DNA from: Saprospiraceae bacterium
GTDB taxonomy: Bacteria; Bacteroidota; Bacteroidia; Chitinophagales; Saprospiraceae
Reading direction: 5' to 3'
NCBI GenBank assembly: GCA_027080725.1
Contig: JALWRC010000095.1
Span: 71,415 to 112,716 of the forward strand
DNA: 41,302 nt
Every line of letters begins with the position of its first letter. Positions within the stretch are counted from its first letter, which is position 1. Shown in pieces: positions 1 through 41,302 of the stretch. Both the position numbers and the translations under genes were made by a program. A model generated the notes under the pieces. It saw nothing but the letters and a program-made list of their open reading frames with translations. It did no database searches and was not told where the DNA came from.

Positions 1-2
1 GG

Positions 3-875
3 ACCCTCCCTTTGGCATTGGCGAGCGTCGGGATGGGGATATTATTGGCTTACTCCACATGTGATGCTATTCCTGCCATCGGTCCTGTTTTGATAGTCAT
101 CACTACTGTCTTGCTCCAGATATTGTCCAATTTTGCCAACGATTATGGAGACTATGTCCATGGGGCGGATCATGCTGGCCGTGTCGGGCCGGACCGGATG
201 GTGCAGAGCGGGGAGATCCCTCCAGCCGCTATGCTGACGGGCATCCGGGTAGTCGCCCTTCTTTCCCTTTTGTCAGGTGGAGCGCTGCTCTATGTAGTCG
301 TCGGCTTAACTCCCAAGGCCTTTAGCTTCTTTGCCATTGGTCTGGCGGCCATTTGGGCGGCCTACCATTACACTGCGGGCACCCGCCCCTACGGTTATGC
401 CGGCCTGGGGGATGTGTTTGTATTTGTCTTTTTTGGCATGGTCGGTGTTGTGGGGTCTTATTTGGTTTTATGTTATGAAATGGTACCCACCATTCTTCTG
501 CCGGCGATTAGCGTGGGTCTCTTGGCAACCGGGGTGCTCAATCTCAATAATATACGGGATATCAAATCCGATATTTCAGCAGGCAAAAAGACGATTCCCG
601 TGAGAATAGGACTTGCAGCTGCTAAGAAATACCATCTGTTTTTGCTCTTTGGAAGCGTATCTTCATCCATTCTTTACGTTGTGCTCAATTATAAAAGTCC
701 CTTTCAATTTGTGTTTTTACTGTTGCTTCCATTGATATACCTCAACGCCAAAGCGGTTATCCGACTACCCGGGGATAATCTCAGGAGTATCGATCCCTAT
801 CTGAAGCAACTCGCGTTTACAACCTTGTTCTTTGTATTATTCTTTGGCATAGGGAACTTGTTTTCCCAAATTTAA
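3..875 (+). CDS. menA: 1,4-dihydroxy-2-naphthoate polyprenyltransferase (MenA-like), 5' truncated
   Basis: An integral membrane prenyltransferase of the UbiA superfamily. It would attach the polyprenyl chain to 1,4-dihydroxy-2-naphthoate in menaquinone synthesis. The first aspartate-rich motif reads NDYGDYVHGADHAGRVGPDR, the MenA form NDxxDxxxGxD. The second is NNIRDIKSDISAGKKTIPVR, which fits the MenA N(N/D)xRDxxxDxxxGK pattern. Many hydrophobic stretches follow, as expected for a multi-pass enzyme. The reading frame is already open at base 3 (T-L-P-L-A-L-A, a typical MenA N-terminus), so the real start lies upstream of the window and the TTG at 12 is not the start. About 287 residues are present, close to full length. 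It is convergent with the symporter that follows, and I see no clear terminator between them. Confidence 0.9.
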   Translation, partial: TLPLALASVGMGILLAYSTCDAIPAIGPVLIVITTVLLQILSNFANDYGDYVHGADHAGRVGPDRMVQSGEIPPAAMLTGIRVVALLSLLSGGALLYVVVGLTPKAFSFFAIGLAAIWAAYHYTAGTRPYGYAGLGDVFVFVFFGMVGVVGSYLVLCYEMVPTILLPAISVGLLATGVLNLNNIRDIKSDISAGKKTIPVRIGLAAAKKYHLFLLFGSVSSSILYVVLNYKSPFQFVFLLLLPLIYLNAKAVIRLPGDNLRSIDPYLKQLAFTTLFFVLFFGIGNLFSQI

Positions 876-986
876 CCCAAAGATATTACTTCATTGCCCC
901 TTTGACGCCTAATAAAAAGCGAAAAAGAATGATACAATGAAAACAGTTCGAAAGAAATCAGATGTTGTTCAATCTCAACAATCACA

Positions 987-2564
987 TTACTTTACTTCCC
1001 GCACAGCTTTCAGATAACGCGCCACTTCTTCTTTAATCTTGGGTGTAAGGAGAACCACCCCAATCATGTTGGGGACAACCATGGCAAAAATCATGGCATC
1101 AGAGAATGCCAATACAGAGCCCAATTTGATGGAGGCACCTACGATGACGAAAAAGAGGAATAGCACTTTATAAATCAAGTCAATTGTTTTGTTGCGACCA
1201 AAAAGGTACATCCAACCTTGCATCCCGTAATAAGACCAGGAAATCATGGTGGAAAAGGCAAAGAGAATTACCGCTATGGTCAAAATGATGGAGAAATGAG
1301 GAATAACACTATCGAAGGCATTGGCAGTCAATTCGACCCCTTGGCTAATCTCAGATCCGTACTCGAATAACCCGGATTTCAAATTGGTAATCACGAGTAC
1401 AAGAGCCGTCATGGTGCAGATGACCACTGTATCGATAAATGGTTCGAGCAAAGCGACAATTCCTTCACTTGCAGGATACTTGGTCTTAACAGCGGAGTGG
1501 GCGATAGCCGCGGAGCCCACCCCGGCCTCGTTGGAAAACGTCCCCCTTCTAAAACCTTGAATTAATACGCCTATCGCTCCTCCGGCAATTCCTGCTCCGG
1601 TGAAAGCGCCATTAAAAATCTCAACAAATGCTTTAGGGATGAGCGGAATGTTAAGTGCTAAAATGATTAAAGCGGCGGCTACGTAAATGACAGCCATAAA
1701 GGGGACCAGCTTTTCGGTAACTTGAGCGATTCGCTTGATGCCACCAATGATGACTATAGCGACAAGAATAGACATAAGTATGCCGAAATAAATACCTGCA
1801 TTGGGGTCTGCAATGCCAAATAACTTGATGAATTGTTTGGAGGCTTGATTGGCTTGAAACATATTGCCCCCACCAAAAGATCCACCTATGACCATCACGG
1901 CAAAAAGGACCGACAGGATTTGCCCGAAGATGGGCATTTTTATGACGGCTAATCCTTTAGAAAGATAATACATAGGGCCTCCATAAACGATTCCATTTGA
2001 ATCGATATCTCGATATTTCACACCAAGGGTGCACTCGGCAAATTTGGAGGCCATACCCAGCATCCCAGCAATAATCATCCAGAATGTGGCTCCCGGACCA
2101 CCAATGCTTATGGCTACAGCCACTCCGGCAATATTGCCCAAGCCCACCGTCGCAGAAAGGGCCGCGGTGAGCGCTTGGAAGTGGGACACCTCGCCGGTAT
2201 GCCCTTCTATCGCAATGGTCTCAGGGATGTTTTTGCCGGCGGTAGGGGTCGGGTCTCCGGCAATATCATAAGCATCGTGGTGATCCACCTTGTCCAGCTT
2301 GCCACTGACCACTTTAATCGCCAGTTTGAACATGCTAAACTGTGGGAAGCGGAATTGTATGGTGAAATAAATGGCCCCTATGAGTAAGACAATTAGTACC
2401 CATGGCACATGAATCGTATCTGAGAATGGAATTTCAGCAAATATCAAGTCGACAAACCAACCGGTGAAAAACTTAAATACAGTATCTATTTTGTTTGAGA
2501 GCGTTTCAGCAAAAATGCTGTAGGGAAGTAACATCATGGTTAGTAAAGCGATTGTCTTTTTCAT
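987..2564 (-). CDS. Sodium:alanine/glycine symporter (AGCS family)
   Basis: A secondary transporter of the alanine or glycine:cation symporter family, expected to import a small neutral amino acid with sodium across the inner membrane. Family signatures are visible: GNIAGVAVAISIGGPGATFW followed by GMLGMASKFAECTLGVKYR, and later FRRGTFSNEAGVGSAAIAHS and EPFIDTVVICTMTALVL. At 525 residues it is longer than the usual 450-490. The extra length is an N-terminal segment that begins like a signal peptide (MKKTIALLTMMLLPYSIFA) and precedes the first core membrane helix, an arrangement I associate with Bacteroidota members of the family. It starts at an ATG with a 228-bp upstream gap and appears to be transcribed alone. 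Exact substrate cannot be read from sequence. Confidence 0.93.
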   Translation of the reverse strand: MKKTIALLTMMLLPYSIFAETLSNKIDTVFKFFTGWFVDLIFAEIPFSDTIHVPWVLIVLLIGAIYFTIQFRFPQFSMFKLAIKVVSGKLDKVDHHDAYDIAGDPTPTAGKNIPETIAIEGHTGEVSHFQALTAALSATVGLGNIAGVAVAISIGGPGATFWMIIAGMLGMASKFAECTLGVKYRDIDSNGIVYGGPMYYLSKGLAVIKMPIFGQILSVLFAVMVIGGSFGGGNMFQANQASKQFIKLFGIADPNAGIYFGILMSILVAIVIIGGIKRIAQVTEKLVPFMAVIYVAAALIILALNIPLIPKAFVEIFNGAFTGAGIAGGAIGVLIQGFRRGTFSNEAGVGSAAIAHSAVKTKYPASEGIVALLEPFIDTVVICTMTALVLVITNLKSGLFEYGSEISQGVELTANAFDSVIPHFSIILTIAVILFAFSTMISWSYYGMQGWMYLFGRNKTIDLIYKVLFLFFVIVGASIKLGSVLAFSDAMIFAMVVPNMIGVVLLTPKIKEEVARYLKAVREVK

Positions 2565-2792
2565 ATATTATGTTTTGAGTTTTATCCTGTTTGGTCCACA
2601 AATAGTGGGTTGTCTTCAAGATTTGAAAATAACTATTGAGCAATAAATCACTCGATAATCGTTTGTCAAAATGATTTTAGCTTTGTAAGAAGCTGCCAAT
2701 ATCGGAAAATATTTCAAATGCGCAATAATACAATGTCATATAATTATAATATATATGTATTGAAGAAACTTTATTGCCGTGTGGGTGTCGAA

Positions 2793-4280
2793 CTATTTTG
2801 TTGTTTTCTCCATTGTGGCATTTGCGGAGTTGTAATCGGGAAAATCCACTCCAAGTCGTTCCTTTATTTTATTGATAACCCAGTTTTTGGAAGGGAAACC
2901 ATCGTCTTTAAGCTCTTCGTATAAAGCGATTAAGGCAGGTTTGTCACGTCCTATTATCCTGGCAAGTTTGCGGGTATATATCAAGAGTTTTGAATACGCT
3001 TTTTTACGGTCAGTAGGCAAATGTTTGTGCCGATTGAGATAAACCCGGAAACTGTGTAGGAAAGACTCCAAGACATCCCATTCTTCCGTTTCGTAATAAG
3101 TCGCCATTAATAAGGTCTTCGCTCCGAGATTGTAGTACAAGTCCTCTATCTCGACCTCTTGCAGTAAGGTAAGGACCTGGTCGTAATTGGTCTTATAGAA
3201 GTGGAGGTTTGCCATATTGTATGAAATGGCTGAATTTCGGATCTCAGGGGGTAGACGGTCTGCGTAGTTTTTTATAAAAGAGTCCACCCAATCAAATTCT
3301 TTCAGCCTCAGTCCTATGGTTACAATATTTTTGAAGAGGAATGGAGATAGTTTCCCCTTTACATATAAGAATTCATTTTCCAATCCCAATTTATAGTTCT
3401 CAAAGCTTTCAAATAAAAAAGGCTTGCTGCCACTATTGAGCCTCCTGATGGAAAAATTTATGAGATGCTCATAAAGCTCTTTTTGTTCTTCTTCGGGAAA
3501 GAGGTCGAGATATCTGGAGAGCAATTCCTTGTACTTAAAATAATTGGATTCATTTTCAGGTTCCCTGAGTAAAAGTATAATGTAATAGTAAAGTGCAATG
3601 GATGGAACGGTTATGAAATCGTTCTCCCGGACGTACTGGATAATTTCATCCATAAATAGAATGTTCTCCTCCCTTCGGTACATCTTACCCCAGGTCAGGA
3701 TTATGCTGTAATATTTGAGTTTTTCAGCCAGATAAAAATAGTCCAAATGCGCCATAATCTGGCCGAGACCGGTTTCTTCTGAGTTGGATTGGACCAAACG
3801 TTTGTCCAAACTGTTGCGCATCTCGAAGATGGTTTTGTCCATGTAGAATCGGTAGTAAAAGAAATCCGCGTTGCGGAAGTAATGCCGTTCTGCCAGCCGT
3901 TGAGAGACTTTGATACTGCTGTTGTAGAGTGGAGTGATATCTCTGTCTCTTATATGCGTTAGTAGATCTTTGGCTCTTTCCAAAGGGGCATGTTGATGAT
4001 GTTCGACGCTCATGAAGTTCATGACCAATTGTAATAGATCATTCGTGAGTTTCCTGAATTTTTTGTCCTCATAGGGCTCGTCTCCAAAAAGATTTTTCCA
4101 AATTGTGGGCTTGTCCAGGAGCTTGTCATTTTTCTTCTTGATGGCTTCTAAAAGGCGTTGGTAAAACTTGATCCAAATGGGATTTCTATTGAAATAAGGG
4201 GAACGCACGAACTTATCCAGTCGATTTAGTTCGTGAATGCTGAAGTGATTCACTATTTGAAATAATTTTGTTTTCTTCAT
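2793..4280 (-). CDS. Uncharacterised helical protein, 495 aa
   Basis: I do not recognise a named family. The protein has no signal peptide and no membrane segment, so it is probably cytoplasmic. It is rich in Leu, Tyr, Phe, Lys and Glu and reads as almost entirely alpha-helical, which suggests a TPR-like superhelical repeat fold. The N-terminal stretch contains FVRSPYFNRN, a phrase I recall from large lineage-specific families of unannotated proteins in Saprospiraceae (memory, not a search). The start is the ATG at 4280, preceded by AT-rich DNA. It stands alone between the symporter and a divergent surface-protein gene, so context gives no functional hint. Alternatives are a scaffold or a regulatory adaptor. 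Confidence 0.75.
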   Translation of the reverse strand: MKKTKLFQIVNHFSIHELNRLDKFVRSPYFNRNPIWIKFYQRLLEAIKKKNDKLLDKPTIWKNLFGDEPYEDKKFRKLTNDLLQLVMNFMSVEHHQHAPLERAKDLLTHIRDRDITPLYNSSIKVSQRLAERHYFRNADFFYYRFYMDKTIFEMRNSLDKRLVQSNSEETGLGQIMAHLDYFYLAEKLKYYSIILTWGKMYRREENILFMDEIIQYVRENDFITVPSIALYYYIILLLREPENESNYFKYKELLSRYLDLFPEEEQKELYEHLINFSIRRLNSGSKPFLFESFENYKLGLENEFLYVKGKLSPFLFKNIVTIGLRLKEFDWVDSFIKNYADRLPPEIRNSAISYNMANLHFYKTNYDQVLTLLQEVEIEDLYYNLGAKTLLMATYYETEEWDVLESFLHSFRVYLNRHKHLPTDRKKAYSKLLIYTRKLARIIGRDKPALIALYEELKDDGFPSKNWVINKIKERLGVDFPDYNSANATMEKTTK

Positions 4281-4586
4281 AGAATTAATTCCTAATCAAC
4301 TTGCCAATTGAATCCTTTATACGCGAAGATACAAATTATTCCGTGTTGTGTTGCTTTGAGAGCATCGATGTGCTAAATGAAATATATCTTTATTTATTAT
4401 AATGTATAAATCTGATTAAAATCAGTATTTATATATAGAGATTAATTATAATTTCATAATACACATGAAGTCAAATTATAATATATTAAAAAAAGATTAA
4501 TAAAGATTACCAATATGTGAAGAATGTTTTTTACTTTTGGGCATCAATACAAGAGTCTTTTGGATTTTTGTTTTAAATGCACAACA
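4281..4586. other. AT-rich divergent intergenic region
   Basis: About 300 bases between two divergent genes. Positions 4380-4500 are very AT-rich with long A/T runs. The only element I can support is a -7 promoter match at 4532-4539 for the rightward gene. I see no RNA gene or repeat. Confidence 0.6.
4532..4539 (+). promoter_or_regulatory. Bacteroidota -7 promoter element for the 4587 gene
   Basis: TACTTTTG fits TAnnTTTG exactly. It lies 47 nt upstream of the ATG at 4587 and inside the longer reading frame that could start at 4524, which argues for the later start. No convincing -33 TTTG partner is seen. Confidence 0.4.
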
Positions 4587-7046
4587 ATGAAATCATTTGC
4601 TCTAAGAATCTCCTTCCTCCTTCTGGTAGGTTTGCTGTGGATTATTCCGCAAGGCAATGCACAGTCAGATGATCCGTATATTCATGTAACTTTGATTGAA
4701 AATCAGGTGTTTAATAAGTCAGTCTATGGATACACGTTAAGGAAAACACACGCACCGAAGCACGGGACGTTTAAGATTACCCAGCGGTATATACCGAATT
4801 ACAAGTATCGTTATACTCCGGACAGTGGTTTTGTAGGCTTGGATACGCTGATTGTAGAATACTGGACGGAAGGGCGATATAAAGGGACGCATGTTTTTGA
4901 GAGCCATGTTTTTAATGTGGTAAAATCTGTTGTCATCGCCCGCGATGATTATTTGACCATTTCAAAGGGCGATACGAATGTTCTCATTCATCCTTTGGTC
5001 AATGACTCAACAAGTCAGGGGGGGATATCCCTCTCCAATTTGCCGTTGGTCAATTTTGGAGAGGCTTCATTATCTTCCGATTCTACCCTCAGTTTTACCC
5101 CGGACCCCGGTTTTTCAGGTACAGCTTATGTGAGCTACAAAGTGTGTGATGATTTAGATAATTGCGATGTCGGAGTCGTGACCATCGCGGTCATTGACCA
5201 TAATGCTAACGTCGAGGACACTGTGTATATGATGTTGTCCGAAAATGAGACACGTGCTCTGCTTTTGGCTAAAGATGATTTCTACGTGACCACTTCTCCC
5301 TCTGCAGGGATTTTGGACTCTTTGTCCCCGGCCATTTACGAGTATAAACCGGATATTGATTTTGTCGGAAAAGATACCGTCCAATGGGAAAATGACAATG
5401 GTGATTTTCAACTGTTTCTCTTGGAAGTCCTCGCTATTCCCCCGGCAAACAAAGTGTTGGTGGATGACAGGGTGGAATGCGCAATGAATAGCCCGAAACA
5501 GTTTGATGTATCTATCAATGACATTACAAACAATTATCTTCCGGAGGTGGTGGACTCTGTCACACAAGGTACGTTGGTGCATGACTCCTTAGGTGTCTTT
5601 ACCTACACGCCGCCTGTCGATTATCAGGGTATCCAATCCTTTACTTATAAATTGCACAACTCAAAGACCAATGAAATTGCCAGGGTAACGATATTCGTAA
5701 ATGACGGGCATCCGGTCAATACGAGAACCTATGAGATGAAAACGCAAATGAATATCCCCTTGGTACTCAATTACGATATCCCAATTAAGCCGTTTGATAC
5801 TTGGGAAGTCGTGAGTACTTGTGGCGGGTCAAGTGTGGAGGTTCATGAGGGAATCGATACCTTGTATATCAACTGCGACACGGTCATTGGCGAAGACCTG
5901 ATCGTCTTCACTCCGCCGAATAACTACGTAGGGGACTGTGGCTTTACCCTCAAACATTGTGTTACGGATACCAACCATTGTGAGACAGTTGATATTAACG
6001 TTTCCATCGGAATGAATACCGAAGGAAATTGTGCTTGCGTTGGCGATTGTGTTTGGGAAGGCGATATCAATTATGACGGAAAGGTTAATATGAAAGATCT
6101 GTTATCATTGGGATACCATATCGGTGCGACCGGTACTGCCCGCGATAATGCCGCTCATGCGTGGAAGGCACAAAGAGCTTCAGCATGGGGACAACCGGTT
6201 CGTGGACTTTGTACGGATTTGAAGCATTGTGATACGGATGGAGATGGTGTAATTACCTCCTCAGATACGGTGGCCATCAGTGATTTTTACTATAAGGAGC
6301 ACAGTATGGAGCCGGAACTGGTTGGACCTGAACGGGAATTCCCATTCTATCTCAATCCACTTTTTGACTCCTTGCATGCAGGAGATTTGGCGGTTTATGA
6401 AGTGGCATTGGGGGATGAGCAAGATCCCGCATATGACCTCTATGGGTTTAGTTATACCGTCAACTTTTCCTTTGACTACGACTCTTCGAGCCTTAAGGTG
6501 ACCAGCCTGCCCAATACATGGTTTGTGGCCAATACGGGCTTCCTCGATCTTTATGCTCAGCCGCAGTACCAGCATGTAGATGTCGGGATGACGCGAACCA
6601 ATAATAAACCGGTTTCCGGCCATGGTGGAGTACAGCATATAGAAATTATAATTGAGGAAGATGTTGATGGGTTTAAGTACGATAAGGACTATCTTAAAAT
6701 AACACTCAATGGCCAGGGAACAGGAGCATCCGGAAGATTGTATCGCCTTCCGGGAGTGACGACGTATTTGCCATTGGCGAAGTCCCCCAGGAAGTTGCGT
6801 TATAACCCCAAAGATTTACTTGTCTATCCCAACCCAACAACAGGCCCGGTCAAGGTCCATCTCAATGGGGGCAACATAATGACAAGGGCGCAATTGACCG
6901 ACTTGCGAGGGAGCGTTGTGCGGTCCTGGACGGACATAGACCCGGTGCACTGGTCCATGGATTTGACCGATTTGCCTTCCGGAATTTATGTCTTTAAGGT
7001 AGAAACTCCTTTGGGCCCAATAGTTAAGAAAATTGAGAAATATTAG
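4587..7046 (+). CDS. T9SS-exported surface protein with cadherin-like repeats, dockerin and cohesin-like region
   Basis: A large secreted or cell-surface protein of 819 residues. The chosen start gives a clean signal peptide (MKSFALRISFLLLVGLLWII, cleavage near NAQ). The upstream alternative at 4524 adds 21 residues without one and covers a promoter element. Residues about 30-480 hold tandem beta-sandwich repeats of the kind seen in cadherin-like/Big domains (for example YTPDSGFVGLDTL, FTPDPGFSGTAYVSYKVCD, YTPPVDYQGIQSFTYKL). Near residue 490 a dockerin-type pair of EF-hand loops follows (GDINYDGKVNMKDL and CDTDGDGVITSSD). Then comes a beta-rich region (DLYGFSYTVNFSFDYDSS) resembling the cohesin-like domains that accompany dockerins. 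The C-terminus (LLVYPNPTTGPVKV to the end) is a type A T9SS sorting domain, so export across the outer membrane by the Por system is expected. Ligand and role are unknown. Confidence 0.85.
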   Translation: MKSFALRISFLLLVGLLWIIPQGNAQSDDPYIHVTLIENQVFNKSVYGYTLRKTHAPKHGTFKITQRYIPNYKYRYTPDSGFVGLDTLIVEYWTEGRYKGTHVFESHVFNVVKSVVIARDDYLTISKGDTNVLIHPLVNDSTSQGGISLSNLPLVNFGEASLSSDSTLSFTPDPGFSGTAYVSYKVCDDLDNCDVGVVTIAVIDHNANVEDTVYMMLSENETRALLLAKDDFYVTTSPSAGILDSLSPAIYEYKPDIDFVGKDTVQWENDNGDFQLFLLEVLAIPPANKVLVDDRVECAMNSPKQFDVSINDITNNYLPEVVDSVTQGTLVHDSLGVFTYTPPVDYQGIQSFTYKLHNSKTNEIARVTIFVNDGHPVNTRTYEMKTQMNIPLVLNYDIPIKPFDTWEVVSTCGGSSVEVHEGIDTLYINCDTVIGEDLIVFTPPNNYVGDCGFTLKHCVTDTNHCETVDINVSIGMNTEGNCACVGDCVWEGDINYDGKVNMKDLLSLGYHIGATGTARDNAAHAWKAQRASAWGQPVRGLCTDLKHCDTDGDGVITSSDTVAISDFYYKEHSMEPELVGPEREFPFYLNPLFDSLHAGDLAVYEVALGDEQDPAYDLYGFSYTVNFSFDYDSSSLKVTSLPNTWFVANTGFLDLYAQPQYQHVDVGMTRTNNKPVSGHGGVQHIEIIIEEDVDGFKYDKDYLKITLNGQGTGASGRLYRLPGVTTYLPLAKSPRKLRYNPKDLLVYPNPTTGPVKVHLNGGNIMTRAQLTDLRGSVVRSWTDIDPVHWSMDLTDLPSGIYVFKVETPLGPIVKKIEKY

Positions 7047-7092
7047 TTTAAAGAATTATTTGAAGCTATTTGATTCAAATTCATTGTTGAGT

Positions 7093-7126
7093 AAAAAGCA
7101 ATCTAATACGGTTAGATTGCTTTTTT
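7093..7126 (+). terminator. Rho-independent terminator
   Basis: Stem AAAAAGCAATCTAA, a 5-nt loop, then TTAGATTGC and a run of T. It lies about 45 nt after the stop of the 4587 gene. Confidence 0.85.
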
Positions 7127-7213
7127 GTTTCCGGATGAGTTGCTTTATATAATATTTTAAGAGATAGCAAGTGCGCTAAGGGCATTATATATGCTCCGCT
7201 GCGTTGAATGGAT

Positions 7214-8086
7214 TTATTGGTAGGGCTTTATGCACCGCAATACCGCGCTTTTGTAAGAAGTGCCAAACAAGAGCAAATGGACCAATAAATAATACAATTG
7301 AAATAGTGGAACGCGCGTCCGCCATCCTTTAATTAGGGGATATATCTCGTTATAACCTTCGTAAAATGCTTGATTAAAACCACCAAATAATAAGCTCATC
7401 GCAATGTCCATCTCCCTTATGCTATAGGCACATGCTGGATCTATATAATAAATGCCTTTGTTTGCGGCACCGGCCAATATGTTACCACTCCATAAATCTC
7501 CATGGACGAGTGCCGGGGGCTCTTTAGGGATAATAGCGTCTATCCGATGGTATATTCCTTCAATTTTACATACCTCATTCGATGACAATAATCCTTCTGA
7601 AAGTGCCCTGTGTAGGAGCGGAGTCAGGCGATCATCCATGTAATGTGATGCTGCTACTTTTGACCCATTATTATTTACTTGGGGGATACTACCTATGTAA
7701 TTGTTGTAGGCCAGTCCAAATGATGGAGCAGTGCAACGGTGTAGTTTAGCCAGTTGCCTACCTGCCGTTCGAAAATCAGCTGTAGTAGGATTCGAAAGGG
7801 ACTCAATATATTCCATAAGGATTGCTGAAAAGCCCTCCTCACGGATATGAGCATATACCTTTGGGATTTGAATTGTTTGACTCCGGCTTAGCAGTTGCAA
7901 GTTCTTGACTTCGGCGAGGGATAAATCCATGTGGTTGGTGCCTGTAGTGCACTTTAAGAAGAAAGTGTTATCGTTGGTTGACACCTGATAAAATGTGGCC
8001 CATTGGCTTGCTCCTTGGGCTGAAATAGATGTGACCTCACCTATGTTCGGCAATTGTTGTAGTGCAATGGTTAGACGCTCTCTCAT
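7214..8086 (-). CDS. Fructosamine kinase family protein
   Basis: A small-molecule kinase of the fructosamine-3-kinase/aminoglycoside phosphotransferase fold, about 290 residues as usual for the family. The catalytic loop is HGDLWSGN (His about residue 195), followed by the metal-binding YIDPACAYSIREMDIAM, which are the fructosamine-kinase signatures. Family members phosphorylate ketoamines such as fructosyl- or ribulosyl-lysine and so start deglycation of proteins, and that role is inferred here. The protein is cytoplasmic. It begins 22 bp after the LytTR regulator on the same strand and is probably the last gene of a kinase-regulator-enzyme transcript. A different small-molecule substrate is possible. 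Confidence 0.88.
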   Translation of the reverse strand: MRERLTIALQQLPNIGEVTSISAQGASQWATFYQVSTNDNTFFLKCTTGTNHMDLSLAEVKNLQLLSRSQTIQIPKVYAHIREEGFSAILMEYIESLSNPTTADFRTAGRQLAKLHRCTAPSFGLAYNNYIGSIPQVNNNGSKVAASHYMDDRLTPLLHRALSEGLLSSNEVCKIEGIYHRIDAIIPKEPPALVHGDLWSGNILAGAANKGIYYIDPACAYSIREMDIAMSLLFGGFNQAFYEGYNEIYPLIKGWRTRVPLFQLYYLLVHLLLFGTSYKSAVLRCIKPYQ

Positions 8087-8108
8087 TTTCCACGATAATG
8101 ATTTGGGG

Positions 8109-8813
8109 TCAAAGTCTTTTGCTGTTTATGCTGGAAATAAGGTCCTCCTTATAGTTTTTTCCTATCGGCAATAGTTTTGTAGCATTGTTCATTCGGACCT
8201 CTACCATTTGCCCGGAAAGGGCTTGAATTTTATCGATACTAACGATATACGAACGATGAATTCGAATGAAGCGGTTACCTCTAAGGTGCTCCTCCAAATG
8301 TTTCATGGTTTGTAAAGTGACCACCCTTTTATCCTTAAGGTTGATAATAACATAATCCTTCAGGCCTTCGATATAGATGATGTCATCATATTTTATTTTA
8401 ACCAATTTTTTGTCTGCCTTGACAAAAAAATGATCTAACTTGTCAGCTGAGCCTACGATTTCAAGCCGGGCCTTCACCTTATGAATCGTTTTCATCAAAG
8501 AGGTCAGCGAAATAGGTTTCATCAGGTAATCTACTACGTCGAGTTTAAACCCATCTAATGCAAACTCTTGGTGTGCCGTGGTAAATACCGTTAGTGGTGG
8601 GTTATGGAGACTTTGCAGGAATTCTATTCCGGTAATTTGAGGCATTTGAATGTCGAGAAACATGAGGTCTATGCGCTCTTTTTCCAAAATGGAGTTGGCC
8701 TCGATTGCATTCCGGCATTTTGCGCGTACGACTACATCGTCAAATTGACTTAAGTGCGTCTCCAATACATCCAAGGCAAGGGGCTCGTCATCAACAATAA
8801 TACAGTAAATCAT
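8109..8813 (-). CDS. LytTR-family response regulator
   Basis: A two-component response regulator of 234 residues. The N-terminal receiver domain shows the acidic pair VDDEPLALD, the phosphoacceptor motif LMFLDIQMPQITG and the conserved Lys in DYLMKPIS. The C-terminal LytTR DNA-binding domain includes DDIIYIEGLKDYVIINL, the MKHLEEHL segment and RFIRIHRSYIVSIDKI. It overlaps the upstream histidine kinase by 4 nt (ATGA type), so the two are translationally coupled and surely partners. Its target promoters are not visible. The kinase-like enzyme downstream is a candidate member of the same transcript. Confidence 0.95.
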   Translation of the reverse strand: MIYCIIVDDEPLALDVLETHLSQFDDVVVRAKCRNAIEANSILEKERIDLMFLDIQMPQITGIEFLQSLHNPPLTVFTTAHQEFALDGFKLDVVDYLMKPISLTSLMKTIHKVKARLEIVGSADKLDHFFVKADKKLVKIKYDDIIYIEGLKDYVIINLKDKRVVTLQTMKHLEEHLRGNRFIRIHRSYIVSIDKIQALSGQMVEVRMNNATKLLPIGKNYKEDLISSINSKRL

Positions 8814-9865
8814 ATTTCGATAGCTTTTGTTTGTTGGGTTAAGTCTATGGAGAGCTCTACTTCATAAGTATCTTCGTTGTGTTTCATGGACAATTGATGC
8901 GCATCCGGATACAATAACGCCAATCGATTTTTAATGTTAGCAATACCTATACCCCCATCTTTATCAGGCTCTGTAATGGGAGCGGTGCTATTACTTATTC
9001 GAAAAAAAATAGAAGTGGATTCTATGGAGAGAAGAATATCTATAAATCCCCTGTCGATGGTTCGATTGAGTCCGTGTTTGATGCTATTTTCTATAAAGGG
9101 GAGGAAGAGCATCGGGGGAATCAAATGGCCCGATGGATCTCCTGTAACCTGCATATTGATTTTGAAATGCTCTGTCTGTTTGATGCGCTCAAGGTCCAGG
9201 TAGTTTCTGATATACTGGACCTCCTTTTCAAGAGGGACGACACCCTTATTGCCTTCATACAACATATAGCGCATCATTTCTGAGAGCTTCAGTACGACCT
9301 CAGGTGCATGATCAGATTTTTTGAGAGTAAGGGCATATAAGTTGTTGAGCGTGTTGAATAAAAAATGTGGATTCAACTGGTTTTTTAAAGCTTGTAGCTC
9401 CGCTTGAGTCGTCTTTCTGCTCAGCGCTTTTCGTTCCTGTAATAAGAGTGCCCAATCAGTAATTATTTGAAAAAAAGTGGCACCTATGGTAATGATGATG
9501 TATGAAATGGTATGGATGGGGGCGGATTGAATAAGTCCGGTCGTGGGGATGCCGTAGTTTGTTTTTAACAAGTAAGAAATGGTCAACTTGATAGGGGTAA
9601 TGACCATGGCAGTTCCCATTACTGACATAAAATATTTAAAATATTGCCGCTCATTTAAGAATCTTGGAATGAGCACCTGAATGTTGAAATTGATGACGAG
9701 TGCCAATAATGCCGTGTTGCTCAACTCTAAGAGGAGTGTCAAAATAGTGGGGTAAGTGTTGTTGTCAAAATACACAAATAGCCCCCAAACTACCATCCAG
9801 AAAGCCAATTGCCTCAGATGTATCGAGGTAAAGGTTTGGCTTATATGTTTTAGCATTTTTGACAT
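8810..9865 (-). CDS. LytS/YehU-type sensor histidine kinase
   Basis: A membrane sensor kinase of 351 residues. About four hydrophobic segments fill the first 140 residues. The His-kinase domain follows with LNPHFLFNTLNNLYAL (phospho-acceptor His in NPHFLFN) and an ATPase domain with N-box FIENSIKHG and GIGIANIKNRL. There is no separate periplasmic sensor domain, so the membrane helices themselves probably sense. I chose the ATG at 9865. The reading frame extends five codons upstream to a TTG, which I consider unlikely. An exact TACATTTG (-7 type) sits at 9870-9877 on this strand, only 4 nt before the ATG, so the message may be leaderless or begin at the next ATG (9856). It overlaps the response regulator by 4 nt. 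Confidence 0.93.
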   Translation of the reverse strand: MSKMLKHISQTFTSIHLRQLAFWMVVWGLFVYFDNNTYPTILTLLLELSNTALLALVINFNIQVLIPRFLNERQYFKYFMSVMGTAMVITPIKLTISYLLKTNYGIPTTGLIQSAPIHTISYIIITIGATFFQIITDWALLLQERKALSRKTTQAELQALKNQLNPHFLFNTLNNLYALTLKKSDHAPEVVLKLSEMMRYMLYEGNKGVVPLEKEVQYIRNYLDLERIKQTEHFKINMQVTGDPSGHLIPPMLFLPFIENSIKHGLNRTIDRGFIDILLSIESTSIFFRISNSTAPITEPDKDGGIGIANIKNRLALLYPDAHQLSMKHNEDTYEVELSIDLTQQTKAIEI

Positions 9866-9943
9866 AATGCAAATGTACAATCTGCAATCCGTTACTCCCC
9901 GATAAATTCGATGAAGTGCTACAATTTGACGATATCGACTGAA

Positions 9944-12241
9944 TTATCTGCGAGCCACGGCTATTTTTCCGGATGAAAAACCCGTTGCACTTGTAAACTT
10001 GTATAAATATATTCCTTTGGATAGCATGGATATATCCATCGAAGAATACCCGGAGCCGATTACCTGATGCTTGCAGATTCTTCCTTGCATGTCAAAAAGG
10101 GTGATTACTCCTTTTTTAGATACATGCAGGTGAATGACATCTGAAGACGGGTTGGGGGAGATGGAGAGTGATGCCCGGGGCGCCGGAGTTCTGACAGCAA
10201 CCATGGAACCATCCGTCTTGGTGTTGGTCTTGTAGAAGCGAAGCCCGCCTCTTATATTGCCTACCAAGATTTCGAGCACTCCGTCGTTGTCTATGTCGGC
10301 CAGGGCAGGCATTAACCGGTCCCCTTCTTTTAAGTGGCCGAAATTATCATCGAGAATGGAAAAGGTTTTGCCTTTGGTGGCGGAAATGTCTCCCAACACC
10401 TTTATTCCGCTATTGGTGCCGGCATACATCCGTAACGTCCCTTGGTGGTCGTAAAGATAAGGCGCACTGTAGACGCGCCCCCCATATCTGCGATCTTGTA
10501 AAATGACATGCCCGAAGCAGGAGGTATTCAAGCCTGCGTTGGGGTCCGCATCAAACATGGGGCTTTCTTTAGTGCCGGTATTGTGGAAAAAATAAAAATT
10601 GCCGCAAGCATTGCCATCTTGATCATTGGTCGCTTGTCGAGTTCCCAAAACGATATCATTAAGGCCATCTCTGTCTACATCAATTATAAAAGGTACACTG
10701 GAGCGCCTTGCACTCAACCCCATAAATTTGTATGAAATGGTGCCAAATTGCATGGGTTGCCCCTGGCCCGCTGTGTTTTCGCCAAAGAACAGGTAGCCAT
10801 CAATTTCACCCACAAGCAAATCCATATCGCCATCGCCATCCAAATCCCCAAATGCAGGGGCATAATTCCACTTGCCAATGTTGCCTTCGGAAAACTTGGA
10901 AAAGTTGAGCCAATTTTTATCCACTATTTTAAATGCTGGATTATTCTCTGTTCCTATGTTTTCTATTAATGTGAGGGTCGCCCTCCGGATTCCACCGGGT
11001 TGATAGTAATGGTCATTGCCGACGACGATGTCCAAAAGACCATCGGCATTATAATCGACAAAGAATGGGCGCGCTCCTGCACCGAGATCAATCATCTGTC
11101 CTACCAGAAAATCTTCCTGCGAAAATGAAAACTGCATTTTGCTGGAGTTCCCTTTGTTAACGTATAGCCAAGAGGCGGTTTTATTCTCGACGCCGCGTGG
11201 TATGTTGACTCCTACGAGCAAATCTTTCCATCCATCATTATTGACGTCAAGGAGAAACGGGGTGAGAAACAGATCGAGTTTGACCGGCTTATCGTAAGAG
11301 GGAAACCGGACATCTTGCTTGTTCATCCATGCATTCTTTATGCTTCCGCCATTCGTAAGGAAATTGATATGATTAGAAGAGAGATCGCCTATAAGTATAT
11401 CCTTGTCACCATCGTTGTCTGCATCAAAGGTGAGTAGGGTAGAGCCGGAATGCCTTGTTTCCACCTTTCCTTTCCTTAGCTCTTCAAAACATTTGGTAGA
11501 ATCCGGGGAAAGCGAGATGTCTTCGGATAGTCCGCTCTCCCAAAATTTTCCCCAGCACTCATCTTCTAATACGAAGTGAAAGGTCCCAGGAGGATTTCCC
11601 TCCTCTTTGTCCAGATTTTTAAAATAATAGACATATCCTCCCAAAGGCTCGAAAGTGATAATGTCCAGGTCGCCATCCCCGTCGATATCGTCTATTGAAG
11701 GGTAGTCCGGGGCATCTATCTGGATATTGCTAAATTTACCTGGCGTGTATTCATAGTAGAGGATGTCGTAGTCTTCCGAAGGATGTTTGATTCGTTCGAA
11801 AGTGATTTTGTTCCCGTTACGTGATGCGTGATAGACCTCTACACCGGCCGGGCCCTGGGTGTTGCTCGAAGAGGCCCATATGTCGGTTAGTCCGTCTCCA
11901 TCAAAGTCCCGGAGGAGTACCCAGTCTGCAAGGGGGGGGAACCATGTTTCATATTCGGGGGAGTGTTTATAGGAGATCTCCCCGGAAGCGCCTGTATTTT
12001 CAAAACAATAAATAGAGTTGCCCGCCCGGTCAAATACAAATAAGTCTTCAATGCCATCACTATTATAATCAATGGTAGAATATTGTGCATTGTTCAAACC
12101 GCCCACAAATGGGAAATCCAGTGGATTTCCATCGAGGTCGTTACATGGATATTGGAGAGGAGTAAAACGCTGTTGTCCGTAGGATGGGACGATAAAAACT
12201 CCTGTCAGAAGGGATAAAAGAAGTATAAAAGAGTTCTTCAT
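9944..12241 (-). CDS. T9SS-exported FG-GAP/VCBS repeat protein
   Basis: A secreted beta-propeller-like protein of 765 residues. It opens with a signal peptide (MKNSFILLLSLLTGVFIVPS, cleavage near YGQ). About nine calcium-binding loops of the form DxDxDGxxDI are spread along the protein, for example DYNSDGIEDLFVF, DIDGDGDLDIITF, DADNDGDKDILIG, DLDGDGDMDLLVG and DIDNDGVLEILVG. These are integrin-alpha-like FG-GAP/VCBS repeats. The C-terminus (LSISPNPSSDVIHLHV, then KGIYLYKF and ending KIAVARR) is a type A T9SS sorting domain. Expected location is the cell surface or medium, probably with a binding or adhesion role, though the ligand is unknown. It is transcribed away from gapA. Confidence 0.9.
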   Translation of the reverse strand: MKNSFILLLSLLTGVFIVPSYGQQRFTPLQYPCNDLDGNPLDFPFVGGLNNAQYSTIDYNSDGIEDLFVFDRAGNSIYCFENTGASGEISYKHSPEYETWFPPLADWVLLRDFDGDGLTDIWASSSNTQGPAGVEVYHASRNGNKITFERIKHPSEDYDILYYEYTPGKFSNIQIDAPDYPSIDDIDGDGDLDIITFEPLGGYVYYFKNLDKEEGNPPGTFHFVLEDECWGKFWESGLSEDISLSPDSTKCFEELRKGKVETRHSGSTLLTFDADNDGDKDILIGDLSSNHINFLTNGGSIKNAWMNKQDVRFPSYDKPVKLDLFLTPFLLDVNNDGWKDLLVGVNIPRGVENKTASWLYVNKGNSSKMQFSFSQEDFLVGQMIDLGAGARPFFVDYNADGLLDIVVGNDHYYQPGGIRRATLTLIENIGTENNPAFKIVDKNWLNFSKFSEGNIGKWNYAPAFGDLDGDGDMDLLVGEIDGYLFFGENTAGQGQPMQFGTISYKFMGLSARRSSVPFIIDVDRDGLNDIVLGTRQATNDQDGNACGNFYFFHNTGTKESPMFDADPNAGLNTSCFGHVILQDRRYGGRVYSAPYLYDHQGTLRMYAGTNSGIKVLGDISATKGKTFSILDDNFGHLKEGDRLMPALADIDNDGVLEILVGNIRGGLRFYKTNTKTDGSMVAVRTPAPRASLSISPNPSSDVIHLHVSKKGVITLFDMQGRICKHQVIGSGYSSMDISMLSKGIYLYKFTSATGFSSGKIAVARR

Positions 12242-12423
12242 GGGGTAGTAGTTAAAAGATTACCTGTTTTGAATTAGTTGTTAGTGTATGCAGGGCAATA
12301 TTTATAACGCGCACCTCCAACGGATGTTTCTCAGATAATCCGGAATACGATGACATTTCATTCTTCTAATGGTAACTTTCCTTTTAATGCCTTATGCTTT
12401 AATGATACGATCAAAATATTAAC

Positions 12424-12431
12424 TACCTTTG
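12424..12431 (+). promoter_or_regulatory. Bacteroidota -7 promoter element for gapA
   Basis: TACCTTTG matches TAnnTTTG 70 nt upstream of the gapA ATG. A TTTA about 22 nt further upstream (12398-12401) is a weak -33 candidate. Confidence 0.45.
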
Positions 12432-12501
12432 CTGGCTGTTTCTATTTGAGTCTATGTATGACCAGTGATTACAATTTCATAACAATAAAGAATTTAGTAA
12501 A

Positions 12502-13497
12502 ATGATTCGTATAGCGATTAATGGTTTTGGAAGGATTGGAAGGTTGACGTTACGGCGTCTACTGTTGGATTCTAACGTTAGGGTGGTGGCTGTCAATGAT
12601 TTGACGGACAATAGGACATTAGCTCATTTGTTTAAGTATGACTCTTCTCAAGGGGTATATCCCGAATCGGTTCGTGCGGACGATAACAATATCTATATTG
12701 GTGATGTCGGGATCATGGCGTTGTCGGAGCGTGACCCCGCTAAATTGCCTTGGGCTGAGCACGAAATTGATTTGGTGTTGGAATGCACCGGTGTTTTTCG
12801 AACACGAGAAAAGGCCTTATTACACGTTAAAGCAGGCGCTAAGCGAGTATTGCTATCGGCACCGGCAAAGTCTTCTGATGTCACAACATTGGTGAAAGGG
12901 GTTAATCACCTTGAAGCTGACTCAAATGAAGTCGTTTTTTCCAATGCTTCCTGCACCACTAATTGTCTGGCCCCTATAGTGAAGGTGGTAGATGAGGCGT
13001 TTGGGTTATTGGAGGGACATATGACGACAGTCCATGGTTATACAGCAGACCAAAGATTGCAAGATGCGCCCCATCGGGATTTACGTCGCGCCCGGGCTGC
13101 TGCGGTTAATATTGTCCCCACGACTACCGGTGCGGCTCAAGCAACCAGCTTGGTTTATCCAGCTGCAAAAGGAAAGATAGAAGCCATGGCTATTCGAGTG
13201 CCTGTCATTACGGGTTCGTTAATAGATCTCAACTGTAATTTGTACGAAGCTCCAACTGTTGAGGAACTCAGAGCGGTCATAAAAGAAGCAGCTGAAGGCC
13301 CATTGAAGGGCATCGTCGAATACTGCACAGACCCTGTGGTGTCATCCGATATTGTTGGAAATCCACACTCTTCCATTTTTGATTCCAGCTTGGCAAAAAT
13401 GCACGGACATTTTGCCCATATTATTAGTTGGTACGATAATGAAGCAGGATATTCAGCTAGACTAGCAGAAATGGCAGCCTATATTGGGAGCTTGTAA
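12502..13497 (+). CDS. gapA: Glyceraldehyde-3-phosphate dehydrogenase, type I
   Basis: A glycolytic/gluconeogenic enzyme that oxidises glyceraldehyde-3-phosphate to 1,3-bisphosphoglycerate in the cytoplasm. It has the normal length of 331 residues. The Rossmann start is INGFGRIGRLTLRRL, followed by VAVNDLTDNRTLAHLFKYDS. The catalytic site is SNASCTTNCLAP with Cys151, and the phosphate-binding region HGYTADQRLQDAPHRDLRRA and the SWYDNEAGYSARL end are intact. The ATG at 12502 is preceded by A-rich sequence without a Shine-Dalgarno motif, which is usual in this phylum. It is a single gene and is convergent with holA, 16 bp away. Confidence 0.97.
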   Translation: MIRIAINGFGRIGRLTLRRLLLDSNVRVVAVNDLTDNRTLAHLFKYDSSQGVYPESVRADDNNIYIGDVGIMALSERDPAKLPWAEHEIDLVLECTGVFRTREKALLHVKAGAKRVLLSAPAKSSDVTTLVKGVNHLEADSNEVVFSNASCTTNCLAPIVKVVDEAFGLLEGHMTTVHGYTADQRLQDAPHRDLRRARAAAVNIVPTTTGAAQATSLVYPAAKGKIEAMAIRVPVITGSLIDLNCNLYEAPTVEELRAVIKEAAEGPLKGIVEYCTDPVVSSDIVGNPHSSIFDSSLAKMHGHFAHIISWYDNEAGYSARLAEMAAYIGSL

Positions 13498-13513
13498 AAG
13501 GGAGCCAAATCTT

Positions 13514-14554
13514 TTATTTGGCAAGTTGCAGTATTTTAAAGGTGAGTTCCTTTGCTAGCTCTATATCCGGCATGTGCCAGGTGTCGACGCCTTTGGCCTT
13601 TGCATCATAGATGAGCAACAAGCTGATAATTCGCTTGATGGCTTGTGCCGAATATTTGGTAGCTGAGCGTCTCAAGTCCTTTATAAAAAATGGATTTATA
13701 CCAACCTTTCCTGCCAGGACTCTGTCCGTTTGGTTACTGTATTGGTGTGTGACTAGTAATTGAGAAAAATTACGGTAAAGAAGCGAAGTTATAGCGTTTA
13801 ACACTCCTTTACTGTTTTGTGCTTCCATCTGGAGAAGGAGGCGAAATGCCAGCGATTGATTGGCATTCATTATGGCGTTAATGAGCTCAAAAACACTAAT
13901 TTGCCTACTGACGCCGATGTATTTTTTAATGTGTTGCGGAGTGATTTGGGTTCCCTTAGGTATGTTGAGGAACAGTTTTTCCAATTCATTCATGATGTTA
14001 GAAATCTTTGTTCCCGTATGTTCCGATACCAAGACCGCAGCTTCGGGTGAAATGGTGTATCCGAGCTCTTTGAGTTTTTGACCTAACCACTTGGGAACTT
14101 GATAATCTCTTAGCTCCTTACTCTGAAGTGTCACTGCGACTTTAGTGATTGTTTTACCAAATTTAGTTCTACCGTCTGCTTTCTCCTTTTTGTAGCAAAG
14201 GACCAATACCGTCGTCTCTGCAGGATTTTGGACGTAGGGGAGTAGCTTATCCAATCCCTTTAGTGCTTGTGCTTCCCTGACAATCACTACTCGTCTTTCA
14301 GCCATCATAGGGTACTGGCCGGCATGGTCCAGGATATGTTCAACCTGACTGTCTTTGCCATAAAGGATGCTGAGATTGAATGCCTTTTCAGATTCGGTTA
14401 ATGCATGTTCGAGAATTGCTTTTTCTATTTGATCTATGAAATACTCCTCATTGCCGTACAAAAAGTATACAGGATGAAAAATGCCCTGTTTGATTTCTTT
14501 GAGCAACGTATCGTATGTGTAGGTGCCGTTTTTCTTGCCCGGTGTGCTTGCCAT
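13514..14554 (-). CDS. holA: DNA polymerase III delta subunit
   Basis: The clamp-loader delta subunit that opens the beta clamp during replication. The length of 346 residues is standard. Recognisable family segments are PVYFLYGNEEYFIDQIEKAI near the N-terminus, ILDHAGQYPMMAERRVVIVREAQ, TVLVLCYKKEKADGRTKFGK, and the C-terminal collar region with ISVFELINAIMNANQSLAF and LLIYDAKAKGVDT. As usual for delta there is no functional Walker A motif. It lies 6 bp downstream of upp on the same strand, so the two are probably cotranscribed. Confidence 0.93.
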   Translation of the reverse strand: MASTPGKKNGTYTYDTLLKEIKQGIFHPVYFLYGNEEYFIDQIEKAILEHALTESEKAFNLSILYGKDSQVEHILDHAGQYPMMAERRVVIVREAQALKGLDKLLPYVQNPAETTVLVLCYKKEKADGRTKFGKTITKVAVTLQSKELRDYQVPKWLGQKLKELGYTISPEAAVLVSEHTGTKISNIMNELEKLFLNIPKGTQITPQHIKKYIGVSRQISVFELINAIMNANQSLAFRLLLQMEAQNSKGVLNAITSLLYRNFSQLLVTHQYSNQTDRVLAGKVGINPFFIKDLRRSATKYSAQAIKRIISLLLIYDAKAKGVDTWHMPDIELAKELTFKILQLAK

Positions 14555-14560
14555 GCTCTG

Positions 14561-15214
14561 TTAAGTTTTTTCTCCGTAGCATAAGTCGCCGGCATCACCC
14601 AAACCGGGTACGATATATGCCTTAGCTGTTAGCTCTTCATCAATTGCCCCAATCCATATCTTGACGCCTTTAAAGAGCCGTTTGATGTATTTGATGCCCA
14701 CCTTGCTGCCTATAATAGAAACAATGTGAATGGCCTTGGGGCGGCCAAACTCTAATGAAGACTTTATGACTTTTTCCATTGTCAATCCAGTGGCAATCAT
14801 AGGGTCGGCAATGATGAGAATTTTCCCATCGATGTTTGGAGAGGTGTGGTACTCCATATTTATGTCGAATCCCCCCGTGGCATTGTCCTTTCGATATATG
14901 GCGACAAAGCTGTTTTCCGCCCGGTCAAAGGTGCGAAGTAAACCCTCGTGTAGAGGTAATCCTGCTCGCATGACGGCACAGAGCACAACTTTATCATCGA
15001 GCTCCAAGGTGCGGGCAATACCTAAAGGAGTTCTTGTCTCCTCTTCGTAATAGGTGAGTTCTTTACTGATCTCATAGCCTACGATTTCACCTATGCGCTC
15101 AAGGTTGTATCTAAAGCGCATGGGGTCTTTTTGAATCTCAACATCCCGTAATTCCTTTAAGTATACGCTTATTATGGATGGAAAATCAGAGAAGTTGATA
15201 ATTGAAAATGGCAT
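14561..15214 (-). CDS. upp: Uracil phosphoribosyltransferase
   Basis: The pyrimidine salvage enzyme that joins uracil and PRPP to make UMP. From the ATG at 15214 the protein is 217 residues (MPFSIINFSDFPS). The reading frame continues nine codons upstream, but the shorter form matches the family length. The PRPP-binding loop is ILIIADPMIATGLTMEKVI, and the uracil-binding C-terminus reads AYIVPGLGDAGDLCYG, which is canonical for UPRT. LCAVMRAGLPLHEGLL is the conserved mid-region. It is followed within 6 bp by holA. The protein is cytoplasmic. Confidence 0.95.
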   Translation of the reverse strand: MPFSIINFSDFPSIISVYLKELRDVEIQKDPMRFRYNLERIGEIVGYEISKELTYYEEETRTPLGIARTLELDDKVVLCAVMRAGLPLHEGLLRTFDRAENSFVAIYRKDNATGGFDINMEYHTSPNIDGKILIIADPMIATGLTMEKVIKSSLEFGRPKAIHIVSIIGSKVGIKYIKRLFKGVKIWIGAIDEELTAKAYIVPGLGDAGDLCYGEKT

Positions 15215-15501
15215 AAAGTGAAATTTATTAACACATAACAATAGAATTGGAAATGTGATTTGTCAGCGTGATTGCACAGTCCTCTATGATTATCTTATTA
15301 ACAATGTTCAAAAGGAATCCGTCCACATTAATGGCAAAGATAAGCCAACAATTGTATTAATGCGTTAAAATCTATTGGAAATTGGGGGAGTCAGTACAAT
15401 GCTGGCCTATGCGAAAATTTTTATTGCCCCTCAAAGGAGCATTATCGGAAGTTTTGGCAGTATTGTCCCTAATATGAAAGCAAAACTGAAAATCAGTGCT
15501 T

Positions 15502-16833
15502 TTATGTGCTTCTTGAAAGTGTGGAGATTCGCGTTGCACTCCATTTATACAAATTAAACCACTCCTTGTATCTTGGGTCTTGTCCGGAAAGGTGATTGTT
15601 GTGCCATAAAATACAACACCGCCCATGATGCAGTTCTACCTGTTTGATCAATCCTTCCAGTATTTCTTGAGTTTTATTTGTAGGTACATTATCATAATGA
15701 TGAATATAGGTGGTATCCATGAAAATTAATGGAGTAATGCTAAGCTTTGTGGATTTATTCTTAGACAAATCAAACCAATAATGTGTTTGTGCTGTGCCTG
15801 ACCTAAATCCACTAAGATGCGAATACCCCATCGTGTAATCCTCCGTAATGCCGGCTTCCAAAAGGGATTGATAAGTCTCCGTTAATTTGATTCGCAAGAA
15901 GTGTGCTCTATTTTTATGTACTGCTTTTTTAAGAAGCTCTTCCAGCGCCATTTTCTCTTTCAATATTTGTGGGTAACCTTTTTCTGTTGCTTTGTATGAA
16001 ATGTGAATTCCGGCCTTAAAACTTGATTGTAGGCGCCGGACCAATGCTTTGAATGCAGGGTGATTGACATGATGATTGCGGTCAAAATCACCACCTCCGC
16101 GCATCAAGAAAAATACTATTTGCTGTAGGTGCTCATATTGTGTGTTTAACATCTGCCCGTAGTTGTCATAAGGGTCTGGATAAATCCCAAAAAGATATCC
16201 AAACCTTTGACGTAGGTGTATCCATTCTCCATGGAATAGGTCTTTGACTATTCCGGCTAGATTGCTCGCCAAAGACCGATGCTTGAAAGCCCAGGGGAAA
16301 TCAATATCATAGGTGAGGACGATTTCCGGAGATGGGATACGGGCTCTTTCATTGAGAAAGTCATGACCAAAGTAGGTAGATAACCGCTGCATAAACAGGT
16401 CAAGCCATTGGTCAATTAGCGGGATATCGAGAAACGAGTGCCTGAATGCCAAAGAGGCCTTGGCCGGAAAGCGATTGTGTTTGTCCCGTGGTGCTTCTGA
16501 AGAGTACTCTTCATATCGGGACAGGAGGTAAAATGTAAAAGCGAATATGTCAAACTGAAAATCCCCGTGATTTGAAGCAAAAAAATAGGGTAAACCGCTC
16601 TGCTCATCCGTTTTGACCTCCGGGCAAATAAGCTCGATGCCGGTCTTGGATAGCAATCCGTCCGGATACATATGAAATGCAATGCCATACGGTTGACCAT
16701 CGTAGCAAATGGTATAGTGGTTGCCGGGTAAGGGGAAGGTGCTTGCTTTAAACCGTATTCCTGTATACGTCGAAATAAACTCTAACGTATATTCAATTCT
16801 AGGGGTGACTTCGGGAACGATTACGGAGATCAA
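15502..16833 (-). CDS. Polysaccharide-deacetylase-like protein
   Basis: A protein of 443 residues without a signal peptide. The N-terminal 140 or so residues form a domain I recall as accompanying deacetylases in Bacteroidota (DUF7033-like, from memory). From about residue 165 the sequence EIVLTYDIDFPWAFKHRS resembles deacetylase motif 1, with an acidic pair for metal binding. Later segments (GIHISYKATEKGYPQILKEK, MGYSHLSGFRSGTAQTHYW, CCILWHNNHLSG) fit a divergent NodB-like (beta/alpha) barrel, with the last probably supplying a catalytic His. A role in making or modifying an exopolysaccharide or lipopolysaccharide is inferred from the family. No glycosyltransferase neighbours are present to support it. 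The short tail after YKEWFNLYKW looks poorly conserved. Confidence 0.75.
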   Translation of the reverse strand: MISVIVPEVTPRIEYTLEFISTYTGIRFKASTFPLPGNHYTICYDGQPYGIAFHMYPDGLLSKTGIELICPEVKTDEQSGLPYFFASNHGDFQFDIFAFTFYLLSRYEEYSSEAPRDKHNRFPAKASLAFRHSFLDIPLIDQWLDLFMQRLSTYFGHDFLNERARIPSPEIVLTYDIDFPWAFKHRSLASNLAGIVKDLFHGEWIHLRQRFGYLFGIYPDPYDNYGQMLNTQYEHLQQIVFFLMRGGGDFDRNHHVNHPAFKALVRRLQSSFKAGIHISYKATEKGYPQILKEKMALEELLKKAVHKNRAHFLRIKLTETYQSLLEAGITEDYTMGYSHLSGFRSGTAQTHYWFDLSKNKSTKLSITPLIFMDTTYIHHYDNVPTNKTQEILEGLIKQVELHHGRCCILWHNNHLSGQDPRYKEWFNLYKWSATRISTLSRST

Positions 16834-16904
16834 AGCACTACGGATTTATGGCTCTAACGATAGCATCAAAGGATTGTTGCCGGATTTTCCTTTGAATAGT
16901 AAAC

Positions 16905-16939
16905 AAAAAAAAAGGGTGCATGCTGTCATACACCCTTTT
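16905..16939 (-). terminator. Rho-independent terminator
   Basis: On the minus strand, AAAAGGGTG, a 12-nt loop and CACCCTTTT lead into nine T residues. It starts about 18 nt after the stop of the 16957-17544 gene. Confidence 0.85.
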
Positions 16940-16956
16940 GTATTGGTATTTTTACA

Positions 16957-17544
16957 CTATTTAATAACAAATTTTTTGATTATATTTTGTGTGTTTCCGG
17001 TTAGTTTAAGAGTGTACAAACCTCTCGGCAAATTCTCTATATCTAAGCTGAAATTATTGAATCCGGAATCGGTATTGTAGGTCTCCTGTCTTATCTTAAC
17101 CCCTACGGAATTGAATAAGTTGACTTGGATGTTTTCTTCTTTTGCGGCATCAAAGGATACGATAATTTCTTCAAATTTATTGTCAGCATAAACGGCATAG
17201 CTGGACTCCGTGTATGTGTCATTTGTCTCGAGGAAATATCCATTGTCGCTTTCCAAGGGTAGATATTCTTCGCTCTCTTCTTGTCCGAAAAGAGGGGAGG
17301 CCAAAGGGAGATAGTTTGAAATGTCTTCATCCTCCTCGATTCCGCCGAATAATGTTGTCGATTCAATAGGTAAATAATCCTTTACTTCTTCTGTATTGTA
17401 GGAGACTTCTTCATCTGCTGTGAGGTCTACATAATCCAATTCATTATCTACCGGAGCGGGCATGTATGCCATTTGCGCTTGTAGAGAAAAGGTGCTGGCT
17501 GATATAAAGCAGGCCAATGTGAGGAAATTGAGTATTTTTTTCAT
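16957..17544 (-). CDS. Small acidic T9SS-exported protein with YLPLES repeats
   Basis: A 195-residue protein with a signal peptide (MKKILNFLTLACFISASTFS, cleavage near LQAQ) and a C-terminal T9SS sorting domain (NLFNSVGVKIRQETY to GLYTLKLTGNTQNIIKKFVIK). The mature part before the sorting domain is only about 100 residues and very acidic. It contains an imperfect repeat: YLPI at 57, YLPL at 78 and YLPL at 94, with LFGG (65) and LFGQ (85) between and Glu/Asp clusters around them. I recognise no catalytic domain. It may be a structural or metal-binding surface peptide. It is monocistronic, with its own terminator and a 412-bp upstream gap. Confidence 0.8.
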   Translation of the reverse strand: MKKILNFLTLACFISASTFSLQAQMAYMPAPVDNELDYVDLTADEEVSYNTEEVKDYLPIESTTLFGGIEEDEDISNYLPLASPLFGQEESEEYLPLESDNGYFLETNDTYTESSYAVYADNKFEEIIVSFDAAKEENIQVNLFNSVGVKIRQETYNTDSGFNNFSLDIENLPRGLYTLKLTGNTQNIIKKFVIK

Positions 17545-17956
17545 GATGGTAACTTTTGATATGATAATAAATTTAAATGCACCTAAGAAACTGCAAAAAC
17601 TATGCCAATATATTAAATATTATTATGATATGTTTGATGTTCACTATCTTTGGGTGTACATATACGGTTTCATACGAATATGAAAGTGTTTGATCCGGAC
17701 GGGCATTCATTTATTCCGAAAGAAGGGATAAAAAGCTAATACTTGGATGATTTAAGCTCTTGGCAGGCATTATTCAGATGCCTCTTATGCAGCTTCACAA
17801 TAAGTTGTGTGCAGTTAAGTGTCGTTTTTAACCGTATCCCCCCTGCTCATTTATTTATTGTGTGACATCATCTTTCTGCAGAGATGTCCGGCATAATACC
17901 TATATTTGTGCCCGGCTCTGCCGGAGTTTTGTTATTCCCATTCCCAATTTGAAATT
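17545..17956. other. Divergent intergenic region
   Basis: About 410 bases separating the small T9SS gene from the asparaginase-like gene. It is AT-rich near 17580-17680. The only element I can support is the -7 promoter match at 17901-17908. I see no RNA gene and no strong hairpin. Confidence 0.55.
17901..17908 (+). promoter_or_regulatory. Bacteroidota -7 promoter element for the asparaginase-like gene
   Basis: TATATTTG matches TAnnTTTG 48 nt before the ATG at 17957. It overlaps the alternative upstream start at 17906, which supports the later start. Confidence 0.5.
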
Positions 17957-18469
17957 ATGAACGATAGAGATTATATCCAGATCTTAATCACAGGAGGTAC
18001 TTTTGATAAGGAGTATAACTATGTGACAGGCAATTTGTATTTCAAAGATACCCATTTGCCTTCCATGTTGGAAAGGGGGCGCTGTAGTCTTCCGGTGGAT
18101 ATCCGGACATTGATGATGATAGATAGTCTGGATATGACAGATGCCGATCGCGAGATTATCATTCATAATTGTCGGAGGGCCAAGAGTGATAAAATACTAG
18201 TGACGCACGGCACGGATACCATGGTACAAACTGCCAAATGCCTCGCTGATGCCAATATCAAGGATAAGACCATCGTACTAACCGGAGCATTGGTCCCATA
18301 TGCGTTTGGCAATTCGAGTGATGGATTCTTTAATCTTGGCAATGCCCTAGCCTATGTTCAGGCATTGCCTCCGGGTGTTTACGTCGCCATGAATGGAAGA
18401 GCATACAAATGGAACGAGGTCAAAAAGAATAGAAAGACCGGTTATTTCGAATACCATATTAGTGAATAG
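17957..18469 (+). CDS. Half-length asparaginase-domain protein
   Basis: A 170-residue protein matching only the N-terminal domain of L-asparaginases. The catalytic loop is TGGTFDKEY (Thr15 by analogy), and the second catalytic motif THGTDTM supplies Thr86-Asp87. VLTGALVPYAFGNSSDGFFNLGNA corresponds to the conserved region that follows. Ordinary enzymes have about 330 residues, and the C-terminal domain is absent here without any sign of a frameshift, since a stop follows KTGYFEYHISE. Short single-domain members are known in other bacteria, so this is probably a real compact form, perhaps assembling as an oligomer. Substrate is uncertain. No signal peptide is seen. It is convergent with the peptidase gene, 19 bp away. 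Confidence 0.85.
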   Translation: MNDRDYIQILITGGTFDKEYNYVTGNLYFKDTHLPSMLERGRCSLPVDIRTLMMIDSLDMTDADREIIIHNCRRAKSDKILVTHGTDTMVQTAKCLADANIKDKTIVLTGALVPYAFGNSSDGFFNLGNALAYVQALPPGVYVAMNGRAYKWNEVKKNRKTGYFEYHISE

Positions 18470-18488
18470 GGCGTTTCCCGGAAGTTAC

Positions 18489-20126
18489 TCAATGCATACG
18501 CCTCTTACTTCTCATTAAGAGCTGTACGTTTGGATCCAGTACGACCTCTGAAACAGGTGTATCTACTTCAAAATCAAAATCCTTACTTCGCTGCGTCAGG
18601 TTGATGGTAATATGTTTAGCCGGAAGACCCTTCTTATCTTTGAAAACTACCTCGATAGGCAAAATGTATAAAAAATTTGGTTGATTTTGACGAATGGTCA
18701 AATGGACTTTACCGTCCTTCTGACTCCAATCCCATGTGACATCTGGGAGAGCAGAGTAGTGGAGCCACTGGTTAAAGAACCAGTCCAATTTTAAATTTGT
18801 AACGTTTTCTGCAACGGCTTGAAAATCCGTACTATGGGCATTGCCGTATTTATAATCGTGATAATATCGCTCCAGGACTTCCCAAAACTTATCCTTTCCG
18901 ATCATACTTCTGAGCATGTGCAGTACCCACGCTCCTCGTTCGTAGGCGTTGGGGGTGAGGAGCTGGTTATAGTTGGTCACTGTGCTGTCGAGAATAGGTT
19001 TTGTGGTGTGCTCCTGGTAGCGAAGCACTTTTTTGCGTTGTGTGCGTAGGCGTTCTTTTAATTTCTCCCTCCCATATCTGTGTTCCAAATACAAGTCAGT
19101 CAAATAGGTGGCAAACCCTTCGCTGAGCCATATGTCGTACCAGTTGGCTTCCGTCACGGTATTGCCAAACCATTGATGTGCTATTTCATGGGCGATTAAG
19201 GGCTCTTGATTTTTTTTGCCGTTGACGCTAGACTCCGAATAGAAAATGCAGCTGGCATTTTCCATCCCTCCGTACCGCGTTTTGGATTGGACATTGGCGA
19301 GTTTTCGATAGGGGTAGTCCCCTAATTTTTGCTGGTAAAAGGCTAATATTCTCGGAGCGTAAGCATAGTCTTCAAATCCCTTGTCTCGATCCTTGGCGTA
19401 GACCCAGTAACTCACGTCAATGCATCCTACCTGCCCCTTGTGTGACACGGCAAAATCTGCCAGTCCGATGACCATCACCTTGGTCGGGATGGGCATTTTT
19501 TCTTCCCAAACCGTATTAGTCCTATTGCCGGGCAGCCTTGTCATCTCCTCTAACAGCCCGTTGCTGATGACTTGATAATGATTGGGCGCAATCACAGTAA
19601 ACCGGACACTTGCCTTATCTGACGGGTGATCGATACAGGGTATCCAGTGACGCGCCCTGTCCGGCCAATTGTCGGCAAAAATGGTTCGTTCTCCGTATTT
19701 GTTTTTACCGATGATTAAGCCGTCTTGTGGTATGCCTTGGTATGAAATCGTAACCCCTACGGCACGCTTGAGCCCCTCGGGCAACTCAATAACCAACTTT
19801 TGACCTTCCTGACGAAAATCCAATTCGGTTGCCCCCTTACTCAAAGTTACCCGATCTACTTTCATGCCTTTACCGTTTTTGAGCGGCGATTGCAAATCCA
19901 GAGTTAGGGTTTTGGCGGGTTGTTTTAGTTTGAAAAGCAGCCGGGCTTCTCCCTTGATGACGTTGGATGCATCGGTCAATTCGATGCGGTAATCGTAGTG
20001 GATGGCATCCCATTTGTCTAAACGGGGTAGGGATTTTTGTCCTGCCAATTGCCCGTTGAGCAGGAAGAGTACCACGGTGAGTATCCCATAAAAACGGGTT
20101 GACGCTTTAATCTTGATGTATAGCAT
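18489..20126 (-). CDS. M1 family zinc aminopeptidase
   Basis: A gluzincin aminopeptidase of 545 residues. The zinc site is HEIAHQWFGN (His313, His317) with the third ligand Glu336 in WLSEGFATY. The substrate-anchoring exopeptidase motif reads GGMENASC, and a catalytic Tyr is likely in NAYERGAWVLHMLR. An N-terminal hydrophobic segment (FYGILTVVLFLLNGQLAG) acts as signal peptide, so the enzyme is probably periplasmic or outer-membrane associated. The protein ends soon after the thermolysin-like domain plus a short beta domain, without the large C-terminal helical domain of PepN, as in leukotriene-A4-hydrolase-like and other short M1 enzymes. It lies 63 bp downstream of leuS on the same strand. 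Confidence 0.93.
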   Translation of the reverse strand: MLYIKIKASTRFYGILTVVLFLLNGQLAGQKSLPRLDKWDAIHYDYRIELTDASNVIKGEARLLFKLKQPAKTLTLDLQSPLKNGKGMKVDRVTLSKGATELDFRQEGQKLVIELPEGLKRAVGVTISYQGIPQDGLIIGKNKYGERTIFADNWPDRARHWIPCIDHPSDKASVRFTVIAPNHYQVISNGLLEEMTRLPGNRTNTVWEEKMPIPTKVMVIGLADFAVSHKGQVGCIDVSYWVYAKDRDKGFEDYAYAPRILAFYQQKLGDYPYRKLANVQSKTRYGGMENASCIFYSESSVNGKKNQEPLIAHEIAHQWFGNTVTEANWYDIWLSEGFATYLTDLYLEHRYGREKLKERLRTQRKKVLRYQEHTTKPILDSTVTNYNQLLTPNAYERGAWVLHMLRSMIGKDKFWEVLERYYHDYKYGNAHSTDFQAVAENVTNLKLDWFFNQWLHYSALPDVTWDWSQKDGKVHLTIRQNQPNFLYILPIEVVFKDKKGLPAKHITINLTQRSKDFDFEVDTPVSEVVLDPNVQLLMRSKRRMH

Positions 20127-20189
20127 AGTAACGTTTATGTCGTTAAGAGAAAAAGAGCCCGGCCCGATTTATTTTGAGAGGCATGCCGG

Positions 20190-23060
20190 TTATTTTACCA
20201 CAAAATTAATCATTCGCTTTGGGACTACAATGGTTTTTAACACTTGTTTGCCTTCTGTCCAGGTCTTTACGATTTCAAGCTCCTTGGCCAGCTCTGCAAG
20301 GGTGTCTTTGTCTGCATCGACCGGAAATTCGGCCACCCCACGCTTCTTCCCATTGATGCAAATCGGGTATTCGACCGTGCTTTCCACAATGGCAGACGGG
20401 TCAAACTCAGGAAAAGATGCCAAATGGACACTGCCGTCTCCATTGAGTTTTTCGTTCAATTCATCCGCGATGAAAGGGGCAAAGGGTGCCATAAGCCGGT
20501 TTAAAGGCTCCAGGATGGCTCTTTGGTTGGCATGCAATTTGCGCAATTCTCCCACTGCCATCATAAATGCACTGACGGCCGTATTAAAGGAAAAGCGTTC
20601 GATATCCGAAGTGACTTTCTGAATCGTACGATGCAGGACCTTCAGTGCTTCTATCGAAGGCGTATCCTCTGTAACCAACCACTCTCCATCCCGGTTGACA
20701 AAAAGACCCCAATACCGCTTGAGGAATTTATAGACCCCGTCTATACCGTTCATGTCCCATGGCTTCGATTGTTCTACCGGTCCCAAAAACATTTCATACA
20801 TGCGAAAACAATCCGCCCCATACTCCTCTACCACATGGTCGGGATTGATGACGTTATGTTTGGACTTGGACATCTTCCCCACTTCGGAATAAGTGAAAAG
20901 ATGCGCATCTTCGGCCTCTCCCTTCGGAGTGAATATGCCGTTATGGAAAATACCATTAGCACACTCGAAATAAGCGTCTTTATACTCCGGCCTCCAGTCC
21001 AGGAATTGTTTGATGCTCTGCAAATCGAGGTAGGAGTCCTTGGTGCCATACTCCCGCACGATGCTGATATCGACCGTCATTTTTGCTACGTCTTCCTCCG
21101 TAAGTCCTTGCATTTGGGCCAGTTGGGCGCATATAAAATGACGTTTGCCGTCTTTGAGTTCCTTTTTGAGTAATATGTGTTCGATGACTCCTTGAATCAT
21201 GCCCTGGTTAATCAACTTTTTGAATGGCTCTCTTGTCGGGACCTTTCCCAGGTCGTAGAGGAACTTATGCCAAAATCGCGAATACATGAGATGCCCCACG
21301 GCATGTTCGGTTCCCCCGACATACAGATCCACCTCACGCCAATAATTGACCGCCTCTTCCGAAAAGGGGGCTGCTTCATTCCTGGGGTCCATGTATCGCA
21401 AGAAGTACCACGAAGAACCCGCAAATCCGGGCATCGTATCGGTCTCTCTACGCCTTCCATCCGGCAAGTTTACCCATTCGTTCAGTCGTGCCAATGGCGC
21501 ACGGCCATCTTTTGTCGGCTTGAAATCGTTGAGTGGGGGGAGCTCTAATGGCAATTCATCCAAGCTTAAAGCCTCCGGTATATCCTCTTTGTCATAGACG
21601 ATAGGGAAGGGTTCTCCCCAATATCTTTGGCGACTAAAATTGGCATCCCGGAGTTTGTAGCTCACTTTGCGCTTGCCGATGCCTCGTTTCTCCAGGTCCC
21701 GGATGATAAACTCGATCGCATCTTTGACTTCCATGCCCTCGATAATACCGGAATGAATCATCTTGCCGACTTTGTCCTCTCGCTGGGCGTTGGGGTATTC
21801 GGATTGGTCAATTACCTCGATGATGGGGATGTCAAATTTGCTTGCGAAAGCAAAATCCCGGTCATCCCTGCTGGGGACGGCCATTATCGCCCCCGTACCA
21901 TAGTCCTTTAGCACGTACTCTGCAGTCCAAATCGGTATGCGCTCACCGCTAAAAGGATGCAGGGCGTAAGAGCCGGTAAAAACACCGGTGACCCGCTTGG
22001 TGTCTGCACTTCTCTCCCGCTCCGAACGGGATTGTACGTATTGCAAATAAGCCTCCACCGCTTCTTTTTGTTGGGGTGTTATGAGCCCGGGAATCAACTC
22101 GTGTTCCGGTGCGAGTACCAAAAAAGTAGCGCCGTAAATGGTATCCGGACGGGTCGTAAAAACCTCTATGTGCTCGGGCCGATTCTCGATTTTGAAGTGA
22201 ATCTCAGCTCCTTCGGAGCGCCCAATCCAGTTGCGCTGTATGGTTTTCAAACTGTCGCTCCAATCCACTTCATTCAAGCCTTGCAAGAGCCTTTCGGCAT
22301 AGGCCGTGATGCGTAAGAACCATTGGGTCATTTCCTTCTTGACGACCGGATGTCCGCCTCTTTCGGAGAGCCCATCCTTGATCTCATCATTGGCGAGTAC
22401 TGTGCCCATTGCTTCACACCAGTTTACGTAACTCTTCCTCCGGTATGCCAGTCTGAAAGACATGAGTATCTCGCTTTTTTCCCGCTTTGAGAACTGTGCC
22501 CATTCTTCTTTTGTAAAAGCAATCTTGTCGGTGTGGAAAGCATGGGCTGCTGCGCTTCCTCCTCTTTCGAATGTAGCAATGAGTTCAGATATGGGGCGCG
22601 CTTGGTCCTTATCCAAATCGTAGTAATTCTCAAACAGCTGTGTAAATATCCACTGTGTCCATTTGTAGTATTCCGGGTCGGAAGTCCTGAATTCCCGTCT
22701 CCAATCAAAGGAAAACCCGATATTGTCCAATTGCTCTTTGTACCGCCGGATGTTGGTGTCTGTAGAGTCCGCCGGATGGATGCCGGTCTCGATGGCATAT
22801 TGCTCCGCAGGCAAACCGAATGCATCAAAACCCATCGGATGCAGGACGTTGAAGCCCTTCATGCGCTTGTATCGCGAAAAGATATCCGATGCGATGTATC
22901 CTAAAGGGTGCCCGACGTGCAGGCCGGAGCCTGAAGGGTAGGGGAACATGTCCAGGACATAATACTTCGGTTTATCCGAATCATTGGAGACCTGATAAAT
23001 ACCTTCTTCCTTCCAGCACTTACGCCATTTCTTTTCTATGCTATTGCTGTCAAATGTCAT
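20190..23060 (-). CDS. leuS: Leucyl-tRNA synthetase
   Basis: Class I aminoacyl-tRNA synthetase of 956 residues that charges tRNA-Leu. The HIGH-type motif is HVGH at residues 48-51, and KMSKS is at 729-733. The editing domain is recognisable by EVFTTRPDTIYGATFLVLAPEH and AIMAVPSRDDRDFAFA. The catalytic-domain block AGSSWYFLRYMDPRN and GGTEHAVGHLMYSRFWHKFL is intact. Before KMSKS there is an inserted region (about HILLKKELKDGKRHF to YFECANGIFHNG) longer than in E. coli, as I recall for Bacteroidota LeuS. It starts at an ATG with a 90-nt leader that contains two hairpins. Confidence 0.97.
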   Translation of the reverse strand: MTFDSNSIEKKWRKCWKEEGIYQVSNDSDKPKYYVLDMFPYPSGSGLHVGHPLGYIASDIFSRYKRMKGFNVLHPMGFDAFGLPAEQYAIETGIHPADSTDTNIRRYKEQLDNIGFSFDWRREFRTSDPEYYKWTQWIFTQLFENYYDLDKDQARPISELIATFERGGSAAAHAFHTDKIAFTKEEWAQFSKREKSEILMSFRLAYRRKSYVNWCEAMGTVLANDEIKDGLSERGGHPVVKKEMTQWFLRITAYAERLLQGLNEVDWSDSLKTIQRNWIGRSEGAEIHFKIENRPEHIEVFTTRPDTIYGATFLVLAPEHELIPGLITPQQKEAVEAYLQYVQSRSERERSADTKRVTGVFTGSYALHPFSGERIPIWTAEYVLKDYGTGAIMAVPSRDDRDFAFASKFDIPIIEVIDQSEYPNAQREDKVGKMIHSGIIEGMEVKDAIEFIIRDLEKRGIGKRKVSYKLRDANFSRQRYWGEPFPIVYDKEDIPEALSLDELPLELPPLNDFKPTKDGRAPLARLNEWVNLPDGRRRETDTMPGFAGSSWYFLRYMDPRNEAAPFSEEAVNYWREVDLYVGGTEHAVGHLMYSRFWHKFLYDLGKVPTREPFKKLINQGMIQGVIEHILLKKELKDGKRHFICAQLAQMQGLTEEDVAKMTVDISIVREYGTKDSYLDLQSIKQFLDWRPEYKDAYFECANGIFHNGIFTPKGEAEDAHLFTYSEVGKMSKSKHNVINPDHVVEEYGADCFRMYEMFLGPVEQSKPWDMNGIDGVYKFLKRYWGLFVNRDGEWLVTEDTPSIEALKVLHRTIQKVTSDIERFSFNTAVSAFMMAVGELRKLHANQRAILEPLNRLMAPFAPFIADELNEKLNGDGSVHLASFPEFDPSAIVESTVEYPICINGKKRGVAEFPVDADKDTLAELAKELEIVKTWTEGKQVLKTIVVPKRMINFVVK

Positions 23061-23078
23061 AAATTAATCCTTTGGTTA

Positions 23079-23130
23079 AACGCTCTAGCGTTATGATTGT
23101 CATATCTGCCGGGTGCCGGCTCTTGCCGGC
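23079..23130 (-). promoter_or_regulatory. Two hairpins in the leuS leader
   Basis: On the minus strand, GCCGGC-AAGA-GCCGGC (23115-23130) is followed by the palindrome AACGCTAGAGCGTT (23079-23092), which ends 18 nt before the leuS ATG. Both lie in the predicted 5' untranslated region. A regulatory role is inferred only. Confidence 0.45.
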
Positions 23131-23148
23131 CCATCACTTGACGAGTCA

Positions 23149-23156
23149 CAAAGGTA
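23149..23156 (-). promoter_or_regulatory. Bacteroidota -7 promoter element for leuS
   Basis: TACCTTTG on the minus strand matches TAnnTTTG and implies a leader of roughly 80 nt for leuS. Confidence 0.45.
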
Positions 23157-23226
23157 ATTCGTTTTCAATTATCGGAGGCTGCTTACTAAGGATAAGTGTG
23201 TGTACTATACTGCACTTTTATTTACC

Positions 23227-23234
23227 TACCTTTG
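23227..23234 (+). promoter_or_regulatory. Bacteroidota -7 promoter element for hemW
   Basis: TACCTTTG matches TAnnTTTG about 78 nt upstream of the hemW ATG. It is divergent from the leuS element, 70 nt away. Confidence 0.45.
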
Positions 23235-23311
23235 CTCCTCTGTCGCATGTTTTCGGGCTTGAGGTGCCAGAAGCATAATGCCGGGAGAAATCAAATATCA
23301 TATTATCATTC

Positions 23312-24439
23312 ATGTCGGGCATTTATATTCATATTCCATTTTGCAAGAGAAAGTGTCACTACTGCAACTTTCATCTTTCCGCCTCGATGAAGTATAAGGA
23401 CGATGTCGTGGCCGCTATCCTAAAAGAGATCTCCCTGACCCCGGATTTTTTGAAGGGAAAGCAGTTATCCACCATCTATTTTGGAGGAGGTACGCCTTCC
23501 ATTTTGTCCTCAGAAGATTTTGCGCTTATTTTTAATCAGCTCGAGGCGCACTATTCATTGGATTGCCTCAAAGAGGTGACCGTCGAATGCAATCCGGATG
23601 ACGTAACCCCTGATTTTATTCGAGGATTGGAGGGAACACCGGTCAATCGCTATAGCCTGGGAGTACAGTCTTTTTATGACGGCGACCTTCGGGCACTCAA
23701 CCGTACACACACGAAAAAGCAGGTTTTTCAAGCGATAGAATTGATAAGGCACTCCAATGCGAAAAGTTGGACTTTGGACCTGATTTATGGCTTGCCGGAG
23801 ATGACCATGGAGCGTTGGATGTCCAACCTGCAAATGACCCATGCAGTGGATGCCCCGCATATCAGCGCATATGCACTGACAGTGGAGCCCCGCACGGCAC
23901 TTTACCATTTCATACAAAAAAGGCAACTACGTCTGCCGGATGATGGTCAAGTCACTGCGCACTTTGATGCCCTTATGAGATGGGCCGGGGAGCGAGGGTA
24001 TGAGCATTACGAAATCTCTAATTATGCGCTTCGCGGTCATCGTGCGGTGCACAATTCTTCATATTGGGAGGGGCAAGCCTATCTCGGCTTGGGTCCCGGT
24101 GCGCACTCTTTTGACGGAGCCTTTATCCGAAGGTGGAATGTGCGCAACAATCCGATCTATGTGCGTAAAATCGCACGGGGGGAGGTGCCCTATACTTCGG
24201 AGATGCTCACTCCGGATGATCTGTACAATGAGTATGTGATGACGCGTTTGCGGCTTTCTTCCGGAGTGTCCCGGATGGATTTGTCCGGCATGGGAGAGCG
24301 CTACTTGCATCGATTTGAAGAAGCCATTTCCCCCCATGTCGAATCGACACTCATACAACTATCTGAAGGACATTGGCGATTGACCGATGCGGGAAAACAC
24401 TTTGCCGATCGCATCGCTTCGGATGCCTTTATAATATGA
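23312..24439 (+). CDS. hemW: HemW-type radical SAM protein (coproporphyrinogen III oxidase-like)
   Basis: A radical SAM protein of 375 residues. The [4Fe-4S] motif CKRKCHYC (Cys11, Cys15, Cys18) follows IYIHIPF. TIYFGGGTPSIL, VTVECNPDDVT, NRYSLGVQSFYDGDLRALNR and WTLDLIYGLPEMT are family blocks. HemW proteins bind heme and act in heme delivery, and they lack the extra N-terminal cysteine region of true HemN. The first motif starting at residue 11 fits HemW rather than HemN. The protein is cytoplasmic. Its last 11 nt overlap the end of the convergent feoB gene, which leaves no room for a separate terminator. Confidence 0.93.
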   Translation: MSGIYIHIPFCKRKCHYCNFHLSASMKYKDDVVAAILKEISLTPDFLKGKQLSTIYFGGGTPSILSSEDFALIFNQLEAHYSLDCLKEVTVECNPDDVTPDFIRGLEGTPVNRYSLGVQSFYDGDLRALNRTHTKKQVFQAIELIRHSNAKSWTLDLIYGLPEMTMERWMSNLQMTHAVDAPHISAYALTVEPRTALYHFIQKRQLRLPDDGQVTAHFDALMRWAGERGYEHYEISNYALRGHRAVHNSSYWEGQAYLGLGPGAHSFDGAFIRRWNVRNNPIYVRKIARGEVPYTSEMLTPDDLYNEYVMTRLRLSSGVSRMDLSGMGERYLHRFEEAISPHVESTLIQLSEGHWRLTDAGKHFADRIASDAFII

Positions 24440-26648
24440 AATGATACCAAAGCACCGTCACCAGGAAGGTGACGATGAGTCCCAGTAATATGGGGAGAAA
24501 GGTCGATATAGTGGTCCATTTGAAGCTGTTGGTCTCTTTGTAAATCGTATAGATCGTTGTCGAACACGGATTGTGCAGAAGGCTCAATAGCATTAGATTA
24601 ATAGCGGTGAGCAGGGTCCATCCGCCGGCTTCGAGAATGGAGCCGATATGTTGTGCGGAGTCGGGCTCGAATAGTACTCCTCGCTCTCCTCCGGATGGTA
24701 TCCCGGTAATCAACGTAGTGAGCATAAGGATGACAGGAAGGACGAGCTCGTTGGCCGGAATCGCGATGATGTAGGCGAGAAAAATGACTCCATTGAGTCC
24801 GAAAATGAGAGCGTAGGGGTCGAGGTGTTGGATGATGGAGGTGGCCAAGGGAGCATCTCCCCATTGGATATTGCTCACTCCCCATATGACCAGTCCCGCC
24901 GGCACGGCAAATACGACAGCGCGCCAAAGTACGATGAGTGTCCGGTCTATCAGGGAGGTGTACAGGGTCTGCAGTATCTTAGGAGGGCGATACGGGGGGA
25001 GTTCGAGTGCATAAGTAGAGACCTCCCCTTTGAGTACGGTCTTGCTCAAAACCCATGAAATCGCCAAACTGAAAAATATACCGAGTACAGCCACTGACAC
25101 CACAGCAAGGGCGGTGGCTACACCGGACCATTCTTTGGGGACTAAGGCGCCGATGAAGATGGAGGCGATTAAGATTTGGGTCGGCCAACGACCGTTGCAC
25201 AAGGAGAAATTGTTGGTGATGATGGCAATCAATCGCTCCCTGGGGCTGTCAATGATACGAGTGGCCACGACTCCGGCGGCATTGCATCCGAAGCCCATCG
25301 CCATCGTCAAGGCCTGCTTTCCGTGTGCACCCACTTTTCTAAAGACATTGTCCATATTGAAGGATACCCTGGGCAAGTAGCCGAAATCCTCCAATAAAGT
25401 AAACAGGGGGAAGAATATCGCCATGGGGGGGAGCATGACGCTGACGACCCATGCTCCGGCCAGCCATGCACCATCGACCAAAGCTCCTGTAAGCCACCAG
25501 GGTGCATGTAGAGAAATAAAGAGGTGCTTTAACCATGGATGCAGGGTGCCGATAAGCAGTCCGGACAACCATTCGGAAGGGTAGTTGGCCCCTATGATGG
25601 TGAGCCAAAAGACGAAGGCCAAAAGCCCAACCATAATGACGGAGCCCCAAAAAGGATGGGTCACGATTCTGTCGATTTTCTGATCCCAATGATAGACGTG
25701 ATTCCTTTGGTCCGTGATTACAACATCCGTGGCTACTTTTTTGGCTTTTTTATAAATAGCCTCCAGGATTTTGTCATGGGTAAACATCCCGATATCCCAG
25801 CGCAATCGTCTGGACAAAGCAATAATATCCTCGTTAGACTTAGCTGGAGCGGAATTCGAGTCCCCCTCTGCTACTATGCTGTTGTCAAGAATGGCTTGAG
25901 TGATGCTGGGGTCTCCCTCCAACAATCTCAATGCCACCCACCGGGTGTTAGTCAAGGAGGGGAAGCGTTTCTGTAACACACTCTGTAGTTCATCCAATGG
26001 TTGTCGCAAAGTGGCGGGTAAGCGCCAACGCACTTTGGGTCGTGCTTTTATAGTGTTGTTGGCTACATTGTGGATGGCCTCTAAGAGTTGGGGGATGCCC
26101 TCACCGGAACGTGCGGAACATGGCACAACGGGGATCTTTAACCGGCGGGATAAAGCGCGGATATCCAATTCTATCCCTTGACGCTTGGCTTCATCCATCA
26201 AGTTGACGCATAGTACTACGTTATTGGTGATTTCGAGGATTTGGAGGGTCAGATTCAGATTGCGCTCCAACCGTGTAGCATCGACCACGATGACAGTCAC
26301 ATCCGGCTTGCCAAATAAAATGAAATCACGGGCTATTTTTTCATCCTCACTGGTAGATAAGAGGGAATAGGTGCCGGGAAGGTCTACGATTTTATACTTT
26401 TTAGAACGATATACGAAGCCCCCTTCAGCCCTCCCAACGGTTTTGCCGGGCCAATTTCCCGTGTGTTGGTTGAGTCCGGTCAGTTGGTTGAATACTGTAC
26501 TTTTACCGGTATTGGGGTTTCCAGCGAGGGCGATGACTCGATCAAAATCCCCCATCTTGATGCCTAGCTGGATTAGATGTCCGGAATGATGCACCGGACA
26601 AGTCTCACAGGTATTTTTAGCCACTGTACTTTTTTTGAATCCCATCAT
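24429..26648 (-). CDS. feoB: Ferrous iron transporter FeoB
   Basis: The GTPase-coupled Fe2+ importer of the inner membrane, 739 residues. The N-terminal G domain shows G1 GNPNTGKS, G3 DLPGTYSL and the G4-like NLMDEAKR. Gate-type membrane regions follow, including LPPMAIFFPLFTLLEDFGYL and MGFGCNAAGVVATRIIDSPR, which are canonical FeoB cores. Before the G domain is a short Cys/His cluster (Cys14, Cys17, His20, His21, His24) of the form CxxCxxHHxxH that could bind metal. The start codon overlaps the stop of the upstream DtxR-FeoA gene by 4 nt, so translation is coupled. Regulation is probably through the palindrome upstream of dtxR. Confidence 0.96.
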   Translation of the reverse strand: MMGFKKSTVAKNTCETCPVHHSGHLIQLGIKMGDFDRVIALAGNPNTGKSTVFNQLTGLNQHTGNWPGKTVGRAEGGFVYRSKKYKIVDLPGTYSLLSTSEDEKIARDFILFGKPDVTVIVVDATRLERNLNLTLQILEITNNVVLCVNLMDEAKRQGIELDIRALSRRLKIPVVPCSARSGEGIPQLLEAIHNVANNTIKARPKVRWRLPATLRQPLDELQSVLQKRFPSLTNTRWVALRLLEGDPSITQAILDNSIVAEGDSNSAPAKSNEDIIALSRRLRWDIGMFTHDKILEAIYKKAKKVATDVVITDQRNHVYHWDQKIDRIVTHPFWGSVIMVGLLAFVFWLTIIGANYPSEWLSGLLIGTLHPWLKHLFISLHAPWWLTGALVDGAWLAGAWVVSVMLPPMAIFFPLFTLLEDFGYLPRVSFNMDNVFRKVGAHGKQALTMAMGFGCNAAGVVATRIIDSPRERLIAIITNNFSLCNGRWPTQILIASIFIGALVPKEWSGVATALAVVSVAVLGIFFSLAISWVLSKTVLKGEVSTYALELPPYRPPKILQTLYTSLIDRTLIVLWRAVVFAVPAGLVIWGVSNIQWGDAPLATSIIQHLDPYALIFGLNGVIFLAYIIAIPANELVLPVILMLTTLITGIPSGGERGVLFEPDSAQHIGSILEAGGWTLLTAINLMLLSLLHNPCSTTIYTIYKETNSFKWTTISTFLPILLGLIVTFLVTVLWYHFIL

Positions 26649-27664
26649 TCCTCTTCAAAGTAATTTTCATCCGTGACTAAAATCTTGGCGGCCTGATCAG
26701 AGCGAAGGGCAATCAGGGTATTTAAAATCTCATAGGCTCTGGTATTTTTACCGGGGGAGTCAAGCATGGGAGTGACCTCATTGCCGGGGACAAAGCCCAA
26801 GTCGAGCAATCGTCTCCTTTGTCTTCCCCTCAAATCCTCCGAAATGCCGATAATCGTCCGGGTTTGACCGGTAGGTACGGTGTAGAGAGGGACGATATAA
26901 TCCCTGAATTTTTTTCTCGAACTGAGTCGCTGTACATTGATTGCAGCGGCCTCCATAGGGGAGAGGGCGGTTTCTCCCAGATGACTTTGAATAATCCGCT
27001 GTTTCGTTGATTTGTTTATCAATTTGATGATCAACTGGGGATAAATCCCTTTCTTGAGCAGAGCATGATAGATGGAGGCCGGTTCATCTTCCAAATGATT
27101 GATGATAGCGGATTCGCCGACTTCCAGGTCCAACACCGTAAGTTCCTTCATCCTTTGTGGGATTTCTCCCTTGGTTGTGGGGATGGGGTCTCCATGTGGG
27201 TCAAATACAGGGTTGCCCATTCGCCGGGTCATGTCCTCGAGTTCTGCGTCTGAGATATAATGTTCCATCGCATCTGCCATGGTGTGCCAGTGCGTGGCTT
27301 GCGTGCCGGTCTCCTCTGCCAGGTAACGCTCGATTAAGCGGTGTTTGCGGATGACCGACAGTGCCCTGGACCGCCCTCTATCGGTAAGGGAATAGCGGTT
27401 ATCCGTTTCTATTTGGATTTGCTTTTCGCTCAATAGTTGCTCCAACGCCCGGGTTACGACCTCCGGTCTGGAATGAAGATGACCGGTGAGATTATCCAAT
27501 CTGCAAGGGGTATTGGTATATTCACAATCAAAGATATACTTGAGGATGTCATCGGATAAAAATTGCATCGCACGATGACTGTGTTTGGTGCGCCACCGCC
27601 AATATCCCCAAAGCGTCACACATAAAAGAAAACCCCATACTACGTATATCGATCCACTATTCAT
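26645..27664 (-). CDS. Membrane-anchored DtxR-like protein fused to two FeoA-type domains
   Basis: A fusion of 339 residues. A single membrane segment lies near residues 4-21 (SIYVVWGFLLCVTLWGYW), followed by basic residues that place the rest in the cytoplasm. Residues about 35-170 resemble DtxR/MntR regulators: a winged-helix region, YSLTDRGRSRALSVIRKHRL, a dimerisation helix with ADAMEHYIS, and DPHGDPIP. Two SH3-like FeoA domains follow: about 170-245 (LTVLDLEVGESAIINHL) and about 258-330 (RRLLDLGFVPGNEV). I chose the ATG at 27664, which overlaps the dtxR stop by 8 nt. An ATG at 27685 is possible. It is coupled to feoB by a 4-nt overlap. It presumably supplies the FeoA function and may sense metal at the membrane. 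Whether it still binds DNA is unknown. Confidence 0.85.
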   Translation of the reverse strand: MNSGSIYVVWGFLLCVTLWGYWRWRTKHSHRAMQFLSDDILKYIFDCEYTNTPCRLDNLTGHLHSRPEVVTRALEQLLSEKQIQIETDNRYSLTDRGRSRALSVIRKHRLIERYLAEETGTQATHWHTMADAMEHYISDAELEDMTRRMGNPVFDPHGDPIPTTKGEIPQRMKELTVLDLEVGESAIINHLEDEPASIYHALLKKGIYPQLIIKLINKSTKQRIIQSHLGETALSPMEAAAINVQRLSSRKKFRDYIVPLYTVPTGQTRTIIGISEDLRGRQRRRLLDLGFVPGNEVTPMLDSPGKNTRAYEILNTLIALRSDQAAKILVTDENYFEEE

Positions 27665-28334
27665 CGCAAGTCGATTGGGTGACAAATATCCGTCTGGAGA
27701 CTTCCGCGCTGAGGATTACTTCCCGTTCATCAATTTGTATGGATTTCGAATGATCAAAATCAAAGTGCGCAATTAACCGGATGTCCTTGTGGAGCATGAT
27801 CCCTATTTGGGTTATGAAACGCATAAACTCCTCATCTTGATCCTCCACTCTGGAGATGATGTAATGCCCGGGTCGCATTATGCTATAAATGGCAGTTTCG
27901 CCGGCTCTGTTGTTAAGCGGCCATTTGCCGTCGGAGGTGGGAATCAAATCCCCGTGTGGGTCGGTCTTCGGGTGTCCGAGAAACTCCGCCAGTCTGTCCG
28001 CTAATTTGTCTGAAGTGCTGTGTTCCAACTTCTCCGCTTCTTCGTGCACCTCTTCCCATCGGTAACCCAATACCTCTTGCAAAAACGTCTCCCAAAGGCG
28101 ATGCTTCCGGATAATGCGCAGGGCTTGGCGGGTTCCTTCTTCCGTAAGTTGCATTCCCCGGTATTTCTTATAGTCAATCCACCCTTTGGCTTCCATTTTC
28201 TTGGCCATGTCGCTAATGGCGGGATTGGAAATGGACAATGCCTCTGAAACGGCAGTGGTCGTAACACGACGGGTTCCCTTTTGAGAGAGATGGAAAATAG
28301 TCTTAAGATAATTCTCGCGTGAAATACTCGGCAT
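27657..28334 (-). CDS. DtxR/MntR-family metal-dependent repressor
   Basis: A 225-residue cytoplasmic repressor. The winged helix is at the N-terminus (YLKTIFHLSQKGTRRVTTTA, then SISNPAISDMAKKMEAKGWI as recognition region), followed by the wing MQLTEEGTRQALRIIRKHRL. The metal-binding and dimerisation region includes WEEVHEEAEKLEHSTSDKLA and the characteristic DPHGDLIP. A C-terminal SH3-like domain completes it. Members bind DNA when loaded with Fe2+ or Mn2+, and which metal applies here is not certain. It is the first gene of a coupled group with the DtxR-FeoA fusion and feoB. A perfect palindrome 22 nt upstream of its ATG is the probable operator, so it likely represses its own transcript. 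Confidence 0.93.
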   Translation of the reverse strand: MPSISRENYLKTIFHLSQKGTRRVTTTAVSEALSISNPAISDMAKKMEAKGWIDYKKYRGMQLTEEGTRQALRIIRKHRLWETFLQEVLGYRWEEVHEEAEKLEHSTSDKLADRLAEFLGHPKTDPHGDLIPTSDGKWPLNNRAGETAIYSIMRPGHYIISRVEDQDEEFMRFITQIGIMLHKDIRLIAHFDFDHSKSIQIDEREVILSAEVSRRIFVTQSTCDE

Positions 28335-28355
28335 GTATTAAGTATGGTTAAGTTA

Positions 28356-28379
28356 ATATTTTAAGTGCACTTAAAATAT
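28356..28379. promoter_or_regulatory. 24-nt perfect palindrome, probable DtxR-family operator
   Basis: A perfect 24-nt palindrome with core TTTTAAGTGCACTTAAAA. It sits 22 nt upstream of the dtxR ATG, with the size and AT-rich two-fold symmetry typical of DtxR/MntR/IdeR boxes. Symmetry and position are seen in the sequence. Binding is inferred. Confidence 0.75.
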
Positions 28380-28483
28380 AACTTCAAAATACGCCGAATG
28401 GTTCATTGATATCCGGGAGTAGAGGGATTGGGGTCGGGGAAAAGCGCGCTGTTCTGTTCTTGTATCTACCGGAAAACGAAAAA

Positions 28484-28513
28484 AGCGGAAGCACCTTCCG
28501 TTACTTCCGCTTC
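28484..28513 (-). terminator. Rho-independent terminator
   Basis: On the minus strand, AAGCGGAAG, a 12-nt loop and CTTCCGCTT run into six T residues. It lies about 45 nt after the stop of the helix-hairpin-helix gene. Confidence 0.8.
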
Positions 28514-28555
28514 GAATATCATGGGATTAAGCGTGTTTGCGCGCTGAGTGGGCCG

Positions 28556-29524
28556 TTATCCCGGCTCCTTGCCTCCTTTTAGGAAGTCCTGGAGCTCGCC
28601 GAGCTCTTTCCATTTGCCCTGGTCGGCTAGTTTCGCTTGTTTAGGCCATGTTCCCGGATCTGCCAAAGAGAATCGGGAACCGGCATCAGATAGTAATTGT
28701 TTTAGCCGGTCTACGGAGGCTTCAGACAATGCTTTCCAGGTGGTAATTCCCGCAGCATGCAGTAACTGTTCGATTTTGGGGCCGATACCTTCGACGGCCT
28801 TGAGGTCGTCTTGCTTATAGCGCTTTAAGATACCCATCTTAATCAAGATCTTTTCGACCTTGGCATCGGTTTGGTGTCCATCAGATACGGAGGAACCGCT
28901 CAATGACTTTTGAAACTGGATGAGTTTTTCCCATTCCCCATCCCGGGCCATCCCGGCTTGCATTGGCCAGGTGGAAGGGTCTATTATCCTGTACTTGCCA
29001 CCGTGCTTGTCGAGCATGGCTTTGATGTCAGACTTGTCCAGTTTGGCAAGGTCAGACCATGTGTGAATGCCATTTTCATTGAGTAGACGGTTCATGACAG
29101 GCCCTATTCCTTCCACCACTTGTAGGTTGTCATTGGGGATGCCGCCAAACAGGGAAGCACTTTCCGATGTGCTTTCCTTTGATGGCTTCGAAATGCCGGT
29201 TGCAGCGATACCCAACGGAGCATCGGTGGAGGATGCTTTTGCCCGGCATTTGGCCAATTCTTCTTCCAGTCCTTTGATCTGGACTCGAAGCATATTATTA
29301 TCCGAGGCAAGCTCGTTTTTATCCGCTTGGCATGCATCGTACTTGCCTTGCAAACCCTTATAATCTTCCTGGCAGCGATGTAGTGTTGCTTGGCAGGATT
29401 CGAGTAGCTTTTTGAATTTTCCCCATAAGAGCCATCCTAAGAGTAGCCCAAGTAAAAATGGAAGTAGCCACCATAGTAACAACCAGGGAAATGTGCCGAG
29501 GTCACAGAGAGTTAACCATATCAT
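28556..29524 (-). CDS. Membrane-anchored coiled-coil protein with duplicated helix-hairpin-helix units
   Basis: A 322-residue protein with clear architecture. Residues about 13-34 form a membrane helix (LLLWWLLPFLLGLLLGWLLW). Residues 36-97 read as a coiled coil with regularly spaced cysteines. After a Ser/Thr-rich linker come two copies of a unit of about 75 residues: 136-208 (VEGIGPVMNRLLNENGIHTW, ending DGEWEKLIQFQKSL) and 244-315 (VEGIGPKIEQLLHAAGITTW, ending QGKWKELGELQDFL). Each has an EGIGP helix-hairpin-helix core and a DPxTWPxQA segment. Such cores bind DNA or mediate protein contacts. It is 24 bp downstream of the OmpA-domain gene and probably cotranscribed, with its own terminator after it. 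Function unknown. Confidence 0.82.
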   Translation of the reverse strand: MIWLTLCDLGTFPWLLLWWLLPFLLGLLLGWLLWGKFKKLLESCQATLHRCQEDYKGLQGKYDACQADKNELASDNNMLRVQIKGLEEELAKCRAKASSTDAPLGIAATGISKPSKESTSESASLFGGIPNDNLQVVEGIGPVMNRLLNENGIHTWSDLAKLDKSDIKAMLDKHGGKYRIIDPSTWPMQAGMARDGEWEKLIQFQKSLSGSSVSDGHQTDAKVEKILIKMGILKRYKQDDLKAVEGIGPKIEQLLHAAGITTWKALSEASVDRLKQLLSDAGSRFSLADPGTWPKQAKLADQGKWKELGELQDFLKGGKEPG

Positions 29525-29548
29525 AATCGTGTTGTTTTTATGTTAAAC

Positions 29549-30358
29549 TTATTTGATTTCTAATGCTACACGTCTGTTTTTTTGACGTCCTGAATCGGTG
29601 GTATTAGGAGCGATCGGAGCGGTCTCTCCCTTCGAACGCACCACCATTTGATTGGACGGCACACCGTGTTTTTTAAGATAATCGGCTATCTTATTCGCCC
29701 GTTTGAGGCCCAATCTATAGTTGTACGCCTTACTGGAATGACTGTCAGTATGACCGGTAAGATATACCTTTTGCCCGCTGGATTTAACTGTAGCGGCAAC
29801 CTGATTTAAGTAGGTCAGTACTTCTTGATCTTCGATCGGCCGATCCGTTCCGTATTCGAAATAGATTAATGTCCGGTCTTTGAGCTGGATGACTTTCTTA
29901 GGTGGTTGCTTGTTTTCCACAGAGAAAGCATAGGATTTGAAGAGCTCATCTTTGCGAATGGAAGCATTGTTCAAGGCACCACGGGTGATGATCCTGTCTT
30001 TATCGATTGTCGGTGACTGAATAAGCAAGGTCTTTATCGCCTCCGCTCTGGCCAATCCGAGATTATCATATTGGGTGTTATTGACTTCATCGGCACCGTA
30101 ATACCCTGTGACGATTAGGTTTTGTCCGTCTTTTAGCCCGGCGAGGATGCGCCGTTTATAATCTGGAAATTTGTCGGTCGTAAATGCCTTATTATTGTTG
30201 TACTCAAAGAGGAGCGGGTCTCGCTCTACTTCTTTGGCAGGAGTCGCAGGTTGTTCCTTAATGACAGCATTCGTACAACAATCCTGTTGATGATTCGTCT
30301 TGACGGTATAGTAGAATACCCCTAAAATTAACCATAAAAAGATAATTAGCCATTTCAT
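29549..30358 (-). CDS. OmpA-domain protein with N-terminal membrane anchor
   Basis: A 269-residue envelope protein. It starts with one hydrophobic helix (WLIIFLWLILGVFYYTV) that lacks a lipobox and looks like an uncleaved anchor. Two OmpA-like regions follow. The first, about residues 50-145 (NLIVTGYYGADEVNNTQYDN and LGLARAEAIKTLL), is degenerate. The second, about 150-269, carries the peptidoglycan-binding pattern YLTGHTDSHSSKAYNYRLGL, RANKIADYLKKHGVPSNQM and GRQKNRRVALEIK. It probably contacts peptidoglycan from the inner membrane. It precedes the coiled-coil/HhH gene by 24 bp, so the two likely act together at the envelope. A weak 7-bp inverted repeat (30381-30400) is just upstream. Confidence 0.85.
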   Translation of the reverse strand: MKWLIIFLWLILGVFYYTVKTNHQQDCCTNAVIKEQPATPAKEVERDPLLFEYNNNKAFTTDKFPDYKRRILAGLKDGQNLIVTGYYGADEVNNTQYDNLGLARAEAIKTLLIQSPTIDKDRIITRGALNNASIRKDELFKSYAFSVENKQPPKKVIQLKDRTLIYFEYGTDRPIEDQEVLTYLNQVAATVKSSGQKVYLTGHTDSHSSKAYNYRLGLKRANKIADYLKKHGVPSNQMVVRSKGETAPIAPNTTDSGRQKNRRVALEIK

Positions 30359-30572
30359 CCTTGTAAATTTATTGACTTTTAAAGGTTAGATGGAACCTTT
30401 GATGATTAAAACAATCAATTCCTCTTGTATCTAATGATTGTTATAATCATGTCGGTGTCATCTGTCGACAATTTAATGTATACTTTTACTAATAAATGTA
30501 TATTTCACTTCTATTACTTATTTCAGACTTTAAGTGTCAGCAACTACCACTATCGCGAGAGGCCTTATCCTG

Positions 30573-30582
30573 TATGAAATGG
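30573..30582 (+). repeat. Interspersed TATGAAATGG motif
   Basis: Exact 10-mer in intergenic DNA, about 215 nt upstream of the leftward OmpA gene. Read on that gene's coding strand it is CCATTTCATA. Confidence 0.5.
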
Positions 30583-30736
30583 TTAAACCAAGAAAAAGAA
30601 AACACCTTTTGCAAAATCAAATCCATATATCTAATTTCACCCTTGTGGCAATAATTAGAAAGAAAGAATAGTTGTAAATAATCGAGTCGGTATAGTGGGA
30701 TATGGTATATTGGCGAATCCACTCGTTTTAATTCGA

Positions 30737-30746
30737 TATGAAATGT
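30737..30746 (+). repeat. Variant TATGAAATGT motif
   Basis: Nine of ten bases match TATGAAATGG, in the same orientation as the copy at 30573. Confidence 0.35.
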
Positions 30747-30976
30747 TCGACTAAGCCCATCAAAAAATAATACTTAACTAAAAGAGCTATCGATGGTCTT
30801 CTATTTAAATCTCTTTTCGCTACATCTCTGACATCTCATAAAAAAACGAACTAAGTTGGCTTCCACCGCAATAATAGTATTTTTTATTGAATTGGAAAAG
30901 GAATCGTAATGAAAAAATGTAATTTTATCGAAAAAATGTTTTTTTAGCCAAATTTGACTAACAAAAAGAAAGGTTT

Positions 30977-31906
30977 ATGATGCGTTTTAGCTTTTTTGGT
31001 GGCACATTAGTAATGCTACTGATTTATGCAGTCTCTGTTGCCTCGCAAAATCCATATTCTACTTCATTGAATGAGAGGGAGGCACAGCTGTCGGTATGGG
31101 CTGATTCGATGAATTTGGGCAGCACCCTTTCTGTACGAAAAGCGGCGAGGAAGAAATTTGAAACCGGATTGTTGTCGATGTTAGGTCAAGAAGGCGTACT
31201 CGACTATCCGTTTGATTCGCTTATGCATAAGGTGTCGATTTTGACGGACACCCTCTATCCATTAAAGATTTTCACCTGGCAATTGCGCAAAAGGGATCAC
31301 AGGGAGTATGGGGGATGTATATTGACACGTGACAGCATTATCCCCCTTACATCTGATCCCGATTTTACTCTGCAAGCCAACAGGGGAGTACGTGGTCCCG
31401 CTCATTGGTTGGGAGCCCTGTACTACGATATCGTTCCTGTAGATGTAGGGCCAAAAGGAAGTTCCTACCTGCTCTTGGGATTGCAACGCCCCAACGCCTT
31501 TGAGAAGCAGAAGCTCATAGAGGTACTGAGGATAGACCCGAGGCATGGCATTCGTTTCGGAGCACCGGTTTTTACCAAGGGTGCTTTTGATGAAGATCCC
31601 TCTGATCGATACTTATTGAGGTATTCTTCCGATGCGGAAGCGACAATTCATTATGATACCGCCTACAAGATGATCGTATTTGACCACCTCATCCCCATTG
31701 GTAAAAATCCGGCAGGAGCGACCAAATGGGTACCGGACGGCTCTTATTCCGCTTATCGGGTGGCCCTCGGTCAATTGGTATACATCCCCAAAGTATTTCA
31801 CATGGAACTGGAGTCCCCTCCCATGGATCCTGCCCGCAAGAAGCAGAGTGCGAAATTGGATATCTTCGGAAAACCGATGAAGGAGCACAAAAAGAAAATC
31901 CGATAA
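30977..31906 (+). CDS. Conserved exported protein of unknown function
   Basis: A 309-residue protein with a signal peptide (MMRFSFFGGTLVMLLIYAVS, cleavage near ASQ). I recognise the general family as conserved in Bacteroidota but unnamed. Typical phrases are WLGALYYDIVPVD, SYLLLGLQRPNAFEKQKLIE, VLRIDPRHGIRFGAPVF and MIVFDHLIP, followed by VPDGSYSAYR. The end is lysine-rich (KLDIFGKPMKEHKKKIR). No catalytic motif is evident. A periplasmic or outer-membrane-associated location is likely. The ATG is preceded by AGAAAGG, a weak ribosome-binding site. It stands alone upstream of rluD with a 232-bp gap. Confidence 0.75.
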   Translation: MMRFSFFGGTLVMLLIYAVSVASQNPYSTSLNEREAQLSVWADSMNLGSTLSVRKAARKKFETGLLSMLGQEGVLDYPFDSLMHKVSILTDTLYPLKIFTWQLRKRDHREYGGCILTRDSIIPLTSDPDFTLQANRGVRGPAHWLGALYYDIVPVDVGPKGSSYLLLGLQRPNAFEKQKLIEVLRIDPRHGIRFGAPVFTKGAFDEDPSDRYLLRYSSDAEATIHYDTAYKMIVFDHLIPIGKNPAGATKWVPDGSYSAYRVALGQLVYIPKVFHMELESPPMDPARKKQSAKLDIFGKPMKEHKKKIR

Positions 31907-32112
31907 CTCTTTCGTCTTGAGATGAGGGGCGAACTATTGTCCTGTAGAATTATGGGGGGCTATATTTTATTGTGTGATAATCTGAATTGGTTGAATCCGG
32001 CTTGTCGTTGCGAACATTTCGTCTTCTCATATGTAGCTTATGAAGAGACCTACTTCATAGGTGCATAAATGGATTGCGATAGGGTGGAATTAATATTGTC
32101 TCCGGGAGTCCA

Positions 32113-32122
32113 CCATTTCATA
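32113..32122 (-). repeat. Interspersed TATGAAATGG motif upstream of rluD
   Basis: Exact copy on the minus strand, so the rluD coding strand reads CCATTTCATACC, 16 nt before the ATG. With the copy at 38233 it shares the longer string GGTATGAAATGGTGGA. Confidence 0.5.
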
Positions 32123-32138
32123 CCAAAAACAAAACCAA

Positions 32139-33203
32139 ATGAACAGCAAAGAAGAAGCGGGTAAACCACACGAAGTAGAATCGGTCCTGCAGACACAGGA
32201 GATTAAGGTGGATGGCAAGCAGAGTCCCCTTCGGATCGATAAATTTTTGGTCGACCGGACGGAAAATCTGAGCCGGCATCGCATACAGTTGGGGATACGT
32301 GCAGGTCTTGTCACCGTCAATGAAAGGCAAGTAAAGCCCAATTATAAGGTGCGTCCTCATGATATCATTCGCATCGTCTATCCCAAGACGGTGGTGCCGG
32401 AGACGGTCGTGCCGGAAGACATCCCGCTTGATATCGTGTACGAGGATGTCCACTTAATGGTGGTCAATAAGCCCGCAGGGATGGTCGTTCATCCGGGCAT
32501 CTCGAATTATAGCGGCACCCTCGTCAATGCCCTGGCTTATCATGCCAAGAACACCGAGTTGCCGGTTTTGGACGGCAATCCGATGGATCGCCCCGGGTTG
32601 GTACACCGGATCGATAAGGACACTTCGGGTCTTTTGGTGGTCGCCAAGACCGAAGAAGCCCTGGTGCACCTCGCCAAACAATTCTTTGATCATACCGTGC
32701 ACCGGAGGTACCTCGCGATGGTGTGGGGGGAGCCGGAACCCCATGTGGGGACCATTGATTTGGAGCTTGGGAGGGATATGAAGAACAGAACCCGCATGGC
32801 CGTCTATCCGAAAGGGGAAGGGGGCAAACACGCGGTGACCCATTATGAAGTGGTCGAGCCCATGTACTACGTGTCTATGGTTGAATGCCGGTTGGAGACC
32901 GGACGCACCCATCAAATACGTGTCCATATGAAGCACATCGGGCATCCTATTTTTAGCGATAGACATTACGGAGGTGATAAGATTCGCAAAGGGACGGTTT
33001 ATGGCAAGTACAAGCAGTTTGTCCACAATTGCTTCGAGATGATGCCCCGTCAAGCATTGCATGCGCGGTCACTGGGATTCGAGCATCCTGTGACAGGAGA
33101 AAATATGTATTTCGAGGCCCCCCTGCCCGAAGACTTTCAAAGGGTGCTGGACAAATGGCGCAATTACTTACATCATCGCAAAGGAGATATTAATGCAGGA
33201 TAA
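32139..33203 (+). CDS. rluD: RluD-family 23S rRNA pseudouridine synthase
   Basis: An RNA-modifying enzyme of 354 residues. An N-terminal S4 RNA-binding domain (about residues 28-90: LRIDKFLVDRTENLSRHRIQ) precedes the RluA-type catalytic domain. The catalytic motif is HRIDKDTSGLLVVAKT with Asp159. VNKPAGMVVHPG and the later RTHQIRVHMKHIGHPIFSD are family blocks. Order and length match RluD, which makes pseudouridines in helix 69 of 23S rRNA. RluC or RluA specificity cannot be fully excluded. Its 3' end overlaps the polX-like gene by 11 nt. Confidence 0.92.
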   Translation: MNSKEEAGKPHEVESVLQTQEIKVDGKQSPLRIDKFLVDRTENLSRHRIQLGIRAGLVTVNERQVKPNYKVRPHDIIRIVYPKTVVPETVVPEDIPLDIVYEDVHLMVVNKPAGMVVHPGISNYSGTLVNALAYHAKNTELPVLDGNPMDRPGLVHRIDKDTSGLLVVAKTEEALVHLAKQFFDHTVHRRYLAMVWGEPEPHVGTIDLELGRDMKNRTRMAVYPKGEGGKHAVTHYEVVEPMYYVSMVECRLETGRTHQIRVHMKHIGHPIFSDRHYGGDKIRKGTVYGKYKQFVHNCFEMMPRQALHARSLGFEHPVTGENMYFEAPLPEDFQRVLDKWRNYLHHRKGDINAG

Positions 33204-34866
33204 CGGGATATTCATGGACAATAGGGAAGTAGCAGCCCTCTTCAAGGAATTGGCGGATCTTATGGCGATATCCAGTGAGAACCCCTTTAAAATTCGCACG
33301 TATGAAAACGCGTACCGGACCATCCGGGGCTTTGAGGGCAATGTCCTGTTGATGCCGAAGGAGGCACTGGAAAGAACACCGGGTTTTGGAAAGGCCGTTG
33401 TGGGTAAGATTGGAGAAATCGCTGAGAAAGGGACATTTGACACTTTGGAACGATACCGGCGACAGGTTCCGGCAGGATTGGTGGAAATATCCCGTGTTTC
33501 GGGTTTGGGACCTAAAAAAGTGAAGGCGATACATGAGCAACTTGGCATCGATACATTGGAAGGGGTGTTGGCAGCCGCTGAGGATGGTACCCTGGCACAG
33601 ATAAAGGGCATAAGTGCCAAGTCCATAGCCAAGTATATTCCATCCATTCAATTTTTAATGGAGGCGCGAGGTAAGGTGTTATTCCATAAAGCAGAGGAGA
33701 TGGCGGCTGTGTTTGAGAAATGGTTGCAAGGGATTTTTCCGGAGCGCCCAATCCAACGAGTCGGCACATTACTGGTGTTTGACAATGTGGTGGAGTCTAT
33801 TGACCTCCTCATGGTAGGGGAGGAAGAGCAAGTGTGCAGTGCCCTTGATGCGCATTCGATCTCCTACCGGAAAGAGGGCATGGGAACGCTAATCCTCGAG
33901 GGCTCCGAAATAGAACACCGCATCCATTTGACATCAAAAGACAGGTTTGGTTGGAGTGTTATCCAACGGAGCGCCTCTCCGGCTTTTATCGAGGGTTTGA
34001 AGGAAGAAATGGGGCAGAAGCCATCCTTTGAGGAGGTCCGATCCGTATTCGATTCCTGTGGCCTACCGGAGATAAACCCGCGGCTTTGGCACGACGTAAA
34101 AAGTATCGACCAGGCCCGCAAAGGGAATTTGCCTTCGCTCATTAAGGAAGAGCAGATGAATGGACTCATCCATTTTCATACCTTGTATTCGGACGGTACT
34201 GCCTCTATAGAGACGATGGTAAAAGCGGCTATCGAGCGAGGATGGGAATATGTCGTCGTGACCGATCACTCGAAGTCCGCAGGATATGCGTCCGGGTTGC
34301 AGGTCTTCCGCTTGGAGCAGCAATGGAGGGAAATAGAGCAATTGCAGATGCGCTATCCGCAAATTGACATCTATAAAGGGATCGAGTCAGACATTTTAAA
34401 GGACGGAGCATTGGATTATCCGGAGGAGGTCTTGGCTAAATTCGACGTGGTTATTGGGTCGATTCATTCGGGGTTGGATATGGAAGAGGAGGTGGCGACC
34501 AAACGAATCCTCCATGCGATCCAAAACCCCTATTTACGAATTTTAGGGCACCTCACCGGGCGGCTCTTGTTGCGACGCGCCGGATACCCACTGGATATTA
34601 AAGCCATCATCGATGCTTGTGCGGAGCATGGCTTGGCCATCGAAATCAATGCAAATCCGCGGAGACTGGATTTGGACTGGCATTGGGTAGCGTATGCGAT
34701 GCAACGGGGAGTGTTCCTCAGCATCCAACCCGATGCGCACAGTGTCAAGGGGGTGGCCGATGTTCGTTACGGAGTATTGGCCGGGCAAAAAGGCGGACTG
34801 ACAGAAGCGTCCAACTTATCTTCTCTGTCGAGGGGGGCATTTGCAGAATGGGTGGGCGGGGAGTGA
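33193..34866 (+). CDS. polX: PolX-like protein: degenerate DNA polymerase X domain with intact PHP domain
   Basis: A 557-residue homologue of bacterial PolX. Helix-hairpin-helix segments (RTPGFGKAVVGKIGEI, VSGLGPKKVKAI) are followed by the nucleotidyltransferase region and a C-terminal PHP domain. The PHP motifs are intact: HFHTLYSDG (His327, His329), TDHS (357-360), GIESDILKDGALDY, GSIHSG, GHLTGRLL, EINANPRRLDL and QPDAHS. The polymerase site looks lost. Where PolX has GSxRR then DxD, this protein has GTLLVF (191-196) and SID (202-204). No VDxR motif is present near residue 240, and the TGSxxHN-like segment is also changed. Metal-dependent nuclease activity is therefore more likely than synthesis. 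AAAGGAGAT, 6 nt before the ATG, supports this start. It is coupled to rluD. Confidence 0.85.
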   Translation: MQDNGIFMDNREVAALFKELADLMAISSENPFKIRTYENAYRTIRGFEGNVLLMPKEALERTPGFGKAVVGKIGEIAEKGTFDTLERYRRQVPAGLVEISRVSGLGPKKVKAIHEQLGIDTLEGVLAAAEDGTLAQIKGISAKSIAKYIPSIQFLMEARGKVLFHKAEEMAAVFEKWLQGIFPERPIQRVGTLLVFDNVVESIDLLMVGEEEQVCSALDAHSISYRKEGMGTLILEGSEIEHRIHLTSKDRFGWSVIQRSASPAFIEGLKEEMGQKPSFEEVRSVFDSCGLPEINPRLWHDVKSIDQARKGNLPSLIKEEQMNGLIHFHTLYSDGTASIETMVKAAIERGWEYVVVTDHSKSAGYASGLQVFRLEQQWREIEQLQMRYPQIDIYKGIESDILKDGALDYPEEVLAKFDVVIGSIHSGLDMEEEVATKRILHAIQNPYLRILGHLTGRLLLRRAGYPLDIKAIIDACAEHGLAIEINANPRRLDLDWHWVAYAMQRGVFLSIQPDAHSVKGVADVRYGVLAGQKGGLTEASNLSSLSRGAFAEWVGGE

Positions 34867-34947
34867 AACCGCAGTTGATTTAACTCATTTGAATATCGTT
34901 AACAAATCATTGAATGCTTGTTTGGTAGCTATATGAAAAAGTTGTAA

Positions 34948-34955
34948 TACATTTG
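34948..34955 (+). promoter_or_regulatory. Bacteroidota -7 promoter element for the DUF1573 gene
   Basis: TACATTTG matches TAnnTTTG 41 nt upstream of the ATG at 34997. TTTG at 34921-34924 is a possible -33 element with a slightly long 23-nt spacer. Confidence 0.55.
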
Positions 34956-34996
34956 CAGCGTTAAATAATTCATCAATCACTTAAATACTTAAAAAA

Positions 34997-35518
34997 ATGA
35001 AGAGTATAAAATGGTTTGCACTTGCTGTGTTGTTTGTTAGCTTTATGTCATGCAAAAGTACAGATAGTTCCGCTTCAACAGATTCAGCAGCTAAGGCTGT
35101 AGAGAACACGACTACCACTGCAGCAGATAAAACAAATGTTAAGAAAGACAATGCTGCTCCTACCGGTCCTACGACTACTATTGAATTTCCCGAGTCAACT
35201 TATGACTTTGGTACCGTTAAAGACGGAGAGAAAGTTACTCACAATTACAAATTTAAAAACACCGGCAGCGAGCCTTTGGTGATTTCCAATTGCAAAGGAA
35301 GTTGCGGATGTACCGTTCCGGATTGGCCAAGAGAGCCCGTAGCTCCCGGTGCTGAAGGAGTAATCAAGGTGGTATTCAACTCTAAGAACAAAGGTTCTGT
35401 AGAGGGTAGAAAACAAACCAAGCGGGTAACCATCACGGCTAATACCGATCCTACCACTACTTTCTTGACCATCACCGGTATCGTAAAGAAAGACGCTGAC
35501 GCAGCTGCAAAAAAATAA
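34997..35518 (+). CDS. DUF1573 lipoprotein
   Basis: A 173-residue exported lipoprotein. The signal peptide ends in a lipobox (FVSFMSCKS), followed by a low-complexity Ser/Thr/Ala/Lys linker to about residue 55. The rest is one DUF1573 beta-sandwich domain: STYDFGTVKDGEKVTHNYKF, KNTGSEPLVISNCKGSCGCT, PVAPGAEGVIKVVFNSKNKG and RVTITANTDP. The SCGCTVP cysteine motif is typical. The fold is Ig-like, and function is unknown in the family. It has its own promoter and a strong terminator, so it is monocistronic. The protein faces the periplasm or cell surface. Confidence 0.9.
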   Translation: MKSIKWFALAVLFVSFMSCKSTDSSASTDSAAKAVENTTTTAADKTNVKKDNAAPTGPTTTIEFPESTYDFGTVKDGEKVTHNYKFKNTGSEPLVISNCKGSCGCTVPDWPREPVAPGAEGVIKVVFNSKNKGSVEGRKQTKRVTITANTDPTTTFLTITGIVKKDADAAAKK

Positions 35519-35552
35519 GCAGGGTTAGCTTATTATAACTCTTTTCAGAGAT

Positions 35553-35588
35553 AAAAAAAGGCGAAATCGTGAGATTTCGCCTTTTTTT
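35553..35588 (+). terminator. Rho-independent terminator
   Basis: AAAAAAAGGCGAAATC, loop GTGA, GATTTCGCC and a T run. A strong hairpin about 35 nt after the DUF1573 stop. Because it is A-rich on the left it could also serve leftward transcripts. Confidence 0.9.
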
Positions 35589-35697
35589 ATATGATAAATG
35601 CTAAATGATAAAACGAGATGTTCACATCATCGCCACCGGAAAATGGACGCGGGAGTGAGAGGCGGCGCCGGGGCTGGGGAAGAAGGGCTTTGGTAAA

Positions 35698-36189
35698 CTA
35701 TTTCTTCTTGCGTTTTACCCCTTCCACTGCGTGGTACATTCGCTCAATATCCTCTTTGGAGAAGGTTCCGAGGAGGGCTTCTCTAAAAATAATTTCTTTG
35801 TCTCCCATAATTTTTACTCTACGGAACCCAAAGGTTTTAGTGGAGTCAATATTGGATTCGAAGATGAATCCATCAGGATATTCATCGGTAATCTTGGTGA
35901 AGTAGGGATTTTGTTTTACCACACCTTTTTGTTCTTCGACCAGTTTAGATGGATTAGAATAGGTGGCCTCCGAGATGAATATTTGGAGTTTGTAATTAGA
36001 TGCAGGAGCGGTAATGGTGATGTCCTCTTCAATGGCGAGTTTTTCGTGTTTGATGGAGGCACTATCCGGAGCCATTATGGTAAGGGGAATCCCGTAATCC
36101 AGAAGAGAGAGCGGCTTCAAATCGTTTTTCTTCGCACAGCTCGTTAAAGCAAGGACGAAGAGGAGACCAAAGAATGTTTTCTTAACCAT
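35698..36189 (-). CDS. Small lipoprotein of unknown function
   Basis: A 163-residue protein with a lipoprotein signal peptide (MVKKTFFGLLFVLALTSCAK; lipid-attached Cys at residue 18). I do not recognise a family. The mature part is a mix of predicted beta strands (ITITAPASNYKLQIFISEAT) and a basic tail (HAVEGVKRKKK). A central hydrophilic section follows the pattern of small bacterial lipoproteins with an alpha/beta fold. It is preceded by an exact -7 promoter element and is probably monocistronic. Convergent with the DUF1573 gene; the shared terminator at 35553 may stop both. Confidence 0.75.
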   Translation of the reverse strand: MVKKTFFGLLFVLALTSCAKKNDLKPLSLLDYGIPLTIMAPDSASIKHEKLAIEEDITITAPASNYKLQIFISEATYSNPSKLVEEQKGVVKQNPYFTKITDEYPDGFIFESNIDSTKTFGFRRVKIMGDKEIIFREALLGTFSKEDIERMYHAVEGVKRKKK

Positions 36190-36205
36190 AATGCTATTTT
36201 TAGTG

Positions 36206-36213
36206 CAAATGTA
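36206..36213 (-). promoter_or_regulatory. Bacteroidota -7 promoter element
   Basis: TACATTTG on the minus strand matches TAnnTTTG, 16 nt before the ATG of the 35698-36189 lipoprotein gene. Confidence 0.5.
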
Positions 36214-36318
36214 TAATTTTTAGTGAATAAACCCTTCGCCGGAGGTGTGTATTACACCATGTGCTAATATTAACAAAGGTATTGTTTTGTCCTAAATACT
36301 CAAGTCGCACCTCTGAAT

Positions 36319-36350
36319 CGCCAAGGCGCCAAGTCACCAAGTCACAAAGC
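36319..36350. repeat. Short imperfect tandem repeat (CCAAGGCG/CCAAGTCA type)
   Basis: Units CGCCAAGG, CGCCAAGT, CACCAAGT and CACAAAG follow one another in intergenic DNA. I recall this sequence type as common intergenic filler in many unrelated bacterial genomes. Confidence 0.6.
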
Positions 36351-36403
36351 AATCGATATAGCACGGGTGGAAAGCAAGGGATTGTGCCGTGTAGAAGCAG
36401 GAT

Positions 36404-37117
36404 TTACTTTTTGTCTTGCAGGGCAAACACCTTTCTTAAAAGGTCCGATGTCCTGGCACGTATATTGGTGCGGATGTTGGCTTCTTCTTTCTTAACCTGA
36501 TCAAATAGGGCATCCATCGCCTTATGGGTAATATAATCGTCGAGCTTGGGGTTGACGTGTTTGACAAGGGGAATTTTGTTGTAAGTATTCACCGCATCCG
36601 TCCAGTAGTCAAGGGCGCCAAATTTATTGAGACTTTGGACGATAATCGGTTGAAATGCGTTATAGAGTTGATCTGAAGTAGTGCGCACCAGGTAGTTGGT
36701 GGCAGCGTCATTTTGCCCTTTGAGGATACCCATGGCATCGGTGATGGACATATTGACAATGGCATCTACAAAGATGGGTTGGGCGCGCTTGACGGCATCT
36801 TCAGCCGCGTGGTTAATCTTCTCGATTACAATATTCTCCACATTGGTGAAGCCGGGAATAAAACGCAATTTGGATGTTACCCGCTGGGCTTCCTCTGGAA
36901 GTAATATCTTATATGCGCTGGTATAAAATCCGTTTTTGGCAGCGAGTTTTTTAACTCCCTTCTCCACTCCCTTTCGAAGTGCTTCTTTGAGGCCCTTGAC
37001 AATTTGGGATTGTCCGATTTGTCCATCGTTCAGACCGTTCAGAAATCCTTCCATCGCTCCAGGTGAGCAAGCAAGGGCTAAGGTAGTTATTAATAGTAGG
37101 GCAATAAGCTTTTTCAT
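36404..37117 (-). CDS. DUF4197 lipoprotein
   Basis: A 237-residue exported protein. The signal peptide ends in a lipobox (LITTLALACSPG). The rest is a mainly helical DUF4197 domain with GLKEALRKGVEKGVKKLA, FIPGFTNVENIVIEKINHAA, VNMSITDAMGILKGQNDAAT and YLVRTTSDQLYNAFQPII, all of which I associate with this family. It ends with HKAMDALFDQVKKEEANIRT. Function is not known. It lies in the periplasm, anchored to a membrane. It is separated from the kinase gene by 85 bp, which includes a variant TATGAAAT motif. Confidence 0.88.
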   Translation of the reverse strand: MKKLIALLLITTLALACSPGAMEGFLNGLNDGQIGQSQIVKGLKEALRKGVEKGVKKLAAKNGFYTSAYKILLPEEAQRVTSKLRFIPGFTNVENIVIEKINHAAEDAVKRAQPIFVDAIVNMSITDAMGILKGQNDAATNYLVRTTSDQLYNAFQPIIVQSLNKFGALDYWTDAVNTYNKIPLVKHVNPKLDDYITHKAMDALFDQVKKEEANIRTNIRARTSDLLRKVFALQDKK

Positions 37118-37143
37118 TGTAGACAGTTTTATGATTTATATGG

Positions 37144-37153
37144 TATGAAATCG
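37144..37153 (+). repeat. Variant TATGAAATCG motif
   Basis: GGTATGAAAT matches the longer motif, and the last bases are CG instead of GG. It lies 26 nt upstream of the DUF4197 ATG, with CGATTTCATACC on that gene's coding strand. Confidence 0.4.
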
Positions 37154-37202
37154 TCGATTATAAGGCAATAACGATTCATGGACGGGGTACATTGTTGATG
37201 GC

Positions 37203-37853
37203 TTACATTAACCGGATCGAATGGGTGCCGGGAAGATAGCTGCGGCCAATGATTTCTTTGAGCTGTTGGTAATGCTCCGGATTATTAACGAAATCCAGAG
37301 CAGTGACATCCACGACAAGTATGGGGAAGTGAATGATGCTTTGAAAGTATTCAAAATAGGTGTTTTGTATTTTTGTCAGATAGTCTTCGGAGATATTTTG
37401 CTCGTAGGAGCGCCCTCTTTTTTGAATGTTTTCCAGAAGCTGCTCTACCGGTCGATGCAGATAGACCAATAAACTCGGGTCGGGGATATTGCGCTGGAGG
37501 ATTTTGTACAAATTTTGGAACAGCCGGTACTCTTCCGGAGATAGATTGCTTCGGGAGAAGAGCATGGATTTGGGAAAGGTATAATCCGCTACATTGCCCT
37601 TGAGAAATAAATCCTGCTTGGACAAAGCGGACTCCAGTTGCTTAAAGCGCTCTGTGAGAAAGAAAAGTTCGACAGAGAACGCATAGCGCTCCGGATTCTT
37701 GTAAAAGAAGGGGAGGAAAGGGTTATCGGCAAATTCTTCGAGGATAAGCTGGGCCCCGAGGTCTTTTGCCAGGCGTGTAGAGAAGGATGTTTTGCCGGTG
37801 CCGATATTGCCCTCGATACAGATGTAATCCTTGTCCATTGTTTGGTCTTCCAT
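37203..37853 (-). CDS. Deoxynucleoside kinase
   Basis: A cytoplasmic nucleoside kinase of 216 residues from the dNK/dGK-dAK family, which phosphorylates deoxynucleosides for salvage. The P-loop is GNIGTGKT (15-22). LILEEFADNPFLPFFYKNPE and YAFSVELFFLTERFKQL are the family substrate-binding segments, and DYTFPKSMLFSRSNLS with LVYLHRPVEQLLENIQKRGR contain the DRS-like and LID regions. Substrate preference cannot be told from the sequence. The start may be the ATG at 37853 or 37838, both giving a complete P-loop domain. An exact -7 element lies 150 nt upstream on the same strand. Confidence 0.92.
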   Translation of the reverse strand: MEDQTMDKDYICIEGNIGTGKTSFSTRLAKDLGAQLILEEFADNPFLPFFYKNPERYAFSVELFFLTERFKQLESALSKQDLFLKGNVADYTFPKSMLFSRSNLSPEEYRLFQNLYKILQRNIPDPSLLVYLHRPVEQLLENIQKRGRSYEQNISEDYLTKIQNTYFEYFQSIIHFPILVVDVTALDFVNNPEHYQQLKEIIGRSYLPGTHSIRLM

Positions 37854-37979
37854 AAAGTCGTTATGCTGGCTTTTGGCCTTATTGATTGAGCTTATTTCAA
37901 GATTCTAATCGCCGGATAATACTACTGATTTAAAAAAGGCTATCAGAAGGTATGTGAAATGCCCCATACGGATATGAGG

Positions 37980-37989
37980 TATGAAATGG
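37980..37989 (+). repeat. Interspersed TATGAAATGG motif
   Basis: Exact copy in the context AGGTATGAAATGGTTGG, in the predicted leader of the leftward kinase gene, about 126 nt before its ATG. Confidence 0.5.
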
Positions 37990-38003
37990 TTGGTTCGGGA
38001 GAG

Positions 38004-38011
38004 CAAAGTTA
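38004..38011 (-). promoter_or_regulatory. Possible -7 promoter element for the kinase gene
   Basis: TAACTTTG on the minus strand matches TAnnTTTG. It would give the deoxynucleoside kinase a leader of about 145 nt. Confidence 0.3.
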
Positions 38012-38060
38012 CATAAATTACTCCTTTCTTATATATGTTTGTGGTACAATGTGTGTATAA

Positions 38061-38207
38061 CAAACTGCACTCATCTACAACAAACAGCTCGGAAGAACCG
38101 CGACCCCAAAGCTGACGAAGGAAGACTTGGAAGCGGAGAATACACTCAGAAACGATTGGCGCAAACTTGGAGACTGTGCAGTTTACTATACACGCAGCAC
38201 TAGATAG
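38061..38207 (+). pseudogene. Possible gene relic
   Basis: This frame reads 48 codons with coding-like composition (YNKQLGRTATPKLTKEDLEA, then LRNDWRKLGDCAVYYTRSTR). It opens directly after an in-frame stop, has no start codon and ends at a stop. I do not recognise the family, so it may be a fragment or chance. Confidence 0.25.
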
Positions 38208-38232
38208 TTTAGGGCAGTATCGATATTCCGGG

Positions 38233-38242
38233 TATGAAATGG
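38233..38242 (+). repeat. Interspersed TATGAAATGG motif
   Basis: Exact copy in the context GGTATGAAATGGTGGA, shared with the copy upstream of rluD. Confidence 0.5.
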
Positions 38243-38301
38243 TGGATTATGCGTTTACAAACCCAAAAATACAGGCTAAAAGCCTCTCCGGTATGAGGGG
38301 A

Positions 38302-38330
38302 ACACAGAGGCCACAGAGAACACAGAGAGG
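38302..38330. repeat. Short imperfect tandem repeat (CACAGAG type)
   Basis: Three CACAGAG units separated by short spacers (ACACAGAGGCCACAGAGAAC and onward). I recall this sequence type as recurrent in intergenic DNA of many phyla and as a source of spurious protein predictions. Confidence 0.6.
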
Positions 38331-38556
38331 AGAAGCTGCTCCACGTTAATAAACTATGAATCCTGTGCTATCAGAACAATTCGAACGACGGTTTCTGAAG
38401 TGATAAATCGAACGTCCGCCTATAATCTATATAGGAAGAAGCCAAATCACAAATCTCCAAAATTCCCCTTTATAACATATAGTGCTCCCCATATAAACTT
38501 GTTCTCTTTGCCCCCAAATCTTCGTTACTAACTCGGGAGCTGTTCCGTCAACATAG

Positions 38557-38616
38557 CCCACGGTTTTAACCGTGGGATGGATATTGCAGACGATTTTTGT
38601 AATGGTTTTAACCATT
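38557..38616. repeat. REP-like palindrome pair
   Basis: CCCACGGTTTTAACCGTGGG (38557-38576) is a perfect palindrome. A second, AATGGTTTTAACCATT (38601-38616), follows 24 nt later. Both share the GGTTTTAACC core, as in paired REP elements mobilised by RAYT transposases. No such transposase is in the window. Confidence 0.6.
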
Positions 38617-39029
38617 TATATCTTTTACCCTGCGCTTATTACAAAGTACACTATTATACAAGAATTTTAGAAAGACAGCGGTGTAATATGTCACTTCAGA
38701 AGGGAAAAATAGTTTGAAGCGTGCGATTACTCCACAAGAATAATCAAACTGTTAATATCTTCGGTTTAGAAAAGCGGTTTGGTAGTCCTTGAACGGATGT
38801 CTACTGAACTGGCAAAGTTAAGAGAGCTTACAATATAGAGTAAATGTATTATATGGCCCAATCCGGCGAAATACGAGCGCGGGAACCGGCGCTAACCCAC
38901 CGTATAACTTTGGCGTACTACAAATCTTCTAAACATCATTTAGAACAGGTATTCAGATAATGACAGAATTGCCGTGTTCCCTTCACCGAAAGTTTATGAA
39001 TTTAGTCTATGATGCTCTTAATTTCGCCT

Positions 39030-39189
39030 GTGTCCTGACAAGCGTATTCTGATGGATAAGTAGAAGTTATTTTGTCTGATAGCAAGGCGAAATTTTTCTG
39101 CGTAGCCGTAGCTACGGATAAAAATTTGAACGCAGATATCAGGCAAAAGAACGATACTTGGTGCGTCGAGAATATGCTTGACAGGACAC
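39030..39189. repeat. 160-nt imperfect inverted-repeat element
   Basis: The two halves mirror each other around the perfect centre CCGTAGCTACGG (39106-39117). Outer ends are GTGTCCTG (39030-39037) and CAGGACAC (39182-39189), with matching blocks CAAGC, TATTCT, TTTTG, CTGATA and AAATTTTT between. No reading frame in it is credible. It looks like a MITE or a long structured repeat. Confidence 0.7.
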
Positions 39190-39201
39190 CCAAGTTTTTT
39201 G

Positions 39202-39230
39202 TTACTTTTTGGGGCAATGCCAAAAAGTAA
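39202..39230. repeat. Perfect 11-bp hairpin beside the large inverted repeat
   Basis: TTACTTTTTGG, a 7-nt loop and CCAAAAAGTAA, starting 13 nt after the 160-nt element. It could act as a terminator in either direction, but no gene ends here. Confidence 0.6.
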
Positions 39231-39424
39231 GGCTAGTCCATTAATAAAGTCTGTTGCGAATACAAACGCTTTTGAATCTGCGTACTTATGTGCACTTTGT
39301 AATACACACCTCCCCCTTACACACTTACCCCAAACAGCCTTCCCCACAAAAATCCCTACCCAAAAATAGGTATTTTTCATATGAGAATGGCGTATATATG
39401 TATTATCCTTTTCATAAATTATTG

Positions 39425-39445
39425 ATATATATATATATATATATA
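39425..39445. repeat. AT dinucleotide microsatellite
   Basis: About ten AT units in a row in non-coding DNA. Confidence 0.8.
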
Positions 39446-39517
39446 ACTGATTGATTATATGCGAAAAATACCGGTTTTTTGTTGAAAAAAAGTTCCTCTG
39501 GAATGCTACATATGTCC

Positions 39518-39525
39518 TATATTTG
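39518..39525 (+). promoter_or_regulatory. Bacteroidota -7 promoter element
   Basis: TATATTTG matches TAnnTTTG about 120 nt upstream of the lipoprotein ATG at 39647. Confidence 0.4.
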
Positions 39526-39646
39526 CCACTGAGAACCGATACTTCCATACTCTTTTAGAGGCAAGTGATTCATCTGTGAAGCACTCCATCCCCCACCGAT
39601 AAAAGAATAGGAATGTCACTATTTTTTAACACTAACACCTAACGTT

Positions 39647-40240
39647 ATGAAAAATCTATTGAAAGTATGGCTTATTTGTAGCCTAACTCTATTTCTTATC
39701 TCTTCTTGTGATAAAGATGAGATTAAGAAAAGACCCAAGGCCAACTATGGTTTCTCCTTCTACCTCAATGATGAGTTTTGGACTCCTCAATCTGATAAGC
39801 AGTCCAACTGGCCCTTTCCGGATCATCCTTTGTTTGAATCTGAATATTGCCCCAATGGATGTGGGGTGGGGGGGAAAGTTTATGGAGCGTTTTCTATAGT
39901 TGGAACCAGAATATTGACAAAAGAAAACAAGGATGAATGGATTCAATTAGATGGAACGATATTGAATGATGGCGTGACGTATTCGGCATCATTATTAACC
40001 AAGGGGAATTTTATTAATTTAAAAAAGAAATGTGATTTGAGGAACAAATCCTATTACTACGATATTGACACCACCTGGAGTAATCATTCTTTTGAAATTA
40101 TGAACATCGACTATAAAGAGCATCGAATACAAGGGAAATTCAACCTGCGATTAATTTCTAATGTGGATTGCTCCGAAATGAGAGACACCCTGTATCTGAC
40201 GAAAGGAGTACTTGATGTTGAAATTCAAAGATGGTATTAA
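39647..40240 (+). CDS. Lipoprotein of unknown function
   Basis: A 197-residue protein with a lipoprotein signal peptide (LTLFLISSCDKD; lipid-attached Cys at residue 21). I do not recognise the family. After the signal it has a small predicted beta-rich domain beginning YGFSFYLNDEFWTP, a pattern seen in short Bacteroidota lipoproteins where a strand is followed by a Trp. Cysteines occur in EYCPNGCGVGG, KKKCDLRN and NVDCSEM and could form disulphides in the periplasm. The gene is more AT-rich than the housekeeping genes and lies just beyond the repeat island, which is consistent with recent acquisition but does not prove it. Confidence 0.75.
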   Translation: MKNLLKVWLICSLTLFLISSCDKDEIKKRPKANYGFSFYLNDEFWTPQSDKQSNWPFPDHPLFESEYCPNGCGVGGKVYGAFSIVGTRILTKENKDEWIQLDGTILNDGVTYSASLLTKGNFINLKKKCDLRNKSYYYDIDTTWSNHSFEIMNIDYKEHRIQGKFNLRLISNVDCSEMRDTLYLTKGVLDVEIQRWY

Positions 40241-40326
40241 GCCTTTAGATTCGTTTTGATTTTAGGAATATGGAGTTGCTTTTGGTTGCTCCTTTCATAC
40301 ACTCATATATCGTATTGATAACACAC

Positions 40327-40377
40327 CCTATCCCAATCATCCCGGGTAGAGCCGGATAGGTTATGTAGTATTTTTTT
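40327..40377 (+). terminator. Possible terminator
   Basis: CCTATCC and GGATAGG form a 7-bp stem with a 20-nt loop, and a run of seven T follows after about ten bases. It is a weak fit, about 85 nt after the lipoprotein stop. Confidence 0.3.
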
Positions 40378-40470
40378 AATGGCTTAGAGAAGTCCTTCCT
40401 CACATGCAAGTGATGTTGGGGTGGGAGATCTATGTCCTTACTATTTTGATCACATTATTATTATTAACCC

Positions 40471-40507
40471 GATGATATATCCCAAAAACAGACTATGATA
40501 TATCATC
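40471..40507 (+). promoter_or_regulatory. 11-bp inverted repeat in the leader of the last gene
   Basis: GATGATATATC and GATATATCATC pair perfectly across a 15-nt loop. The hairpin ends 16 nt before the ATG at 40524. Each arm is also followed by CCCAAAA or a near copy of it. Confidence 0.45.
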
Positions 40508-40523
40508 CCAAAACGTAATTATT

Positions 40524-41302
40524 ATGACACGATTAAAGCAACTTTTATTAACCGTACTTGTGATCACCGGATGGTGGGCACAACAAGGGAATGGGCAAAC
40601 CCTGGAAAGCGAATTATTGCGCAAAATTAGCCCGATAGATCAATCCTTGACCAGCACATCCATGCTATTGGAACGCATTCCTCAGTATGCTCCTACCACT
40701 GTTTTCAATGGTAGAGTCGGGGCAGAAAAGGTAGTAACCGGTTATAAGATGTACAGTATGTTGTATGGTCAATTGGATAAAATGTTTGTCGATACCAACC
40801 AAGGCATGCCGATGGAAATGGACACCTTGTTGAAGCGATTGAAATATTTCAAAAAGTCGGATACTATTGAGCTGTCGGCTATGTATTATCGATATGACAG
40901 GTTTAAGCCCAATGCCGTAGAGGACAATCTCTTAATGTGGGGTCAAGACTCGTTATTGTACGATGTGCCCGGACGTCCCGAATCTCCCTTTATGGTAGAT
41001 ACACTTCTGTATTTTACCCTGACGGGATGGGAGCGCGAAGGCAAAGAACAGGACTTTCATTGGAATCCGGAATTAATGTTTACCAACACGGCTACTCCAT
41101 GGTCGGATATGGAGATTGATTTCGGTGATGGAAGTGGGTTTCATATCGTCGAAGCAGATTCTATCATTTCTGTGGTCTATCCGGATTTTGACACTTTTCA
41201 AGTGGTATTGCGATATATACTTCCTTCCGGAGACACACTTAAGACCTATAGTAAGATTAGCATCGCACCTGAGTTGGGTGGGATGCCACCTTTGGGTGAT
41301 GA
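40524..41302 (+). CDS. Exported protein of unknown function, 3' truncated by the window
   Basis: An open frame of 259 codons that runs off the window edge. It begins with a signal peptide (MTRLKQLLLTVLVITGWWAQ, cleavage near NGQ). The mature region starts TLESELLRKISPIDQSLTST and continues with helical segments to about residue 120, then a beta-rich part containing WSDMEIDFGDGSGF. The DFGDGS phrase recalls PKD-like domains. This layout suggests the front end of a large secreted protein, possibly another T9SS substrate, but the C-terminus that would show a sorting domain is missing. I do not recognise the N-terminal family. An inverted repeat lies directly upstream. Confidence 0.75.
   Translation, partial: MTRLKQLLLTVLVITGWWAQQGNGQTLESELLRKISPIDQSLTSTSMLLERIPQYAPTTVFNGRVGAEKVVTGYKMYSMLYGQLDKMFVDTNQGMPMEMDTLLKRLKYFKKSDTIELSAMYYRYDRFKPNAVEDNLLMWGQDSLLYDVPGRPESPFMVDTLLYFTLTGWEREGKEQDFHWNPELMFTNTATPWSDMEIDFGDGSGFHIVEADSIISVVYPDFDTFQVVLRYILPSGDTLKTYSKISIAPELGGMPPLGD

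Follow-up and report, generated by a model that had tools for sequence, protein, structure and literature searches.

The locus raises the question of how a DtxR-type metal sensor apparently tied to the membrane might act on FeoB, the transporter specified by the neighbouring gene, by direct contact or by binding DNA, and which metal such a system would handle. We addressed it in a window (the whole stretch of DNA analysed) of 41,302 nucleotides from a Saprospiraceae bacterium, in which three overlapping genes lie on the minus strand in the order soluble DtxR, anchored protein, FeoB.

Organization of the locus

The three genes are the following.

27657..28334, minus strand: 225-aa soluble regulator of DtxR/MntR type with an intact winged helix-turn-helix and a single SH3/FeoA domain
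26645..27664, minus strand: anchored protein (membrane helix, DtxR, FeoA and FeoA), open reading frame of 339 aa from ATG
24429..26648, minus strand: FeoB, 739 aa, single chain, CNGRWP-motif class

An earlier sequence-only reading of this DNA had noted overlaps of 8 nt between the soluble DtxR and anchored genes and of 4 nt between the anchored gene and feoB, and the coordinates of the open reading frames agree with both; an alternative TTG start would give an anchored protein of 346 aa. PADLOC matches were weak; the best E values were 6e-4 (soluble DtxR) and 0.0087 (anchored protein).

In the FeoB of the window the G and Gate domains were matched, and NCBIfam TIGR00437 scored 386.8 bits (cut-off 315.65). 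Three of its features are listed here.

26586..26609, minus strand: CETCPVHH motif at the FeoB N-terminus, of CxxCPxHN type in many relatives
25824..25883, minus strand: FeoB linker, residues 256-275, the point of division into two genes in most relatives
25182..25199, minus strand: CNGRWP permease motif of FeoB (CSARIP in the other FeoB of the genome)

FeoB of the CNGRxP class was split into GTPase and permease genes in 80 of 104 loci, a count that omits 8 of 112 loci as incomplete, and in 78/97 after loci with an identical GTPase segment were dropped.

Domains and membrane helix of the anchored protein

Pfam searches, helix prediction and an AlphaFold2 model bore out the reading that a single chain of 339 aa joins a membrane helix, a DtxR region and two FeoA domains.

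27590..27649, minus strand: transmembrane helix predicted at about residues 6-25, oriented N-out/C-in according to the positive-inside rule
27386..27553, minus strand: degenerate winged helix, residues 38-93, with the recognition helix at residues 67-76
27176..27385, minus strand: domain for metal binding and dimerisation (residues 94-163), with ligands H108, E112, H127, D131, E134 and H135
26930..27133, minus strand: first FeoA/SH3 domain, HxEDEP motif at residues 190-195
26672..26893, minus strand: second FeoA domain, at the C-terminus, with an RRRLLDLG motif

The first DtxR helix adds D39 to the ligands of the metal site. Fe_dep_repr_C (PF02742) matched residues 94-163 (E 1.3e-22) and FeoA (PF04023) matched two stretches (E 2e-19), each family also matching 31/31 anchored-family members, while the FeoC family was absent from the four Pfam matches of the protein at E up to 1. 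The C-terminal FeoA domain additionally matched the solved chain 7r7b ("ferrous iron transport protein B", E 4.4e-4). Of the proposed winged helix, the fold was recovered and the DNA-binding signature was not: PF01325 gave no match in the anchored protein at E up to 1, and in the family it matched 12/31 members at that threshold (best 7.2e-6). In the AlphaFold2 model (mean pLDDT 89.9) a continuous helix, residues 2-49, runs into the DtxR domain, and Foldseek matched the model to 5zr6 (1.9e-15), SloR, ScaR and IdeR.

The membrane helix, which the sequence-only reading had proposed to check with a predictor, was found on the octanol scale at about residues 6-24 and in the AlphaFold2 model, and was marginal by Kyte-Doolittle (1.51 in one scan and 1.37 in another, the latter just under the cut of 1.4). 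The middle protein has matches to both domain profiles and a predicted helix. The octanol-scale sum of the helix, -13.4 kcal/mol, ranked 44 among the 102 family members, compared with a lowest value of -2.98 and a median of +5.58 in 54 soluble DtxR controls. An artefactual helix was considered and rejected, as 97/102 members carry one on the octanol scale, with a modest gap between the weakest accepted helix (-4.57) and the most hydrophobic soluble control; the Kyte-Doolittle cut of 1.4, just missed by the helix of the window, retained 96/102. Basic residues were commoner after than before the helix in 96/96 scored members. Of the five members lacking a helix, one sits at a contig edge.

Family spread and link to FeoB

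The anchored family as collected comprises 102 members from 11 named phyla (31 plus 71, the latter left from 80 further loci after removal of L150-L153, of duplicates and of any scoring below 240 bits or shorter than 300 aa). The survey of gene order proposed earlier showed it to be widely kept, since a FeoB frame of the same orientation lay no more than 400 nt away in 100/100 anchored loci having DNA there; a soluble DtxR adjoined the anchored gene in 49 of the 95 loci having upstream DNA. A fusion confined to one genome was rejected: only 1/197 others in the order carried it, yet it occurred in 41 of the 395 genomes of the phylum sample. A same-class FeoB (E<=1e-90) was present in 46 of these 395, including all 41 with the anchored protein. 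Four genomes carried this FeoB and a soluble DtxR without the anchored protein, and FeoB can therefore do without it; in a fifth genome, G491, the contig ends within the locus.

Conserved metal site and eroded DNA-reading parts

Across the 102 members, H108, E112, H127, E134 and H135 were invariant, D39 was present in 98, and E or D occupied position 131 in 89. We compared anchored and soluble proteins in 51 paired loci, which include a few with the soluble DtxR 0.1-0.7 kb distant (L116, L124, L125). Core identity was similar (0.493 anchored vs 0.508 soluble), as was metal-ligand entropy (0.18 vs 0.27 bits), whereas entropy was far higher in the anchored proteins for the recognition helix (2.63 vs 1.26) and the wing (3.22 vs 1.87), residues 67-76 showing the largest excess among all 115 ten-residue windows. 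Mean charge over residues 50-93 was -0.67 in anchored vs +1.78 in soluble proteins, with a wide spread (sd about 2.3 each). Position 76 was R or K in 61/102 anchored vs 53/54 soluble proteins, so that some basic character is left.

Helix-turn-helix (HTH) scores followed the same pattern: the soluble medians were 71 and 75 bits, the lowest soluble scores of -10 (no match) being kept within them, and the anchored medians were 5.7 with and 3.2 without an adjoining soluble partner, members lacking the partner being likewise eroded. In the window itself the anchored protein scored -1.0 and its soluble neighbour 62.7 bits. By PF01325, HTH score and entropy, the anchored protein thus lacks a canonical DNA-recognition helix and wing. 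In the comparison with the soluble DtxR that had been suggested, made over the paired loci, the two kinds of DtxR core show equal diversity and equal conservation of the ligands, and recognition helix and wing are eroded in the anchored type only. Because the ligands are conserved and these two parts are eroded, the anchored protein probably senses metal on behalf of the transporter.

Soluble DtxR and candidate operator

Upstream of the operon lies a palindrome.

28356..28379, no strand assigned: 24-bp perfect palindrome with core TTTTAAGTGCACTTAAAA at 28359-28376, likely operon operator

Its core is the sole perfect copy in the genome. DtxR-type boxes occurred upstream of 32/53 soluble-DtxR genes vs 0.55 expected in shuffles, which preserve base composition only; the box pattern was defined after the palindromes were viewed, and one genome with a box was counted twice (L053, L085). 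Among loci without an adjoining soluble DtxR, 9/49 had a box upstream of the anchored gene. Since it has intact DNA-reading parts and such boxes lie upstream, the soluble DtxR is probably the repressor of the operon, acting through the palindrome as putative operator.

Comparison with known systems

The closest known system is PgMntR (PG1044) of Porphyromonas gingivalis with FeoB2, described in PMC4805248 as a soluble DtxR that carries twin FeoA domains and shares an operon with FeoB2 (PG1043), a Mn transporter. As in the anchored protein, a DtxR and two FeoA domains are thus encoded in an operon with FeoB (PMC4805248). By the published numbering, PgMntR H85/E89/H104/E111/H112/D132/H134 correspond, with the same spacing, to anchored H108/E112/H127/E134/H135/D155/H157, D19 to D39, and H166/D169/E170 to H190/D193/E194 (PMC4805248). 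PgMntR has Cys108 where most anchored-family members have E or D, and it is a highly soluble protein of 310 aa with 20 residues fewer before its first ligand, leaving no space for a membrane helix of the anchored type (PMC4805248). As reported there, it binds Mn tightly and, in gel shifts, bound promoter DNA at 700-1000 nM, metal-free as well (PMC4805248). In the anchored protein a membrane helix is predicted and the DNA-reading parts look degenerate.

The DtxR, MntR, ScaR and IdeR repressors share fold, metal and dimerisation domain, and ligands with the anchored protein, which differs by its anchor, its second FeoA domain, and its eroded recognition helix and wing. FeoC is a winged-helix protein as well; the winged helix of the anchored protein is distinguished from it by DtxR descent and a metal site. 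FeoC is described as a FeoB accessory found mostly in Gammaproteobacteria (PMC8749426). FeoA and FeoA-FeoB fusions (e.g. BfFeoAB) likewise place a FeoA domain beside FeoB, but in the window FeoA is carried on the DtxR chain. FeoA has been reported to stabilise GTP-bound FeoB, and in the survey described in the same source FeoA-DtxR fusions were taken out manually (PMC8980893).

DtxR fused to ABC permeases

ABC-3 permease-DtxR fusions, found in the family of the window and in Euzebyaceae, also tie a DtxR to a metal transporter, with ligands kept and recognition helix eroded as in the anchored family; here a whole permease of another transporter is fused, in contrast to the single helix beside FeoB. 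In 11 distinct fusions (L007 and L155 being the same gene and counted once), D39, H108, E112, H127, E134 and H135 were present in 11/11, and recognition-helix entropy was 2.33 bits. An intact soluble DtxR often adjoins the single-helix branch and can adjoin the ABC-fused one.

Past the last helix of these fusions a P-x-x-G-L-like linker resembles that of the anchored family, and profile matches had E 1.6e-5 to 0.22 in 6 tested fusions, compared with 0.67 for the best true control (two high "control" matches were actual family members passed by the filter and were excluded). The profile matches are suggestive of the anchored helix being a remnant of the last ABC-permease helix; this origin is left unproven because the 25 Pfam families listed, out of 51, for 31 anchored members did not include ABC-3, and membrane helices resemble one another. 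An unrooted tree, built without the HTH columns, placed tethered and soluble DtxRs on two sides (34 soluble rows, support 99/98). The trees drew 40 and 30 of the 102 anchored proteins at random, the long-branch rows L113, L123 and L127 being barred from the second set. In the tree with the soluble rows AB_L150, an ABC fusion on a long branch, was placed within the anchored family, so that neither tethered kind formed one group.

Manganese or iron

The designation of the neighbouring gene as an iron transporter now looks doubtful. Nramp and ABC-3 permeases, the Mn importer families searched, gave no match in this genome, and MntH-type Nramp was found in 2/41 genomes with the system vs 145/354 without it, related genomes being treated as independent. 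With these importers missing here and Nramp depleted where the system occurs, genome context makes Mn2+ more likely than Fe2+ as the transported metal.

The system could instead be a further importer of Fe2+ whose regulator senses iron; this is less probable than manganese, and would alter only the metal, not the mechanism preferred below. DtxR boxes are common to iron and manganese regulators and fit either, and the transporter of the window matches the FeoB family; PgMntR, for its part, binds Fe2+ too (PMC4805248). The genome however has a second, canonical FeoAB and gave no match to Nramp or ABC-3, the system and MntH-type Nramp are distributed complementarily, and in its D/E ligands the anchored family follows MntR and not DtxR, which has Met/Cys (ligand types from PMC4805248).

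A proposed membrane-anchored sensor for FeoB

The explanation that we prefer, and consider reasonably probable, is that the anchored protein is a DtxR-derived, membrane-anchored metal sensor serving as a FeoA-type regulatory subunit of the neighbouring FeoB. The N-terminal helix would position the DtxR part and both FeoA domains on the cytosolic side of the membrane, the site of the FeoB GTPase. Cytosolic metal would fill the conserved DtxR sites and change the shape of the dimer, a change that may act via the C-terminal FeoA domain to lower (or gate) FeoB activity. The anchored sensor would thus provide fast, post-translational feedback on import, and the separate soluble DtxR, on the palindrome upstream of the operon, the slow feedback. 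Both the contact with FeoB and the direction of its effect are what we infer from the arrangement.

It is unlikely that the protein is simply a membrane-bound FeoA, its DtxR part a dimerising relic and its metal site structural. The FeoA-like C-terminal domain would suit that role, and with the GTPase encoded separately in most loci it could be recruited to the permease. A relic would nevertheless be expected to lose its ligands, whose conservation here matches that in the neighbouring soluble proteins, and four split-FeoB loci lack the anchored protein.

Slightly less probable still is a one-component repressor of the operon that contacts its DNA while tethered to the membrane. Tethered regulators of the CadC/ToxR type contact DNA in this way, the AlphaFold2 model retains the winged-helix fold, and PF01325 matches some members. 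Several observations likewise speak against the preferred sensor: boxes upstream of anchored genes without a soluble partner require some reader, and there are the residual basic position 76, the wide charge spread, the five helix-less members and the four genomes with this FeoB and a soluble DtxR but no anchored protein. PgMntR binds promoter DNA, so that a degenerate-looking HTH could still do so (PMC4805248). Against a repressor, erosion is most specific to the recognition helix and the wing, members without a soluble partner are eroded too, the mean charge of the region is negative, and a soluble DtxR adjoins in about half of the loci. The sequence-only reading had proposed direct control of FeoB instead of, or as well as, DNA binding; "instead of" is favoured, given this specific erosion beside a conserved metal site, the constant neighbourhood of FeoB and the same pattern in the ABC fusions.

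Implications

More broadly, it is about as likely as not that there is a second DtxR lineage, non-transcriptional, whose members control metal importers from within the membrane, with a single-helix branch paired with a distinct and usually split FeoB class and an ABC-permease-fused branch, both retaining the metal site but no longer reading DNA. A FeoA domain joined to a metal-sensing unit whose ligands are known allows direct tests of two questions, how FeoA-type accessories control FeoB and whether some FeoB proteins import manganese. If the proposal is true, a widespread set of DtxR-family proteins would not be transcription regulators, and across about a dozen phyla many proteins annotated as "metal-dependent transcriptional regulators" would be transporter subunits under the wrong name.

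Three-gene operon and domains of the anchored protein

The sequence-only reading placed a membrane-anchored DtxR-FeoA fusion in translationally tight company, and the open reading frames bear this out: the soluble DtxR gene overlaps the anchored gene by 8 nt, and the latter overlaps feoB by 4 nt.

27657-28334, minus strand: soluble DtxR, 225 aa (ORF; matches PF01325, the DtxR metal/dimerisation model and FeoA)
26645-27664, minus strand: anchored DtxR-FeoA-FeoA protein, 339 aa (ORF and Pfam)
24429-26648, minus strand: FeoB, 739 aa (ORF)

Of the domains attributed to the anchored protein, Pfam searches recovered the DtxR metal/dimerisation domain (E = 1.3e-22) and FeoA in two stretches (E = 2e-19); PF01325, the DNA-binding model of DtxR, did not match the chain. 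The proposed membrane helix was also predicted here, the first helix being hydrophobic on the octanol scale (-13.4 kcal/mol) and marginal by Kyte-Doolittle (1.37-1.51), and the basic residues after it would place the remainder of the chain in the cytosol. An AlphaFold2 model (pLDDT 89.9) predicts a single helix at residues 2-49 running into the DtxR fold, and its top matches among solved structures were Mn/Fe repressors: 5zr6 (1.9e-15), SloR, ScaR and IdeR.

At the operon's downstream end, feoB and a convergent HemW-type gene (23312-24439, plus strand) share 11 bp at their stops (24429-24439). The upstream neighbours (28556-30358, minus strand) encode a helix-hairpin-helix repeat protein, hydrophobic at its N-terminus, and a second protein that resembles OmpA; no connection of these to metal transport was seen.

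Distribution of the anchored protein

Within the window's order, the anchored system occurred in just one of 197 other genomes (G111), and in the phylum sample in 41 of 395, the window's own counted, these hits being set apart by a clear gap (E 6e-51 to 1e-26). Together with the best 80 matches of a scan of one genome per species (84,980 species), at least 102 non-redundant members were collected, with representatives in Bacteroidota, Balneolota, Ignavibacteriota, Calditrichota, Acidobacteriota, Verrucomicrobiota, Gemmatimonadota, Chloroflexota, Planctomycetota, Myxococcota and Chlorobiota. The membrane helix is present in 97 of the 102; one of the five helix-less members begins at a contig edge, and the sole Chlorobiota member is without it.

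The order of anchored gene and feoB noted in the window proved constant, a same-strand FeoB frame lying within 400 nt downstream in all 100 loci with DNA there. Of the 95 loci with upstream DNA, 49 had a soluble DtxR that ended no more than 150 nt ahead of the anchored gene (phylum draw 25/30, Bacteroidota 12/16, Ignavibacteriota 4/5, Chloroflexota 4/18, Acidobacteriota 1/7, Gemmatimonadota 0/8). Since the soluble DtxR is patchy and FeoB constant, the soluble partner is an addition to a core of anchored protein and FeoB.

Metal site and DNA-reading parts

Metal ligands H108, E112, H127, E134 and H135 (numbered as in the window's anchored protein) are invariant in the 102 collected anchored proteins, D39 is retained in 98, and position 131 is E or D in 89. 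Being encoded in the same operon of the same genome, the soluble neighbour makes a good control for the anchored protein. Across 51 paired loci, anchored and soluble proteins were equal in core diversity (mean identity 0.493 vs 0.508) and ligand entropy (0.18 vs 0.27 bits), and the anchored ones were more variable in the recognition helix (2.63 vs 1.26 bits) and wing (3.22 vs 1.87 bits), residues 67-76 ranking first for excess variability among 115 ten-residue windows. Mean charge over residues 50-93 was -0.67 in anchored vs +1.78 in soluble proteins (SDs ~2.3), and position 76 remains R or K in 61 of the 102. When HTH regions were scored with a profile built from soluble ones, soluble medians were 71 and 75 bits and anchored medians 5.7 where a soluble partner is present and 3.2 where it is not; the window's own pair scored -1.0 (anchored) and 62.7 bits (soluble).

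The comparison with the soluble DtxR, suggested by the sequence-only reading, accordingly found the ligands kept and the recognition helix and wing eroded. Descent of the anchored protein from the DtxR family is clear, and it parts from the DtxR repressors at the recognition helix; as judged from sequence, the family has retained the metal site and seems to have lost DNA reading.

A second tethered DtxR

Eleven distinct fusions of an ABC-3-type permease to DtxR were found (loci L155, L157-L160, L162-L166 and L150). All retain D39 and five other ligands, with E or D131 in 11, and their recognition helix is eroded, its entropy being 2.33 bits vs 0.67 and 1.25 in soluble sets. L150 carries its fusion and a soluble DtxR with intact helix on the same contig. 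In an unrooted tree of 101 columns, HTH columns excluded, a branch with support 99/98 separated all 34 soluble DtxRs (other phyla included) from the tethered ones. The anchored-family helix-and-linker profile matched the last helix of several of these permeases (best 1.6e-5), six fusions scoring 0.22 or better and the best true control 0.67. Because the tree is unrooted and short, we consider a single origin of tethered DtxRs only possible.

FeoB class and its splitting

All 104 complete FeoB loci read carry the permease motif CNGR[WFY]P, the class of the window's FeoB, and many have CxxCPxHN at the FeoB N-terminus; the genome's other FeoB carries CSARIP. A canonical feoA (69 aa)-feoB (707 aa) pair lies elsewhere in the window's genome (L154, G000:C68, 1690-4034). 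Of the 395 phylum genomes, 46 had FeoB of the CNGR[WFY]P class (E <= 1e-90), and every one of the 41 that carry the anchored protein was among them.

In 80 of the 104 loci (78/97 without duplicates; L168-L202, L074-L149), CNGRxP FeoB is split into GTPase (~265 codons) and permease (~480 codons) genes, at the linker matching residues 256-275 of the window's FeoB; the window's FeoB is among the single-chain cases. Where the GTPase is free, a membrane-bound FeoA partner may help keep it at the permease. As a counterpoint, four genomes (G239, G316, G332 and G354; loci L197-L200) have split FeoB next to an ordinary soluble DtxR but lack the anchored protein; the N-terminal Cys motif is absent in three of these four.

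Operator-type boxes

28356-28379, directly upstream of the operon: 24-bp perfect palindrome, predicted operator

The palindrome is likely the operator of the soluble DtxR; elsewhere in the genome its 18-bp core is never matched perfectly, and at four sites it is matched with 3 mismatches. A box pattern drawn up after the palindromes were inspected, TTTAR-N6-YTAAA, was present in the 150 bp preceding 32 of 53 soluble-DtxR genes (one genome counted twice) vs 0.55 expected from shuffles keeping base composition, starting 29-48 bp before the gene in 26 of the 32. It also precedes the anchored gene in 9 of 49 loci without adjacent soluble DtxR (0.18 expected), and these boxes are the chief difficulty for a role entirely outside transcription.

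Which metal

The window's genome, estimated 100% complete, gave no match to Nramp or ABC-3, the two Mn-importer families searched.

Nramp in genomes with vs without the anchored system (MntH-type, E <= 1e-100; p values treat genomes as independent)
Phylum sample, Nramp at E <= 1e-3: 10/41 vs 258/354, p 2e-9
Phylum sample, MntH-type: 2/41 vs 145/354, p 7e-7
One family (79 genomes), any Nramp: 21/60 vs 13/19, p 0.016 (weaker difference)
Same family, MntH-type: 1/60 vs 8/19, p 2e-5 (four of these eight <90% complete)
Same family, 56 good genomes, MntH-type: 1/44 vs 4/12, p 0.006
One genus, MntH-type: 1/5 vs 7/7
Same genus, good genomes, MntH-type: 1/5 vs 4/4, p 0.05

In one genome (G476:C1:1067002-1070049, L054 and beyond), the anchored gene has a same-strand Nramp gene ~1 kb ahead of it, in the place that the soluble DtxR takes in many other loci. 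On these genomic grounds, the Nramp pattern and genome context point tentatively to manganese. Many of the strongest Nramp matches fall in frames of ~625-650 codons, ~200 longer than the others and likely to hold an extra domain.

Relation to known systems

The nearest characterised relative, PgMntR of Porphyromonas gingivalis, is described in PMC4805248 as a soluble DtxR that carries twin FeoA domains and shares an operon with FeoB2, the one Mn transporter so far characterised in that species. Each monomer binds three Mn2+ ions, the protein shifts promoter DNA at 700-1000 nM even when no metal is present, and removal of its second FeoA domain abolishes binding of both Mn and DNA; the authors counted 41 full-length homologues, spread over three phyla, and suggested that they form a new subfamily (PMC4805248). 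The word "transmembrane" is absent from the text of that paper, as are "DtxR" and "split" from that of PMC8749426, and another paper took FeoA-DtxR fusions out of its survey by hand (PMC8980893). We found no publication on membrane-anchored DtxR-FeoA or split FeoB, a weak negative, subscription literature lying mostly outside the search.

The anchored DtxR-FeoA protein with FeoB is thus a real and widespread variant of the DtxR/FeoA/FeoB theme, apparently overlooked so far. As its most likely mechanism we favour, with some reserve, feedback by metal at the post-translational level on an importer of FeoB type, probably one for manganese.
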